A stretch of 56,005 nt of DNA from a virus. Where the stretch lies: positions 1 through 56,005 of the IMG/VR virus record IMGVR_UViG_3300012528_001039; one strand, 5' to 3'. A model generated the notes under the pieces. The model was not told the DNA's origin and made no database searches. It saw only the letters and a program-made list of their open reading frames with translations. The position numbers and the translations under genes were made by a program. Numbering within the stretch: the first letter of the stretch is position 1; each line of letters opens with the position of its first letter. This document shows, piece after piece, positions 1-56,005 of the stretch.

Positions 1-6
1 ATTAAA

Positions 7-240
7 ATGACTCAAAAATTAAGCGCAAAAGCACGAAGAGACAAAGCCAAGAGAGATCTTGAGTATGCAAAAACAGACGATAGAAAGCGTAAAAAAGCTG
101 AAAATCAAAGAAAAAGAAGAAAAGCAGAAAAAAATCATGGTAAAAACTGGTTACTAGACAAAGACTATGATCATACTAAAAAAAGGTTTGTAAGTGTTAA
201 AGCAAATAGAGGCAATTACGGTAAAGGAACAAAAAAATAA
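7..240 (+). CDS. small highly basic phage protein (77 aa)
   Basis: Not recognised as a named family. The 77-residue product is dominated by Lys, Arg, Glu and Ala, with runs such as RKRKKAENQRKRRKAEK that look like one long charged helix, followed by a Gly/Lys-rich tail (GNYGKGTKK). It sits directly upstream of tail fibre genes, nine bases before the next start, so it is probably co-transcribed with them. The A-rich leader (attaaaATG) fits Bacteroidota-type initiation. A nucleic-acid-binding or virion-packaged role is possible from charge alone but is not shown. Confidence 0.7.
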   Translation: MTQKLSAKARRDKAKRDLEYAKTDDRKRKKAENQRKRRKAEKNHGKNWLLDKDYDHTKKRFVSVKANRGNYGKGTKK

Positions 241-248
241 TAAAAAAA

Positions 249-740
249 ATGGCTAATTTAACCTCATATCCAACAGGTGTACCAAAAAAATCAGACTTAC
301 TACTAGGTACTAGTGTAGCTACGCCTGATACTAACGAACAAAATGTTACAAAAAACTTTTCAGTTTCAGATATAGCAGGATTTGCTAATCCTACCGCTGC
401 TTATACAACATATGTAGCTAGATGGACTCAATCAGGTGCTACTGGAGTTCCAATATCAACTAACGTACTGCAAAATACAACAGGATTAACATGGACATGG
501 ACTAAAGCTGGTGTTGGTATTTATGATTTTACTCCTGATGCTGCTATTAAAGACAATGTTTATGTAAATGTTTCTTCTTGGGAAGACAACGCGCAATCTA
601 CACCCGCATCTACTGGAACTAAATCTCTTAGCGTTAAAATAGCTGGACCTAACTATGTAAGAATTACAAATCAAGATAATGCTGACTCTAGTTTCGTAGA
701 TGATGTTCAGAATGGAATGATTGAAATAAGAATATACTAA
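249..740 (+). CDS. short tail fibre/adhesin-like protein A
   Basis: The 163-aa product starts with MANLTSYPTG and then a D-x-LLGT segment followed by a T/F-rich stretch. The same N-terminal plan (SYP, D, GT, T-x-F, then a hydrophobic helix) recurs in the next gene, so the two are paralogues that probably share a virion attachment domain. The remainder is Thr/Ser/Asn-rich beta-type sequence, and the end (MIEIRIY) resembles a fibre strand. It belongs to the fibre cluster at 249-5580. Assignment to host recognition rests on composition and context rather than on a named domain. Confidence 0.7.
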   Translation: MANLTSYPTGVPKKSDLLLGTSVATPDTNEQNVTKNFSVSDIAGFANPTAAYTTYVARWTQSGATGVPISTNVLQNTTGLTWTWTKAGVGIYDFTPDAAIKDNVYVNVSSWEDNAQSTPASTGTKSLSVKIAGPNYVRITNQDNADSSFVDDVQNGMIEIRIY

Positions 741-746
741 TAACAA

Positions 747-1454
747 ATGGCAAGAATAAGTTCTTATCCTTTCGATAAAAACGTCACAGACAATGACGCT
801 TGGATTGGAACGGATGCAGTAAATAGACAAACAAAACAATTCACTGCTTCTGCAGTAGCAAACTATTTAAACATTAATGCCAAAGTAAATATTGGTGGAC
901 AAATGTCTTTTAAATGGTCAGACACCGAAAATGGTGGGGCTGGAACAATATCAAGAGCTAATGGTGGTGGATCTGGCAGCGCTATTAGTGCACTAACTAC
1001 AATACATTTATCTATAACAGAATTAAATGGACAAAATGTAGTTAAGTTTTTAGAGTATATAACAGGTAAAGATATATTATTAGGCCAAGGTACAGAAATT
1101 AGTAATTTTGGTCATTTTACATTAAACACTTACGCTGTGGATCCAAGTAATCCTAGTTATTATATAGCAACATTAACATATATCGGTGGTAATGGTAATA
1201 TAGCTCCACAAGGAACACAATATACAATTATACAATTTAATATTAATGATGGCACAGGTCAGACAGTTGTACAAGAGTTCAATGTAATGTCTACTCAGTG
1301 GGTTATTAATAATACAACAGGTAAGACAAGACCTTCAGTGACGACCGTAGACACGCAAGACGATGTGATTTACGGATGCGTTGATTATATCAACGATACT
1401 GTAATACACGTCAATTTCGACGAGCAAGCGTCGGGCAAATCATATTTAAACTAA
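747..1454 (+). CDS. short tail fibre/adhesin-like protein B
   Basis: The 235-aa product begins MARISSYPFDKNVTDNDAW and is paralogous to the N-terminus of the preceding gene. The middle is Gly/Ser/Asn-rich. The C-terminus contains VIYGCVDYINDTVIHVNF, similar in plan to the last 40 residues of the 822-aa fibre downstream (TIYACVDRTSTNALSITF), so both fibres may end in the same small beta fold. The last 120 bases (about 1330-1450) are visibly richer in G+C than the rest of the gene, which could mark a recombined tip. Likely a host-range determinant; exact receptor unknown. Confidence 0.7.
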   Translation: MARISSYPFDKNVTDNDAWIGTDAVNRQTKQFTASAVANYLNINAKVNIGGQMSFKWSDTENGGAGTISRANGGGSGSAISALTTIHLSITELNGQNVVKFLEYITGKDILLGQGTEISNFGHFTLNTYAVDPSNPSYYIATLTYIGGNGNIAPQGTQYTIIQFNINDGTGQTVVQEFNVMSTQWVINNTTGKTRPSVTTVDTQDDVIYGCVDYINDTVIHVNFDEQASGKSYLN

Positions 1455-1476
1455 CAATAACTAAAACATTTAAAAA

Positions 1477-3945
1477 ATGGCAATTAAGTACTACTGCGGG
1501 TTGGACATGCTCGCATCAATTGATTTAAACCAAAATCAACTGGTCAAACCAAGAATAGAAAATCTTGGTTCTGATCCATCCGGGGTAGAAGGACAAATCT
1601 ACTATAACACAACAAGTGATGTATTAAGATTGTATACAGGAGCTGGTTGGGTATCATTAGCGTCTGCTGGTGGTGTAACATCATTTACTAATGCGTTTGG
1701 AACTTATGTAACTGGAACAGCTAACTCATCAGCTACTGGTGCGGTAAACATGGGTACAATAGATCTTAGCGCGGTTGATGGAACTGCATCTGCTGGAACT
1801 AGATTCTTAACAAAAGATAATACTTGGGCAGTACCTTCTGATGTAGGTATTACTAGTATAACTTTAGCTTCAGATGGTGATGCAACTTCAGGTAATACAA
1901 TAACATCTAATGGAACATTAACATTATCTTTTGATGGTACAAGTTCACAATATGTAGATGGAGCAGGTGATTTAGTTACTTTCCCAACTATACCAACTGT
2001 TAATAACGGAACATTATCTGTTACAGCTGGTAATGGTTTATCTGGAAGTAACTTTACTTTTACTGCTAACCAATCAGGAAATACATCGGTAACCCTAGCA
2101 ATTGGCTCAGGAGCTGGTATACAGATTAATAGCACTAATGTAGCTGTTGATTATGCAGGAACTGATAACGTAATTTTATCTGCAGCTGATGGTACTAGTG
2201 TTACTTTAGCTGATGCAGATGACATTATATTCTCTGATGCTACAGACGATGGTGTTAAATACGCAAACTTATCTCAATTAAAAACATACATTGGTGGTGA
2301 TAATTACGGATCATGGACAATAGCTGGTGATTCAGGTTCATCAACAGTATCATCTGGTCAGACTGCTACAATTGCTGGTAATTCAGTAGCTGGTAAAGAA
2401 GGTATCGATACTGTAGAAAGTGGTAGAACAGTAAACATTAACTTAGATCTTAACGAAATAACCACAGTTACATCAGTTGCTGCGACCGCAGAGCTTATTG
2501 TAAATAGTTCTGGTAACAAAAAAATTGATATAGATGATATTCATTTAAATCAATTTGGTGATGCAGAAGCAGATGTAGACTTTGGTGGAAACAAACTATT
2601 AGATGTAGCAACTGGTACTGCAGGTACAGACGGTGTTAACTTAGCACAAGTTCAATCTATAGCTGCTGGAGTTGGAGTATTTCAAGGTGGATATAATGCT
2701 ATAACTAATAGTCCAGCTTTAACTGGTTCAAGTAATGTAGCTTTAGATCAAGGTGATTACTACGCTGTAACAGATTCAAACAACACTTCATTTTTAGGAA
2801 CTGTAGTAGAAGTTGGAGATTTAATATTTGCAAATAATGCAATCGCAGCAGGTTCAACACCGAGCGCTTCAGATTATACAATTGTTCAATCAGGACAAAG
2901 TATAGCTGGAGAAGGTTCTACTGATGGCGCAACTGTAAAAGGTGTAGCTGGTTTCAACTCAGCGCACTTTAGTGTAACATCTAACGGTTGGGTTTCTGCA
3001 GATATATACGGCGGTGGTTCTACACTAGGTATTGTTCCAAGTGGTGGTTCTGCTGGTAAGTATTTAGATGGTACTGGTAGTTGGGTTACTGTTCCTGCTG
3101 GAGATGTAACTGGTATTGATGCTGGTGATGGTATTAGAATAGATGACGGATCTACAGCAACGCCAGAAGTAAACGTACAATATACAGGTACAAACAACGT
3201 TGTAGTTAAAGCTGCTAATGCTGAAGGTACTTCAATAGCTACAGGTGATCTTATTATGTATGCAGACTCTTCAGCTAGTGACGCTGTTAAAAGAGGTTTA
3301 GTTTCAGATTTACCTTTTGCACCATCAAGTGTAGTTACAGGTGTTACAAGTGTTGGTTTATCAGCACCAGCCGCGTTTAGTGTATCTGGTTCACCAGTAA
3401 CAGGTTCTGGAACTTTAGCATTTACAGGCGCTGGAACATCATCACAATATGTTGATGGTACAGGTTCTTTACAAACATTCCCAACAATACCACAAGGTGA
3501 TGTAACTGCTGTTCAAGCTTCTACATCAAACGGTTTATTAGGTATTAATGTAGCTGACAGTACTGGTCCAATACCAAAAGTAGGACTTAACATTGCTGGT
3601 TTAACTAGTATTGGAAATGCTTCTAACTTAGATGATGCAGATGAATTCCCATTCTATGATGAAAGTGTTCCGCAAAACAAAAGAGTATCACTAAGAGAAC
3701 TTAAAGATTACATAACTGATACTCAATCTTTTGCTACTACTTTAACAAGTCCATCTGCTGGTTCTGAAACTGTAACTCACAATTTAGGATCTTACGATGT
3801 AATTGTACAGCTTTATGGCGATACAAGTAAAGAAACAATTTATGCTTGTGTTGACAGAACTAGTACAAATGCTTTATCAATAACATTTGATAGCGCTGTT
3901 GGTCAAGACGTAAGAGTTCTTGTATCAAGAGTAACTAACGAGTAA
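1477..3945 (+). CDS. long tail fibre protein (822 aa) with repeated YVDG modules
   Basis: A large Gly/Thr/Ser/Ala-rich protein. The N-terminus (MAIKYYCGLDMLASIDLNQN) followed by EGQIYYNTTSDVLRLYTG is the virion-proximal plan often seen in fibres of marine phages. The shaft carries a repeated module: YVDGAGDLVTFPTIP, then YLDGTGSWVTVPAGDVT, then YVDGTGSLQTFPTIP. An S-E-T-VTHNLGSYDVIVQLYG segment near the C-terminus is a common fibre tip strand pattern. It is followed at once by a strong hairpin (3956-3977), suggesting high or uncoupled expression. Proposed role: receptor binding or an extended tail fibre. The function call is good; the receptor cannot be inferred. Confidence 0.85.
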   Translation: MAIKYYCGLDMLASIDLNQNQLVKPRIENLGSDPSGVEGQIYYNTTSDVLRLYTGAGWVSLASAGGVTSFTNAFGTYVTGTANSSATGAVNMGTIDLSAVDGTASAGTRFLTKDNTWAVPSDVGITSITLASDGDATSGNTITSNGTLTLSFDGTSSQYVDGAGDLVTFPTIPTVNNGTLSVTAGNGLSGSNFTFTANQSGNTSVTLAIGSGAGIQINSTNVAVDYAGTDNVILSAADGTSVTLADADDIIFSDATDDGVKYANLSQLKTYIGGDNYGSWTIAGDSGSSTVSSGQTATIAGNSVAGKEGIDTVESGRTVNINLDLNEITTVTSVAATAELIVNSSGNKKIDIDDIHLNQFGDAEADVDFGGNKLLDVATGTAGTDGVNLAQVQSIAAGVGVFQGGYNAITNSPALTGSSNVALDQGDYYAVTDSNNTSFLGTVVEVGDLIFANNAIAAGSTPSASDYTIVQSGQSIAGEGSTDGATVKGVAGFNSAHFSVTSNGWVSADIYGGGSTLGIVPSGGSAGKYLDGTGSWVTVPAGDVTGIDAGDGIRIDDGSTATPEVNVQYTGTNNVVVKAANAEGTSIATGDLIMYADSSASDAVKRGLVSDLPFAPSSVVTGVTSVGLSAPAAFSVSGSPVTGSGTLAFTGAGTSSQYVDGTGSLQTFPTIPQGDVTAVQASTSNGLLGINVADSTGPIPKVGLNIAGLTSIGNASNLDDADEFPFYDESVPQNKRVSLRELKDYITDTQSFATTLTSPSAGSETVTHNLGSYDVIVQLYGDTSKETIYACVDRTSTNALSITFDSAVGQDVRVLVSRVTNE

Positions 3946-3950
3946 AACAA

Positions 3951-3982
3951 AAAATCCCTCCTATTAATTTAGGAGGGTTTTA
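3951..3982 (+). terminator. hairpin terminator after long fibre gene
   Basis: Inverted repeat CCCTCCTA (3956-3963) / TAGGAGGG (3970-3977) with a 6-base loop, followed by TTTT. It lies 11 bases after the fibre stop and only 21 bases before the next start codon. Confidence 0.85.
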
Positions 3983-3998
3983 ATAAAATTTAATATTT

Positions 3999-5138
3999 AT
4001 GCCTATTAACTATTATTGTGACGTAGAAGTCCAATCAAACATATTAACTACAGATACATCTAATTCTAGAGTAGGTGTTAATATAGCTTCACCAGCCACA
4101 ACATTTCATGCAAATGGAGTAGTTAGAGCAGGGGGAAGTAATGGTCAAACTTATACAGAAATAGGTCCAGATAGTATATTTTTTTATAATAATGGTGTTT
4201 ATAGAGGTAGTATAGATTTGTATCCAAATAGTTCTTCTGGTAATTTATACATTGGTGGAGCTAATGGTGCAACTGTTTATTTTGGTGCTCCTACTAGTTG
4301 GACAACAAATATAAGTGTTCAAGGTAATATTACTGGGTCAGGTAATTGTGGTATATCAAGTAGATATAGCACTTCAAGTCAAGGGAGCAGTTCAGCGCCT
4401 GTTTATTATTTCAGCGGAAGAAGTACTACCGGTATGTATTTTAATTATAGTCCAGAAGAAATTAGATGGTCTATATCTGGTACTCAAAGATTATCTCTAT
4501 CTGCATCAAAACTTAGAATGGTTGGTGATATTTCTGTAAGTGGAAATAATAAGGTTTATTCAGAAAACGATGAAATAACTTTGATGGCAGGTGGTACAAA
4601 TGGTGTTAATATTAATGTTGATGACGCTAACGGCGAGATAACAATTAGCGATAATACAACTGTGGGTGGTTATGTTAAATCAAACGCTGCAACAGATGCT
4701 TATAGGGGTTATATTAAAAACACAATTAATACAATTGTTCACGAAAAAGCTGCATCTGCAGACTTTAATTATGTTCCTTTTAACACTGTCCAAACAGGTA
4801 ATTCCAATCAATACTATAATGCTTTTGTAGCGCCTTATGATGGTAGAGTTAAAAAAATTCATGTAAGGCACTCTGGAGGCGCAACTCCTACAGCCACGAA
4901 TGTTAGGTTTAAAAAACAAGTAAACGGAACATTATCATCTACTCAATATCAAGCTACTGTATCTAATGGAGCTACCACAAACATGCAGGCTGAGTATAAT
5001 TTTGGTAACAATGATTTTACTTTTAATGAAGGTGATCTACTTAGGATAGCAATGCAAACGAGTGATGCTTTTGGAACTCAATCTAGAACTATGGGCGGAG
5101 GCGCAGTAACTATAGTTCTTGAATATTCAATTTCTTAA
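3999..5138 (+). CDS. tail fibre/spike-like protein (379 aa)
   Basis: Starts MPINYYCDVEVQ, echoing the MAIKYYCGLDM start of the upstream fibre, so it probably docks to the same virion site. It then has a segment typical of repetitive fibre proteins (SRVGVNIASPATTFHANG) and many Gly/Ser/Asn/Tyr-rich strands. The last 130 residues (from about NTIVHEKAASADFNYVPFN) look like a separate compact beta domain ending in TIVLEYSIS, similar to the C-terminal heads of phage tail spikes. No catalytic residues are evident. It overlaps nothing; the next gene starts one base after its stop. Confidence 0.75.
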   Translation: MPINYYCDVEVQSNILTTDTSNSRVGVNIASPATTFHANGVVRAGGSNGQTYTEIGPDSIFFYNNGVYRGSIDLYPNSSSGNLYIGGANGATVYFGAPTSWTTNISVQGNITGSGNCGISSRYSTSSQGSSSAPVYYFSGRSTTGMYFNYSPEEIRWSISGTQRLSLSASKLRMVGDISVSGNNKVYSENDEITLMAGGTNGVNINVDDANGEITISDNTTVGGYVKSNAATDAYRGYIKNTINTIVHEKAASADFNYVPFNTVQTGNSNQYYNAFVAPYDGRVKKIHVRHSGGATPTATNVRFKKQVNGTLSSTQYQATVSNGATTNMQAEYNFGNNDFTFNEGDLLRIAMQTSDAFGTQSRTMGGGAVTIVLEYSIS

Positions 5139-5139
5139 T

Positions 5140-5580
5140 ATGGCTAATATAAACGATAATATAAGAACAAAAAAGCTTTATAAAAGTGGTAACACAACAA
5201 AAGCTTATAAAGACTCTAACGGTGAGATTGTTGTACCCTCAAGTGTAGCTTCAGAAATAGCTGCAGTATCAGATATAACAGAACTTTTAAATGATCATGA
5301 AAACTATTCTAAGTCAATATATCTTTTAAAAGAAATAGAAAATATGAGGCAAGACATAGAAGAATTACATGCTTTTGTAAAAGATGCTTTTGGTAAAGAC
5401 TCATCAAGCGCCGCGTCAAAAGGTGATAAAGGTGATAAAGGTGATAAAGGTGATAAAGGTGACACTGGCGCTACAGGACCAGCTGGTAGTAATGCTTCTG
5501 TAAGTGGATTTAAAGGTCAAAAAACAGTTGGCAAAGAAACCTGGACATTTGAAGATGGTTTGTTAAAAACAGTAAAATAA
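5140..5580 (+). CDS. collagen-like fibre-associated protein
   Basis: The start was set at MANINDN (5140), just after the upstream stop, rather than an in-frame ATG inside that gene. The 146-aa product has an N-terminal part with a basic patch, then a coiled-coil-like helix (KEIENMRQDIEELHAFVKDA), then a Gly-X-Y collagen-like repeat (four GDK triplets followed by GDTGATGPAG), then a short C-terminal domain (WTFEDGLLKTVK). Collagen-like triple helices are a known trimerisation element of phage fibres. Coiled coil plus collagen suggests a trimeric fibre or whisker adaptor in this cluster. Confidence 0.75.
   Translation: MANINDNIRTKKLYKSGNTTKAYKDSNGEIVVPSSVASEIAAVSDITELLNDHENYSKSIYLLKEIENMRQDIEELHAFVKDAFGKDSSSAASKGDKGDKGDKGDKGDTGATGPAGSNASVSGFKGQKTVGKETWTFEDGLLKTVK
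5422..5457 (+). repeat. 9-bp coding tandem repeat (GDK x4)
   Basis: Four perfect copies of ggtgataaa encode Gly-Asp-Lys triplets of the collagen-like stretch. The perfect nucleotide identity implies recent slippage, so copy number could vary between relatives. Confidence 0.95.
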
Positions 5581-5586
5581 TATATT

Positions 5587-5856
5587 ATGGAATTTAGATG
5601 GGGTTATAATTGCAATACAATACGTGAAGGTAAAAATTTTAGATATGAAATACAATGGGTTTTAACTGGATGGGGTTACGGAAGAGTAGCTAATAGATCT
5701 GGTTGGTTAAACTCAACACCTGAAGAAATACACGGTGAATTTATAGGTTTTCCTGAAATAAGAGACGAAGATTATATAAGTTTTATTAAAACTAGTTTAT
5801 ATGGAAATATAACTAGAATAAAAGATGAAATAAGAGAAGAGCTAAGAGAAGAGTAA
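5587..5856 (+). CDS. conserved small phage protein, unknown function (89 aa)
   Basis: Not recognised. The first half is aromatic and Gly-rich (FRWGYNCNTIREGKNF, WVLTGWGYGRV); the second half is acidic and helical, ending IKDEIREELREE. It starts six bases after the collagen-like gene, so it is likely in the same transcript. The aromatic N-terminal part could be a small beta domain. Confidence 0.65.
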   Translation: MEFRWGYNCNTIREGKNFRYEIQWVLTGWGYGRVANRSGWLNSTPEEIHGEFIGFPEIRDEDYISFIKTSLYGNITRIKDEIREELREE

Positions 5857-5892
5857 AAATAAAGAAAAACAAGTAATAATAAATATATACCT

Positions 5893-5906
5893 GCTCGGTA
5901 AAGAGC
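5893..5906 (+). other. small hairpin in the leader before the 96-aa gene
   Basis: GCTC (5893-5896) pairs with GAGC (5903-5906) around a 6-base loop, within the 81-base gap 5857-5937. The rest of the gap is A-rich and ends with an A/C-rich leader. No convincing promoter was seen. Confidence 0.35.
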
Positions 5907-5937
5907 GTAACCAAATATTAATTAAAAACCAAAACCA

Positions 5938-6228
5938 ATGACAGTTTATTATTCGACTAATTCGTGGAGTAGTCAACCACAACCAAACAAAAACCATTTA
6001 AAATTATGGAACCATATTGCAAATAAAGCAAACTGGAGAATTGTTCAGTTACAAAATGGATATTACCAGACTGAATACAAAGACATGCGTAAAGACGACG
6101 AATGGGTTGATGTTACAAGGCGTGAAACAATTGAAGCGGCTGAAACATCTATAGATAAAACAATAGAGCATTATTTAAAAAAAATAGATTTTGCAAACGG
6201 CCCTAAAGTTGTTAAGACTTTTGAATAA
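5938..6228 (+). CDS. conserved phage protein with IANKANWRIVQL motif (96 aa)
   Basis: The 96-aa product has a central WNHIANKANWRIVQLQNGYY block, then EWVDVTRRETIEAAETSID and IEHYLKKI, ending FANGPKVVKTFE. I recall closely similar short proteins in other marine phages, including cyanophages, without a known function. Predicted as a small alpha/beta domain with an amphipathic helix. It precedes groEL by 40 bases. Confidence 0.75.
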   Translation: MTVYYSTNSWSSQPQPNKNHLKLWNHIANKANWRIVQLQNGYYQTEYKDMRKDDEWVDVTRRETIEAAETSIDKTIEHYLKKIDFANGPKVVKTFE

Positions 6229-6240
6229 AAATAAATAAAA

Positions 6241-6260
6241 ATTTAATATAATTTAATATA
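6241..6260 (+). repeat. tandem ATTTAATATA pair upstream of groEL
   Basis: Two direct copies of atttaatata end eight bases before the groEL ATG. They may be part of a promoter or a leader element; no canonical promoter can be assigned. Confidence 0.5.
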
Positions 6261-6267
6261 ATACAAT

Positions 6268-7821
6268 ATGTCAGATAACATAGTTAAAAATCTAAGCTTT
6301 GGGCACGAAGCTAAAAAAGAGGTTTTTAAAGGTATAGAAAAATTAGCTAAAGCAGTTAGTTCAACTCTTGGAGCTGGAGGAAGTTGTGTTTTGCTAGAAG
6401 ATAACTTTGGAAACCCAACAATAACAAAAGACGGTGTAACAGTAGCGGAAAGTGTAGTACTTAGAAACCCAATAGAAAACTTAGGGTGCAACTTGTTAAA
6501 ACAAGCTGCAAAAAAAACAGTAAAAGAAGCGGGTGATGGTACTACAACCGCAACCGTTTTAGCTCATGCGATATTAGAAGAAGCTGATAAAATAGATTCT
6601 AGTATAAACAATAGAGAATTAAAAAAAGGTATAAACAATACTGTTGATAAAGTAATACAATATTTAGATGATATATCATTACCAGTAAAAGGTAATATGA
6701 TAAATCAAATAGCTACAATATCAACAAATAACGACAAAGAGCTAGGAAATTTAATAGGAAAAGCTTTTAATTCAGTTGAAAACACTGGTGTTGTTATGAT
6801 GGAGCAGTCTGAGTCTGGTCAAACAGAATTAGAAATTATAGAAGGTGCTCAATACTTTAAAGGTTTAACAAGTCCTCATTTTGTTACAAATAAAATTAAA
6901 AATACAGCTGAATTAAATAATCCTTTAGTTTTATTAATAGAGAATAACGTAGAAAGTATAAGACAAATACAGTCTGTTTTAGAATATGTTATTAAAAATA
7001 ATAAACCATTATTAATAATTGCAGATTTAAGTAATGAAGTTTTATCTGCTTTAGCAATGAATAAAACAAAAGGTAACATAAAAGTAAATGTAATAAACGC
7101 TCCTGTTTTAGGGGTTAATAGAAAACAAATGCTTGATGATTTAGCTTTGCTAACGGGAGCTACATTAATAAATGAAGATCTTGGAGATGACATGGATTTA
7201 ATTCAAATTGATCATCTTGGTTCTTGCTTAAAATCAATAACAAGCGAAACAGATACAATACTTCAATTTGAAAAACAAAATGAAGATTGTTTAAATATTA
7301 CAAATAAAATAAAAAAGCAACTTTTAACTTGTAAAATACCTGATAAGATAATAAGTTTAGAAAAAAGATTAGCAATGCTTTCTGCTAAAATAGCAGTTGT
7401 AAAAGTTGGTGCTAATTCTGAAATAGAGTTAAAAGAAAAAATGGATAGAGTCGAAGACGCTATCTGTGCTACAAAAGCCGCTGTCAAAGAAGGTATTGTA
7501 CCAGGCGGAGGTGTTGCTTTACTAAATGCTTCTCTTTATTTAAAAAGTAAAAATAAAGCTGAAGAAGTATTAATAAAAGCTATAACAGCCCCTTATAAAA
7601 CAATACTAAAAAATGCTGGACTAAAATTTGAAATTTTTAATAAGAAAGGTTTTGGTTTAGATGTAGTTACAGGAAGTATGGTAAATATGACTAAACAAGG
7701 AATTATTGATCCTGTCTTAGTTACTAAAAGCGCTTTAAAAAACGCGGCTTCTGTAGCAACTACTATATTATCTACTGATTGTGTAATAAATAATTTAAGA
7801 GTAGATGAAGGCGGTAGGTAG
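6268..7821 (+). CDS. groL: phage chaperonin GroEL (Hsp60)
   Basis: The 517-residue product is a recognisable group I chaperonin. It has the N-terminal KDGVTVAE segment, the ATP-binding GDGTTTAT motif, an apical domain in the middle, the RVEDAICATKAAVKEG segment carrying the catalytic Asp (equivalent to Asp398 of E. coli GroEL) and the PGGGVAL motif. It is shorter than the usual ~545 aa and ends VDEGGR, with no Gly-Gly-Met tail inside the cavity. The gene overlaps the start of groES by 17 bases, so the two are translationally coupled. It should form an ATP-driven folding ring, presumably for virion proteins. The stop is TAG, showing that TAG can end genes here. Confidence 0.95.
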   Translation: MSDNIVKNLSFGHEAKKEVFKGIEKLAKAVSSTLGAGGSCVLLEDNFGNPTITKDGVTVAESVVLRNPIENLGCNLLKQAAKKTVKEAGDGTTTATVLAHAILEEADKIDSSINNRELKKGINNTVDKVIQYLDDISLPVKGNMINQIATISTNNDKELGNLIGKAFNSVENTGVVMMEQSESGQTELEIIEGAQYFKGLTSPHFVTNKIKNTAELNNPLVLLIENNVESIRQIQSVLEYVIKNNKPLLIIADLSNEVLSALAMNKTKGNIKVNVINAPVLGVNRKQMLDDLALLTGATLINEDLGDDMDLIQIDHLGSCLKSITSETDTILQFEKQNEDCLNITNKIKKQLLTCKIPDKIISLEKRLAMLSAKIAVVKVGANSEIELKEKMDRVEDAICATKAAVKEGIVPGGGVALLNASLYLKSKNKAEEVLIKAITAPYKTILKNAGLKFEIFNKKGFGLDVVTGSMVNMTKQGIIDPVLVTKSALKNAASVATTILSTDCVINNLRVDEGGR

Positions 7822-8065
7822 AAACATTATTATTAAAAAGCTTAAGGAAGGAACTACTAAAACAAAAGGTGGTTTGTTATTAGCTGAAAACCATAGAGAT
7901 GACATTAGATATGTTCAGGCTACAGTTTACTCTGTTGGCGATGAAATACAAGGTCTAAATAAAAATGATGTTATATTATATGATCGACACGCTGGTCATA
8001 AAATAGAATATGAAAAAAATATATATCACGTTATAAAAATACAAGACGTGGTCGTTGTTTTATGA
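7805..8065 (+). CDS. groS: phage co-chaperonin GroES (Hsp10)
   Basis: The 86-aa product matches GroES in order: an N-terminal strand (VGRNIIIKKL), a mobile loop of the GGIVL type (here KTKGGLLLAE), a strand with YSVGDE, a KNDVILYD strand (GroES: GDIVIF) and a closing YHVIKIQDVVVV strand. It would cap the adjacent GroEL. It overlaps groEL by 17 bases at its start and the next gene by 4 bases at its end. The roof-loop segment appears shorter than in E. coli GroES. Confidence 0.92.
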   Translation: MKAVGRNIIIKKLKEGTTKTKGGLLLAENHRDDIRYVQATVYSVGDEIQGLNKNDVILYDRHAGHKIEYEKNIYHVIKIQDVVVVL

Positions 8066-8508
8066 GAAAGCTTGATGCAGAACATTTAAAAGAATTAAAC
8101 CTGCTAAAACATTACCGTATAATACGCAAATGGGCTTGTAAAAACAACGACTTAACAGATGCTGAATTAGAGCTGCTTGTGTATTTAGATGCTATAGAAT
8201 ATTTTACTAAAAAAGATTTTATAGAAGGTAGTTATTCCTTTAGTTGGAATAATAGAAGATGGAATAAGTTAATAAAAAACAATTGGATTGTTGTTTGGAG
8301 AAATAGAAATAGAACTACTCAAAAATATAACATATATAAAGTTTCTTTTAAGTTTAAACAGTTAATAAATAGAATTTACAAAATAATGCTAGGTGAAGAA
8401 AACATACCAACTAGCGAAAGAAGAAACACTGTTATAAAGTGTAAATCATATAGTGATAAAGTTTTAACAAAAGCTATATATAACGTAAATAAAGATAAAT
8501 ATAGATAA
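8062..8508 (+). CDS. putative winged-helix DNA-binding protein (MarR-like)
   Basis: The 148-aa product starts with a helical segment (LTDAELELLVYLDAIEYFT) followed by KKDF, a NRRWNKLIKNNWIVVWR helix-strand stretch and a YNIYKVSF strand. This order resembles the helix-turn-helix plus wing of MarR-type regulators. The C-terminal part is basic. Its start overlaps the groES stop by 4 bases (ATGA), so it is coupled to the chaperonin pair. A role in controlling phage or host transcription is inference; the fold call is moderate. Confidence 0.55.
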   Translation: MRKLDAEHLKELNLLKHYRIIRKWACKNNDLTDAELELLVYLDAIEYFTKKDFIEGSYSFSWNNRRWNKLIKNNWIVVWRNRNRTTQKYNIYKVSFKFKQLINRIYKIMLGEENIPTSERRNTVIKCKSYSDKVLTKAIYNVNKDKYR

Positions 8509-8509
8509 A

Positions 8510-9574
8510 ATGGGTTTTAAATCAAGCATGCCTTATTCGTTTAATCCTCAACTAGAAAAACAGGTTGAACTAAGCAGATTTGATAGAGATTTTGGTGTAA
8601 AAAATCTTAACGCTAAAATAGCTGGTAGAAACGAAGATATAGTATCTTTTGAAGATTACCAAAAATACGGCGGTAAAGCACCTAGTACAGCTGTTGATAG
8701 ATATGGTATGCCTGTTTATAAAGGAAAAGATCTAAACAAACAATATTTCCAGCAACCAGATCATATAAGATATGATGAAGCTAATGTAACTGATTTAGAT
8801 AGGCAGGGTATGGGTTATAAGAAGTACCAAGAAAATCTTGCTTATCAACAACAACAAGCTGATCTAAAAACATATGGTGATGCTGGTAGACCAACTATAA
8901 TAAATGACACGATGCAAAATACTCAAGAAAACCAAAATATGCTATTAGGTGATTCTAGTCCTTTCAATGACACTACTCAAAATGCAGCCACAGGTATATA
9001 TGGTAATTTACAAGAAAGAACAGCTGCTGTATCTCCTTTAGCTCAAAAAATAGATCCAAAAGCAATATTTAATGCAGTAGACGCATATAATACAGCTATG
9101 AATTTAGGAGGAGCGATAGCAAGTCAAACACAATCACCTGGTGTAAACAGTTATAACACTAAATCAAATTCAACGAGTAGTGTTCCATTACCTGGTTTAC
9201 CAACAAGTTCAACAAAACCATCAGCTAATACTGGTTCATATAGCAACCCATTAAATAATCCAGGCGGAACTCAAAACACTATAAATTTAAACACTGGAGG
9301 TAATACTCAAAATTCAAAATATTCTTTTTTAGACAATCAAGATGCTTTTAAAGTAAGTGATCCTAATAGAAGTTCTTTTTTAGGTACTTATAAAAGAAAT
9401 ACAAAGTCTTTTGATGATAGAATAGCAAAGGCTACTGAGCAAGGTAAAATGAGAAAAGTAGCTAGACTACAGCAAAGACAGAAAAACTTTAATGAAAATC
9501 AAAGTCAAAAAGGAGGTATAAATATAGGTTTTAGAATGCCTTTTGGTAAAAACAAAAATAAAAAAATAATTTAA
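8510..9574 (+). CDS. Asn/Gln/Ser-rich, largely disordered phage protein
   Basis: The 354-aa product has no recognised domain. Residues 1-130 are mixed polar (MGFKSSMPYSFNPQLEKQ), the centre is rich in Asn, Thr, Ser, Gly and Pro, and the C-terminus is basic (FGKNKNKKII). A helical NAVDAYNTAMNLGGAIASQ stretch may be amphipathic. It starts one base after the upstream stop. Composition and its place before several small basic proteins suggest an internal virion or accessory head component, but this is inference. Confidence 0.6.
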   Translation: MGFKSSMPYSFNPQLEKQVELSRFDRDFGVKNLNAKIAGRNEDIVSFEDYQKYGGKAPSTAVDRYGMPVYKGKDLNKQYFQQPDHIRYDEANVTDLDRQGMGYKKYQENLAYQQQQADLKTYGDAGRPTIINDTMQNTQENQNMLLGDSSPFNDTTQNAATGIYGNLQERTAAVSPLAQKIDPKAIFNAVDAYNTAMNLGGAIASQTQSPGVNSYNTKSNSTSSVPLPGLPTSSTKPSANTGSYSNPLNNPGGTQNTINLNTGGNTQNSKYSFLDNQDAFKVSDPNRSSFLGTYKRNTKSFDDRIAKATEQGKMRKVARLQQRQKNFNENQSQKGGINIGFRMPFGKNKNKKII

Positions 9575-9584
9575 AAACAAAATT

Positions 9585-9803
9585 ATGCATCATAGAAAAT
9601 ACGATCCATCAATGGAAAGATTAAAACCAGGAACAAAAGTAGGTGTTGTAGGTGAAAACGCAATATGGGACGGACCATTAGATCAAGTTGGTAGAGCTCA
9701 TAAACCAGGAAGTAGTTCGGGAGCTGATCCTATAGAAGTATTAAAAGCTTCATGTGAATGTGGAGCTGGTATGCCTATAACTAAAAGAGCTAAATTAGGG
9801 TAA
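9585..9803 (+). CDS. small conserved phage protein (72 aa)
   Basis: Unrecognised. It contains DPSMERLKPGTKVGVVGEN and a C-terminal CECGAGMP segment with closely spaced cysteines that might bind a metal. The stop overlaps the next ATG by one base (TAATG), a junction used repeatedly in this cluster. Confidence 0.6.
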   Translation: MHHRKYDPSMERLKPGTKVGVVGENAIWDGPLDQVGRAHKPGSSSGADPIEVLKASCECGAGMPITKRAKLG

Positions 9804-9958
9804 TGGCAAGTTCACCAATAAGAAAAATTAGTTCAGCGTGTAAAGCTGCTGCTAAAAGAAAATTTAAAGTATGGCCTAGTGCTTATGCTTCAGGTTGGGG
9901 CGTGCGCTGTACTAAAGCTGGAGGCCCTAGTAAATTTGGTGGTAAAAAGAAAAAATAA
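9803..9958 (+). CDS. 51-aa basic protein with KVWPSAYASG motif
   Basis: The 156-base gene joins both neighbours with one-base TAATG overlaps. The product starts MASSPIRKISSA and carries KVWPSAYASGWGVRCTKAGG followed by a Lys-rich tail. The VWPSAYASG block is one I recall from short proteins of marine phages and large algal viruses (possibly the family called DUF5872; name from memory). It shares the SP-I-R motif with neighbours. The function is unknown; a packaged basic protein is possible. Confidence 0.75.
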   Translation: MASSPIRKISSACKAAAKRKFKVWPSAYASGWGVRCTKAGGPSKFGGKKKK

Positions 9959-10329
9959 TGCAAGGATATAAGCAACCTTTTAATTCGCCTGTATTAAAAA
10001 GATGTTGGCCTGGTTACTCTGCTGTTGCTGGCAAAGATCCATATAGTAAAGGTAGTTGTAAAAAAAATTCACCAGTTAAAAAGAAAAAACAAAAAGGTGG
10101 CGGTACAACTAAAACTTGTTTACCGGCTTCTAAAATAAGAAGCATGAGTAAAGAGCAAAGACAAAAGCTAGTTAACTCTAAAAAAGCCGCTGGCGCTAAA
10201 GGTAAATATAAAAGATCATCAAAGACTAATGTAAAAGGCGCTCGTAAAAAAGGCGCTACATTACGTGACTGGTTTGAAAAAGAAGACTGGAGAAGAGTTG
10301 ATGATCCATCAAAAAAATGCGGAGAATAA
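9958..10329 (+). CDS. basic protein with LRDWFEKEDW C-terminal domain (123 aa)
   Basis: The N-terminus has NSPVLKRCWPGYSAVAGKDP and a Lys-rich linker with a second NSPVKK. The C-terminal 70 residues run from IRSMSKEQRQKLVNSKK through KYKRSSKTNVKGARKKGA to LRDWFEKEDWRRV and DPSKKCGE. This C-terminal block recurs in marine phages and giant viruses as a small domain of unknown function. The upstream 51-aa gene carries the VWPSAYASG half, so the two may be split pieces of one architecture. Very high Lys/Arg content suggests DNA or RNA contact. Confidence 0.75.
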   Translation: MQGYKQPFNSPVLKRCWPGYSAVAGKDPYSKGSCKKNSPVKKKKQKGGGTTKTCLPASKIRSMSKEQRQKLVNSKKAAGAKGKYKRSSKTNVKGARKKGATLRDWFEKEDWRRVDDPSKKCGE

Positions 10330-10330
10330 T

Positions 10331-10636
10331 ATGACTTGGTTAAAAAGAATAAAAGAATCATCATCAATAGAATCACCGTTACATAAAAACGAGCCAAGAA
10401 AAACTACTAAGGGTAAAGGTAGAAATTTTAGAACTACTAAAGAAGGCGCTGGTATGACAGAAAAAGGCGTTAAAGAATATAGAAAGAAAAACCCTGGTAG
10501 TAAACTTAAAACAGCTGTAACAGGTAAAGTAAAACCTGGCAGCAAAGATGCTAAAAGAAGAAAATCATTCTGCGCTAGATCCAAAGGTTGGACAGGCGAA
10601 AGAGGTAAAGCAGCGCGTAGACGCTGGAAATGTTAA
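10331..10636 (+). CDS. basic GMTEKGVKEYR-type phage protein (101 aa)
   Basis: The start was set at MTWLKRIKESS (10331), one base after the upstream stop, rather than an earlier in-frame ATG inside that gene. The product contains ESPLHKNEPRKTTKGKG near the N-terminus, then GAGMTEKGVKEYRKKNPGSK, LKTAVTGKVKPGSKDAKRRK and SFCARSKGWTGERGKAARR. I recall this conserved block from cyanophage and other marine phage proteins (possibly DUF6321; name from memory). It is strongly basic and of unknown function. Confidence 0.8.
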   Translation: MTWLKRIKESSSIESPLHKNEPRKTTKGKGRNFRTTKEGAGMTEKGVKEYRKKNPGSKLKTAVTGKVKPGSKDAKRRKSFCARSKGWTGERGKAARRRWKC

Positions 10637-10647
10637 AATAAAAAATT

Positions 10648-10992
10648 ATGCCATCACCAATTAGAAATCATCACGATAAAAAAAATATATTGCAAGACGA
10701 TGGGTCTTCAATAAAAGTATCATCAAGCGATCTACAAAAAAGAGGAGTAGATGCTATTAAAAGTCAAATGTTACAAAACAATCCTCCTGGTAGTAAAGGT
10801 AGAAGAGCTGTTTATGACAAACTTGACTGGAAATATGATAATACAATACCAAAAACTTTTTCAGAAAAAGTTAGTGACTTTACTAGTGATGCTAAAAAGT
10901 TTGTTAATAAAAACAAATTTAAAATCGCAGATGTTGCGACAGGTGGATTACTTGGCATTGGTAAAAGCATAATAGATAAACTCAAACAATAA
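10648..10992 (+). CDS. small phage protein with N-terminal PSPIR motif (114 aa)
   Basis: Unrecognised. MPSPIRNHHDKKN opens the protein, followed by a polar region (PPGSKGRRAVYDKLDWKYD) and a C-terminal stretch FKIADVATGGLLGIGKSIID that could be an amphipathic or membrane-touching helix. It shares the SP-I-R motif with its neighbours. The C-terminal Gly-rich helix resembles those of small internal virion proteins, but this is only a resemblance. Confidence 0.65.
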   Translation: MPSPIRNHHDKKNILQDDGSSIKVSSSDLQKRGVDAIKSQMLQNNPPGSKGRRAVYDKLDWKYDNTIPKTFSEKVSDFTSDAKKFVNKNKFKIADVATGGLLGIGKSIIDKLKQ

Positions 10993-11020
10993 CAACAACA
11001 ATAACAAAAACAAAACCAAA
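10993..11020 (+). promoter_or_regulatory. A/C-rich unstructured leader
   Basis: The whole 28-base gap is a run of CAA and CAAAA units, with no G or Shine-Dalgarno sequence, ending at the ATG at 11021. The same kind of leader precedes 11639. Such unstructured A-rich leaders favour initiation in Bacteroidota; the role is inferred. Confidence 0.5.
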
Positions 11021-11575
11021 ATGGGAAATTATTCAGGAAATCATCCGAGATATTCTTCGGGTCAAAAATATGATGCTAGAGAAGCTTACAATAAAGACCT
11101 TACTGCTAAAGCTAGACTGCATTATTTAGAAAATAGTGAACACGACAAGCACTCTCATCCAGCAAAAAAGCACTGTGTTGCTAAAATGTACGGAGAGCCA
11201 GCTGCTAAAATGTATGGAGATCCAGCACCTAAAGTAGCTGTAAAAGACATGCCAGACGCTCAAAGAAAAGCTGTAATGGCTAGCAAAGCTGAAGCTGCTG
11301 CTAAAATGGAGCATGCTCCTAAAAACTTAGGCTTTATAAAAGCTGAAACATTAAAGAAAGATCCAAATGCAAAAACAATGGTAGTAGACGGTGAAACAAT
11401 GCCTATAAAAAATTTAGCTGATTCAGACGATATTAAAGATATGTCTGGAGCTTATAATGCTATGGGTGATGCAAACGATCCAGCTATGATGAAAGGAGAT
11501 CCTATCATGCTTAAAAAGATTCATGCATTAAAAATGAAAGTTGATAAAGGACTTAAATTTGGATTAAAAGGATAA
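11021..11575 (+). CDS. Ala/Lys/Met-rich protein with AKMYG(E/D)PA repeats (184 aa)
   Basis: Not a recognised family. Residues 1-45 are polar and His-rich (MGNYSGNHPRYSSGQKYDA), followed by SHPAKKHCVAKMYGEPAAKM and a second AKMYGDPA copy, then an Ala/Lys-rich helical stretch, and a C-terminal part ending LKMKVDKGLKFGLKG. The PAAKM and PAPK elements resemble the SP-x-KM motif of neighbouring proteins. An A/C-rich leader and a good position suggest strong expression. Probable virion-associated protein, by inference. Confidence 0.65.
   Translation: MGNYSGNHPRYSSGQKYDAREAYNKDLTAKARLHYLENSEHDKHSHPAKKHCVAKMYGEPAAKMYGDPAPKVAVKDMPDAQRKAVMASKAEAAAKMEHAPKNLGFIKAETLKKDPNAKTMVVDGETMPIKNLADSDDIKDMSGAYNAMGDANDPAMMKGDPIMLKKIHALKMKVDKGLKFGLKG
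11180..11227 (+). repeat. 24-bp imperfect tandem duplication (AKMYGxPA)
   Basis: Two adjacent 24-base copies encode AKMYGEPA and AKMYGDPA, differing at three bases. Confidence 0.85.
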
Positions 11576-11589
11576 CAGTAGGGAACTGT

Positions 11590-11638
11590 AAAACCCAAGT
11601 CAAACAAATTCATTAACAAAAACAAAAACAAAAACAAA
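11590..11638 (+). promoter_or_regulatory. A/C-rich leader with CAAAAA repeats
   Basis: The 3' end of this gap is repeated CAAAAA units ending at the ATG at 11639. A small ACAGT/ACTGT inverted repeat (11575-11589) lies just upstream. There is no Shine-Dalgarno sequence. Taken with the strong hairpin after the gene, this suggests a highly translated product. Confidence 0.5.
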
Positions 11639-12028
11639 ATGGCAAAATTCATTAAATTTAATATTGTTGACACTAGCACACCTGCAAATCAAAAAGCTCA
11701 CTTACTAGATGTTGACAATATCGGGGACATTTCTTACGATGGAACAAACAAAGTAAGTATTGTATTAAGATCACCAGCTGGTGGAAATTCAGCTGCTGCA
11801 GGTATTGCTGGAAGAGTTGTAGAAATAGAAGTATCTAAAGCTAAAGGTGCACTAACTAATCCAACAATCACTAATGGTTCAGCTGCTCCTGATCAAGCTA
11901 TTGTAAAAGCTATGACTGCTAATCCAGGTGGTGTTGCTGCTACAGCTCAATTAGGTAAAGACGAGTCTGCTAGTCCAGCACAAATGTACTGGCACTCATG
12001 GTCTGTTATAACTGATACAACTGTATAA
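11639..12028 (+). CDS. putative abundant structural (decoration-like) protein (129 aa)
   Basis: Starts MAKFIKFNIVDTSTPANQ and continues through DVDNIGDISYDG, VSIVLRSPAGGN and VVEIEVSKAKG to an Ala/Pro-rich C-terminal half ending WHSWSVITDTTV. The strand-rich first half and Ala/Gly-rich second half resemble small capsid decoration or tail proteins, though I do not recognise a family. It is bracketed by an A/C-rich leader and a GC-rich hairpin, as expected for an isolated, strongly expressed unit. Confidence 0.65.
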   Translation: MAKFIKFNIVDTSTPANQKAHLLDVDNIGDISYDGTNKVSIVLRSPAGGNSAAAGIAGRVVEIEVSKAKGALTNPTITNGSAAPDQAIVKAMTANPGGVAATAQLGKDESASPAQMYWHSWSVITDTTV

Positions 12029-12052
12029 AAACTAACCATCAATTAAATATAT

Positions 12053-12080
12053 CCTCGCGGCTTAACTGTCGCGGGGTTTA
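12053..12080 (+). terminator. GC-rich hairpin terminator
   Basis: CCTCGCG (12053-12059) pairs with CGCGGGG (12070-12076, one G-T wobble) around a 10-base loop, followed by TTTATTTAT. It ends 23 bases before the next start codon. Confidence 0.85.
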
Positions 12081-12099
12081 TTTATAAAAAAACTAATAT

Positions 12100-12567
12100 A
12101 TGGGTTCACCAATAAAACACTGTTGGAGTTCTTTAATGCATAGTCCTGAGTGGAACAAAGCAAGAAAAAGATCTGGCGCTGGAACTGGAAATGACGCTTC
12201 TTTAAAAGCAGCTAAAAGTAAAAGAACTTCTCCTTTAAAAATGGGTTTTAAAATGAAAGGATCACCATATAATGAAGAAAATTCCAATACACCTATAATG
12301 CACGTAGATATGGGTGATGATACTTTAGGTATGGCTACTAACAATGGTAGTATACTTATAAATAAAGACATTAAAGATCCAAAACAAAAGCAAGATGTCA
12401 TAGATCATGAAATGGTGCATATTAAACAAATAAAAGATGGTAGGCTAAGTTATGATGACGACAATGTTTATTGGGAAGGTAAAACATATTCAAGAGACGA
12501 TATGAATGAAGGTGCAAAAAATTTACCTTGGGAAAAAGAAGCTTATCAAAAAACTAAAAATTCTTAA
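12100..12567 (+). CDS. HExxH putative zinc metallopeptidase, small (155 aa)
   Basis: The N-terminal 55 residues are basic and carry SP motifs (MGSPIKHCWSS, TSPLKMGFKMKGSPY). The C-terminal domain has VIDHEMVHIKQIKDGRLSYD, with HEMVH at residues 103-107 fitting the gluzincin HExxH zinc motif, then VYWEGKTYSRDD and a possible third ligand in LPWEKEAYQK. Such minimal peptidase-like domains occur in phage virion proteins. The basic motif-rich leader may direct the enzyme into the capsid. Catalytic activity is inferred from the motif only. Confidence 0.65.
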   Translation: MGSPIKHCWSSLMHSPEWNKARKRSGAGTGNDASLKAAKSKRTSPLKMGFKMKGSPYNEENSNTPIMHVDMGDDTLGMATNNGSILINKDIKDPKQKQDVIDHEMVHIKQIKDGRLSYDDDNVYWEGKTYSRDDMNEGAKNLPWEKEAYQKTKNS

Positions 12568-12569
12568 TT

Positions 12570-14531
12570 ATGGGGCTTAAAAAAAATTATTTCGGAAAAC
12601 TAAGAAGTTCTAGTCCTGTTAAAATGCATGAAGGCAAACCTCATAGCAAAAAAGATGGTCAACAAATAGTTGATGATTTAGTTTATACTACACAAAGCGA
12701 TTCTGGTATGTCAGATGCGGAATATGCTAAATACTTTGGAGAAGGTTCGATACATAGACCAAATCTTGATGAAGTAGTAGTAAGATCAGATGTAGATTAT
12801 AATCAATATCCTTTATTTGATGAACTTTCTGATCAACAAAAAGAATATTTTAACGACTCAGGGGCAATTGGTAGAGGTGTTAGAAGAAGAGCTCAAACTA
12901 GAGAAGGTTTAGCAGGTGATGCTATGGATATGGTAACAGGTATATTAGCAGAACAGCCTGCATCCATGGTAATGACAACACTTCAAGCTCCTCAATCACT
13001 TGCGGTTGAAGGTATAGAAGCTTTGAGAGGAAATCCTTATAATTTTGCAAACGCTCTTACACCTGGATCACAAAGACTACCATCTGAAACAATAGGTTTT
13101 GAAGATAAACCTGGATGGGATTTAGGAGGTTCTTTAAATACAGCTATGGATATAGTAGCAGATCCAGCCAATTTACTCTTTGGAGCTGGATTATTAACTA
13201 AAGGTGCAAAAGGAGCTAAATTAGCAAAAGGACTAGCAAACAAATCAGATGATTTAGTTTATAGTTTGGCTGCAAAAGGAGACGAAGCTGCTAGTGCGGC
13301 TAGTAAATTACCAGAATCACCAGGTATATTTGGAAGATTTAATCCAAAAACTAGAGAATCTATGTATAATACTCTTGAAGATTTAAGTAAAAACGCTGAG
13401 GTTAGTAAATTTGAAAGATTAAAAACAATGGAGCGATTAAATACACCTGAAGGTCAAAAAAGATTATATGATCAAGAGTTAGGTTATTTACAGGGTGAAA
13501 TGGAAAAATTAAGAAAAACAATGCAAATCCCTGAAGCACACGCCCATCCATTTATAAGAAAACAAACACCTGGTAATGAATTTTTAGAAATTGAACAAAA
13601 CTTTTTAGGCGGTCTTGGCACAAAAACAAAAAAACTATTTGATGCTGACTTAGCTGAACAAGCGCAAAAAAATGTTAATTTTAGAATTCAAGAAATGTCT
13701 AAACCTAATTTAAATGAAAGGGCAGCTGAGGCTATAAAAGGAGGGAAATTAAATTACAGTGAAGCAAAAGACATATTATATAATTCTGTTCCTAGAGAAT
13801 ATTTAGATTCCAATGCTACTTTTGGTGGTTTTAAAAAAACTAATGATGTTGATAGATTTTCATTACAAGGCGTTCAAAATGCCTCTCAATTAAATAAAGG
13901 TAATTTTATTTTAGGAGATAAAAATATAGCTAAACCAAAAACAATCTATGCTCACGAACAGCAACACGGTTTTCAAGTTGGTAGAACAACGCCTCTTGAC
14001 AGAGAGTTATCTAGTGCTATTAAACCTAGCAAAGAGGTTTTAGATTATAACAAAAAATATGATGATCTGCTATCTGCAAGAGATAATCTAAATGTTCATA
14101 GCGATGATTTTGCTAAAAATCACAAAGCAGCAGACTCACGATTTCAAGATCATTTAGCAAATCAACCAGCATCAGACATAGATTACGATTATTTTAAATA
14201 TGGAGGAAGTGGAAATATGGAGCCTAGGGCTTTTGCGGGAGAATTAAGACAATCTTTGCTTGATCAAGGTTTTATAAAAAATCCTTATGATAAAATAACT
14301 CCACAGATTTTATCTAAAGCTAAAAATTATTTTGATAAAAATCCAGTAACTCAAGCCGTGTTAAAAAGCGATGGTAAAGATGTAAATGTAAGTGGTACTA
14401 GAATTTTTGATTTTATGGATAAATCTAAAAGTAATTTTTCTTCTTTAGCTAAATCAATGAATAAATTACCAGCTGTTACAGGTGGTTTATTTGGTAGTAA
14501 AATGGTTTTTAGTGGAGATAAAAAGAAGTAA
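12570..14531 (+). CDS. large virion-associated protein with HExxH motif (653 aa)
   Basis: Begins MGLKKNYFGKLRSSSPVKMH, with the SP-x-K motif of this cluster. Residues 100-250 contain hydrophobic and Ala/Gly-rich helices (MVTGILAEQPASMVMTTLQ, ADPANLLFGAGLLTKGAKG). The C-terminal third has KTIYAHEQQHGFQVGR, with HEQQH at residues 462-466, and a downstream EPRAFAGELRQSL (Glu551), which suits the third zinc ligand of a gluzincin. It starts two bases after the previous metallopeptidase-like gene. It probably travels with the virion and cuts a host or phage protein; substrate unknown. Confidence 0.6.
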   Translation: MGLKKNYFGKLRSSSPVKMHEGKPHSKKDGQQIVDDLVYTTQSDSGMSDAEYAKYFGEGSIHRPNLDEVVVRSDVDYNQYPLFDELSDQQKEYFNDSGAIGRGVRRRAQTREGLAGDAMDMVTGILAEQPASMVMTTLQAPQSLAVEGIEALRGNPYNFANALTPGSQRLPSETIGFEDKPGWDLGGSLNTAMDIVADPANLLFGAGLLTKGAKGAKLAKGLANKSDDLVYSLAAKGDEAASAASKLPESPGIFGRFNPKTRESMYNTLEDLSKNAEVSKFERLKTMERLNTPEGQKRLYDQELGYLQGEMEKLRKTMQIPEAHAHPFIRKQTPGNEFLEIEQNFLGGLGTKTKKLFDADLAEQAQKNVNFRIQEMSKPNLNERAAEAIKGGKLNYSEAKDILYNSVPREYLDSNATFGGFKKTNDVDRFSLQGVQNASQLNKGNFILGDKNIAKPKTIYAHEQQHGFQVGRTTPLDRELSSAIKPSKEVLDYNKKYDDLLSARDNLNVHSDDFAKNHKAADSRFQDHLANQPASDIDYDYFKYGGSGNMEPRAFAGELRQSLLDQGFIKNPYDKITPQILSKAKNYFDKNPVTQAVLKSDGKDVNVSGTRIFDFMDKSKSNFSSLAKSMNKLPAVTGGLFGSKMVFSGDKKK

Positions 14532-14548
14532 ATCGTAATTAATTAAAA

Positions 14549-14602
14549 TAACATGTAACTATTTATATATAGATTATATATAAATAATTAAATTAAATGT
14601 TA
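14549..14602. promoter_or_regulatory. long AT palindrome in the leader of the GldL-like gene
   Basis: ATTTATATATA (14561-14571) and TATATATAAAT (14575-14585) form a perfect 11-base inverted repeat with a 3-base spacer. An outer pair, TAACAT (14549-14554) and ATGTTA (14597-14602), adds a second arm that reaches the start codon. It could be an operator, a promoter region or an RNA hairpin over the start; the sequence alone does not decide. It fills the 70-base gap 14532-14601. Confidence 0.55.
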
Positions 14603-15042
14603 TGTTAAAAAATTTAAAATTAGACTTTACTAATATGCTCTACGGGCTCGGAGCTGCAGTCGTTATTTTAGGAGCTCTTGCTAAAATTCAACACTGGCCA
14701 TATGGCTCATTATTATTAACAATAGGTATGATAACAGAAGCTATTGTTTTTGCTTATTCTGCATTCGAGACAACTAAAGATACAAACGATAACTCGCGTG
14801 TAATTTATGAACCTTATGACACTAGTGAAATAGTTAAAGCTCAAAAAGAATACGCTAATAAAATACAGAAAGCTGTTGAGAATATTAATTTAATAAATAA
14901 ATCACACGCTGCTCATTTAAAACTTAGTAAGTCGTCTGTAAAAGCTTACGAAGATATAAATAAAAATTCTGTATCTTTAGCAAAAAATACATTCGATATA
15001 AATAAAATTTATCAATCAATACTAAAGGTAATTAAAAAATAA
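14602..15042 (+). CDS. GldL-like membrane protein (gliding/type IX secretion motor homologue)
   Basis: The 146-aa product opens with two membrane helices that closely match cellular GldL: YGLGAAVVILGALAKIQHWP (residues 14-33) and LLTIGMITEAIVFAYSAFE (residues 38-56). GldL and GldM form the proton-driven motor of gliding and type IX secretion in Bacteroidota. The phage copy keeps Lys28 and the helix-2 Glu46, which match residues I recall as important in cellular GldL. The cytoplasmic tail is shorter than that of cellular GldL and is a Lys/Asn-rich helix. Its stop overlaps the holin start by one base. It may act on the host motor or, given the neighbour, modulate the holin. The family match is strong; the role is open. 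Confidence 0.85.
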   Translation: MLKNLKLDFTNMLYGLGAAVVILGALAKIQHWPYGSLLLTIGMITEAIVFAYSAFETTKDTNDNSRVIYEPYDTSEIVKAQKEYANKIQKAVENINLINKSHAAHLKLSKSSVKAYEDINKNSVSLAKNTFDINKIYQSILKVIKK

Positions 15043-15506
15043 TGCCAGATAATAAAAAGAAGTTTAAAGATACAAAAGTCGGTCAGTTTTTATTAGGAAC
15101 TGCGCCTAAGCTAGTTGATGGTATATCTGATGTTTTACCAGATCAAGGCTTATTAGGTGTAGTTAAAAACTTAATAAAAAAAGAAGATCCTGTAATTTTA
15201 CCACCAGAAGATAAAGAAAAAGCTTTAAAGTTATTAGAGCAAGACATGGTAGAAATGCAAGAAATATCTAAGCGTTGGGATAGTGATATGAAATCAGATT
15301 CATGGTTGTCTAAAAACACACGCCCTATGACTCTTATATTTTTAACTATATCTTTAATAATTTTAATAGTTCTTGAAAGCTCTAATATACAGTTTGATGT
15401 TGATGGCGGTTGGGTTGATCTATTAAAATCTCTTTTAATTACAGTTTACGTGGCTTATTTTGGTTCACGAGGTGCAGAAAAATTTAAAACAATAAGTAAA
15501 AAATAA
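15042..15506 (+). CDS. holin-like membrane protein (3TM/GTA holin type)
   Basis: The 154-aa product has an N-terminal amphipathic part, then an ERW-like stretch (ISKRWDSDMKSDSWLSKNTR) leading into a membrane helix (PMTLIFLTISLIILIVLESS), a second helix (LLKSLLITVYVAYFGSRG) and a short basic end. The pattern S-D-x-W-LSKNTRPMTL ... YFGSRGAEK is typical of the 3TM holin family known from gene-transfer agents and phages. It should form the inner-membrane lesion that lets the endolysin (45968-46429) reach the wall. It is coupled to the GldL-like gene by a TAATG overlap. Confidence 0.8.
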   Translation: MPDNKKKFKDTKVGQFLLGTAPKLVDGISDVLPDQGLLGVVKNLIKKEDPVILPPEDKEKALKLLEQDMVEMQEISKRWDSDMKSDSWLSKNTRPMTLIFLTISLIILIVLESSNIQFDVDGGWVDLLKSLLITVYVAYFGSRGAEKFKTISKK

Positions 15507-15511
15507 AAAAA

Positions 15512-16072
15512 ATGTCAAAATTTATAACTAATGATGGTATTGTAGGTAAAGCAATGCCTTTAACGGGTTTAGTAGGAGCCCCAAATCCTTTACCAGCTTG
15601 GGTTTTTGAAAACCAAACCGGAACATTAGGAACTTTTTTAAATAGTTCTGTACTTTACGTTGGTGTAAGCGGTGATGTTAGTGTTATATTACCTGGTACT
15701 AATTTAAGTTCTGTAAAAGCTCTTTCAATCACAAATGGAGGCAGTGGTTACAGTAATGGTACAGGTGTTGCAACAACAACATCTGGTGATGGATTAGGTT
15801 TAACTGTAAACACAACAGTAACTTCTAACGTAATAACTGCTGTAGCAATAAACGCTGCAGGATCAGGTTACAATGTAAATGATATTGTAACAGTAAGTGG
15901 TGGCGGTGGAAATGCTACTCTACAAATTACAGCCGTAAACGATGGTGTTCCTGTAGCTGCACAAGCTATAACTTTTAAAAACGTTCCAGCTGGTAGCATA
16001 CTACCCGTGGCTGTTGACTATGTTACTGCTCTAAACACTGTTGGAGCTGGTGACATAATTGTATGTAAATAA
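15512..16072 (+). CDS. putative structural/decoration protein with GSGY repeats (186 aa)
   Basis: The N-terminus (MSKFITNDGIVGKAMPLTGL) is followed by strands rich in Val, Thr and Gly. Two related units occur: SITNGGSGYSNGTG and INAAGSGYNVNDIVTVSGGG. The GSGY-x-x-GD-x-VTVSGG pattern is common in phage fibre and head-decoration proteins. The C-terminus VGAGDIIVCK is strand-like. It could decorate the head or form a head fibre. It starts five bases after the holin stop. No enzymatic motif is seen. Confidence 0.65.
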   Translation: MSKFITNDGIVGKAMPLTGLVGAPNPLPAWVFENQTGTLGTFLNSSVLYVGVSGDVSVILPGTNLSSVKALSITNGGSGYSNGTGVATTTSGDGLGLTVNTTVTSNVITAVAINAAGSGYNVNDIVTVSGGGGNATLQITAVNDGVPVAAQAITFKNVPAGSILPVAVDYVTALNTVGAGDIIVCK

Positions 16073-16105
16073 TAAAAAAATATATTAATCAAATTTAATT
16101 AAATC

Positions 16106-16354
16106 ATGGCGAAAGCAAAAAAAATAAAAAAAGAAGAATTAGAACTTGTTAATGAACAACAAAATAAGTTAAATGAATTGTTGAAACATTTAGGTATTTT
16201 AGATGTTGAAAAAATAAATACGCATAGCGTTATTAAAAAATTAAGCGATGAAATACAAGAAACTAAAGAACAGTTAGAAAAAACTTATGGTTCTGTTAAC
16301 ATAGATTTACAAACTGGTAAAATATCTGAAATTACTAAACAAGATGTTGAGTAA
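16106..16354 (+). CDS. coiled-coil phage protein (82 aa)
   Basis: Nearly all helical with heptad-like Leu/Ile spacing (EELELVNEQQNKLNELLKHL, SVIKKLSDEIQETKEQLEK) and a C-terminal YGSVNIDLQTGKISEI strand pair. Unrecognised as a named family, though small coiled-coil proteins of this plan are common just upstream of terminase genes in related phages. Its stop overlaps the next gene by 11 bases. Confidence 0.65.
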   Translation: MAKAKKIKKEELELVNEQQNKLNELLKHLGILDVEKINTHSVIKKLSDEIQETKEQLEKTYGSVNIDLQTGKISEITKQDVE

Positions 16355-16571
16355 TATTAGAAAAATAAGCATTGGATCTGATTATAAAAACGACGCAATG
16401 CATTATTCAGTAGGACAACAAGTTTACGGTGGTCACGAAATATCACATATACTTCTTGACGAAAACGATAATTCCTATAATATTCACATAAAGAAAAACA
16501 ACGAGGTATTGCCATGGAAGAAGTTTAATTCTAACATGGCTATATCAGTTGAGTACGATTTAGAGTATTAA
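16344..16571 (+). CDS. small conserved phage protein (75 aa)
   Basis: Unrecognised. MLSNIRKISIGSDYKNDAMH is followed by SVGQQVYGGHEISHILLDEN, NIHIKKNNEVLPWKKF and a strand SVEYDLEY. The pattern suggests a single compact beta domain. It is sandwiched between overlapping genes (11 bases upstream, 1 base downstream), so it is part of a coupled set ending in the terminase genes. Confidence 0.7.
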   Translation: MLSNIRKISIGSDYKNDAMHYSVGQQVYGGHEISHILLDENDNSYNIHIKKNNEVLPWKKFNSNMAISVEYDLEY

Positions 16572-17176
16572 TGAAAAGTCTATATGATTTTATAGTAAAA
16601 CCATTTGGTAAAGAATATTCTAATAGCATAAAAGTAGATGATAAAGAATTAGTATTAAATACTAAGGTTGAAAACTGGAAGTTTGTTAATAGAATAGCCG
16701 AGGTTATAGAAACACCTAAAGCTTTTAAAACACCTATAAAAAAAGGTGATTTAATAATAGTACATCAAAATGTGTTTAGAACATTTTACGGTATGAAAGG
16801 TGTTAAGAAAAAAAGCAGATCATATTTTAAAAATGATTTGTATTTTTGTAGCTTAGATCAAATATATCTTTATAAAAACAATAATGGTTATCACTCGTTT
16901 GGTGATAGATGTTTTGTTAAACCGATAATAAATAAAGATAAATTAAGCAACAAAAAAGAACAAGCCCTTATAGGTATACTAAAATATAGTAATAACTCAT
17001 TAGAAGCGCTTAATATTAATCCTGGTGATGTTGTGGGTTTTACACCTAACAGCGAATGGGATTTTATTATTGAAAATGAAAGAGTTTATTGTATGAAATC
17101 AAATGATATTGTAATTAAATATGAGCACAAAGGAAACGAAGAAGAATATAATCCAAGCTGGGCGCGTAGCTGTTGA
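16571..17176 (+). CDS. tandem GroES-like protein (201 aa)
   Basis: Two GroES-like halves can be traced. Half one: LYDFIVKPFGKEYS, KELVLNTKVE, VNRIAEVIETP, IKKGDLIIVHQN, then LYFCSLDQIYLYK. Half two: CFVKPIINKDKL, LIGILKY, INPGDVVGFTPNSEW, ERVYCMKSNDIVIKYE. Each follows the GroES order (first strand, loop, GEV-like strand, K-x-GD-x-V-x-F strand, closing S-x-DI strand). A tandem arrangement resembles plant Cpn20. The C-terminus EEEYNPSWARSC is an extra conserved-looking tail. It may be a second lid for the phage or host GroEL. The fold call comes from reading by eye; the single-copy GroES at 7805-8065 lies 8.5 kb upstream. Confidence 0.55.
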   Translation: MKSLYDFIVKPFGKEYSNSIKVDDKELVLNTKVENWKFVNRIAEVIETPKAFKTPIKKGDLIIVHQNVFRTFYGMKGVKKKSRSYFKNDLYFCSLDQIYLYKNNNGYHSFGDRCFVKPIINKDKLSNKKEQALIGILKYSNNSLEALNINPGDVVGFTPNSEWDFIIENERVYCMKSNDIVIKYEHKGNEEEYNPSWARSC

Positions 17177-17402
17177 AGAGCTTATAAAGGTGGCTAAAGA
17201 ACCTATTGTAGATTCAGACGATGATATATCTGCAGACAGACTTAAAAATGCTGCAGCAACAAAAAAATTAGCAATATTTGATGCTTTTGAAATATTACAA
17301 CGTTTACAAGAAGAAGAGGATATGTTAAACGAAAAACCAAAAGAAGTTAAAAAAGAAAGAACTTTTGCTGGTTTTGCTGAAGGTAGATCTAAAAATGTAT
17401 AA
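17121..17402 (+). CDS. candidate small terminase subunit (93 aa)
   Basis: A short, mostly helical acidic protein (AGRVAVEELIKVAKEPIVDS, SADRLKNAAATKKLAIFDAF, EILQRLQEEEDMLNE) with a basic tail (FAGFAEGRSKNV). It overlaps the tandem GroES-like gene by 56 bases and the large terminase start by 8 bases. Position immediately before the large terminase gene and a helical plan are the only grounds for a small-terminase call; no helix-turn-helix is clear. Confidence 0.45.
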   Translation: MSTKETKKNIIQAGRVAVEELIKVAKEPIVDSDDDISADRLKNAAATKKLAIFDAFEILQRLQEEEDMLNEKPKEVKKERTFAGFAEGRSKNV

Positions 17403-19611
17403 ACAAACTTTATATAAAATACTAGAAGATCATATTCCAAGTAAAGTTTTAAAAAGAAATAACAAAAGCAATAGTTGGGAATATGGTTATAACGAAGAAC
17501 ACGATGTTGTAGTTATAAGTAAAACTGGTAAAATAGGTCAAGTGTATGAGATACAAAACCTAAAAATAGCTTTACCAAAAAAAGAAAATATATATAAGTT
17601 TGATAACAATAAGTGGACACAATTTGAATATCCAAAAGAGTTAGATAGAATTAAATCTACTTTTGATTGGAAACAATATCCACTAGATTTTAAAGAAAAG
17701 TGGTATGATTACATCGATAATGAGTTTACCCGTAGGGAGAAAGGTTTTTGGTTTTATAACAAAGACATTCCTACTTATATTACTGGTACTCATTACATGT
17801 ACTTGCAGTGGAGTAAGATTGATGTCGGGGCACCAGACTTTCGGGAGTCAAATAGATTATTCTTCATTTTCTGGGAAGCTTGTAAAGCCGATGATAGATG
17901 TTACGGACTGTGCTACCTTAAGAACAGACGTTCTGGGTTTTCCTTTATGGCGTCAGGAGAGGTGGTTAACTTGGCAACCATATCATCTGACTCTAGATAT
18001 GGTATATTATCAAAGTCCGGTCCTGATGCTAAAAAGATGTTCACAGACAAGGTGGTACCCATATCGGTTAATTACCCCTTCTTTTTCAAGCCGACCCAGG
18101 ACGGTATGGACCGCCCAAAGACCGAGCTTGCCTACCGTGTACCAGCCTCAAAGTTCACCCGTAGAAAGCTCACCGCTGCCTACGACGAAACCGAGGACGA
18201 ATTACAGGGATTGGACACCACAATCGACTGGAAGAATACAGGTGACAACTCCTACGATGGGGAGAAACTTAAACTCCTCGTCCATGATGAAAGCGGTAAA
18301 TGGGAGAAGCCGAACAACATCCTCAACAACTGGAGGGTTACAAAAACCACGCTAAGATTAGGTGGTAGAATTATAGGTAAGTGTATGATGGGATCAACCA
18401 GTAATGCACTTGACAAAGGTGGTAATAACTTTAAAAAACTATATTATGATTCGAACGTCAAAGAAAGAAACGCCAATGGAGAGACTCGCTCAGGATTATA
18501 TTCTTTGTTCATACCTATGGAATGGAACTACGAAGGATACATTGATTCTTATGGCTTACCTGTCTTCGAAACTCCAATCGAAAATACAGAGGGTCCGCAC
18601 GGAAGAAAAATAAAAATAGGTGTACTAGAATATTGGCAAAACGAAGTTGATGGTTTAAAAAAAGATCAAGAAGGTTTAAATGAATTTTATAGACAGTTTC
18701 CAAGAACAGAACAACATGCGTTTAGAGACGAAGCTAAACAATCTTTATTTAACTTAACTAAAATATACGAACAAATAGATTATAACGAAGATTTTAGAAC
18801 AAACACTTTTGTTACAAAAGGATCGTTTCAATGGCAAAATGGTGTTAAAGATACTAAGGTTTTATTTGTTCCTAATGATTCAGGTAGATTTAGTGTAACT
18901 TGGGTTCCACCTTTAAATTTACAAAATCGTGTAATAATTAAAAATGGATTAAAATACCCAGGAAATGAACATTGTGGCTCTTTTGGTTGTGATCCATATG
19001 ACATATCAGGTACTGTTGACGCGCGTGGTTCTAAAGGATCACTTCACGGATTAACAAAGTTTTCAATGGAAGATGTGCCTAATAGTATGTTTTTTTTAGA
19101 ATACATAGCAAGACCACAGACTGCTGAGATATTTTTCGAAGATGTTCTTATGGCTTGTGTGTTTTATGGAATGCCTATATTAGCAGAAAATAATAAACCT
19201 AGACTTTTATATCATTTTAAAAGAAGAGGTTATAGAGGTTATTCTATGAATAGACCAGATAAAGTATATATGAAATTATCTGTAACAGAAAAAGAAATAG
19301 GTGGAATACCTAATTCAAGTCAAGATATAAAACAAGCTCACGCGGCTGCTATAGAATCCTATATTGAAAATTATGTAGGTAAATTAGACGAAGGTTATGG
19401 AAACGTATATTTTCAAAAAACTTTAGAAGATTGGTCTAGATTTGATATAAATGATAGAACAAAACACGATGCTTCTATTAGTTCAGGTTTAGCAATAATG
19501 GCTTGTAATAAAAATCTTTACACGCCAGTTTTTAAAAGAAAATTAGAAGTTAAAAACCTTGGTTTTAAAAAATATGACAATAAAGGATTTAGTTCAAAAA
19601 TAATAAGATAA
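17395..19611 (+). CDS. terL: terminase large subunit (packaging ATPase/nuclease)
   Basis: The start was set at MYKQTLYKIL (17395) because the upstream ATG lies deeper in the preceding gene. The 738-aa product has a P-loop region LKNRRSGFSFMASGE of the RR-x-G-x-S type used by phage terminases, a Walker B-like KLLVHDESGKWEKP with the catalytic DE, and a C-terminal RNase H-like nuclease part beginning at the Asp of HCGSFGCDPYDISG. It should pump DNA into procapsids through the portal encoded next door. About 17800-18360 of the gene is much richer in G+C (about half by hand count over 18061-18360) than the flanks (about 20-30%), with codons such as CCC, CTC and ACC rare elsewhere here. Confidence 0.88.
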   Translation: MYKQTLYKILEDHIPSKVLKRNNKSNSWEYGYNEEHDVVVISKTGKIGQVYEIQNLKIALPKKENIYKFDNNKWTQFEYPKELDRIKSTFDWKQYPLDFKEKWYDYIDNEFTRREKGFWFYNKDIPTYITGTHYMYLQWSKIDVGAPDFRESNRLFFIFWEACKADDRCYGLCYLKNRRSGFSFMASGEVVNLATISSDSRYGILSKSGPDAKKMFTDKVVPISVNYPFFFKPTQDGMDRPKTELAYRVPASKFTRRKLTAAYDETEDELQGLDTTIDWKNTGDNSYDGEKLKLLVHDESGKWEKPNNILNNWRVTKTTLRLGGRIIGKCMMGSTSNALDKGGNNFKKLYYDSNVKERNANGETRSGLYSLFIPMEWNYEGYIDSYGLPVFETPIENTEGPHGRKIKIGVLEYWQNEVDGLKKDQEGLNEFYRQFPRTEQHAFRDEAKQSLFNLTKIYEQIDYNEDFRTNTFVTKGSFQWQNGVKDTKVLFVPNDSGRFSVTWVPPLNLQNRVIIKNGLKYPGNEHCGSFGCDPYDISGTVDARGSKGSLHGLTKFSMEDVPNSMFFLEYIARPQTAEIFFEDVLMACVFYGMPILAENNKPRLLYHFKRRGYRGYSMNRPDKVYMKLSVTEKEIGGIPNSSQDIKQAHAAAIESYIENYVGKLDEGYGNVYFQKTLEDWSRFDINDRTKHDASISSGLAIMACNKNLYTPVFKRKLEVKNLGFKKYDNKGFSSKIIR

Positions 19612-22026
19612 ATGATTTACACTAATTACGCAGGTTCGTTTCCTAGTCAGGTAGTATCTGATGAAGAAAAGCAAAGTTATGATTATGGTTACGCCGTAGG
19701 ACGAGCTATTGAAGGAGAGTGGTTTTCTGGAGATAGAGGGGGTTTAGGTAATAGATACCAGAATAGCTGGTTAAATTTTCATAGATTAAGACTTTACGCA
19801 AGAGGTGAACAACCTGTACAAAAATACAAAGATGAATTAGCTGTCAATGGCGATTTATCTTATTTAAATTTAGACTGGAAACCAGTACCTATTATACCTA
19901 AGTTTGTAGATATAATAGTTAATGGTATGTCTCAAAAAATATTTGACATTAAAGCTTTTGCTCAAGATCCTGAATCTTTAAAGCAAAGAACAAAGTATGC
20001 AGATGCGATAATGCGAGACATGTATGCTAAAGAAATTATTGAAGCAACTAATCAAGCTACTGGTATGAATTTTTTCAATACCAATGATCCTAATAATATA
20101 CCAGAATCTCAGCAAGAATTAGATCTTCATATGCAATTAAGCTATAAACAATCAATTGAAATAGCTGAAGAAGAGGCTATAGAGAATGTTTTATCTTATA
20201 ACAAATACGAATTAATAAAGAAAAGATTAATACAAGATTTAACTATAATAGGTATAGCTGCTGTTAAAACAGATTTTAATTTAGCTAACGGTGTTACTGT
20301 TAATTATGTTGACCCTGCTAATTTAGTTTATTCATACACGGAAGATCCTAACTTTGATGATATATATTATGCTGGAGAAGTTAAATCAATAAGTTTAGTT
20401 GAGCTTAAAAAACAATTTCCTGGTTTAACAGATGAAGAACTTAAAAAAATAGAAAAATTTCCAGGTGACGCAAATTATACTAGGAATTTCTATGCACAAC
20501 AAGATTCATATAATCAAGTTCAAGTTTTATATTTTGAATATAAAACATACAGCAATCAAGTATTTAAAATAAAACAAACAGATCAAGGTTTAGAAAAAGC
20601 TTTAGAAAAACCAGATACTTTTAATCCTCAACCAAATGATAATTTTGAAAGAGTAGGTAGAAGTATAGAAGTTTTATATACAGGAGCAAAAATACTTGGT
20701 CATGAAATGATGTTAGATTGGAGGTTATCTGAAAATATGACTAGACCTAATTCTAATTTAACAAAAGTTAATATGAATTACTCTATATGTGCACCACGTA
20801 TGTACAAAGGCGCTATTGAGTCTACAGTTAGCAGAATAACAGGTTTTGCTGATATGATACAATTAACACATTTGAAGTTACAACAAGTATTATCACGCAT
20901 GGTTCCTGATGGTGTTTTTGTTGATGTAGATGGTTTAGCTGAAGTTGATTTAGGTAATGGAACAAATTATAATGCGTCTGAAGCGTTAAACATGTATTTT
21001 CAAACAGGTTCTATTGTTGGTAGATCTATGACGCAAGATGGCGATTTAAATAGAGGTAAAGTACCTATTCAAGAGCTTCAAACAAGCAATGGAGGTGCTA
21101 AAATACAAAGCCTAATTCAAACTTACCAGTATTATTTACAAATGATACGTGATGTAACCGGTTTAAATGAAGCAAGCGACGCTAGCACACCTAGTAAAGA
21201 TGCGTTAGTAGGTTTACAAAAATTAGCTGCTGCTAATTCAAATACTGCATTAAGACATATTATGCAAGGTGGTTTATATTTAACATTAAGATCTTGTGAA
21301 AATATAGCTCTTAGAATAGCAGACGCGTTAAATTACCCTTTAACAAGAGCTGCTTTAATAGATTCTATATCTTCATATAACACAGGAACTTTAGAAGAAT
21401 TACAAGAAAAAAATCTTCAAGATTTTGGTATATTCTTAGAATTAGAACCAGATGAAGAGGCTAAAGCTCAATTAGAGCAAAATATACAAATAGCTTTGCA
21501 GTCAGGTGGTATAGACTTAGACGATGCTATAGATATTAGACAAGTTAAAAACATAAAACTAGCAAATGCTTTATTAAAACAGAAACGTAAAGAAAAAGCT
21601 AAAAAAGATCAAGAAAACCAAAGAGCTAATATACAAGCTCAAGCTCAAGCAAACGCACAAGCTTCTGAAGCTGCTATAACAGCAGAAATGCAAAAACAAC
21701 AAGCTTTAGCAGAAACTGAAATACAAATTGAAACCTCTAAAATGCAATTAGAAATAAAGAAAATGTTACAAGAGGCAGAAATAAAGAAAGGTTTGATGGC
21801 TGAGGAATTTCAATACAATATGCAGTTAGCAAAAATAAAAGCTGACGCAGAGACTCAAAAAGAACAAGAAATAGAGAATAGAAAAGACAATAGAATAAAA
21901 ATGCAAGGTTCTCAAGAGTCAAAACTAATAGATCAAAGAAAAAATAATACATTACCTCAAGATTTTGAATCCGCTGGATTTGATAATTTAGGTGGTTTCG
22001 GGTTAGAACAATTTGACCCTAGATAA
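19612..22026 (+). CDS. portal protein (804 aa)
   Basis: It follows the terminase with no gap. The N-terminal half fits a portal core: an early acidic aromatic region (GEWFSGDRGGLGNRYQNSW), a long helix-rich wing (EIAEEEAIENVLSYNKYELI) and a stretch with YVDPANLVYSYTEDPNFDD. The central part (QTYQYYLQMIRDVTGLNEAS) is the hallmark stem/crown helix of podovirus-type portals. The C-terminal 170 residues are a long Gln/Ala/Lys-rich coiled coil (ANIQAQAQANAQASEAAI) that could reach into the capsid as a barrel. It forms the dodecameric DNA entry channel. Confidence 0.85.
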   Translation: MIYTNYAGSFPSQVVSDEEKQSYDYGYAVGRAIEGEWFSGDRGGLGNRYQNSWLNFHRLRLYARGEQPVQKYKDELAVNGDLSYLNLDWKPVPIIPKFVDIIVNGMSQKIFDIKAFAQDPESLKQRTKYADAIMRDMYAKEIIEATNQATGMNFFNTNDPNNIPESQQELDLHMQLSYKQSIEIAEEEAIENVLSYNKYELIKKRLIQDLTIIGIAAVKTDFNLANGVTVNYVDPANLVYSYTEDPNFDDIYYAGEVKSISLVELKKQFPGLTDEELKKIEKFPGDANYTRNFYAQQDSYNQVQVLYFEYKTYSNQVFKIKQTDQGLEKALEKPDTFNPQPNDNFERVGRSIEVLYTGAKILGHEMMLDWRLSENMTRPNSNLTKVNMNYSICAPRMYKGAIESTVSRITGFADMIQLTHLKLQQVLSRMVPDGVFVDVDGLAEVDLGNGTNYNASEALNMYFQTGSIVGRSMTQDGDLNRGKVPIQELQTSNGGAKIQSLIQTYQYYLQMIRDVTGLNEASDASTPSKDALVGLQKLAAANSNTALRHIMQGGLYLTLRSCENIALRIADALNYPLTRAALIDSISSYNTGTLEELQEKNLQDFGIFLELEPDEEAKAQLEQNIQIALQSGGIDLDDAIDIRQVKNIKLANALLKQKRKEKAKKDQENQRANIQAQAQANAQASEAAITAEMQKQQALAETEIQIETSKMQLEIKKMLQEAEIKKGLMAEEFQYNMQLAKIKADAETQKEQEIENRKDNRIKMQGSQESKLIDQRKNNTLPQDFESAGFDNLGGFGLEQFDPR

Positions 22027-22041
22027 AAAAAATTGTAAATT

Positions 22042-22057
22042 TTTAATTATATTATAT
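22042..22057 (+). promoter_or_regulatory. shared 16-base AT leader element, copy 1
   Basis: TTTAATTATATTATAT lies immediately before the scaffold ATG (22059). The identical 16 bases precede the gene at 24786 (24769-24784). Its function is unknown: a leader for initiation or part of a phage promoter. Confidence 0.5.
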
Positions 22058-22058
22058 T

Positions 22059-23258
22059 ATGTCAGAAAAAAACAATGAACCTGTAAAACAGGAAGGAGAT
22101 TTTAAAATTAAATCTAAAAAAAGAGTTCCTAAAAAACTTACAACACCAGAAGAAACAATTAAAATGGATATGGCTTCTGCTAAAAAAGAGGAACCTGCAA
22201 AAATAGATTTATCAAAAACAAAAGAAAAACAAGATGCCGTTCAAAAGCAAGAAACAGAGAGCAGCGTGTTACGCGAAGAAGGATCCGAGGTGGGATTGCA
22301 AAAAGTGGGACAAACACACGAAGAGCCCGCTGAGACTGTTATTAAAGAAATACCAGTAGAAGAAAAGAAAGAAGAAAAAGAAATAAAAAAACAAGTTGAA
22401 GAAGCTATAAGAGATGAAAAAGTTTTAGGTAAACCATTACCTGAAAATATTGAAAAGCTTGTTAATTTTATGGAAGAAACTGGTGGAACGGTTCAAGATT
22501 ATGTAAGACTAAGTGCTGATTACACTAAAGTAGATGACACTAGCTTACTAAGAGAATATTATAAAAATACTCGTCCACATTTAGATTATGAAGAAGTTAA
22601 TTTTTTATTAGAAGATAACTTTAAATATGACGAAGAAGTAGACGACGAAAGAGATGTTAGAAAGAAAAAACTAGCATATAAAGAAGAAATTGGAAAAGCT
22701 AAAAGCTTTTTAGAAGATCTTAAAAGTAAATATTACGATGAAATCAAGTTGAAATCAAACGTAAATAAAGATCAACAAAAAGCAATTGACTTTTTTAATA
22801 GATACAATGAGGAACAAAAAGTGTTATCCAAACAACGAGAAGATTTTGAACGTGTAACAAGAAGTACTTTTAATGATAAATTCGAAGGTTTTGATTTTGA
22901 TTTAGGAGAAAAAAAATTTAGATACGGTATTAAAAATCCAAACGAAGTGGTTGACAATCAACTAGACATTACTAATTTTGTTAAGACGTTCTTAAATGAA
23001 AAAGGTGTACTAGAAGATGCAAAAGGTTATCACAAAGCCATGTATGCTGCAAGAAATGCAGATACAATAGCTAAACATTTTTACGAACAAGGCAAAGCCG
23101 ACGCTGTAAAAGACGTTGTTGCTAAGTCTAAAAACATAACTACAGAACCTAGAAAAGAAGGTAATGCTGGAAGTGTTTTTGTTAATGGTCTAAAAGTAAG
23201 GGCTATAAGTGGTGCTGATTCTTCTAAATTAAAGATAAAAACAAAAAAATTTAACTAA
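22059..23258 (+). CDS. putative capsid scaffolding protein (399 aa)
   Basis: A highly charged, Lys/Glu-rich, mostly helical protein located between portal and major capsid genes, the usual place for scaffold. The N-terminal 120 residues are low complexity (EEKKEEKEIKKQVEEAIRDE); the middle is helical (EIGKAKSFLEDLKSKYYDE) and the C-terminus is basic (SSKLKIKTKKFN), the usual capsid-binding end of scaffolds. About 22260-22345 is richer in G+C than its surroundings. The call rests on position and composition; no catalytic protease motif was seen. Confidence 0.7.
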   Translation: MSEKNNEPVKQEGDFKIKSKKRVPKKLTTPEETIKMDMASAKKEEPAKIDLSKTKEKQDAVQKQETESSVLREEGSEVGLQKVGQTHEEPAETVIKEIPVEEKKEEKEIKKQVEEAIRDEKVLGKPLPENIEKLVNFMEETGGTVQDYVRLSADYTKVDDTSLLREYYKNTRPHLDYEEVNFLLEDNFKYDEEVDDERDVRKKKLAYKEEIGKAKSFLEDLKSKYYDEIKLKSNVNKDQQKAIDFFNRYNEEQKVLSKQREDFERVTRSTFNDKFEGFDFDLGEKKFRYGIKNPNEVVDNQLDITNFVKTFLNEKGVLEDAKGYHKAMYAARNADTIAKHFYEQGKADAVKDVVAKSKNITTEPRKEGNAGSVFVNGLKVRAISGADSSKLKIKTKKFN

Positions 23259-23274
23259 TTAAAAATTAAAGATT

Positions 23275-24714
23275 ATGGCTTTAACACCACAATTTGGGTC
23301 AATTGTCCCATCTCAAAAGCAAGAAGTCTTAAATAGCAATTATCTACAGTGGACTGACAAAGCTGCTGCTGATTTTGTAGATTTCGCGCAACAATACCTA
23401 CCTGAGGTATACGAACAAGAAGTAGAGCGTTATGGAAACAGAACGTTAGGCGGATTTTTACGTATGGTAGGGGCTGAAATGCCTATGACCTCTGATCAAG
23501 TAATTTGGTCTTAGCAAAACAGACTACATATAGCTTATACTGGTCTTACACCTGCTTACGGTGCAAGTAATGTTATCAATTTTACAGGTACAGCTGCTGA
23601 TGTAACTAACGTTATATCTGTAGGAGCTACTATCGTAGTTTTAGATGACAATGGAGTAGAAGCAAAATGTTATGTTAGCGCTACTGTTCCTGGTGGAGCT
23701 GGTGTAGGACAAATTACTGCTCTACCTTATACTGCTAATACTTTAGCTCTTGCTGGTTTAACTGGTAAAGTAAAAGTATTTGTATATGGTTCTGAATACG
23801 CTAAAGGTTCTTCAACACCTAATTATAGTGCAACTTCAACAGACGGCTATATTAGTGTTGATCCTTCATTTAAGCAATATTCTAACTCACCAATCATTAT
23901 TAGAAACAAATACGTTGTAAATGGTTCTGATATGGCACAAATCGGTTGGGTAGAAGTTGCAACTGAAGACGGAACTTCTGGTTATTTATGGTATTTAAAA
24001 GCAGAGTCTGAAACAAGACTACGTTTTGAAGATTACCTAGAAATGGCTATGGTTGAAGGAGAATTAAAAAATAACGCTGCTATTCCTGCTGGATTAGGTG
24101 GTACTCAAGGTTTATTTGCTGCTATCAATGATAGAGGTAATGTACAAACTGGTTTTACTGCTGCTGCTGGAATTGATGCTTTTGATGCAATTCTTAAAAA
24201 CTTAGACACTCAAGGTGCTATTGAAGAAAACATGCTTTTCTTACAGAGACAAACTGCTCTTGACTTTGATGACATGCTAGCTAGCATTTCTGGCGGATAC
24301 GCTGGAGGTACTGCTTTTGGTTTGTTTGAAAATTCTGAAGAAATGGCTCTTAACCTTGGATTTTCAGGTTTCCGTAGAGGATCTTATGATTTCTACAAAA
24401 CTGACTGGAAATACTTAAATGACGCTTCTACAAGAGGTGGAATGGTTGGACCTTCATCAATCGAAGGTGTTTTAATTCCTGCTGGAACTTCAACAGTATA
24501 TGATCAAATCTTAGGTACTAACATTAGAAGACCTTTCTTACACGTAAGATATAGAGCTTCTCAAGGTGATGACAGAAGAATGAAATCATGGTTAACTGGT
24601 TCTGCTGGTGGTGCTTTTACATCTGATCTAGATGCTATGGAAGTAAACTTCCTATCTGAAAGATGTTTAGTAACACAAGCTGCTAACAACTTTGTATTGT
24701 TTAAAGGATTATAA
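23275..24714 (+). CDS. major capsid protein, interrupted by an in-frame TAG at codon 80
   Basis: Codons 1-79 (MALTPQFGSIVPSQKQ ... MTSDQVIWS) and 81-479 (QNRLHIAYTGLTPAYG ... NFVLFKGL) lie in one frame, split only by TAG at 23512-23514. The second part has no good start until 23932 and holds most of the capsid fold: a Gly/Thr/Val-rich segment, then IIIRNKYVVNGSDMAQIGWV and HVRYRASQGDDRRMKSW. Position after portal and scaffold and the strong hairpin afterwards fit the major capsid protein. The residue before QNRLH is probably Glu in relatives (GAG to TAG). TAG ends other genes here (groEL, nrdA, the resolvase), so general recoding is unlikely. Readthrough, suppression, a natural null mutation or a consensus error remain possible. 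Confidence 0.85.
23512..23514 (+). other. in-frame amber codon inside the major capsid gene
   Basis: TAG between GTAATTTGGTCT and CAAAACAGACTA. The reading frame is open on both sides, and no frameshift is needed. Confidence 0.95.
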
Positions 24715-24729
24715 TAATCCAAACTGATG

Positions 24730-24756
24730 ATTATCCCCGTCTTCGGGCGGGGTAAT
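24730..24756 (+). terminator. UUCG-loop hairpin after the capsid gene
   Basis: CCCCG-T-C (24735-24741) pairs with G-G-CGGGG (24746-24752, one wobble) around a C(TTCG)G tetraloop, with further AT pairs outside. It lies 16 bases after the capsid stop and about 30 bases before the next ATG. It lacks a clear T run, so it may stabilise or process the transcript as well as terminate it. Confidence 0.8.
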
Positions 24757-24768
24757 TATTATAAACTA

Positions 24769-24784
24769 TTTAATTATATTATAT
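24769..24784 (+). promoter_or_regulatory. shared 16-base AT leader element, copy 2
   Basis: Identical to 22042-22057, again placed one base before an ATG-containing triplet (start at 24786). Since a strong hairpin lies just upstream, this copy might serve re-initiation. Confidence 0.5.
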
Positions 24785-24785
24785 C

Positions 24786-25541
24786 ATGAAAAAAGAAAAA
24801 AAAGAAACTTGGGAAATAAAAGATAGAAGATACATTCTTTCTAATGGAATAGAACCATTGACTTTTACTATCCCATCAAAACATACAAGAAAACACGCTC
24901 TTTTATATTTTGACGAAGATAAAAAAGAACAAAGAGAAATAAGATATGCTACAAATCAAAATTCTGTATTTGTAGATGAACAAAAAGGTGAAGCTACTTT
25001 AGGTCATATTGTGTTTAGAGACGGTGTATTAGCTGTTCCAAAATCTAAACAAAATCTTCAAAAATTATTATCTCTTTATCATCCGTTAAGAAATAAAAGT
25101 TATTACGAATTTGATCCTGTTGAGGTTGCTGTAGATGAATTAGATATTTTAAATTTACAGGTTGACGCTTTAAATGCCGCTAGAAATGTTGATATAAACA
25201 TGGCAGAAGCAATAATGAGAGTTGAAGTAGGTTCAAGAGTAAATGAAATGAGTTCTAAAGAACTTAAAAGAGATTTATTAATATTTGCTAGAAATAATCC
25301 CGAATTATTTATAGAACTAGTTAATGATGAAAATGTAGAGTTAAGAAACTTTGCTATTAAAGCTGTTGAAGCCAATATAATAGACTTATCTCAAGATCAA
25401 AGATTCTTTACCTGGGCATCAAACGGTAAAAAGCTAATGACTGTTCCATTTGACGAAAATCCATACTCTGCAATGGCTGCATTCTTTAAAACAGATGAAG
25501 GTGTAGAAATATTTAAATCTATAGAGAAAAAGTTTAAATAA
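24786..25541 (+). CDS. conserved head/connector-region protein (251 aa)
   Basis: Unrecognised family. The N-terminal 110 residues look strand-rich (YILSNGIEPLTFTIPSKHT, ATLGHIVFRDGVLAVPK), followed by a helical half (LDILNLQVDALNAARNVDIN, AIMRVEVGSRVNEMSSKELK). It sits between two hairpins, downstream of the major capsid gene and upstream of head-tail proteins. A head-completion, vertex or decoration role is inferred from position. The isolation by hairpins suggests expression tuned separately. Confidence 0.7.
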   Translation: MKKEKKETWEIKDRRYILSNGIEPLTFTIPSKHTRKHALLYFDEDKKEQREIRYATNQNSVFVDEQKGEATLGHIVFRDGVLAVPKSKQNLQKLLSLYHPLRNKSYYEFDPVEVAVDELDILNLQVDALNAARNVDINMAEAIMRVEVGSRVNEMSSKELKRDLLIFARNNPELFIELVNDENVELRNFAIKAVEANIIDLSQDQRFFTWASNGKKLMTVPFDENPYSAMAAFFKTDEGVEIFKSIEKKFK

Positions 25542-25557
25542 CATGTAATACTAATAT

Positions 25558-25579
25558 AGGGCTCGATTACTCGGGCCTT
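25558..25579 (+). terminator. hairpin terminator
   Basis: AGGGCTCGA (25558-25566) pairs with TCGGGCCTT (25571-25579, with wobbles) around TTAC. Outer AACAT/ATGTT arms (25540-25544 and 25580-25584) extend it. It lies 22 bases before the next ATG. Confidence 0.75.
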
Positions 25580-25601
25580 ATGTTAAAATAAAGATATAAA
25601 A

Positions 25602-26546
25602 ATGGCAATAAACGTAGATCAAGTCTATAAAACAGTCTTGTTAATTATAAACAAAGAACAAAGAGGCTATTTAACGCCTAACGAGTTTAATAAACTAGCA
25701 ACACAAGTTCAGTTAGACATAGTTGATGATTATTTTCAAACTATAAATCAACAAATGAGATTGCCACAAAATGATAGCGAATATGGTAATCGCTATAAAA
25801 ATGTACAAGAAAAACTAGATGCTTTTAAAAGAATAGGCAACTGTACTTATACAGCTCCAACTACAACCTACCCTGGTTACTTTACAACACCAAATTCTTC
25901 AGGTGTTGCAACTGGATCTCAGGTTTTTGCCACTGCAAACAACACAACATCATACCCACTAACATCAATAACACAAGCTCAAGTAGAAACTAGTAACGTT
26001 CAAGTAACACTAGAAACACCTACAGGCAGTCCAGGTGTAGCATATGCTAATTTTAATATAACTGGCGGCGCTTTTAATTTAACCGCTGGTGCTATTGCAA
26101 CTGGAAGCACTATAAGAATAATATTGTATCCTCAAGATTTTTATAGATTAGGAACTGTTTTATATAAAGAAGATAAAGCTGTTGAAATGATAGAAAGACA
26201 TGAACTTGCTTTAATGAATTTATCTCCTATAACTAAACCATCAGATTATTTTCCTGTTTTTGTTTATGAAAACAAACAAATAATAGTTTATCCTCAAACA
26301 ATAAATTCTAGTATACAAGCTACTTATATAAAAAAACCTGCAGATGTTGTTTGGAACTTTGACTCATCAGCTGGTTATTATGTTTGGGATCCTGCTACTT
26401 CTGTAGATTTCGAACTAGATCCTACAGAGCAAAACAATGTTATATTACAAATATTACAATATGCTGGTATAGTTATAAAAGATCCTCTAATTATACAAGC
26501 TGCTACAGCTGAAGTTCAAAAAGAAGAACAAAACAAAAGAAATTAA
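25602..26546 (+). CDS. putative head-tail connector / tail tube A-like protein (314 aa)
   Basis: The product begins with a helical domain (VDQVYKTVLLIINKEQRGYL, NEFNKLATQVQLDIVDDYF) in the style of podovirus adaptor proteins, followed by a Thr/Pro/Gly-rich strand region (NVQVTLETPTGSPGVAYANF) and a closing part with LGTVLYKEDKAVEMIERHEL and EQNNVILQILQYAGIVIKDP. Position after the capsid and before another connector suits a T7 gp11-like ring protein. The family is not proven by motif. Confidence 0.6.
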   Translation: MAINVDQVYKTVLLIINKEQRGYLTPNEFNKLATQVQLDIVDDYFQTINQQMRLPQNDSEYGNRYKNVQEKLDAFKRIGNCTYTAPTTTYPGYFTTPNSSGVATGSQVFATANNTTSYPLTSITQAQVETSNVQVTLETPTGSPGVAYANFNITGGAFNLTAGAIATGSTIRIILYPQDFYRLGTVLYKEDKAVEMIERHELALMNLSPITKPSDYFPVFVYENKQIIVYPQTINSSIQATYIKKPADVVWNFDSSAGYYVWDPATSVDFELDPTEQNNVILQILQYAGIVIKDPLIIQAATAEVQKEEQNKRN

Positions 26547-26552
26547 TAAGAT

Positions 26553-27815
26553 ATGGCAATATTACCACCAAACAATGGATTAATAAGCGAAACAGCTCAA
26601 CAGTATTATCAAGGAGCGCAGGGTTTTAGAGGTAACAATGCAAACGATCAGAATCAAAAGTTTGTAACTACTTTTGACACCGACTTGTATTTAGGTGACT
26701 GGGATTCTAATAACGCAGATTATGCTTTAAATAATTTTAAAGTTTACACAAGTCCAACAGGTTTACCAAATTCTTATGTAGAATGGAATACTAGTATGTC
26801 TGTGGAAGCTGACAATAAAACAGTAGTTTTAGCAGCGGCGCCTGGTGCCGATGCTTTTATAGTAGTTCAATTAACTATTTTAACAGGTGGTAAATATGGA
26901 TTAGATGAATCACAAAAAGCATATGGCGAAGCTACTGAAGATAATTACGGCAGTTATCAATACATAAAATTAAATGATATTATAAATAATTTTCAAGTTG
27001 GGTATGTCGGACAAGATAAATTATTACCAAATGCTAAAAGAAGTGATATTATTTTCTTTGCAAAAAGAGCTATGCAGGAGTTCAGTTACGATACATTGAA
27101 AAGTATTAAATCATCTGAATTAACAATTCCTTCTAATTTAACACTTGTTTTACCTCAAGATTATGTTAATTACGTTAGATGCTCTTGGATTGATGATTTA
27201 GGTGTAAAACATATTATATATCCTGCAGACAACATTACTATAAGTCCATATTATACTCAAGCTCAAGATTCAGAAGGTATACCTACTCAAGATAATTTTG
27301 GTAACGATCTTGAAGGAACATCAATTATTCAACATAGATGGCATAAAGCAGATCCTAATTTGTTAGATGGTATTGTTGAAAATGCATTTACAGAAGAAGA
27401 TTGGTATGGATATGGATATGGTTGGGGAGGTTTTGGCCAATGGGGTTATGGTCAAATGTACGGTTTAGAACCTAGCGCATCTCAAGCTAATGGTTGGTTT
27501 AATATAAATGAAAGAGAAAATAAATTATCTTTTTCAAGTAATTTAGTGAATAAGTTAATATCATTTGAATACATATCTGATGGTTTAGCTTATGATTTAG
27601 ATAGTAGAGTACCTAAACTAGCAGAAGATGCAATGTATGCAACGATATTATATTCTTTAATATCAGGTAGAATTAATCAACCAGAGTATATAGTACAAAG
27701 ATTAAGAAAAGATAAAATATCTAAATTAAGAAATGCTAAAATAAGACTATCTAACATAAAACTTGGAGAAATAGTTCAAGTGATGAGAAATAAGTCTAAG
27801 TGGATAAAAAATTAA
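26553..27815 (+). CDS. putative head-tail connector/ring protein with Gly-Tyr-Trp loop (420 aa)
   Basis: Starts seven bases after the previous gene. It has an adaptor-like helix region (KRSDIIFFAKRAMQEFSYDT, YATILYSLISGRINQPEYIV), a strand region (SELTIPSNLTLVLPQDYVNY) and an unusual aromatic Gly loop (YGYGYGWGGFGQWGYGQMYG, about residues 283-302). The C-terminus is basic (LGEIVQVMRNKSKWIKN). It is read as a connector or tail tubular protein of the podovirus type, by position and plan. Confidence 0.6.
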   Translation: MAILPPNNGLISETAQQYYQGAQGFRGNNANDQNQKFVTTFDTDLYLGDWDSNNADYALNNFKVYTSPTGLPNSYVEWNTSMSVEADNKTVVLAAAPGADAFIVVQLTILTGGKYGLDESQKAYGEATEDNYGSYQYIKLNDIINNFQVGYVGQDKLLPNAKRSDIIFFAKRAMQEFSYDTLKSIKSSELTIPSNLTLVLPQDYVNYVRCSWIDDLGVKHIIYPADNITISPYYTQAQDSEGIPTQDNFGNDLEGTSIIQHRWHKADPNLLDGIVENAFTEEDWYGYGYGWGGFGQWGYGQMYGLEPSASQANGWFNINERENKLSFSSNLVNKLISFEYISDGLAYDLDSRVPKLAEDAMYATILYSLISGRINQPEYIVQRLRKDKISKLRNAKIRLSNIKLGEIVQVMRNKSKWIKN

Positions 27816-27818
27816 TAC

Positions 27819-30800
27819 ATGGCAGAAGCTAAAAATAGTTTCATTAAGTCTAAAATGAATAAAGACTTAGATGAAAGACTAATTCCAAATAACGAATATA
27901 GAGATGCTTTAAACATAGCTATATCTAGATCAGAAAATAGCGATGTTGGTGCTGTTGAGTCTATATTAGGTAATTCAACAACAGGCGTAACACCAGCTAG
28001 TGGTCATATTATAATTGGTGTTTACGAAGATGAAGCTAATAATAGATTATATTATTTTAGAACTAATTATTTTGGAACTGATCCCGCGCCTTTAAACGCT
28101 TTGTGTAGTATTGGTTATGTTAACATATTAACAAATAATAGAACAGAATTAGTAAATGGTAGTTTTTTAAATTTTTCTGGTAATAATGATTTTTTCATGT
28201 CTGGAATAAGTTTAATAGAAAACCAATTATTTTTTACAGACAATAGAAATCAACCTAGAAAAATAAATGTAGATAAACCATTAGGTTATTATACTAATGA
28301 AGATCAAATATCTGTAGCTAAATTTGCTCCTTATTCTCCACCATCTTTTATAAATATGAGAGCTGGAGCTTCTTATTATGCTAATTTTCAGCAAGTATTA
28401 AAACCATCAACAATGTCTGATGCTGCTGATCCTCCAGTAGTAGAAATAGGTATATATAAAATATCTCAAGAAAATTTAGCTGTAAAAAAATATAGAAATG
28501 GAGATGCAATACCTGAAGCTCAAAATATAGCAGACTGGACCACAGCTGATCAAAATCAACAAGGCAGATGGTGTTATTATGCTAATTATAATGGTAATGG
28601 TGTAACATATGGTTTATTATACAACAAATGGGCTGTTATAGATCCTAGAGGTTTAGCTCCTGTTGGTCATAGAATACCCACTTTAGCTGAATGGAATGGT
28701 ATTATAGGTACAGCTGGATCTTCGGCTAGTATTTATAAAAGTCAATTTTTATGGGCTTCTGGAGCTGGTGATGATCAACTCGGTACAGATGTTTTACCAG
28801 CTGGTTATAGAAACAGTACAACAAGTCCTGATCCTCAAGGTTTTTTAAATTTAACAACAGAAACTAGATTTTGGACATCAGATGCTTATGATTCTTCAAA
28901 TCCTAATGCAAATGCTTTTGTTAAATTCAATACTACAAATGCCATATCTACGACAGGTACTAGCGCTACAGTTGATGGTTACTCTGTAAGAGTTTTAAGA
29001 AACACTAATTACACTGGTTGGAATGGAGATCCTGATTATTTATCAGAAAGATTTGTTAGATTTTCTTATAGATTTAAATTTGATGATAACGAATATTCAA
29101 CTATAGCTCCATTTAGTCAAGATGTATTTATACCTTACCAAGAAGGTGAGTTTGTTAATGATGATGAAAATCAAGCTTTTATAACTAGTGTTGTAGAGTT
29201 TATGCAGAACTCTATAAACAACGCTGTTTTAAATATTGAGTTACCATGTATTGATATAATAAATAAGTATAAGGTAAAAGCTATAGACATAATATACAAG
29301 CAGTCAGATACTCAAGCATATCAAGTTATTGAAACAGTAAAAGTAGATTCTAGTTTTATAAACTCATTAAATAATACTAACATTTATCAATACTCTTATC
29401 AATCAACTATACCTATAACAACTTTACCAGCAATACAAACGACTAGAGTATTTGACAAAGTTCCTGTTAAAGCTTTAGCTCAAGAAACAAGCGGCAATAG
29501 AATAATGTATGCTAATTACCTAGAAGGTCATAGTGCTCCAAATGGATTAGATTACTATGTAGGTGTTGCTGATAAAAGCGCTCAGCAGTTTATAGAATAT
29601 CCTCAGCATTCAGTAAAACAAAATAGAAATTATCAAGTCGGTATTGTTTTGTCTGACAAATATGGTAGGCAAACTGATGTTGTATTATCTAATTATGATG
29701 GTGTTTTAGATTCAAATGGTGATCCTCAACCTGGTTCTAATTTTTATCACGATTACAAACCAATAAGTTTTAGCAATTCACTTCAACCTTGGACGGGTGA
29801 TACTCTTACTTTAAATTACTTACAACAAATACCAGAAGGTGATATAGGTATATCTGGTTATCCAGGAGCATATGCTCAAGGTAATTACTATGAAGTAGAC
29901 ACAGAAACTGCAAGTGCACCAAGTGCATTATATGCTTATTTTAGAAGTTTAGGTACAGAGTGTATAATAGCAACTGCTAATCAAACAGTTTTTTCAACAA
30001 CTATATTGTATGCAGATGCTAATTCAAATGATAATACTTTTAGAGTTTTAGTTGATAGCGGTAATGGTTGGATACTACAAGATAGTACTTCATATACTAT
30101 AGCTAATTCAAATAATTATGTACAAGTAACTTTTTCAACAGGGATACCGGTTGGTGATGTTGTAAAGTTTGAAGTCTTATATACATCTGAAAACCTATAC
30201 AAATATGATACAGGTGCTTCATCTAGTACAAACAGACCTTTATTTCCTGATTTTCCTTCTACATACGCTGATTATTATGCTGTAGGAAAGAAGTTGAAAG
30301 GATTATATATAGATTATACAGAAATCACAAGTGTAACAGCTATTAGTGATTCTAATGGAGTTAGGGGTGTTGAATTTTTTACAAAAGAAGAAGTTGCAAC
30401 AAATTATTTATTTGATAACACACCAGGAACAAGACCAGAACCTAGTAAATTAGGTCAAATAAATACTTACGCAACTTACGATATAAATGTTTTAGGTTTT
30501 TATATTTATAAATCTGTGGTAAAACAACAACAACAAGATTATTACAATGTTTATTTACCCGGGATTATAAATGGTTATCCTATAAAAGGCGAAACAAAAG
30601 AACAAAATGAAGTAGGATTTATATCTTTAGTTAATGATAATATAAATAAAGTACCTCGAAATTTACAAGATGTTGGGCCTCAGCAAAATCAATTTACAAG
30701 TGATGTTGCTATGTGGCCAAGAGTTACTAATATAAATGAAGTAGCTTCTACTACAGTCACTTATTCTACTTTTAATAAACAAATAGATCCAGAAGCGTCT

Positions 30801-32753
30801 TCTGATCAAGTTGATTTAGTAGGTGGTATACAAGATTTATTCCCAGGTTTACAACCAGTAAATCCTCCAACAATTGCTGTTGGAGAAATAAACTTTTATT
30901 CAATATATAGTTATGAAACAAAACCGTTTATAGCTAAAATATCAACTCAAAAAGCTGTAGGTTTAAAAGAAGGTCAATATACAATACCTACACAAGGTAG
31001 TGGTAATTTTCCTTATTCACCTGACTTAGGTCTAGCTGTTTACGAAACAGCACCTTATGTTTCACCGTTAGAGTTATTCTATGAATCTTCAACATCTAGC
31101 TTAATATCTGAATTAAATCTAGATATAGAAAATGAAAACACAAATATAACAGGTTTAAGTAATTTTAGTTATGGATTTTTTGAATCAATGGCTTCAGGTG
31201 TTGCAATAACTACAGACTTTTTCCCAACTGCTGGTGGTCAGAATTTAACAAATACTACTTTAGCAGGCTTCACATGCTTTAGTTATTTTTCAAGTGGTCC
31301 TAATATAGGTCAATTAGATTCAAGTACATCTCAAGCAAATAGATTTACAGTTGAAACAGGTGCTCAAACTGGAAGTTACGTTATAAAAACAAATGATAGA
31401 TTTTACGCAGGAGCAACGTTTGAATCAGATAGTGTCGCTACTAGAGGTAAATTTTTATTTACATTTACATTTGTTCAAATAGATGGTACTCAAGTTGATC
31501 AATCAACAATAATTCAGTTAGAAAATACAACTCCAATATGCACGCCAGCCGTTGTTTATCCTACGGTTACATCATCAGCTGGAGGTATAGTTACAAATAA
31601 CCCTGGAGCAAATCAATCAATGGCAGGTGAAAACGGTTCAGCAAGAGCAAACAGTTTAAATGATAGTTCGCCAACAAAAATAACTTTTTCTTCTTCAAAT
31701 TTTACATCTGGTTGGACAATAGACAGTGCGGTAAAAACTAATTCTGGTACTGGTGTTACTCAAACAATAACAGAAACATCAACACCTTTAAATTTATCTC
31801 AAGTTTTTAACACGTATCAAAATAGTAGTAATTTTCCAACTTATCAAGATGGTCAAGCTACTAGTGCTAGTGGTGATCAAGTTTTTTTCTCACTCACTGC
31901 TAAACCAAACGCAAATGGACAATTCCCTGGCTGGGCAAATGAACCAGGTAATCAGTATGAAATATATATGAATTTAACTGATACTTTAGGAGCTCAAAGT
32001 ACTCAACAACCAAATGGAACAAGTGCTAAAATAGAATACTATGTAGGAGCTTACCAAGGAACAGGTGTTATAATAAACATGTATAATAATTCTGGTGCTG
32101 GTGGAAGTTCTAACGGAGTTTCGCAATTTTCTGGTGCTGCTCAAGATCAATATTATCAAATTCAAAACTGGACACCAAATACAGTGTATTTATATATAAA
32201 AGCAGAAATAACAAGTTCTACTCAAAGTTCTTCTTCACAACATAGAACAATTGCGGGAGGACGTTTTGGAGATAATACAACAGGTGGTACTGACGCACAA
32301 GGAAATACATATACGTTTATACCAAATGCCACGGCAAATAGTAATTTCTCAAATCCACCTTCTTCTCCTCAAGCTGGAATGGCGACAGCTCCAGTAACTT
32401 TTGCTGTATTACAACCTTTTACAGCTGCTTCAGGTGGTCTAACTACAAGTGAATTTAATACTGCTAAGCAAAATGGATTAAGACCAGGAATGAAAAACAC
32501 AAACACGCCTAACTATGGTAGTTATGATTATTCAGGTTGCGCTTTAGTTAACTTGCAATTTCAACAAACTCCAGGAAACGCAACAACTGTTGGTACATTT
32601 AGCGTAACTTATTCTACAACTCAAAACGCACCTTTAGGAACAACTTTAGGTATAACAAACCCAAATAATACAACACCTTTTTATGCTGATTCAAATGGTA
32701 GTGTTCCAGGCTATCCTACTGATTTTGGATCACAATTTGTTGGACCAGCATAG
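27819..32753 (+). CDS. large tail hub/tubular protein with an embedded FISUMP domain (1644 aa)
   Basis: The N-terminus (FIKSKMNKDLDERLIPNNEY then RDALNIAISRSENSDVGAVE) is a conserved start of large structural proteins in related phages, in the place of T7 gp12. Around residues 210-396 a Fibrobacter-succinogenes-major-paralogue (FISUMP) domain is inserted: GLLYNKWAVIDPRGLAPVGH, RIPTLAEWNGIIG, DVLPAGYRNS, TRFWTSDAY, YSVRVLRN. This fold resembles C-type lectin-like domains. The hub sequence resumes with FVRFSYRFKFDDNEYSTIAP. The C-terminal 600 residues are Thr/Ser/Asn/Gly-rich. The stop is TAG followed directly by TAA. The lectin-like insertion suggests a tail-borne glycan or protein binding role. 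Confidence 0.75.
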   Translation: MAEAKNSFIKSKMNKDLDERLIPNNEYRDALNIAISRSENSDVGAVESILGNSTTGVTPASGHIIIGVYEDEANNRLYYFRTNYFGTDPAPLNALCSIGYVNILTNNRTELVNGSFLNFSGNNDFFMSGISLIENQLFFTDNRNQPRKINVDKPLGYYTNEDQISVAKFAPYSPPSFINMRAGASYYANFQQVLKPSTMSDAADPPVVEIGIYKISQENLAVKKYRNGDAIPEAQNIADWTTADQNQQGRWCYYANYNGNGVTYGLLYNKWAVIDPRGLAPVGHRIPTLAEWNGIIGTAGSSASIYKSQFLWASGAGDDQLGTDVLPAGYRNSTTSPDPQGFLNLTTETRFWTSDAYDSSNPNANAFVKFNTTNAISTTGTSATVDGYSVRVLRNTNYTGWNGDPDYLSERFVRFSYRFKFDDNEYSTIAPFSQDVFIPYQEGEFVNDDENQAFITSVVEFMQNSINNAVLNIELPCIDIINKYKVKAIDIIYKQSDTQAYQVIETVKVDSSFINSLNNTNIYQYSYQSTIPITTLPAIQTTRVFDKVPVKALAQETSGNRIMYANYLEGHSAPNGLDYYVGVADKSAQQFIEYPQHSVKQNRNYQVGIVLSDKYGRQTDVVLSNYDGVLDSNGDPQPGSNFYHDYKPISFSNSLQPWTGDTLTLNYLQQIPEGDIGISGYPGAYAQGNYYEVDTETASAPSALYAYFRSLGTECIIATANQTVFSTTILYADANSNDNTFRVLVDSGNGWILQDSTSYTIANSNNYVQVTFSTGIPVGDVVKFEVLYTSENLYKYDTGASSSTNRPLFPDFPSTYADYYAVGKKLKGLYIDYTEITSVTAISDSNGVRGVEFFTKEEVATNYLFDNTPGTRPEPSKLGQINTYATYDINVLGFYIYKSVVKQQQQDYYNVYLPGIINGYPIKGETKEQNEVGFISLVNDNINKVPRNLQDVGPQQNQFTSDVAMWPRVTNINEVASTTVTYSTFNKQIDPEASSDQVDLVGGIQDLFPGLQPVNPPTIAVGEINFYSIYSYETKPFIAKISTQKAVGLKEGQYTIPTQGSGNFPYSPDLGLAVYETAPYVSPLELFYESSTSSLISELNLDIENENTNITGLSNFSYGFFESMASGVAITTDFFPTAGGQNLTNTTLAGFTCFSYFSSGPNIGQLDSSTSQANRFTVETGAQTGSYVIKTNDRFYAGATFESDSVATRGKFLFTFTFVQIDGTQVDQSTIIQLENTTPICTPAVVYPTVTSSAGGIVTNNPGANQSMAGENGSARANSLNDSSPTKITFSSSNFTSGWTIDSAVKTNSGTGVTQTITETSTPLNLSQVFNTYQNSSNFPTYQDGQATSASGDQVFFSLTAKPNANGQFPGWANEPGNQYEIYMNLTDTLGAQSTQQPNGTSAKIEYYVGAYQGTGVIINMYNNSGAGGSSNGVSQFSGAAQDQYYQIQNWTPNTVYLYIKAEITSSTQSSSSQHRTIAGGRFGDNTTGGTDAQGNTYTFIPNATANSNFSNPPSSPQAGMATAPVTFAVLQPFTAASGGLTTSEFNTAKQNGLRPGMKNTNTPNYGSYDYSGCALVNLQFQQTPGNATTVGTFSVTYSTTQNAPLGTTLGITNPNNTTPFYADSNGSVPGYPTDFGSQFVGPA

Positions 32754-32788
32754 TAATAAATTAAAAAAATAAGTAATTATAATATAAC

Positions 32789-34063
32789 ATGGCTATAACA
32801 CCAGTAAAATACTATAACACCTTTGTTTTAAAAAAAATAGTACAAGGAGATGTAAACACTGCTTATAACTGGTTTATTGAAGAATCTAGAATAAAAGGCG
32901 GGTATAATAATGTTCAAACAGGTCTAGCACCAAGAGCTTTTTTAAGAGCAGAGCAAAATTTACAAGAATCTTTAGGAAATTCTATTATATACTCTGGAAT
33001 ACTTAACTCTAGAACTGGTATAAATCAAACTAATCAGTTTCCTTCTGGTGAAGACATAACTAGAACAGTTGATCCAACTAAAGGCTCTATACAAAAACTT
33101 TACGCTGAAGATACTAATTTAATTATATTTCAAGAAAACAAAGTTAATAGAGCTCTTATTGATAAAGACGCTATATATACTCAAGAAGGACAACCTGTTC
33201 AAACAGCATCTAATGTTGTTATTGGCGCTATAACACCTTATGCTGGTGAGTTTGGTATAAGCACAAATCCAGAAAGTTTTGCTGTTTATGGTTATAGAAA
33301 ATACTTTACAGACGCGTCACAGGGAGCTGTTTTAAGGCTTTCTATGGACGGTATTACAGAAATATCAGCTTATGGTATGTATGATTATTTTAGAGATAGA
33401 TTTTCAACTCTAAACAATGGTAGAGTAGTTGGCGGATGGGATATTCACAACAAATGTTATGTTGTTTCTATACAATCTAAAGCTAGTGGTATAGATGTAG
33501 AAACATTAAGTTTTGACGAACAAGTTCAAGGTTGGTCAAGTAGATATAGTTATGCTCCAAACAATATGGCTAGTGTTCAAAATAATTTTTATTCTACAAA
33601 TTCAGGAGGAATATATTTACACTATGCATCAAATGTTAATAGAGCTAATTTTTACGGTACACAATACAACTCAACTGTTACTACTATATTTAACAAACAG
33701 CCTTCATTAGTTAAAAACTTTCAAACAATAAATTACGAAGGTGGATCCAACTGGTCAATGACAAGTATATCAACTAACTCAGGAGATTCTGGTCTTCCAA
33801 TAAATGTTTATGTAATGCCTACTACTTTAAATGATTTAGAAAGTCAATTATTTAAAAACGAATTTAAAAGAAAAGAAGATAAATACTTTGCAAACATAGT
33901 TAATTCTACTGCATTTGCTCAAGGTGAGGTTGTTTATGGTGGATCTATTTCTGGTATAAAAGGATATACAGCAGAAGTTTTATTTACCGCAACAAACACT
34001 GGAGATTCTGGTAATAATGAATTATTTGCCATATCTACAGAGTACAAAGAATCTTCTTATTAA
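32789..34063 (+). CDS. putative tail structural protein (424 aa)
   Basis: Strand-rich with repeated Tyr/Phe/Gly segments (YNNVQTGLAPRAFLRAEQNL, VVGGWDIHNKCYVVSIQSKA, NFYGTQYNSTVTTIFNKQPS). It follows the 1644-aa hub by a 35-base AT leader and starts MAITPVKYYNTFVLKKIVQG. Related phages often have a protein of this kind beside the large hub, as if a T7 gp12-like tube protein were split in two. No catalytic motif. Likely part of the tail tube or nozzle. Confidence 0.6.
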   Translation: MAITPVKYYNTFVLKKIVQGDVNTAYNWFIEESRIKGGYNNVQTGLAPRAFLRAEQNLQESLGNSIIYSGILNSRTGINQTNQFPSGEDITRTVDPTKGSIQKLYAEDTNLIIFQENKVNRALIDKDAIYTQEGQPVQTASNVVIGAITPYAGEFGISTNPESFAVYGYRKYFTDASQGAVLRLSMDGITEISAYGMYDYFRDRFSTLNNGRVVGGWDIHNKCYVVSIQSKASGIDVETLSFDEQVQGWSSRYSYAPNNMASVQNNFYSTNSGGIYLHYASNVNRANFYGTQYNSTVTTIFNKQPSLVKNFQTINYEGGSNWSMTSISTNSGDSGLPINVYVMPTTLNDLESQLFKNEFKRKEDKYFANIVNSTAFAQGEVVYGGSISGIKGYTAEVLFTATNTGDSGNNELFAISTEYKESSY

Positions 34064-34066
34064 TAT

Positions 34067-34459
34067 ATGATAAAATTTAATAAAATAAAATTAAAAGATA
34101 AAGAAGAAATAAATAAATGGTGGTTGGCTTGGGGCTTAGAAAAACCTCACGATGATTGTTTATCACCAAATGGTTTTATAATATCAAAAAATAATTTAAA
34201 TATAGCAGCTGGTTATTTATATTTAACAGATGCTAAAATAGGTTATGTTGATTTTCTTGTATCTAATCCAGAATATAGAGATAAAGACAGAAATAAGCTA
34301 ATAACAGAATTAATAGATTATTTAGTAAATATAGGACTAAATAAAGATTGTAGATTTATATGGGCTACATCTTCAAACACCAACATAAAAGACAAAGTAA
34401 AAAAATTAAATTATAATGTTTTAGACGATAAACATTATGTAATATATAAACATAGATAA
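34067..34459 (+). CDS. putative GNAT-like acetyltransferase (130 aa)
   Basis: The product has the size and order of a small GNAT fold: an N-terminal helix (KDKEEINKWWLAWGLEKP), strands with IISKNNLNIAAGYLYLTD and IGYVDFLVSNPEYRDKDRN, a helix (LITELIDYLVNIGLNKD) and final strands (CRFIWATSSN, YNVLDDKHYVIYKH). The YVDFLVSNPEYRDK segment stands where GNAT enzymes hold the acetyl-CoA loop, but a clear Q/R-x-x-G-x-G/A is missing. It sits between tail and internal virion genes, where similar proteins occur in other phages. Substrate unknown. Confidence 0.45.
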   Translation: MIKFNKIKLKDKEEINKWWLAWGLEKPHDDCLSPNGFIISKNNLNIAAGYLYLTDAKIGYVDFLVSNPEYRDKDRNKLITELIDYLVNIGLNKDCRFIWATSSNTNIKDKVKKLNYNVLDDKHYVIYKHR

Positions 34460-34461
34460 TA

Positions 34462-35142
34462 ATGGGAGCAGCCTCAGTAATTTCCGCCGGTATCGGTATG
34501 ATAGGTGCTAATCAAGCTAAAAAAAGAGCTCAAGGTGAATTAAATAATGCCAAGAGAGAAAGAGATAGATTAAACTCTGAATTACAAGCTTTAGAAGATA
34601 GTAGACAACCTATTGTAAATCCATATGAAAATGTAACTGATACTTCAGGCAATATAAGTAATACATATGCAAATTTAGGAGTAGCGACGCAAGCAGCTGA
34701 ATTTCAAGCTGAACAAGCTGAAATATCTTTAGCAAACACGTTAGATACATTAAGAGCTACGGGTGCTTCCGCTGGTGGCGCAACTGCTTTAGCCCAAGCC
34801 GCTTTAGCAAGCAAAAAACAAATATCAGCTAGCTTAGAAATGCAAGAAGCTAAAAATCAACAATTGTATGCAAAAGGCGAGCAAGCATATCAACAATTAA
34901 AAATGCAAGAAGCTCAAAGACTTCAAAGCGCAGAAGTAATGGGTAAACAATTTGTCTTTGGAGCTCAAGAAACTAGAGAAAATCAAAAACTAAATAGAGT
35001 ATCTAGACAACTTGACAATGCAGAAGGTGATCTTAGAGCAGCTAGATCCGCTGTTGGTGCTGCTGAGGGTAACATGTATAGTTCTGCACAAAATTTAGTT
35101 GGTAGTATTGGTAGTGTAATAGCAAGCGGAAACAATAACTAA
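34462..35142 (+). CDS. putative internal virion protein, gp14-like (226 aa)
   Basis: The N-terminus (MGAASVISAGIGMIGANQAK) is a Gly/Ala-rich membrane-type helix followed by a Lys/Arg/Glu-rich coiled coil (KRERDRLNSELQALEDS), then Ala-rich helices (EFQAEQAEISLANTLDTLRA, GGATALAQAALASKKQISAS). This matches T7 gp14 in size and plan. In T7 the gp14/15/16 proteins are ejected and form a channel across the envelope. The next two genes would be the gp15 and gp16 counterparts. Confidence 0.7.
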   Translation: MGAASVISAGIGMIGANQAKKRAQGELNNAKRERDRLNSELQALEDSRQPIVNPYENVTDTSGNISNTYANLGVATQAAEFQAEQAEISLANTLDTLRATGASAGGATALAQAALASKKQISASLEMQEAKNQQLYAKGEQAYQQLKMQEAQRLQSAEVMGKQFVFGAQETRENQKLNRVSRQLDNAEGDLRAARSAVGAAEGNMYSSAQNLVGSIGSVIASGNNN

Positions 35143-35143
35143 A

Positions 35144-36877
35144 ATGAAAAACATGGGAGCATATGAAAATCCATCTCGCATAACACCTGTTGATACTGGT
35201 GCTATGAGCTTTGTTAAAGCTTTGCAACAAGGACAAATGAGCCAACAAAAGGCTTTAGAAGAACAAGAGAGAATAAAACAACAAAAAGATCTAGAGCAAA
35301 AAAGAATACTAGAGAGAATGCAAAGAGTTCAAGGAGACGCCGATGTGTGGAATCTTGAGCAAATGAATAAATTAGCTACATCACCAAAAACAAATGCTAT
35401 TCAAGATGAATTAATGAAAACATTAAACGGAAGAATAGATATTGCTACTCAAGCTCAAATATACTTAAAAACACAATATGGTGATAATGAAAAAAGAAAC
35501 TCAGCCAAAAAAGCAATACAAGATTATTACGATTTGTTAAATCTAACACAAAGAACCACGCAGAACTTAGTTTCTACAGGTGAATATTGGAGAGAAAACG
35601 CGGCTAAAATAGGTAAAGAGGTTACTATAATAGGAGACACAGAAGACGAAATAGCTGGCAATCAGTTTTTAGTTAATGCTTTAGCTGGTATATATTCACA
35701 GGCTGATTTTGAAATGGTTTATGATGAAGAAAAAAATGATATACTTATTAAAGTTTCTGGTTATGAACCTAAAAGAATGCAAGATGGTAAGTTAACTCAA
35801 GGTGAATATAGAGAAAAATATTTAAGCGCTAGAGCGTGGGATCAAAATGTTACAGAAGGTCAAACATTTTCTTTCGTATCAACAGTTCCTCAACTTGTTA
35901 GTGAAAGTTTAGAGCGAATGAAACCAGCGGACCGAACAAAAGACAACAACGGACTAGGTATTGTTGGTGCAAATGGTCAATTTCAAGATAAATATTGGAG
36001 TGATCCTGTTATATTTAGAGACAAAGTAAAAGTGGAAGGTAGCAGTAGATCTAGAAATACCGAAGAAGTTAGACAATACTTAAATATGGATTTAATTAGA
36101 CAAGATATGGAATCTATTTTGTCTTCTAAAATTGCTGGTGTAACATCAAATGTGCAGCAAGCTGCAAATGGTTGGAACGTTGATTTAAGAAAACTTGATG
36201 AAGGTATTGAAAATGAATACCAAAGATTACAACCAACAGATGAAGAATATAAAACAGCTTTATTTGATGCTATAATGAAAGCTAGAACATCTGGCTTGGT
36301 TCAAGATTCTCAAGGTAGATGGTACAAAGCAGGTAATAAAACAGTTATTCAACCAAAAGTTAAAACACCAAAAGATCCTAATATAGGTTATCGAGCTAAT
36401 TATTTTAATAATATAGTAGTTGGAGGTGATGATAATCAAGCTATAGTTTTAGATAATATGTTTAAGATAGAAGGACCAAAAGGTAGATATATGAGTAGAG
36501 ATAACATATATGAAAGATGGTTACAAAATCCTAATAATCCAAAAATATCAAACTCTAAGACAAATGAAGAGTTTTATAAAGATAAAGATAAAGATCCTAG
36601 AGCTGTATTTAATGAGTTAGCTCCAAAAGATGGTTTATATAAAATAATAAACGGAAAACCTGTTTATGCTGGTGATTATAATTTTGATAGCGCTGTAGGT
36701 AGATTAGAATTTGCTTTAGATAATACTACATCATCTGAAAGAAAAGCAATTGAAAATGAAACTAACTTAATGCTTAGAGCTGTTAAAATAGATTGGATTA
36801 GAGCAAATCCTAAAAATACAGGCGAAACTGACGATGACTATATTAAGAGAATGAATAAGGCTTTGAAAATAAAATAA
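35144..36877 (+). CDS. putative internal virion protein, gp15-like (577 aa)
   Basis: Mostly helical and charged. The N-terminal third is Gln/Lys/Glu-rich (QMSQQKALEEQERIKQQKDL), followed by helices (RNSAKKAIQDYYDLLNLTQR) and a more globular middle. The C-terminus is basic (DDDYIKRMNKALKIK). The start MKNMGAYENP is one base after the upstream stop; an ATG at MGAYEN is an alternative. Placed between gp14-like and giant gp16-like genes, it fits the T7 gp15 role in the ejectosome. No catalytic motif seen. Confidence 0.65.
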   Translation: MKNMGAYENPSRITPVDTGAMSFVKALQQGQMSQQKALEEQERIKQQKDLEQKRILERMQRVQGDADVWNLEQMNKLATSPKTNAIQDELMKTLNGRIDIATQAQIYLKTQYGDNEKRNSAKKAIQDYYDLLNLTQRTTQNLVSTGEYWRENAAKIGKEVTIIGDTEDEIAGNQFLVNALAGIYSQADFEMVYDEEKNDILIKVSGYEPKRMQDGKLTQGEYREKYLSARAWDQNVTEGQTFSFVSTVPQLVSESLERMKPADRTKDNNGLGIVGANGQFQDKYWSDPVIFRDKVKVEGSSRSRNTEEVRQYLNMDLIRQDMESILSSKIAGVTSNVQQAANGWNVDLRKLDEGIENEYQRLQPTDEEYKTALFDAIMKARTSGLVQDSQGRWYKAGNKTVIQPKVKTPKDPNIGYRANYFNNIVVGGDDNQAIVLDNMFKIEGPKGRYMSRDNIYERWLQNPNNPKISNSKTNEEFYKDKDKDPRAVFNELAPKDGLYKIINGKPVYAGDYNFDSAVGRLEFALDNTTSSERKAIENETNLMLRAVKIDWIRANPKNTGETDDDYIKRMNKALKIK

Positions 36878-36882
36878 AATAA

Positions 36883-39800
36883 ATGGAAATATATATATTA
36901 CCAAACGGCGAAGAAGTTGATTTGACTAACATGCCAGAAGAACAAAGAATAATTTTCTTATCTGAAAACCCGGATGCAAAATTAAAAAAAGTGGAGGGTG
37001 TTGCAGCAGGTGCAGATGCGATGCCTTCAAACAACCTGTTCGCACCGAATCAAGATGGGGATTTAACTTCGGAAAATTTTTCTTCGGTATCTCTAGATAA
37101 TTTTGAATATTTTAATCCACAAGGAAATGATGAGTTGTCTCAAAAAATAGGTGGAGCTATAAGTAAAACTAATCCTGAAGATTTATTAGAAGTTAATGAG
37201 TTTGGTACTTTTGAAGACCAAAACGTTCAAAGAGCTTTAGACTATGGTTTTATTTCTGAAGATGATTTAATAAAAGCTGGTTATAAGCAAGATCCTCTTG
37301 GTATATCTACATTGATTATGCCTAGTGATTATGAAAGAAAACAAGCTAGAAGTAAGATAGGTACATTTCAAACAAAAAGCCCTAATGAAATACAAGCTTA
37401 TATAGATATACAAAATTTAAATAAACCATATATATACGAAGACAAAAGTCCTAATGACGGATTTGTAGACGATGTATATGGTGATATTTATTTAGAAAAC
37501 ATGAATCAGGTGGATTTTGCTGGTTACATGAAAGAAAAAGGCTATGATGAAGATTTAAAAAGATTTTTAGAATTAGATTTAAATAAAAAATCATATGGTA
37601 ATAATTATGACCCTGAATTAGCTTATGAAAGAAAAAAATTACAATATCTAAACATGTATATAAATGATCAACTGCAGAGAGATATTAAGCAGCAGCAGTT
37701 GATGTATGAGCTAGAAACAGGTGTTGATCCAAAAGTAACAAATAAAAAGTTTAATTTATCTCCTGAAAATATAAATATATATCAATACGAAAATTATTTA
37801 AGAGAAGAATTTCCTCTTATATCTGCTAAAATGCAAGAGGTTGATGAGAGAGAACAACTTCAGTATAAACAATTATTAGATACAAATGGAAATATTGGCA
37901 CGGGTAAATTTATATTAAATGTGTTAGGTAATGGTTGGAATGGCTTTAGCAAAAGTGTAAGTGAATTAAGCGCTTCTGCTTATGGTTTATTACCTGGTGA
38001 TTATTTTGAAGGAGTATCAGAATCTATAAGAGAAGAAATAGCTTTAGAAGCTATGGGCTTTGATTTTGGTTTGACATATAATACTGGTCCTGGTAGATAT
38101 GTCTCTGGTATTGGAAAGTCTATAATTGATCAAGAAACAGGTACTAAATACTTGGTAACAGGAGATGGTAGAATATTAGACGTAGATAGAAAAATAGATG
38201 CAACAAATTTTTTATCAATAGAAAAAGGTGATGAAATAAGAGAAAAAGCAAGAAAACAAGGCGTAAAAGATAACTCGTTTAGTACGCTTGGTGCTTTTGA
38301 TGCTGGATCTCAAGTTATAGGTGATTTAATTGTTCAAATAGCACTTTCAAGAGGAATGGGTAATGGTATTAGAGCCGTTGGAGGATTTACAAAAGGTTTA
38401 GGTGTTCTAGGTAAAACAAGAAAATTTTTAAAATCTATTCCTATTAAGAGAACAATGTCTGATGCTATAATAGGTCAAGCAACTATAGGTTTCTCTAGAG
38501 GATATGAAAACACATTAGCTGAAGCTAGAAAAGCTGGATTAAATGATCAAGAAGCTAAAGAATTAGCTGCTATAGGATCTATACAAACAGGTATATTGTA
38601 TGCGATAACAGCACCAATATCACCTCAAACAAGAGCAACAGATGCTATATTTGGAAAATTAACAACTAAAAACTTTGTTTCTAACGCCATACAAGAATAT
38701 ACTAAAAAAGGTAAAAAAGGCTTTATAGATTATTTTAGAAGTGGAAAACTTGGAACGCTTATTAATTTAGGTGGCGAAGGTTTTAAAGAAATGTTTCAAG
38801 AAAACGTGCAACAAATAGGTGAAACTTTTGCTGTTAATAAAAATGTAAATGATAGAGCTGGTAGAAAAATATTAAAAGACACAATGAGTCTTCAAGACTT
38901 TATTGACACTAGTGTTTTATCTTTCTTTGCTGGAGCTGTGTTACCTGGCGCCGGTGTTACTGTTGATTTAGCAAAACAAACAGCTAGACAACTTCTTGGA
39001 ATGAGTGCTATAGATAGATTTAATGCGTTAAGTTTTTTAGCTTATAAAAAAGATTCAGTTAAAGATTTGTTAGCAACTCAAGTTTCACAAAATATTTACA
39101 CTCAACAAGAGGCTGATCAATTATTAGAAGAAATAAATGCTTTTGATAATAATATAAATAGAATGCCTCAAGATTTATCTGCTGAAGCTGCAACTCAAAT
39201 ACTAGGAGATGTAAATGAAGTAGCTAAACTAAGACAACAAAGAAAAACAGAAGATCCTTCTTTTCACTCAGAAACAGATGCTAGAATAGCAGCATTAGAT
39301 GAAAAAATAAAAACAGCTTATTATAATGACATAACAAAAAGAAAGTCAGGTATAATAAAAAAAGCTATAAAAAGTGGTAAAATAGAAAACGTCTCTTGGA
39401 ATGAATTTAATTCTACAAATGAAGTTGTAGATTTTTTAGTAAATGAATTAGGCTATACAAAAGCAAAAGCTATATCTACAGCTGGTAAATATGGAACAAC
39501 AATACAAAGAGGTGATCAGCAGTATATAGTAATAAATAACGAAAAAGCAGCTAAAGATGGTAAAGTTACAGTAAAGGAACATGAGTTTTTACATGCTGTA
39601 ATGTATGAAACAATAAGAAATAATCCACAAGCACAAGTTCTTTTAGGAAAATCTTTATTAGCAGAAGTAATGAAGATACAAGACAAACTGGATAACAACG
39701 AGTCTCTTGAAAAAGCTTTACCAGATGAATTTTTATCTGATTTTACTAGCTATATAAATTTTTATAATAATGTTATAAAAGGCTTTGATGCTGATTTAAA

Positions 39801-42800
39801 AGCTGGTACTATAACTAAACAAGAATATGATAGAAAGGTAGCTGAAGCTGTTGGTAATCAATGGGAAGAAGTTTTAACTCTTTACTCAGACGCTATCACA
39901 GTAGGCGCTGTAACATATGAAACAGATACTTTTACTAAAATAGCAGACACAATAAGACAAGTTTTGCAGTTTTTAGGATTAAAAGATATAAAATTTAACT
40001 CAGCAAAAGATGTTTATAATTTTATAAAAGACTATAACTCTAGTATAAATGCTAGAATATTAACAGCAGATAGAAACAAAGCTTTATCCAAAGTAGCTAA
40101 ACAAGGAGCAGAAGTAGATACTAAAGCTCTTGAAACTGAATCACAAAAATTTGTAGATAAAAACAAAAAACAAGCGCCTAAACAACCTGTTGTTGATAGA
40201 GAACCAACACCTGATGAAATAAAAGAAATAGAAGATAATTATACTTTTGACGAAAAGTTTGCTTTAAAAACTAAAAGACCTATATCTAGTGAAGAGTTTA
40301 AAGCTAAAGTAAATTCTTTTTATAATAAAAATTTATGGGGTAAATCTACGGGTGTAGATTCTGTTCTTTATGATATTCTAAATGAATATGAAAAACCTAT
40401 ATTAGACAAGGCTAGTGTATTATATAGTAATTTACCTGATTATAGCGCAGAAGACATGTTAGCTGAAACAGCTATTGCTTTAATACCTCACATTAGAAAC
40501 TTTAATAAAGAATTTTTACAATTAAGAGAAAACAAAAGAAAAGAGTTAAAAGAAAAAGGTTTGTCTTCTTCTGAAATTAATAATGCGTTAAATAAGCTTG
40601 ACGAAAAAGGATATAAAAATTCTAAAGGTGAAATTGTATTAGAAAACAATAATCTTAACGGCTGGATAAATAGCCAGTTAAGAAATAAAATGAAAACTGC
40701 ACTTAGAACTGGTAACGTTACTAGTCAAAAATTTACAGATGAAATAGATGAGAGATCTACATCTATAGAAACAACTAGTCAAAGTGAAATACAAGAACAA
40801 AAAGAAGAGTTTGAAAAAAATCAAGATGAATTAATAACATTATTAACTGATCCTGTTTTTGGTTTTTCAAATAAAGATGGTCAACCTATATTGATAGAAG
40901 GAGTACCAGTTGGAGGTGATTTTGCTTTAAGTGCAAACGACCCATCTATTGCTGTTAATAAAAAGCTTAAAATAGTAACTGATCCTGCAATAAGAAAACA
41001 ATTAGAACAAGAAAAAAGAGATCTTGAAAGAGGCTTAGAATTAGAAAGTAAAAAGTATTTAACAGACGAAGAAGTTAAAGAACTTAAAAAGCTAAAGTCA
41101 TTTAAAACTTATAGTGTAGCCTCCGGTGGAATGATAAAAACATATAAAGCTTATTCTCAAGAGATAAACCCAGCAGCTATAATAGCGGCAGAGGTTAGAA
41201 GAGAAATATTATCATCACCAAATATAGAAACTTTAGATTTTAGAAATTTTAAAAAGAAATTATCTATTCTTTCACAAACTCTTTCAAGAAGAATGACTTT
41301 TCAAAATAGCAAAGATTTAGATTCTTTTATGTTTAATAATTGGAAATTAATATGGGACGTTATTAACAACCCTATAGATCCAGTTACAGGTGAATCAACT
41401 TATGCAATTAAAAAAATACCACCAAGATTAAAAAACACAAATGATCAAGGTCAACCCATTAAAACTAAAGATATAAACGTAGCTACTTTCTTACAAAGTT
41501 ACTTTGGTATAGATGAAGCGACTAGGATAATCAGAACGTATAGTAAAAATCCAAATGTTTTAATAAAAAAGTTTTTACCTGTAGAATTAGGTAGAACTGG
41601 TAATAAATTATGGGCAACTGCTTACTTTGACAGAAGAACAGCTTTAATGGAGTTATTTGGTGATGTTGTTGTTCTACAAGAAGGTAGAAATTCATTGAGA
41701 AACGATGCTTTTTTAAATGAAATATCTAATAAAAATCCTAATTTATATAATGATTTAAAAAATATAAATACTAGAAATAAAGTAATAAATAATTTTGCTA
41801 CAGGTAAGTCTGATAAAATTAAATTTAGCATGAGTAATGGAACTAAAAACAATGCTAAATTAAACTCTTATTTAAGATATACAAATAATACGGCAGATCA
41901 ATTTTTTACAGCTAGAATAATGGATCAAGCCTCTAGAGAGGTTATAAAATATAAGAAAAGAACAAATAAATTTAATGTACCTGACTTAGGTAAAATGAAT
42001 GATAAAGCTATTTCTTATTATTTAATAGATAAAATATCTCAGGGTTACAATGATTTTAATTTTAAAAACGAAAACAATAGAAAAGGTAAAATAACTAAAA
42101 ACGTTTTAGACGTTTCAGATGTTAAATTTTCTATGCAAAATGAAAGAAAGCAATATAGTAATAATTTAAATACTGCTTTTAATGAGATAATAGAAGAAAA
42201 CACAGGTGTCGCAGTTGAAGAAAGTTTTTCTAAAGCTAGAGCAGAGCAAATGGCTAAAAGTATTTCTAATCAGGGAATTTATTTACCACCAGGTGATGCT
42301 GACTTTTTAGGATTAATGTATATTGTGGCTTCAGCCAGTGGTACAAAAGGTCAAAAACAAATAGATTGGGTTACTGAAAACTTAATTAAACCTTACTCAG
42401 AGGGTAGTTTAGATTTAATTAACGCTAGAAACTCAGCACATAGAGATTGGAAAAATTTATTTGATAAACCAACTAAAAAACTATTAAGAGAAGATTCTAG
42501 CTATTCTGGCTTTAGCAATGATCAAGCTATAAGAGTTTATTTGTGGAAAAAAGCAGGTTATCAAATACCTGATTTAGAAAATAAAGATATTTTTAATTTA
42601 TCTGAAGTTGTAAGAACAAATCCTAAGCTTAAAAAGATAGCAAATCAAATATCTCTTTTATCAAAACAACCTAATGGATATATAGAGCCACCACAACAAT
42701 GGATAGATGGTAGTGTATTAGGTGATGTTCAGTCAATACTAACGAAATTAAATAGAGCTAAATATCTTCAAAAATGGAAACAAAACAAAGATATTATATT

Positions 42801-44241
42801 TAATAAAGAAACAATGACTAAGCTTGAAGCTGTTTATGGTACACCTTTTGTTGATGCTTTAACGGACATACTTCATAGAATGGAGACAGGTACTAACAAA
42901 CCTAAAGGAATGAGTAAAGCTACTAGAGGCTGGGTTGATTGGTTAAATGGTTCTGTTGGTGTTACTATGTTCTTTAACATGAGATCTGCTTTGCTTCAAA
43001 CAATATCAGCTACAAACTTTATTAATATGACATTTAATAATCCTTTAGCCGCTGGTAAAGCTATATTAAATGTTCCACAAATGGCTAAAGATTTTAACAC
43101 TCTTTGGAATTCTCCTTATTTAAAAGATAGAAGATCTGGTTTGTTAAGTGATTTACAAGAATCTGAAATAGTAGATGTCTTAAATAATCCTAATAATAAA
43201 ACATGGGCACAAAAAACAAAAGGTTTAATATTTTGGGCTCTTAAAAAAGGTTTTATACCAACTAGAGCTGCAGATAGTTTAGCTATAACATTAGGTGGTG
43301 TTACATTTTATAGAAATAGAATAAATGATTTAGTTAGTAAAGGAGTAGATTTACCAGATGCAGAAAAACAAGCGATGAGAGAGTTTTACGAAACAGCTGA
43401 AGTTAGTCAACAGTCTGCGGATCCTGCTAGAATATCTAAAAATCAAGCATCAGTAGAAGGTAGATTATTTTTGTCTTTTCAAAATACTCCTCTTCAATAT
43501 TCTAGAATTATAAAAAGATCTGCAATTGACATAGCTAAAAGAAGAGGTAGTTTTGCTGGTAATGTTTCTAAAATAGTTTATTATGCTGCTGTTCAAAACT
43601 TCATATTTAATTTTTTACAAAACGCATTATTTAGAATGTGGGACGATGATGATGATCAACAAGTAGATTATACGCAGAGTAAAACTAGAGCCGCAAACGG
43701 TATGTTAGATACATTAATAAGAGGAGCTGGTTTATATGGTGCTTATATTGCCGCTATAAAAAATGTAGGTTTAAAAGCTTATGAACTAAGCCAAGATCCT
43801 AGAAAAGGTAGAGGTAAAGAATATCAAGTAGTTTTAGAAGCTTTAAATGTTTCACCTTCAATAGGTATTAAAGCTAGAAAAATAGCAAAAGCTTGGCAAT
43901 CTTATAGTTATAATTCAGAATATTTTGATTATTACGGTTGGAATCCTTTTAAAAATAAATATGCGCTTGAAGCTTTAACTACTATGACTTCTGCTACTTT
44001 AAATATACCTCTTGATAGGTTGATGATAAAAGCAGAGAATGCAATGTCTGTTTTAGATAGTCAATATGAAACTTGGCAAAGAATGGCGTTTTTCTTTGGC
44101 TTTAGTAAATGGAATTTAGACTTAGACGAAGATCAAAACCAAAACAATAACACTCCTAACAATCCTTTTGGTATTGATTTTGGAGGTGAAATAGAAGATA
44201 TAGATCTAGATGTAGATTTAGATTTGGATATAAATTTATAA
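36883..44241 (+). CDS. giant internal/ejected virion protein (2452 aa), gp16-like, polyvalent
   Basis: The largest gene here. In order: an N-terminal acidic region; an Ala/Gly-rich section near residues 470-700; an HExxH motif in VKEHEFLHAVMYETI (HEFLH at residues 900-904); a helical section with YSAEDMLAETAIALIPHIRN (about 1185) and NNLNGWINSQLRNKMKTALR (about 1257) that loosely recalls sigma-70 region 2; two KFSM motifs (about 1647 and 1748); and a conserved C-terminal block (WLNGSVGVTMFFNMRSALLQ, FIPTRAADSLAITLGGVTF, VSQQSADPARISKNQASVEG, RLFLSFQNTPLQYSR). It ends in Asp/Leu repeats. This fits an ejected, multi-domain T7 gp16 counterpart; the C-terminal block recurs in large proteins of related marine phages. 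Confidence 0.7.
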   Translation: MEIYILPNGEEVDLTNMPEEQRIIFLSENPDAKLKKVEGVAAGADAMPSNNLFAPNQDGDLTSENFSSVSLDNFEYFNPQGNDELSQKIGGAISKTNPEDLLEVNEFGTFEDQNVQRALDYGFISEDDLIKAGYKQDPLGISTLIMPSDYERKQARSKIGTFQTKSPNEIQAYIDIQNLNKPYIYEDKSPNDGFVDDVYGDIYLENMNQVDFAGYMKEKGYDEDLKRFLELDLNKKSYGNNYDPELAYERKKLQYLNMYINDQLQRDIKQQQLMYELETGVDPKVTNKKFNLSPENINIYQYENYLREEFPLISAKMQEVDEREQLQYKQLLDTNGNIGTGKFILNVLGNGWNGFSKSVSELSASAYGLLPGDYFEGVSESIREEIALEAMGFDFGLTYNTGPGRYVSGIGKSIIDQETGTKYLVTGDGRILDVDRKIDATNFLSIEKGDEIREKARKQGVKDNSFSTLGAFDAGSQVIGDLIVQIALSRGMGNGIRAVGGFTKGLGVLGKTRKFLKSIPIKRTMSDAIIGQATIGFSRGYENTLAEARKAGLNDQEAKELAAIGSIQTGILYAITAPISPQTRATDAIFGKLTTKNFVSNAIQEYTKKGKKGFIDYFRSGKLGTLINLGGEGFKEMFQENVQQIGETFAVNKNVNDRAGRKILKDTMSLQDFIDTSVLSFFAGAVLPGAGVTVDLAKQTARQLLGMSAIDRFNALSFLAYKKDSVKDLLATQVSQNIYTQQEADQLLEEINAFDNNINRMPQDLSAEAATQILGDVNEVAKLRQQRKTEDPSFHSETDARIAALDEKIKTAYYNDITKRKSGIIKKAIKSGKIENVSWNEFNSTNEVVDFLVNELGYTKAKAISTAGKYGTTIQRGDQQYIVINNEKAAKDGKVTVKEHEFLHAVMYETIRNNPQAQVLLGKSLLAEVMKIQDKLDNNESLEKALPDEFLSDFTSYINFYNNVIKGFDADLKAGTITKQEYDRKVAEAVGNQWEEVLTLYSDAITVGAVTYETDTFTKIADTIRQVLQFLGLKDIKFNSAKDVYNFIKDYNSSINARILTADRNKALSKVAKQGAEVDTKALETESQKFVDKNKKQAPKQPVVDREPTPDEIKEIEDNYTFDEKFALKTKRPISSEEFKAKVNSFYNKNLWGKSTGVDSVLYDILNEYEKPILDKASVLYSNLPDYSAEDMLAETAIALIPHIRNFNKEFLQLRENKRKELKEKGLSSSEINNALNKLDEKGYKNSKGEIVLENNNLNGWINSQLRNKMKTALRTGNVTSQKFTDEIDERSTSIETTSQSEIQEQKEEFEKNQDELITLLTDPVFGFSNKDGQPILIEGVPVGGDFALSANDPSIAVNKKLKIVTDPAIRKQLEQEKRDLERGLELESKKYLTDEEVKELKKLKSFKTYSVASGGMIKTYKAYSQEINPAAIIAAEVRREILSSPNIETLDFRNFKKKLSILSQTLSRRMTFQNSKDLDSFMFNNWKLIWDVINNPIDPVTGESTYAIKKIPPRLKNTNDQGQPIKTKDINVATFLQSYFGIDEATRIIRTYSKNPNVLIKKFLPVELGRTGNKLWATAYFDRRTALMELFGDVVVLQEGRNSLRNDAFLNEISNKNPNLYNDLKNINTRNKVINNFATGKSDKIKFSMSNGTKNNAKLNSYLRYTNNTADQFFTARIMDQASREVIKYKKRTNKFNVPDLGKMNDKAISYYLIDKISQGYNDFNFKNENNRKGKITKNVLDVSDVKFSMQNERKQYSNNLNTAFNEIIEENTGVAVEESFSKARAEQMAKSISNQGIYLPPGDADFLGLMYIVASASGTKGQKQIDWVTENLIKPYSEGSLDLINARNSAHRDWKNLFDKPTKKLLREDSSYSGFSNDQAIRVYLWKKAGYQIPDLENKDIFNLSEVVRTNPKLKKIANQISLLSKQPNGYIEPPQQWIDGSVLGDVQSILTKLNRAKYLQKWKQNKDIIFNKETMTKLEAVYGTPFVDALTDILHRMETGTNKPKGMSKATRGWVDWLNGSVGVTMFFNMRSALLQTISATNFINMTFNNPLAAGKAILNVPQMAKDFNTLWNSPYLKDRRSGLLSDLQESEIVDVLNNPNNKTWAQKTKGLIFWALKKGFIPTRAADSLAITLGGVTFYRNRINDLVSKGVDLPDAEKQAMREFYETAEVSQQSADPARISKNQASVEGRLFLSFQNTPLQYSRIIKRSAIDIAKRRGSFAGNVSKIVYYAAVQNFIFNFLQNALFRMWDDDDDQQVDYTQSKTRAANGMLDTLIRGAGLYGAYIAAIKNVGLKAYELSQDPRKGRGKEYQVVLEALNVSPSIGIKARKIAKAWQSYSYNSEYFDYYGWNPFKNKYALEALTTMTSATLNIPLDRLMIKAENAMSVLDSQYETWQRMAFFFGFSKWNLDLDEDQNQNNNTPNNPFGIDFGGEIEDIDLDVDLDLDINL

Positions 44242-44247
44242 AAAAAA

Positions 44248-44556
44248 ATGACAAAAATACCACAAATAGGCGAAGATACTAAATTTACATTAGATGTTAA
44301 AACAATAGGTATAATTATAAGTTTTGTTGTAGGATTATCTACAACTTATTTCACTTTAAAATCTGATATAGCTTTAGCTATGGAAGAACCAAAGCCAGAA
44401 ATAACTTCATTAGAATTTAAATACAAAGACGAATTGATTAGATCGAACGTGGAAAAAGTTATTGAACAAGTTGATAACATTGAAAAAGACGTTGAGGAAA
44501 TAAAACAAATGATAGATAAGTTAGATCAGCGTCTTTATGAAATACAAAGAAGATGA
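44248..44556 (+). CDS. membrane-anchored coiled-coil protein (102 aa)
   Basis: One membrane helix (IGIIISFVVGLSTTYFTLKS) near the N-terminus is followed by a coiled coil (NVEKVIEQVDNIEKDVEEIK, QMIDKLDQRLYEIQRR). This plan recalls XhlA-type lysis accessory proteins or i-spanins. Its stop overlaps the next gene by 4 bases (ATGA), so it opens a coupled cassette ending with the M15 endolysin. A lysis role is inferred. Confidence 0.65.
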   Translation: MTKIPQIGEDTKFTLDVKTIGIIISFVVGLSTTYFTLKSDIALAMEEPKPEITSLEFKYKDELIRSNVEKVIEQVDNIEKDVEEIKQMIDKLDQRLYEIQRR

Positions 44557-44885
44557 GATTAATTATTGCATTACTATTTAGCACTTTTGCATTTGGACAA
44601 AACTATAAAGACGATATTAGTATTGTTCAATACAGCGCAAAATTTTTATTAGAAAAAGAAATATCATTAAAAAAATTAAAAAGCTTTAACACTCATACAT
44701 TTTATATGAGTGAACATAAAGAATATTTTACTAAAGAAAATATAGAATATTTGCCAACTATTTGCGTATATAATAATGGCGAAGAAGTTTTAAGAATACA
44801 CGGTGGTATGTCTTTAAAATTACCAGATGATACATTAAAAAAAGTTATTAACAAAGTAGATGAACTACAATCAAACAAGTTTTAA
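44553..44885 (+). CDS. secreted thioredoxin-like protein lacking CxxC (110 aa)
   Basis: A short signal peptide (MRLIIALLFSTFAFGQ) is followed by a domain with thioredoxin order: a strand/helix start (DISIVQYSAKFLLEKEISLK), then a later strand with the cis-Pro-like EYLPTICVYNNGEEVLRIHG. No CxxC redox motif is present where the first helix begins, so it is unlikely to be a disulfide oxidoreductase. It should act in the periplasm. It sits between the membrane coiled-coil gene and the outer-membrane barrel gene. It might bind a periplasmic partner. Confidence 0.6.
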   Translation: MRLIIALLFSTFAFGQNYKDDISIVQYSAKFLLEKEISLKKLKSFNTHTFYMSEHKEYFTKENIEYLPTICVYNNGEEVLRIHGGMSLKLPDDTLKKVINKVDELQSNKF

Positions 44886-45965
44886 ATGAAAAAATTATTG
44901 TTATTATTTTTACTGATTAGTTTTACTAGTCAAGCTCAATTTAAAAAAATATTTAAATATAGTACTGTTTATGCTAGCTATGATCAAAACAACTCTATAC
45001 AACCAATGCAATCATTTGCTGTTAGTGCTAGCAATGATTTAATAGAAACAACACCTAACACACCCGCTGATCAAACGTTAACAATTGGTATTAGAAAATT
45101 AGCTTTTTTTGACTATGAAAACAGAGATCAGTTTTACAACGGAAGTGAAACTAATATAGGTAAATCTGCTAATATAGGTAACGCTAAAGGTTTAGAGTAT
45201 TTATTTGAATATTCAAAAGGTAGACAGCAAAGATCTGAGTTTGAAAACAGTCAAATGTTTGTTAGATACTTAGCTAATTACTGGGTTGCTAAAGTAGAAA
45301 GAACAAAAAATGAATTAGTTGATTTAGATTACAAGTTAGCAGATCTTAGATTAAGATTACCTATTGGTAAAAAAATAAGTTTAAGTATTGGTGCTGCATA
45401 TAGAACATATGAAAAAGCTTATGGTGTAAATCCTATAGAATCATATCTTGAAGATAACTATTGGTGGAATTTAAGTAGAGATTACTATGGACATAATGAT
45501 GTACCTTACTCTTGGGAAAACTTTTCTACAGGTGAAACAGGTATAGATTATTTTTGGTATGATCAAAATGGAGTTTTAATTTCTAACTCTGATTTAGATT
45601 ATAGAGAAAATATATTCGGTGATCTTGTTAATCAATATAACTCAGAGCAATTAGAATTAGTGTCTGGTGGTTATGCTAATTTATCCGGTGTAATCGGTTT
45701 AGATTTTTATCATTATAGAAAAAGTCATTGGATACACGCTTATGGTAATATACTTCCTATACATAAAACTTATGCAGATGAAGGTAAAGAACATTGTTCA
45801 TATGAGGCTTTTATAGGTAATAATAAATGGATTGATTATTCTTTTGGTGGACAATTTGGAATAAACATAAACAAAAAGTTTGGTTTGTTTAGCGAAATAG
45901 CTATACAAAAATATTGGGATAGAAAAATAAAAGTAATTAAAGCTGGCATTAACTTTAAATTATAA
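44886..45965 (+). CDS. outer-membrane beta-barrel protein with signal peptide (359 aa)
   Basis: A clear signal peptide (MKKLLLLFLLISFTSQAQ) leads into a protein with many alternating aromatic/polar strands (SIQPMQSFAVSASNDLIETT, NIGNAKGLEYLFEYSKGRQQ, DYKLADLRLRLPIGKKISLS, NYWWNLSRDYYGHNDVPYS). The end (KIKVIKAGINFKL) is a typical C-terminal barrel strand. No enzymatic motif. It is the only recognisable phage-encoded outer-membrane barrel in the window, placed one gene before the endolysin. Roles in lysis of the outer membrane or in blocking superinfection are both plausible. Confidence 0.7.
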   Translation: MKKLLLLFLLISFTSQAQFKKIFKYSTVYASYDQNNSIQPMQSFAVSASNDLIETTPNTPADQTLTIGIRKLAFFDYENRDQFYNGSETNIGKSANIGNAKGLEYLFEYSKGRQQRSEFENSQMFVRYLANYWVAKVERTKNELVDLDYKLADLRLRLPIGKKISLSIGAAYRTYEKAYGVNPIESYLEDNYWWNLSRDYYGHNDVPYSWENFSTGETGIDYFWYDQNGVLISNSDLDYRENIFGDLVNQYNSEQLELVSGGYANLSGVIGLDFYHYRKSHWIHAYGNILPIHKTYADEGKEHCSYEAFIGNNKWIDYSFGGQFGININKKFGLFSEIAIQKYWDRKIKVIKAGINFKL

Positions 45966-45967
45966 TT

Positions 45968-46429
45968 ATGCAAAAGATAAGTGATCATATAACGTATGCT
46001 GAAGCTATACACTCAAATACAGCTAAGCGTAAAGGAATAGATAATACACCTAGCCCAGTTCACGTAGAAACCATGGGTTTAACAGCGTCTAAAATATTTG
46101 AACCACTTAGAGAATGGGTTGGAGGACCAATAAAAGTAAATTCATTTTTTAGATCAGCAGAACTAAATACTGCAATAGGAGGATCAAAAACATCTCAGCA
46201 CTGTAAAGGCCAAGCAATAGACTTAGACGACGTCTATGGACATAAAACCAATGCAGAAATGTATCATTGGATAAAAGAAAACTTAAATTTTGATCAATTA
46301 ATATGGGAGTTTGGCACAGACACAAATCCAAATTGGATACATGTATCTTATGTTAATGATGAAGATAATAGAAATAGATGCTTAAAAGCATATAAAGAAA
46401 ACGGTAGAACTAAATATAAAGTAATATAA
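45968..46429 (+). CDS. M15 family peptidase, probable endolysin (153 aa)
   Basis: The product has the M15 zinc-peptidase plan: INSFFRS-like strand (KVNSFFRSAELNTAIGG), the SQHCKGQAIDLD segment (His and Asp zinc ligands), an acidic helix (AEMYHWIKENLNFDQLIWEF) and the WIHVSYV strand with the third zinc His. M15 D-Ala-D-Ala peptidases cut peptide cross-links in peptidoglycan and are common phage endolysins. No signal peptide is seen, so it needs the holin at 15042-15506. It starts two bases after the barrel gene. Confidence 0.9.
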   Translation: MQKISDHITYAEAIHSNTAKRKGIDNTPSPVHVETMGLTASKIFEPLREWVGGPIKVNSFFRSAELNTAIGGSKTSQHCKGQAIDLDDVYGHKTNAEMYHWIKENLNFDQLIWEFGTDTNPNWIHVSYVNDEDNRNRCLKAYKENGRTKYKVI

Positions 46430-46445
46430 ATAAAAAATAAAAATT

Positions 46446-46586
46446 ATGGGAAAATTATTTGTAAAATGGGGATTAGCAATACAGGCATTTTGGTGTAAGT
46501 GCTGCTGTAAATGGAATTGGTTTTTATCAAAACTAGTTATAAATGTAGCAGACTGTCCAGTAGCGAAGTGTATGTGTAAAAAATAA
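46446..46586 (+). CDS. Cys/Trp-rich micropeptide (46 aa)
   Basis: A 46-codon gene with a hydrophobic N-terminal helix (MGKLFVKWGLAIQAFW) then CKCCCKWNWF and a second Cys cluster (DCPVAKCMCKK); six Cys and four Trp in 46 residues. Starts 16 bases after the endolysin with an A-rich leader and is followed by the terminator. It could be a membrane-associated metal-binding peptide or a small lysis factor. The unusual composition is real but function is unknown; being short, it could also be spurious. Confidence 0.55.
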   Translation: MGKLFVKWGLAIQAFWCKCCCKWNWFLSKLVINVADCPVAKCMCKK

Positions 46587-46634
46587 GGATCAAAAAAAAA
46601 TGGGCGTACCATACCCAAAGATCCTGTAACCAAG

Positions 46635-46661
46635 AAAGGAGATCGTTTGATCTCCTTTTTT
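46635..46661. terminator. convergent-junction hairpin terminator
   Basis: AAAGGAGATC (46635-46644) pairs perfectly with GATCTCCTTT (46649-46658) around GTTT, followed by TTT on the + strand. It separates the + strand late genes from the - strand nrdA end at 46678. The reverse strand has a weaker T run, so it is better for + strand transcripts. Confidence 0.9.
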
Positions 46662-46677
46662 GATTTAAATAAACTAA

Positions 46678-48396
46678 CTAACCATCACACGCAAGACAAT
46701 CTTCACTCATCGCTTGCTGCGCAATATCTCCACGTAAAACACTTTCTGTTCTAGTATAATACAAAGTTTTAATACCATTTTTCCAAGCTTGCATATGTAC
46801 TTGATTAATCCATTTAGGCGTAGCAACGCTAGGAAAAGCTAGATTTAAACTAACAGATTGATCTATATATTGCTGACGTATACCAGCTTGATTAACTAAT
46901 TCTAATTGATTAATCTCTTTAAAAGTTTTAAATACCTCTTTTGCTGGTATGTCATGCGCCATGATAACATCATCAAGCTCAGAAAGATTTTGAACACTAC
47001 CACCGTCAGCAAGTATTTTATCCCATGTTTCATTATTATTTATTTTAAGTTTTCTTAATAATTTTACTAGCGTAGGGTTTTTACGTATAAAAGTTCCTTT
47101 AGCAGATTGTTCAGTAAATACATTTGCAGCCCATGGTTCTATTCCTGGTGAAACATTGCCACTAAGCTTTGAATTACTAACAGTGGGAGCAATAGCACGC
47201 AAATGAGTATTACGATAACCAGTACCAGCACACCACAAAGGTTCGCCATAAGTTTCAGCAAGAACTCTAGAAGCTCTTTCGCTTTCAATTTTAATTTGCG
47301 AAAATATTTTCCTAGTTTCAAACTGAGCAAGGAGACCTTCAAAAGGTAAGCCGTTTTCTTGGAGATAGGTGTGCCATCCAAGTACACCCAACCCAAGTGC
47401 TCGTCCTTTTGTAGCGGAGCGAACGGCATTTTCAAAACCTCTAAGTCCTTTGGCTCTTTGAATAAATTCCTCCATAACGCCATCAAGAAACCAAGTGGCG
47501 TCGTATATAAGATTTGTACCTTTCCATTCTTCATATTTAGCTAAATTTAATGATGATAAACAACAAACAAAACTATGATTTTCATCAGTATGCAGTGTTA
47601 TTTCTGAGCAAATATTTGTCATATGAACTTTTAGTCCATTATCTTTATAAGCTCTAGGGTTATTTTTATTTGTATTTCCTTTAAATAATATATACGGTTC
47701 ACCGGTTGCTTTACGCTTTTGTAATAACTTACCCCATTTTTTTCTAGCCTGTTTATCTCCTTGTTCTATTTTTCTCATAAACTTATCACCTATTACAACG
47801 CATTGGTGTAAGTTAAGAGATTGTCTATTAACATCTCCTTTTGGTTCTCTAATTTCTAACCACTCTTCGAAGTCGCTATGCTCAATATTAATATTAACTG
47901 ATGCAGCTCCTCTTCTAACAGATCCTTGATTAGTTGCGAGTATTGTTGAATCATATATTTTACAAAACGGTACAACTCCGTCGCTTGTTCCATTACCAGT
48001 AATTTTAGCGCCTGAAGGTCTAATCATATTAATACCAATGCCAACACCACCACCGTGTTTAGCTAATAACATCATTTCTAAATTTTTATGACCTATATCT
48101 TGAATACTATCTGCTACATCAATACCAAAACAGCTAATAGGAAGACCGCGATCAGTACCAGTGTTACTAAGAACAGGAGACGCCAAACAAAGCCATCCGT
48201 TCCATATATATTCAAAGAATTTTTCTGCCATTTCTGGCTTGTATAACCTTCTCGCAACCGTTTTTGATACTCTTTCATATGCTTGCTTAGGAGATTCTCC
48301 AGCAAGTAAATATCCTCCTGAGATTGTTTTTTTATAGACTTCTGTATCTCCCCATTTTGGGTAGTCTTCGCCTTTTTTCCATTCATTATTCCACAT
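46678..48396 (-). CDS. nrdA: ribonucleotide reductase class I large subunit
   Basis: The 572-aa product has the NrdA landmarks: SCFGIDV (first active-site Cys), LAKHGGGVGIGINMIRPSGA, NICSEITLHTDENHSFVCC (N-x-C-x-E and the partner Cys), the VLGWHTYLQ region and a C-terminal CLACDG (CxxC tail that is re-reduced by thioredoxin-type donors). There is no N-terminal ATP cone, so activity is not ATP/dATP gated in the usual way. It reduces ribonucleotides for phage DNA synthesis with NrdB. The stop is TAG. It is the last gene of the - strand operon. Confidence 0.95.
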   Translation of the reverse strand: MWNNEWKKGEDYPKWGDTEVYKKTISGGYLLAGESPKQAYERVSKTVARRLYKPEMAEKFFEYIWNGWLCLASPVLSNTGTDRGLPISCFGIDVADSIQDIGHKNLEMMLLAKHGGGVGIGINMIRPSGAKITGNGTSDGVVPFCKIYDSTILATNQGSVRRGAASVNINIEHSDFEEWLEIREPKGDVNRQSLNLHQCVVIGDKFMRKIEQGDKQARKKWGKLLQKRKATGEPYILFKGNTNKNNPRAYKDNGLKVHMTNICSEITLHTDENHSFVCCLSSLNLAKYEEWKGTNLIYDATWFLDGVMEEFIQRAKGLRGFENAVRSATKGRALGLGVLGWHTYLQENGLPFEGLLAQFETRKIFSQIKIESERASRVLAETYGEPLWCAGTGYRNTHLRAIAPTVSNSKLSGNVSPGIEPWAANVFTEQSAKGTFIRKNPTLVKLLRKLKINNNETWDKILADGGSVQNLSELDDVIMAHDIPAKEVFKTFKEINQLELVNQAGIRQQYIDQSVSLNLAFPSVATPKWINQVHMQAWKNGIKTLYYTRTESVLRGDIAQQAMSEDCLACDG

Positions 48397-48397
48397 A

Positions 48398-48562
48398 TTA
48401 CTTAGTTAAGTGTGTTATCCATGCTATTAGTCCATTCATATTTAAAGCGACAAGATTCCATTGTTTTCTTGAAGCTGTTTGTATCATTACACATATAAAA
48501 CCTATTATATATAATTTAGGTTCTATAGTCCACTGTGCTGCGATTAAAAAACCAGCACCCAT
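48398..48562 (-). CDS. small two-helix membrane protein (54 aa)
   Basis: The start was set at MGAGFLIAAQW (48562), ten bases after the upstream stop. Longer in-frame starts (to 48661) would overlap that gene by about 90 bases. The product has two hydrophobic segments (AGFLIAAQWTIEPKLYIIGF, ICVMIQTAS) then RKQWNLVALNMNGLIAWIT. The QWNLVALNMNG pattern looks like a small membrane protein conserved in phages of this kind. It lies directly upstream of nrdA. Confidence 0.6.
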   Translation of the reverse strand: MGAGFLIAAQWTIEPKLYIIGFICVMIQTASRKQWNLVALNMNGLIAWITHLTK

Positions 48563-48572
48563 ATAACCTATT

Positions 48573-48803
48573 CTAGTCGCTAGTCGCTTCCAAGGACTTA
48601 GCCTTTTCTGTCTTACTAGACTTTTCAGTAATTTTATTTTTAATTTGCTCCAACGCTTCATTGTATCCTGGCATTAATTTTAGTGTTTCTAAGGTACCTA
48701 TTGCTAAGTCTCTTATATTACTTAATTCATTTAATAAATGCTGCATTATTCTATTTTGAGCATCTATTTTATTTTTCATTTCTATTAATTTACTTTCTTT
48801 CAT
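48573..48803 (-). CDS. small helical phage protein (76 aa)
   Basis: Helical and charged (LIEMKNKIDAQNRIMQHLLN, ELSNIRDLAIGTLETLKLMP), then GYNEALEQIKNKITEK and a polar tail. Unrecognised, but the GTLETLKLMPGYNEA block looks conserved rather than random. Its start overlaps the upstream gene by 14 bases. It ends in TAG. Confidence 0.65.
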   Translation of the reverse strand: MKESKLIEMKNKIDAQNRIMQHLLNELSNIRDLAIGTLETLKLMPGYNEALEQIKNKITEKSSKTEKAKSLEATSD

Positions 48804-48978
48804 TTTTATAATCTATTATAAAACCTATAAAAACAATTATATTCATAGTTAAACTACAAATCAATTCATATAAGTCTTTAAAATTATGTATAGATAAATG
48901 TATATGTCCTACAACCCAAAAGGGTATTGCTAGATTTTGACTTATCCAGATTACCGTATATTTTAAAAAATTTTTCAT
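48790..48978 (-). CDS. small membrane protein (62 aa)
   Basis: Two hydrophobic stretches (YTVIWISQNLAIPFWVVGHI and LICSLTMNIIVFIGFIIDY) with a basic end. Unrecognised; the linker HLSIHNFKDLYE is polar. Overlaps both neighbours by a few bases, so it is part of the coupled run between nrdB and nrdA. Confidence 0.6.
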   Translation of the reverse strand: MKNFLKYTVIWISQNLAIPFWVVGHIHLSIHNFKDLYELICSLTMNIIVFIGFIIDYKNERK

Positions 48979-49088
48979 TTGTATAGATCTTTGTTTATAT
49001 CATCTTGTGTTATATCTATATTAAGGTTTATACCTTTTTCATAGACTTTACACCAATTACCAAATATCTTCAAAGTCTTCGCCCTCAT
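48975..49088 (-). CDS. possible 37-aa peptide between nrdB and the membrane protein
   Basis: MRAKTLKIFGNWCKVYEKGI continues to NLNIDITQDDINKDLYK. It overlaps the nrdB end by 32 bases and fills the otherwise empty 78-base gap. The gap is too wide for this tightly packed operon and the C-terminal half looks like a real sequence, but the evidence is thin. Confidence 0.35.
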   Translation of the reverse strand: MRAKTLKIFGNWCKVYEKGINLNIDITQDDINKDLYK

Positions 49089-50025
49089 TAGCCTTACTAT
49101 AGTCTGTTGGACGAATAGCGAAAAAATCAGTATGGGTAACGCCCCCGGTAAGATGATAAAACCAATCAAGCTCAGCCGCTGCTTTAGTGTCATATTCGAA
49201 CTTATCTTTAAGTTCTGTATAACCGAGTTCCATAAGTTTTTCATTTGTTCTTTTTCTTATAAATTGTTTTAAGTCGTAAGATTTAATACCTTCTATATCA
49301 CCCATCTCAAACATTTTATCAATGTACTTTTCTTCAAGATCAACCATTATTTCAGCAGCTTTTATAACATCTGGTTTACAAGCGGACAATAGTTTATTAT
49401 CCTCTTCACACATATGCCTAAATAATCTGCAACCCATTTTACTGTGTAATGATTCGTCTCTTACAGACCATTTCATTTGTTGCCCAATACCTTTGAGTAA
49501 ATTTCGTAACTGAAAACTATACAGCACTGCAAAAGCACTATACAGACTAACTCCTTCAGCGAAGGCTGAAAATACAGCCAAGCTTTTCGCAACACCCACA
49601 GATTCAGTCCCGTTGTAAGCAACAAGATTGTCAAAGCGATTAGCCGTTGCTTCTTCATGTAAGAAAGCTTCATAATCTTCTAATTTTAATGTTTCATTTA
49701 AATAACTATAAGCAACAGCGTGTATTGTTTCTTGCGATCCAAACATCATTGCCATTTGCTGTATTTCGTGTTTAGGAAACCAGCTAACTACTTTTTGGGT
49801 CCAGTAATCAGAAACCGCGCACTCCGTCTGCGCGAAACCGAGTAGTATATTACCGACCAAGTTCTTTTCTTTATCATTTAATTTTTCGTTCCAATCTTTT
49901 ACATCTCCACTCATGGGTATTTCAGTATGTAACCAAAATGCTTGAGCTTGTTTTAACCAACCTTCTGTATAATACTCAGGATATTCAAACGGTTTGTACG
50001 CTATGCGCTCATCAAATAATCCAAT
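49057..50025 (-). CDS. nrdB: ribonucleotide reductase class I small subunit, with ATT start
   Basis: The ATG-based frame starts at 49914 (MSGDVKDWN), but it is open upstream for 37 more codons that read GLFDERIAYKPFEYPEYYTE then GWLKQAQAFWLHTEIP, a standard NrdB N-terminus. No ATG, GTG or TTG occurs there. The codon at the expected start is ATT (50025-50023), inside a TAATT that overlaps the upstream stop exactly where TAATG junctions lie elsewhere here. The 322-aa product keeps the diiron ligands (TECAVSDYW, GSQETIHAVAYSYL, SAFAEGVSLYSAF, RDESLHSKMG). It carries the tyrosyl radical for NrdA. Either initiation is at ATT, or the base is a mutation or error. Confidence 0.88.
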   Translation of the reverse strand: MGLFDERIAYKPFEYPEYYTEGWLKQAQAFWLHTEIPMSGDVKDWNEKLNDKEKNLVGNILLGFAQTECAVSDYWTQKVVSWFPKHEIQQMAMMFGSQETIHAVAYSYLNETLKLEDYEAFLHEEATANRFDNLVAYNGTESVGVAKSLAVFSAFAEGVSLYSAFAVLYSFQLRNLLKGIGQQMKWSVRDESLHSKMGCRLFRHMCEEDNKLLSACKPDVIKAAEIMVDLEEKYIDKMFEMGDIEGIKSYDLKQFIRKRTNEKLMELGYTELKDKFEYDTKAAAELDWFYHLTGGVTHTDFFAIRPTDYSKANEGEDFEDIW

Positions 50026-50171
50026 TATTTATAAATTGTTAAACAAAGATCAATAAAAGGCACATATAAAACCCAAGAAACTCTTTCTTGTTCGTCATAT
50101 GTTCTTAAACCAAATAGTACACCAGGGTAAAAACCTATTTCTAGTGACCATGCTACTTTTTTATTATCCAT
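50025..50171 (-). CDS. small conserved phage protein (48 aa)
   Basis: MDNKKVAWSLEIGFYPGVLF is followed by GLRTYDEQERVSWVLYVPFI and DLCLTIYK. The FYPG-x-x-FG-x-R-x-Y and Y-x-PF-x-D-x-C-x-T-x-Y pattern looks constrained; I recall similar tiny proteins near nrd genes of flavobacterial phages. It overlaps the upstream 57-aa gene by 8 bases and its stop TAA shares one base with the nrdB ATT start. Confidence 0.7.
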   Translation of the reverse strand: MDNKKVAWSLEIGFYPGVLFGLRTYDEQERVSWVLYVPFIDLCLTIYK

Positions 50172-50337
50172 AAACTTTTATTCCGTATTTATCTTGTTTT
50201 TCTATTAATTCTTTAAATTTTATTTTCCCTCTCATTTCCCAAGACCACATCCACCATTTATCTATCTGCCTTTCAGCATATTTTTTTCTTGCTATCCTTT
50301 TCGCTTCGTAAGGATTATGCTTATTGTCTCGTCGCAT
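50164..50337 (-). CDS. small basic phage protein (57 aa)
   Basis: MRRDNKHNPYEAKRIARKKY, AERQIDKWWMWSWEMRGKIK, FKELIEKQDKYGIKVYG. Strongly basic and Trp-rich. It overlaps the resolvase-like gene by 46 bases and the next gene by 8 bases (ATGGATAA). Unrecognised, but coupling to both neighbours argues for a real gene. Confidence 0.6.
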   Translation of the reverse strand: MRRDNKHNPYEAKRIARKKYAERQIDKWWMWSWEMRGKIKFKELIEKQDKYGIKVYG

Positions 50338-50750
50338 TCTTTTTGATTTTGTGGTTTATATAATGTTATGTTAGGAAACTGATTCATAACAAGTCTTTTA
50401 AATAACTTCCAACGCATTGGAAAAGACTCATTAGCTCTACCTTTTGTTTCAATTATAAAATCTTCTCCAATAAAATCAGGTGTATATTTTATAGGTAATA
50501 TTCTTTTACAACCTCTATTTTTATAATCACCTTTACCGTTAGAGCATCTTTCATATACTTCGTTTTCAAAATGAAAACCGCTTAATAAAACAAAAGTTTC
50601 TCCTTCGTATTTAGCTTTAATATTTGCTTTTTTTAAAGCCATATACATATAACGCTCAAGGCCAGACGAAAAGTTAATACCATCATATGTCACTTTCTTT
50701 GACTGTACTGGCCCGCGTTTTCTTTTACGTTTATAAGATCTCCTCTTCAT
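50292..50750 (-). CDS. PD-(D/E)xK endonuclease, T7 endonuclease I/resolvase-like
   Basis: The 152-aa product begins with a Lys/Arg-rich segment and has the ordered nuclease residues: an early Glu in FSSGLERYMYMALKK (Glu32), PD in KYTPDFIGEDF (residues 91-92) and E-x-K in IIETKGRANES (Glu101, Lys103), then RWKLFKRLV. This is the pattern of phage endonuclease I-type junction resolvases. An inserted Cys pair (ERCSNGKGDYKNRGCKR) may bind zinc. It would debranch replication intermediates before packaging. The stop is TAG. Confidence 0.8.
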   Translation of the reverse strand: MKRRSYKRKRKRGPVQSKKVTYDGINFSSGLERYMYMALKKANIKAKYEGETFVLLSGFHFENEVYERCSNGKGDYKNRGCKRILPIKYTPDFIGEDFIIETKGRANESFPMRWKLFKRLVMNQFPNITLYKPQNQKECDETISIILTKRKG

Positions 50751-51045
50751 TTAATTCAATATCGTGATAGTGTAAACCATCGTTACCGTTTTGACCAACT
50801 ATATTTATTCTGTTAATCATAGCCTCTTCTATTTCATCTGATAAACATCTTCTTGCAGCTTCTATATACAATAATGCATCCATTAATTCTTCTTGAACAT
50901 CTATTAAAAATCTATCAAGATCTTTAACTTCATTTTCTATTTCGCCCATCATTGTTGCGCCATATTTTTTTTGACCATCTAAACTACGTTGATCCATTTT
51001 AGCTAATACAGCTTGAACTATTTTATCTTCTGTTTTTATTCTCAT
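50731..51045 (-). CDS. helical MazG-like or nucleotide-metabolism accessory protein (104 aa)
   Basis: The centre (VKDLDRFLIDVQEELMDALL, YIEAARRCLSDEIEEAMINR) has the EE-x-x-DA helix seen in all-alpha NTP pyrophosphatase-type phage proteins. The start is shared with the neighbouring stop (one-base overlap) and the end overlaps the resolvase start by 20 bases. It lacks a full set of MazG acidic residues, so the enzymatic call is weak. Confidence 0.5.
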   Translation of the reverse strand: MRIKTEDKIVQAVLAKMDQRSLDGQKKYGATMMGEIENEVKDLDRFLIDVQEELMDALLYIEAARRCLSDEIEEAMINRINIVGQNGNDGLHYHDIELNEEEIL

Positions 51046-51818
51046 TATAATGTTTCTTTTACAAATGTACCGTTAACCATTTTACCTTTTCTATTAGCTA
51101 TTTCATTATAAGCGTAATCAATACAGTTTTCTATCTTCATATCTTCAAGCGTAGCTAAATTAGTTAATACTACAACAATATCTCCAATAGCATCGTATAT
51201 TTCTTTTCTATCTTTTTTTAACAAAGCTTGAGCTAATTCACCTGCTTCTTCTTGAAACTTAACATATTGAGTATGAGAATTACCTTTTGTTATTATTCCT
51301 CTGTCATTAGCCCATTGTCTTATTAAATTAAATCGTGAAACTTCATGATCAGTAGGTGGATTGTGATTTGGATTTAAAAAAGATTCATAAAAAGCTTTAT
51401 TATAAATATAACTTCTATTTTCATTAAACATTGAAGTTTTAGCATTAGCCATTATCCAGTTAATAGTTGATTTTTTTAATTCAAACTCTCCTAACTCTGT
51501 CTGCCATTTTAAACCAATGTTGTCCATTAATCGTCCTTTTAATTTATTTAAAGGACAAGGAAAGGTTGATGTTTGTTCTGTAGCGTTTATTCTCATTTTA
51601 TTTAATATAGGTTTTAATTTGTTATACTTATGAATATCTGTTTTATAGCCATAAGACTTTTGAAGTTCTATTTCGCGATCTGATATATAATCTATATCAT
51701 CTGATTGCTCAAGAACTTCATACTCACCCTCCTTATAACCTTGTATAAGGGTAACTCTGGTATTAAGATTACGTGTAACACCAATCTTTTTACCTGGTAT
51801 GTGATAAATATAATACAT
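51045..51818 (-). CDS. GIY-YIG-like / MazG fusion protein (257 aa)
   Basis: The start was set at MYYIYHIPGKKIG (51818), five bases after the ThyA-type stop, not the earlier ATGs inside that gene. The N-terminal 60 residues have the GIY-YIG order in a degenerate form (YYIYHIPGKKIGVTRNLNTR ... SDREIELQKSYGY). The C-terminal 90 residues are MazG-like: YVKFQEEAGELAQALLKKDR then EIYDAIGDIVVVLTNLA (EExxE and D-x-x-GD). The combination joins a nuclease-type domain with a nucleoside triphosphate pyrophosphohydrolase. It sits in the nucleotide-metabolism operon next to the ThyA-family gene. Confidence 0.65.
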   Translation of the reverse strand: MYYIYHIPGKKIGVTRNLNTRVTLIQGYKEGEYEVLEQSDDIDYISDREIELQKSYGYKTDIHKYNKLKPILNKMRINATEQTSTFPCPLNKLKGRLMDNIGLKWQTELGEFELKKSTINWIMANAKTSMFNENRSYIYNKAFYESFLNPNHNPPTDHEVSRFNLIRQWANDRGIITKGNSHTQYVKFQEEAGELAQALLKKDRKEIYDAIGDIVVVLTNLATLEDMKIENCIDYAYNEIANRKGKMVNGTFVKETL

Positions 51819-51822
51819 AAAT

Positions 51823-52464
51823 TTATAATTTGTCGTTATACAAGTGCATATTGTGTGCATGATGATAATACCATCCAACATCAATATTTAATCTCTCTGC
51901 AATCATTTTTTGTAATGATGAAAATTGATATTGATCATTACAGAAACCGTACCAGATGTCATTAGAACGCATATAAACAGACATATTTAATACATTGTTT
52001 ACAATTGTAAATTGAACAGCGTATGTACATGGTGTATCTTTAGTATATTTTAGCCACTCTTTCGCGTCATATATACTTATTGCTGCATGTCTGGTTTTAG
52101 GATTGTCTTTTAATTTTGCTACAACATAATCTATTTGATCGTTTCGTTTCCATTGATAACCATAATTAGAATTAACCTCACCATTGCTATCAGCCATACG
52201 CTCCCATATTGGTGGTACTTTACCATATAGTTCGCCTAGCTTACTAATTCTTGGATCACCAGACAAATACCATTGCCATTCAGCTTCAGCATACTCTAGT
52301 TTCCAATTACGTTGTTTATTGGTTATATGATTATCCAAAGGGTTACGTATGTAAAACCCACAGTTAAATAAAGCTTTAGTATTATCAAAGTCTATACCAT
52401 GTATAATAACCTCATCTAATAATGCCTCATAAGCCTCATTCGCATTGTTATAAGCGTTTTTCAT
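51823..52464 (-). CDS. ThyA-family dUMP/dCMP methylase or hydroxymethylase
   Basis: The start was set at MKNAYNNANEAYE (52464); earlier in-frame ATGs lie inside the upstream gene. The 213-aa product has the ThyA landmarks: the catalytic Cys146 in TPCTYAVQF, the RSNDIWYGFCND segment (residues 167-177) and a C-terminal HAHNMHLY. By my alignment Asp177 replaces the Asn that selects dUMP in ThyA; an Asp there is typical of T4 dCMP hydroxymethylase. It is much shorter than E. coli ThyA (264 aa). It could make dTMP or hydroxymethyl-dCMP; the family call is strong, the substrate open. Confidence 0.75.
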   Translation of the reverse strand: MKNAYNNANEAYEALLDEVIIHGIDFDNTKALFNCGFYIRNPLDNHITNKQRNWKLEYAEAEWQWYLSGDPRISKLGELYGKVPPIWERMADSNGEVNSNYGYQWKRNDQIDYVVAKLKDNPKTRHAAISIYDAKEWLKYTKDTPCTYAVQFTIVNNVLNMSVYMRSNDIWYGFCNDQYQFSSLQKMIAERLNIDVGWYYHHAHNMHLYNDKL

Positions 52465-52699
52465 ATTTATTATAATAATATTCGTAGAACTCATACATCT
52501 TGATCCATATAGCGGTTTTGCTATACACATCAGGTGATCTATTTGTTTTACCGTTAATTTTTATTTCTATATACCAAGTTGCATCACCTGTAGCAAAGGG
52601 CGATATATATATTCCATTATTAATACACCATCTATAAGCTTTTAATTGAACTTTAGTTGGTGCATATTCACCCATTGATTGCTTTTTTATTCTAGGCAT
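52448..52699 (-). CDS. small conserved protein (83 aa), unknown function
   Basis: MPRIKKQSMGEYAPTKVQLK is followed by AYRWCINNGIYISPFATGDA, TWYIEIKINGKTNRSPDVYS and a Tyr/Lys-rich C-terminus. The strand-rich centre suggests a small single domain. It begins immediately after the helicase stop and overlaps the ThyA-type start by 17 bases, so it is coupled to both. Not recognised as a family. Confidence 0.65.
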   Translation of the reverse strand: MPRIKKQSMGEYAPTKVQLKAYRWCINNGIYISPFATGDATWYIEIKINGKTNRSPDVYSKTAIWIKMYEFYEYYYNKYEKRL

Positions 52700-54424
52700 T
52701 TATTCCCATGGCATTGGTTCGTCGTTAATACTTATTGGTTCAAACGGTATAAAACAACCCGACTTTGGCTCCCATTTAAAATGAGCCTCAGCTCCATTCT
52801 CACCCAAATTTTGAAACTTAACTTTAAGTATCTTGGCTTTAACCGTTTTTGCATCATAGTCCCTGTGTACCAAAATGCCATGATAACTCGCGTCATACCA
52901 CTCGCCTCCGCCTTTGATATTATACATTGTCGGTTCTTCAATTTTTCCATCTTTATCTTTATACATTTTAGTTGGATGCGCTACAATAAATACTAGTACA
53001 TCAAACTTTTTTGCAAACGTTTCTATGTTAGTTAAATACTCCATTGTATATCTATTAACATCTTCTGTTTTACAGTCAATGTCTCTAATCTTATTAAAAG
53101 GATCTATAACTAAACATTTAATACCCTTGCGTTTAACTAGTTCAGCGCCTTTGCGTAATACAGACTCTAAACTATATCTTTCCATATCTATAAAAAAATA
53201 GTTATCATTAACATGATTAGCAACTTTATTCCATTTATCACCGTGTATATCCTTTGATGTTGGCATACCTTCCCATGTTTTACGCATTAGCTTGTGAGCG
53301 TGTAAATACGTAGGTGCATTTTCTGGTGAAGCAAACGCTGTTTTCCAACCATAATTACGATTATAACCTACAACCATCTGATCAACAAAATCAGACTTAC
53401 CGCTACTAGGTATGCCAGTAACAGTAATAAACTGACCGGTATACGTGCTAAAAATGTTGTCAAAGTTTTCCAAACCAATTTGAAATCCTTTTTTAAACCC
53501 ATTGCGTACAAAGTCAGTAACTTCATCTTCGATGTCTTTGAATGTCGTAACATTTTCGAGAGGTACTGGTCTTGCTTGCGCAATACGCTCCGATAATTTT
53601 TCTTTGCCATATTTTATAAGATATTCATTAGCATCTTTACAATCATCAAATGAAACTAAATAACAAACCTCAGCACCAAGTCTTCTAACTAGTTCTGATT
53701 GTAATGCTTGTCCTGCTTCATCTGAATCAACAGCAAGTATTACTTTTTCTTTGTCTTCAAAATAATCTATACAATTGTCAAGATAATCTAAATTATTACT
53801 ATTAAGTGTAGCTCCATTAGGAACTGATATACTATTTGGTATACCAGCTTCATGAAGTGCTAACACGTCCATTTCTCCTTCAGTTATAATACAATATTCA
53901 TAGCCAACAATACTATTAATATTATAAAATACTTTTTCAGCACCCTTATATAACTTAAAGTTTTTACGACCATCTCTATATTTAATATTAATAAGTTGAT
54001 CGCCCATAAAGTAATTAAACTTTATAGTATTCTCGGTCTTACCGGTTTGCGGCATATACTCATGACCCTCACCAACTTGTAAGTCGATAAGAGTCTGAGC
54101 TGATATACCTCTTGTTTTAAACCATTTCAAAACTTTTTGCTCTGGATCTCCAGTTATATTGTAATCCTCTTGCTTATCAATAGGTCTTACGTATTCTTTT
54201 TCACTAGCTCCTTTGCGTTGATAAGTATGTAGTTGAAATGATGTATTACAATTGTGACAAGTACCAAGACCCCGTTCCCAATCATATGAAGCACATTTTG
54301 CTTTTTGATTTTTAGGTTTTCTAGTGTGCGAGCAAAGAGGACATATACCCTGCTTTTTCCCTTCTTCTAGCTTATGTTGATTAAACTGGTCAATCAAAAA
54401 TCCATTGATCTCTACTGTCTGCAT
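52700..54424 (-). CDS. primase-helicase, T7 gp4-like
   Basis: The 574-aa product has a zinc ribbon (CPLC ... CHNC, about residues 28-59), a TOPRIM primase domain with IITEGEMDVLALHEAG and VILAVDSDEAGQAL, and a RecA/DnaB-type helicase with Walker A GIPSSGKSDFVDQ (about residues 335-345) and Walker B CLVIDPFNKI. This is the gp4 architecture, coupling primer synthesis to strand unwinding at the phage replication fork. It lies 9 bases downstream of the ssDNA-binding protein gene and should act with a polymerase encoded elsewhere. Confidence 0.93.
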   Translation of the reverse strand: MQTVEINGFLIDQFNQHKLEEGKKQGICPLCSHTRKPKNQKAKCASYDWERGLGTCHNCNTSFQLHTYQRKGASEKEYVRPIDKQEDYNITGDPEQKVLKWFKTRGISAQTLIDLQVGEGHEYMPQTGKTENTIKFNYFMGDQLINIKYRDGRKNFKLYKGAEKVFYNINSIVGYEYCIITEGEMDVLALHEAGIPNSISVPNGATLNSNNLDYLDNCIDYFEDKEKVILAVDSDEAGQALQSELVRRLGAEVCYLVSFDDCKDANEYLIKYGKEKLSERIAQARPVPLENVTTFKDIEDEVTDFVRNGFKKGFQIGLENFDNIFSTYTGQFITVTGIPSSGKSDFVDQMVVGYNRNYGWKTAFASPENAPTYLHAHKLMRKTWEGMPTSKDIHGDKWNKVANHVNDNYFFIDMERYSLESVLRKGAELVKRKGIKCLVIDPFNKIRDIDCKTEDVNRYTMEYLTNIETFAKKFDVLVFIVAHPTKMYKDKDGKIEEPTMYNIKGGGEWYDASYHGILVHRDYDAKTVKAKILKVKFQNLGENGAEAHFKWEPKSGCFIPFEPISINDEPMPWE

Positions 54425-54433
54425 TTAAATTAA

Positions 54434-54748
54434 TTAAAATGGTAAATCGTCTGCAACCGCGTCTGGTGCAACAACAGGTGCTTTAACTGGTTCATCTTGT
54501 CTAGGTGCTGCTGCTACATTTTCTCCGTTTGTCCATACAACTTGAACATTACCTAGATAAGTTTTAGCTGCTTTACTTTCTCTTTCTTCTTTTGTTTGAC
54601 TTACAATAATAGGACCTTGATTCCCAAATTGATCTACTTCGTCATTTAAAGTTATTACTATAGGTAGATATTTACCTTTTTTACCTTCAATAACTTTTGA
54701 TTTATCAATATTACTTAAATTGATACTTGCTTTAATTATACTCGCCAT
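54434..54748 (-). CDS. single-stranded DNA-binding protein
   Basis: The 104-aa product has strand-rich OB-type segments (ASIIKASINLSNIDKSKVIE, GKYLPIVITLNDEVDQFG, KTYLGNVQVVW) and an Ala/Pro/Asp-rich linker ending in DDLPF, the acidic tip by which SSBs recruit partner proteins. It is short for an SSB. It is placed between exonuclease and primase-helicase genes. The family call is from the tail and context. Confidence 0.78.
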   Translation of the reverse strand: MASIIKASINLSNIDKSKVIEGKKGKYLPIVITLNDEVDQFGNQGPIIVSQTKEERESKAAKTYLGNVQVVWTNGENVAAAPRQDEPVKAPVVAPDAVADDLPF

Positions 54749-54750
54749 AA

Positions 54751-55482
54751 TTATAAAGTTTGATTAATAAAATATTGTTGAGGATCAAAGTCCTCTGATT
54801 CATAAAATAATTTATATTGTTCTACTGCTCTTTCTACTTTGTCTTTACCACGCGCTAAAAAATCAGGTGAGCAATCAAAAATACCTATTTGATGCGTAGT
54901 TTTATCTATAGCTATAAATATTAATTCATAACCAAATAAGTTTTGATATATATAAGCTTGACTATCATAATTATATTTAGAAGCTGAATATCTAAATTTA
55001 TGAAGATCTGCAGTTGTTTTTAAATCAACTATTAATCTTTCATCGTGATTAATTATATCAGCTTTGCCTTTCCATTTTAATCCTTCAAGCTTTGTTATAC
55101 CAGGTTTTTCATATTCTACATTTATACCTCTTATAAGATCAACACATGCTTTGTTATTAAGCATTTTATCTATCATTAACTCTAGTTTATCAACTTCGTT
55201 CTGTAATAAACACATTTCACCTCCAGATATTTCTTTATACAACTTTGTATTTCTAGTTGTAGTATCTATTATTTTAAACTTTTTAAGTTTATCTGTTTCT
55301 AGTATTGCTGTGTGAAAATAACCACCTATTAAAAAAGCTGGTATTTGTTTTTGCTCATCTCTAAGACCAAGTGGATTTGTTAATAGTTTACCTATATCAG
55401 AATTACTAAGATATTGTTTACCAAAATCTCCATAATAATGTTTATCATCTTTTAACTTCTTTATAATTTGTTTTTCAGTCAT
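54751..55482 (-). CDS. RecE/PD-(D/E)xK-type exonuclease
   Basis: The 243-aa product carries a nuclease core GLKWKGKADIINHDERLIVD then LKTTADLHKFRYSASKYNYD and SQAYIYQNLF, matching the RecE/exonuclease VIII family (D, D-x-K and Q/Y helix). It follows the ERF-like gene with a one-base overlap, the usual pairing of exonuclease and single-strand annealing protein in phage recombination. It should trim double-stranded ends 5' to 3' to expose single strands. Confidence 0.83.
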   Translation of the reverse strand: MTEKQIIKKLKDDKHYYGDFGKQYLSNSDIGKLLTNPLGLRDEQKQIPAFLIGGYFHTAILETDKLKKFKIIDTTTRNTKLYKEISGGEMCLLQNEVDKLELMIDKMLNNKACVDLIRGINVEYEKPGITKLEGLKWKGKADIINHDERLIVDLKTTADLHKFRYSASKYNYDSQAYIYQNLFGYELIFIAIDKTTHQIGIFDCSPDFLARGKDKVERAVEQYKLFYESEDFDPQQYFINQTL

Positions 55483-56005
55483 TATAATGTTTTTAATTCT
55501 GATTCTATTTCTTTAGACAAACTGTATTTAGCTTTTATAGCATCTAACTTACCTCCTGCTTTTATGTAGTCCTGTGCTTTTTTAAACGCTGGATCTGATT
55601 TAGAGGTTAATGTATTTTTTGCTTTCGGTGCCTTACCGTGTGTGTTTGACGCATCTGAGTCTTGCGTGTCGTCTATTAAGAATAAATTACCTAATGCATA
55701 TTTTTTACCATAACTAGATGCACTACCAAATTGTTGAGGTGTTTGCATACCTTTTTGATTTAGATCAACTCCAACTAAAGCTGACGCATGTATTGATTCT
55801 TTACCGTCACTTATTGTAGCTGTTGAGCAAATTATAGGTATATTACTTACATCAATTAATTGTTCATCAATTGTTACTGATACTCCTAACTTTAGTAGAA
55901 AGGGTTTTGTTGCTTCGAGAATGTCTTCGGCTGATCTGAAGTAATATTTGCCGAAAGAGTTAAATCTACTTTTCTTCGATTTAAACTTTGTTTGAATTGT
56001 AGCTA
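55482..56005 (-). CDS. ERF-family single-strand annealing protein (5' end outside window)
   Basis: The frame is open to the window edge, so the N-terminus lies beyond 56005. Visible residues include FNSFGKYYFRSAEDILEATK then PFLLKLGVSVTIDEQLIDVS, TATISDGKESIHASALVGVD and TPQQFGSASSYGKKYALGNL, the ERF pattern (Y-x-YRSAEDIL, TPQ-x-x-GSA-x-SY-x-x-RYAL). The C-terminal part is a Lys-rich linker and a small helical end. It anneals complementary single strands, with the downstream exonuclease and SSB. Confidence 0.82.
   Translation of the reverse strand, partial: ATIQTKFKSKKSRFNSFGKYYFRSAEDILEATKPFLLKLGVSVTIDEQLIDVSNIPIICSTATISDGKESIHASALVGVDLNQKGMQTPQQFGSASSYGKKYALGNLFLIDDTQDSDASNTHGKAPKAKNTLTSKSDPAFKKAQDYIKAGGKLDAIKAKYSLSKEIESELKTL

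Follow-up and report, generated by a model that had tools for sequence, protein, structure and literature searches.

A predicted outer-membrane barrel gene precedes the endolysin gene

The DNA analyzed here, which we refer to as the window, is an entire 56,005-base IMG/VR virus record; it encodes a terminase of phrog_6681 and a portal protein of phrog_6547, and the virus is a marine bacterial virus. On the plus strand, positions 44886–45965 encode a protein of 359 amino acids, with an ATG start, that we designate OMB. Its start codon abuts the stop codon of the upstream gene, TRX (spacing 0 bp), and 2 bp after its end a Peptidase_M15_3 endolysin gene begins (45968–46429, plus strand; E 1e-16; phrog_894), in agreement with the original prediction, which had placed an outer-membrane barrel beside the endolysin.

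That prediction had deduced the barrel from a signal peptide and many strands, and had called for structure prediction. At its N-terminus, MKKLLLLFLLISFTSQAQ, OMB has a Sec signal peptide (about residues 1–17) that follows the Bacteroidota 'Q-rule', and a glutamine lies at a plausible cleavage site in 175 of 182 OMB relatives; here and below, signal peptides and lipoproteins were called with a home-made pattern scan, not with SignalP. An AlphaFold2 model computed with six sequences (pLDDT 53) was set aside, and we used the model obtained with a 39-sequence alignment (mean pLDDT 78, pTM 0.71), which predicts a barrel of 12 strands at residues 27–35, 62–71, 102–114, 117–129, 133–142, 147–160, 164–175, 263–277, 281–297, 317–327, 332–343 and 346–358. 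In 11 of the 12, the mean hydropathy of the two faces differs by more than 1 unit, and the last strand ends in INFKL, with phenylalanine at position –3 and no terminal phenylalanine. When the model was compared with solved structures using Foldseek, outer-membrane barrels were matched, including NanC, FapF and OmpG (best E 9e-7; 123 matches at E ≤ 1e-3); because the TM-scores are low (about 0.2–0.5), these matches support the barrel class for OMB and not a specific family. Together, the Sec signal peptide and the even number of amphipathic strands that close a barrel confirm, at the level of prediction, that OMB is an outer-membrane beta-barrel.

OMB matched no family in Pfam, PHROGs, NCBIfam or PADLOC, and in the first three of these no porin, Ail/Lom or PorP/PorV model was matched. 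An assignment of OMB as PorP/PorV of the type IX secretion system (T9SS) was dropped for want of a family match, and an assignment as a virion protein was dropped in view of the signal peptide and the lack of a structural-family match.

OMB belongs to an obligate three-gene module

Two genes that the original prediction had not mentioned lie directly upstream of OMB. TMCC (44248–44556, plus strand) encodes a predicted inner-membrane protein of 102 amino acids, with one N-terminal transmembrane helix, a conserved EFxYKDELxR motif after this helix, and then a coiled coil. Since lysine and arginine are more numerous before the helix than after it in 119 of 166 homologues, and less numerous in six, an N-in/C-out orientation is favoured, as judged from this positive-inside count only. 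Among the PADLOC models of anti-phage defence, TMCC gave only a weak coiled-coil match (E 0.002), and no defence system was matched.

TRX (44553–44885, plus strand), whose first four bases are shared with the end of TMCC, encodes a predicted secreted protein of 110 amino acids with a thioredoxin fold. It shares with thioredoxins the fold profile, which matched them among known structures at E 3e-7, and the cis-proline (P68), but it lacks the CXXC active site and has both a signal peptide, with an invariant Q16 at the Q-rule cleavage site, and an invariant C-terminal phenylalanine. The three CXXC matches among 171 TRX hits consist of two ordinary thioredoxins and one match within a signal peptide; with no CXXC, TRX was rejected as a working, catalytic thioredoxin.

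Both partners were present at all 97 OMB loci flanked by 3.5 kb or more in both directions, that is, at 46 of 46 loci of the window's clade (window-type) and 51 of 51 loci of a second clade. To guard against circularity, IMG/VR was also searched separately with each of the two small proteins: TMCC and OMB were found at 47 of 47 TRX-seeded loci, and the TMCC-seeded loci contained TRX in 56 of 56 cases and OMB in 55 of 56. The trio lies on one strand in 136 of 136 cases. The order TMCC–TRX–OMB, as in the window, is that of most of the window clade, and OMB–TMCC–TRX is that of most of the second clade and of a small sub-group of the first. We regard the three genes as an obligate module, with OMB as its third component; the module is robust, and the function that we infer for it below is well motivated.

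One 60-kb record, L380, contains TMCC and TRX without a recognizable OMB, and in it another outer-membrane partner may substitute for OMB. At this locus (L380:5001–6475), TMCC and TRX are directly followed by genes for an Amidase_2 endolysin and a 3-TM holin. An exported YfiM/DUF2279-like protein may be a fourth component of the module; its gene often lies after TRX, or between TRX and OMB (a 42-member cluster, including L112:8013–8375 and L004:5703–6074, the latter an open reading frame that overlaps its neighbours). A single 53-kb record (G014, with L194–L196) has two module copies and two M15 genes, which reflects either a duplication or a joined record.

Distribution of the OMB family

A tblastn search with four diverse OMBs, one TRX and one TMCC yielded no match among 50,697 deposited phages. 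In IMG/VR, the number of confirmed OMB relatives rose from 95 to 385 and then to at least 509 as the query was broadened, and the records that carry them reach 158 kb among the matches listed. The original remark that phage barrels are rare holds for reference genomes, where lambda Lom is known, but not for IMG/VR, where the OMB family alone exceeds 500 members. Like OMB, Lom is a barrel encoded by a phage, and the Lc/NmpC-type porins are likewise phage-encoded outer-membrane proteins; unlike OMB, these proteins come from temperate phages and are not known to have obligate inner-membrane and periplasmic partners.

The OMB reading frame is not a chance one, since 27 columns are invariant in an alignment of 178 sequences, in which identity between the two clades is about 34%. 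An unnamed viral protein in BFVD, A0A516LKJ4, aligns with OMB at 30% identity (Foldseek E 2e-27) and is a homologous barrel, with no name or function in the tables searched. A single scan of GTDB genomes with OMB returned one match, L081 (PBPJ01000031.1), on a contig binned as a Woesearchaeota MAG. Because its gene order is the same as that of the viral loci L004 and L068, we read this as probably a mis-binned Bacteroidota phage contig that carries the module; from this one scan, the family looks viral rather than host-derived. It also spans different phage types, since L004 has a phrog_10 major head protein, as opposed to the phrog_6547 portal of the window type.

Lysis genes near the module and the search for a spanin

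The module is flanked in the window by the M15 endolysin gene and, directly upstream, by a giant gene (36883–44241, plus strand; 2452 amino acids), the last of the presumed virion block. The giant protein has no PHROG match and contains a metallopeptidase-like stretch (HEFLH). The endolysin gene is immediately followed, on the minus strand, by genes for the large and small subunits of ribonucleotide reductase (46678–49914), as recognized by sequence reading, and a GroEL-like chaperonin gene is found at 6268–7821 (phrog_5725, E 3e-130). The product of the holin gene (15042–15506, plus strand; phrog_3427, E 1.3e-17) resembles the 3-TM holins that relatives encode next to the module, and the gene is adjoined by one for a small hydrophobic protein (14602–15042). 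As a separate holin is present, TMCC was rejected as a holin candidate.

A holin or endolysin gene lies within 5 kb of the module at 39 of 46 window-type and 28 of 51 second-clade loci, the remaining 23 second-clade loci having no recognized lysis gene within this distance. The endolysins near the module are non-homologous: M15 in the window, a phrog_33083-type protein in L112, Amidase_2 in L380 and, in L143, a DUF2272 protein that is a probable endolysin.

Tailed phages that lyse Gram-negative hosts generally require one protein per envelope layer (PMC9239132), and published spanin complexes consist of an N-in/C-out coiled-coil inner-membrane protein that is joined to the outer membrane (PMC6139136). 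In a 2025 survey of lytic proteins, Bacteroidetes phages were reported with unimolecular spanins exclusively (PMC12596118), and spanin annotations are few in North Sea flavophages (PMC8776804). As no spanin was detected in 91 of 677 phages (PMC6139136), an apparent spanin gap need not be filled.

The original prediction had found no classical spanin pair obvious, and our scan of the window concurs: it revealed neither a credible small outer-membrane lipoprotein with a lipobox cysteine, as in two-component spanins, nor a credible unimolecular spanin with a lipobox and a C-terminal transmembrane helix. The scan gave only two antisense open reading frames, of 48 and 56 amino acids; unfiltered, it recovers the controls lambda Rz1 and T7 18.7. 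The Sec-exported proteins found in the window and 18 other window-type records comprise TRX, OMB, often the YfiM-like protein and almost nothing else, and G024 is the only one of these records with credible small lipoproteins, which it encodes in addition to the trio. Aside from the small hydrophobic protein at 14602–15042, the proteins that the window phage clearly directs at the envelope are the holin, the endolysin and the trio.

TMCC has the features that define the inner-membrane subunit of a two-component spanin, its topology being taken from the positive-inside count; because no lipoprotein was found, the module is by definition neither a two-component nor a unimolecular spanin. Like lambda Rz/Rz1 and T7 gp18.5/18.7, it combines an inner-membrane protein that has a predicted periplasmic coiled coil with an outer-membrane partner; the topology of TMCC is i-spanin-like, and, as with Rz/Rz1, the genes lie by that of the endolysin. 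It differs from the two-component spanins in that the outer-membrane partner is an integral barrel of 359 residues rather than a small lipoprotein, and in that a third protein, of thioredoxin fold, is obligatory; no sequence relation was seen. Unimolecular spanins (T1 gp11 and the Bacteroidetes type; PMC12596118), each a single lipoprotein with a C-terminal transmembrane helix, would do the same job, the latter type in the same host phylum. No description of the module was found in the open-licence literature.

The same anatomy and the same neighbourhood would also suit a device that stabilizes the envelope or times lysis, with the trio stapling the envelope until the holin triggers and thus being antiholin-like, not destructive. 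This would leave the outer-membrane step of lysis unexplained, and we consider it very unlikely.

Conservation is highest at the predicted periplasmic end of the barrel

The 27 invariant columns include eleven OMB residues shared by 178 of 178 sequences: R70, E104, R127, K136, E138, R155, R173, D273, H284, D317 and E337. By strand parity, the invariant charged residues face the lumen, and they cluster mostly at the periplasmic end of the barrel, an assignment that takes both termini as periplasmic. Eleven invariant lumen-facing residues resemble a functional lumen, and the top fold match of OMB is the NanC porin, as might be expected if OMB were a channel, or an outer-membrane enzyme such as a lipid A or phospholipid hydrolase, controlled by TRX and TMCC. 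LpxR and OMPLA are two known 12-stranded outer-membrane enzymes; neither, however, is among the 50 best Foldseek matches, the OMB sequence profile matched no solved structure at E ≤ 1, and polar networks can seal barrels without catalysis. A channel or enzyme is, in our estimation, unlikely.

Loop T1 (residues 72–101; 45099–45188, plus strand), a predicted periplasmic loop with the motif YExRxxFYxGxE, is the best-conserved long non-strand segment of OMB, with 2.97 bits versus 2.48–2.53 bits in the outer loops, which in the 178-sequence alignment are also less conserved than the strands. Yet T1 is poorly modelled (pLDDT <50, the lowest confidence in the OMB model), as expected if the segment folds on a partner, and we propose that it may be a partner-binding or plug segment. 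Given the conservation of the periplasmic end and of T1, we read OMB as a putative anchor that would tie a complex including TRX and the coiled coil of TMCC to the outer membrane; such a complex would do by mechanical means the work of an i-spanin and an o-spanin together. The same pattern weakens the idea, raised in the original prediction, that the barrel masks the receptor.

A T9SS-sorted protein accompanies the module in the second clade

Some room for a function at the cell surface is left by the second clade, in which a T9SS-secreted protein invariably accompanies the trio. The trio might remodel the surface or exclude superinfection, building or displaying a surface item that blocks other phages or the sticking of progeny to debris, and in the second clade the item displayed would be the T9SS cargo. 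A signal-peptide protein of the T9SS-sorting-domain family is indeed present at 51 of 51 second-clade loci, PF18962 (T9SS type A sorting domain) scored over cut-off in 17 of 20 second-clade records, and the AlphaFold2 model of OMB predicts an exposed large outer loop (residues 176–262). However, the cargo domain was over cut-off in 0 of 31 window-type records, the outer loops of OMB are less conserved than either T1 or the strands, the module genes adjoin virion and lysis genes, and masking would not need an inner-membrane coiled-coil partner. A surface role, such as exclusion or release from debris, appears doubtful overall but is a serious competitor to lysis in the second clade, given also the 23 loci there with no recognized lysis gene nearby. 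The second-clade phages appear to export their cargo via the host T9SS. These cargo proteins are large and secreted, typically of 600–1100 amino acids, with repeats and a C-terminal type A sorting domain (L112:3099–5999, L187:9117–11408 and relatives).

A proposed role of the module in lysis

The reading that we favour, at a probability of roughly 0.45, is that the trio forms an inner-to-outer-membrane complex, the most likely task of which is the outer-membrane step of lysis. It is based on the barrel prediction, the three-gene linkage, the position in the operon, the presence of a holin and an endolysin, the failure to find a spanin, and the conservation of the periplasmic end of the barrel; against it, neither OMB nor TRX is similar to any lysis protein that is known, 23 of 51 second-clade loci have no recognized lysis gene within 5 kb, L380 contains TMCC and TRX without a recognizable OMB, and G024 has credible small lipoproteins along with the trio. 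The original suggestion that the barrel provides this step in place of a spanin thus gains strong indirect support from an obligate trio contiguous with the endolysin gene, a holin and the lack of a lipoprotein in the window, while the role itself, along with a physical complex, late expression and direct disruption of the outer membrane, is what we infer from these data.

According to the lysis model, the trio would probably be made late in infection. TMCC would be held in the inner membrane with its coiled coil reaching into the periplasm, and the CXXC-less TRX would form a bridge between TMCC and OMB. OMB would hold the outer membrane and dock via its conserved periplasmic mouth and loop T1. 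Once the holin (15042) had made an opening in the inner membrane and the peptidoglycan had been cut by the M15 endolysin (45968), the tethered complex, now freed, would pull the membranes together, fuse them or tear them, an outcome that spanins reach in a different way. More broadly, and tentatively, the module may be a new envelope-disrupting machine of Bacteroidota phages that replaces spanins in hundreds of marine phages of different types and that one lineage couples to a T9SS-exported phage protein.

How phages breach the outer membrane of Bacteroidota, which are major bacteria of the ocean and the gut, is poorly known, and since neither the reference families nor the deposited phage genomes contain the module, much of such biology is unsampled. 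If the proposed role is correct, this would be, to our knowledge, the first lysis complex built on an integral barrel and not on a lipoprotein. With a trio that is conserved in hundreds of marine phages and adjoins several unrelated endolysins, the question can be tested using few genes.
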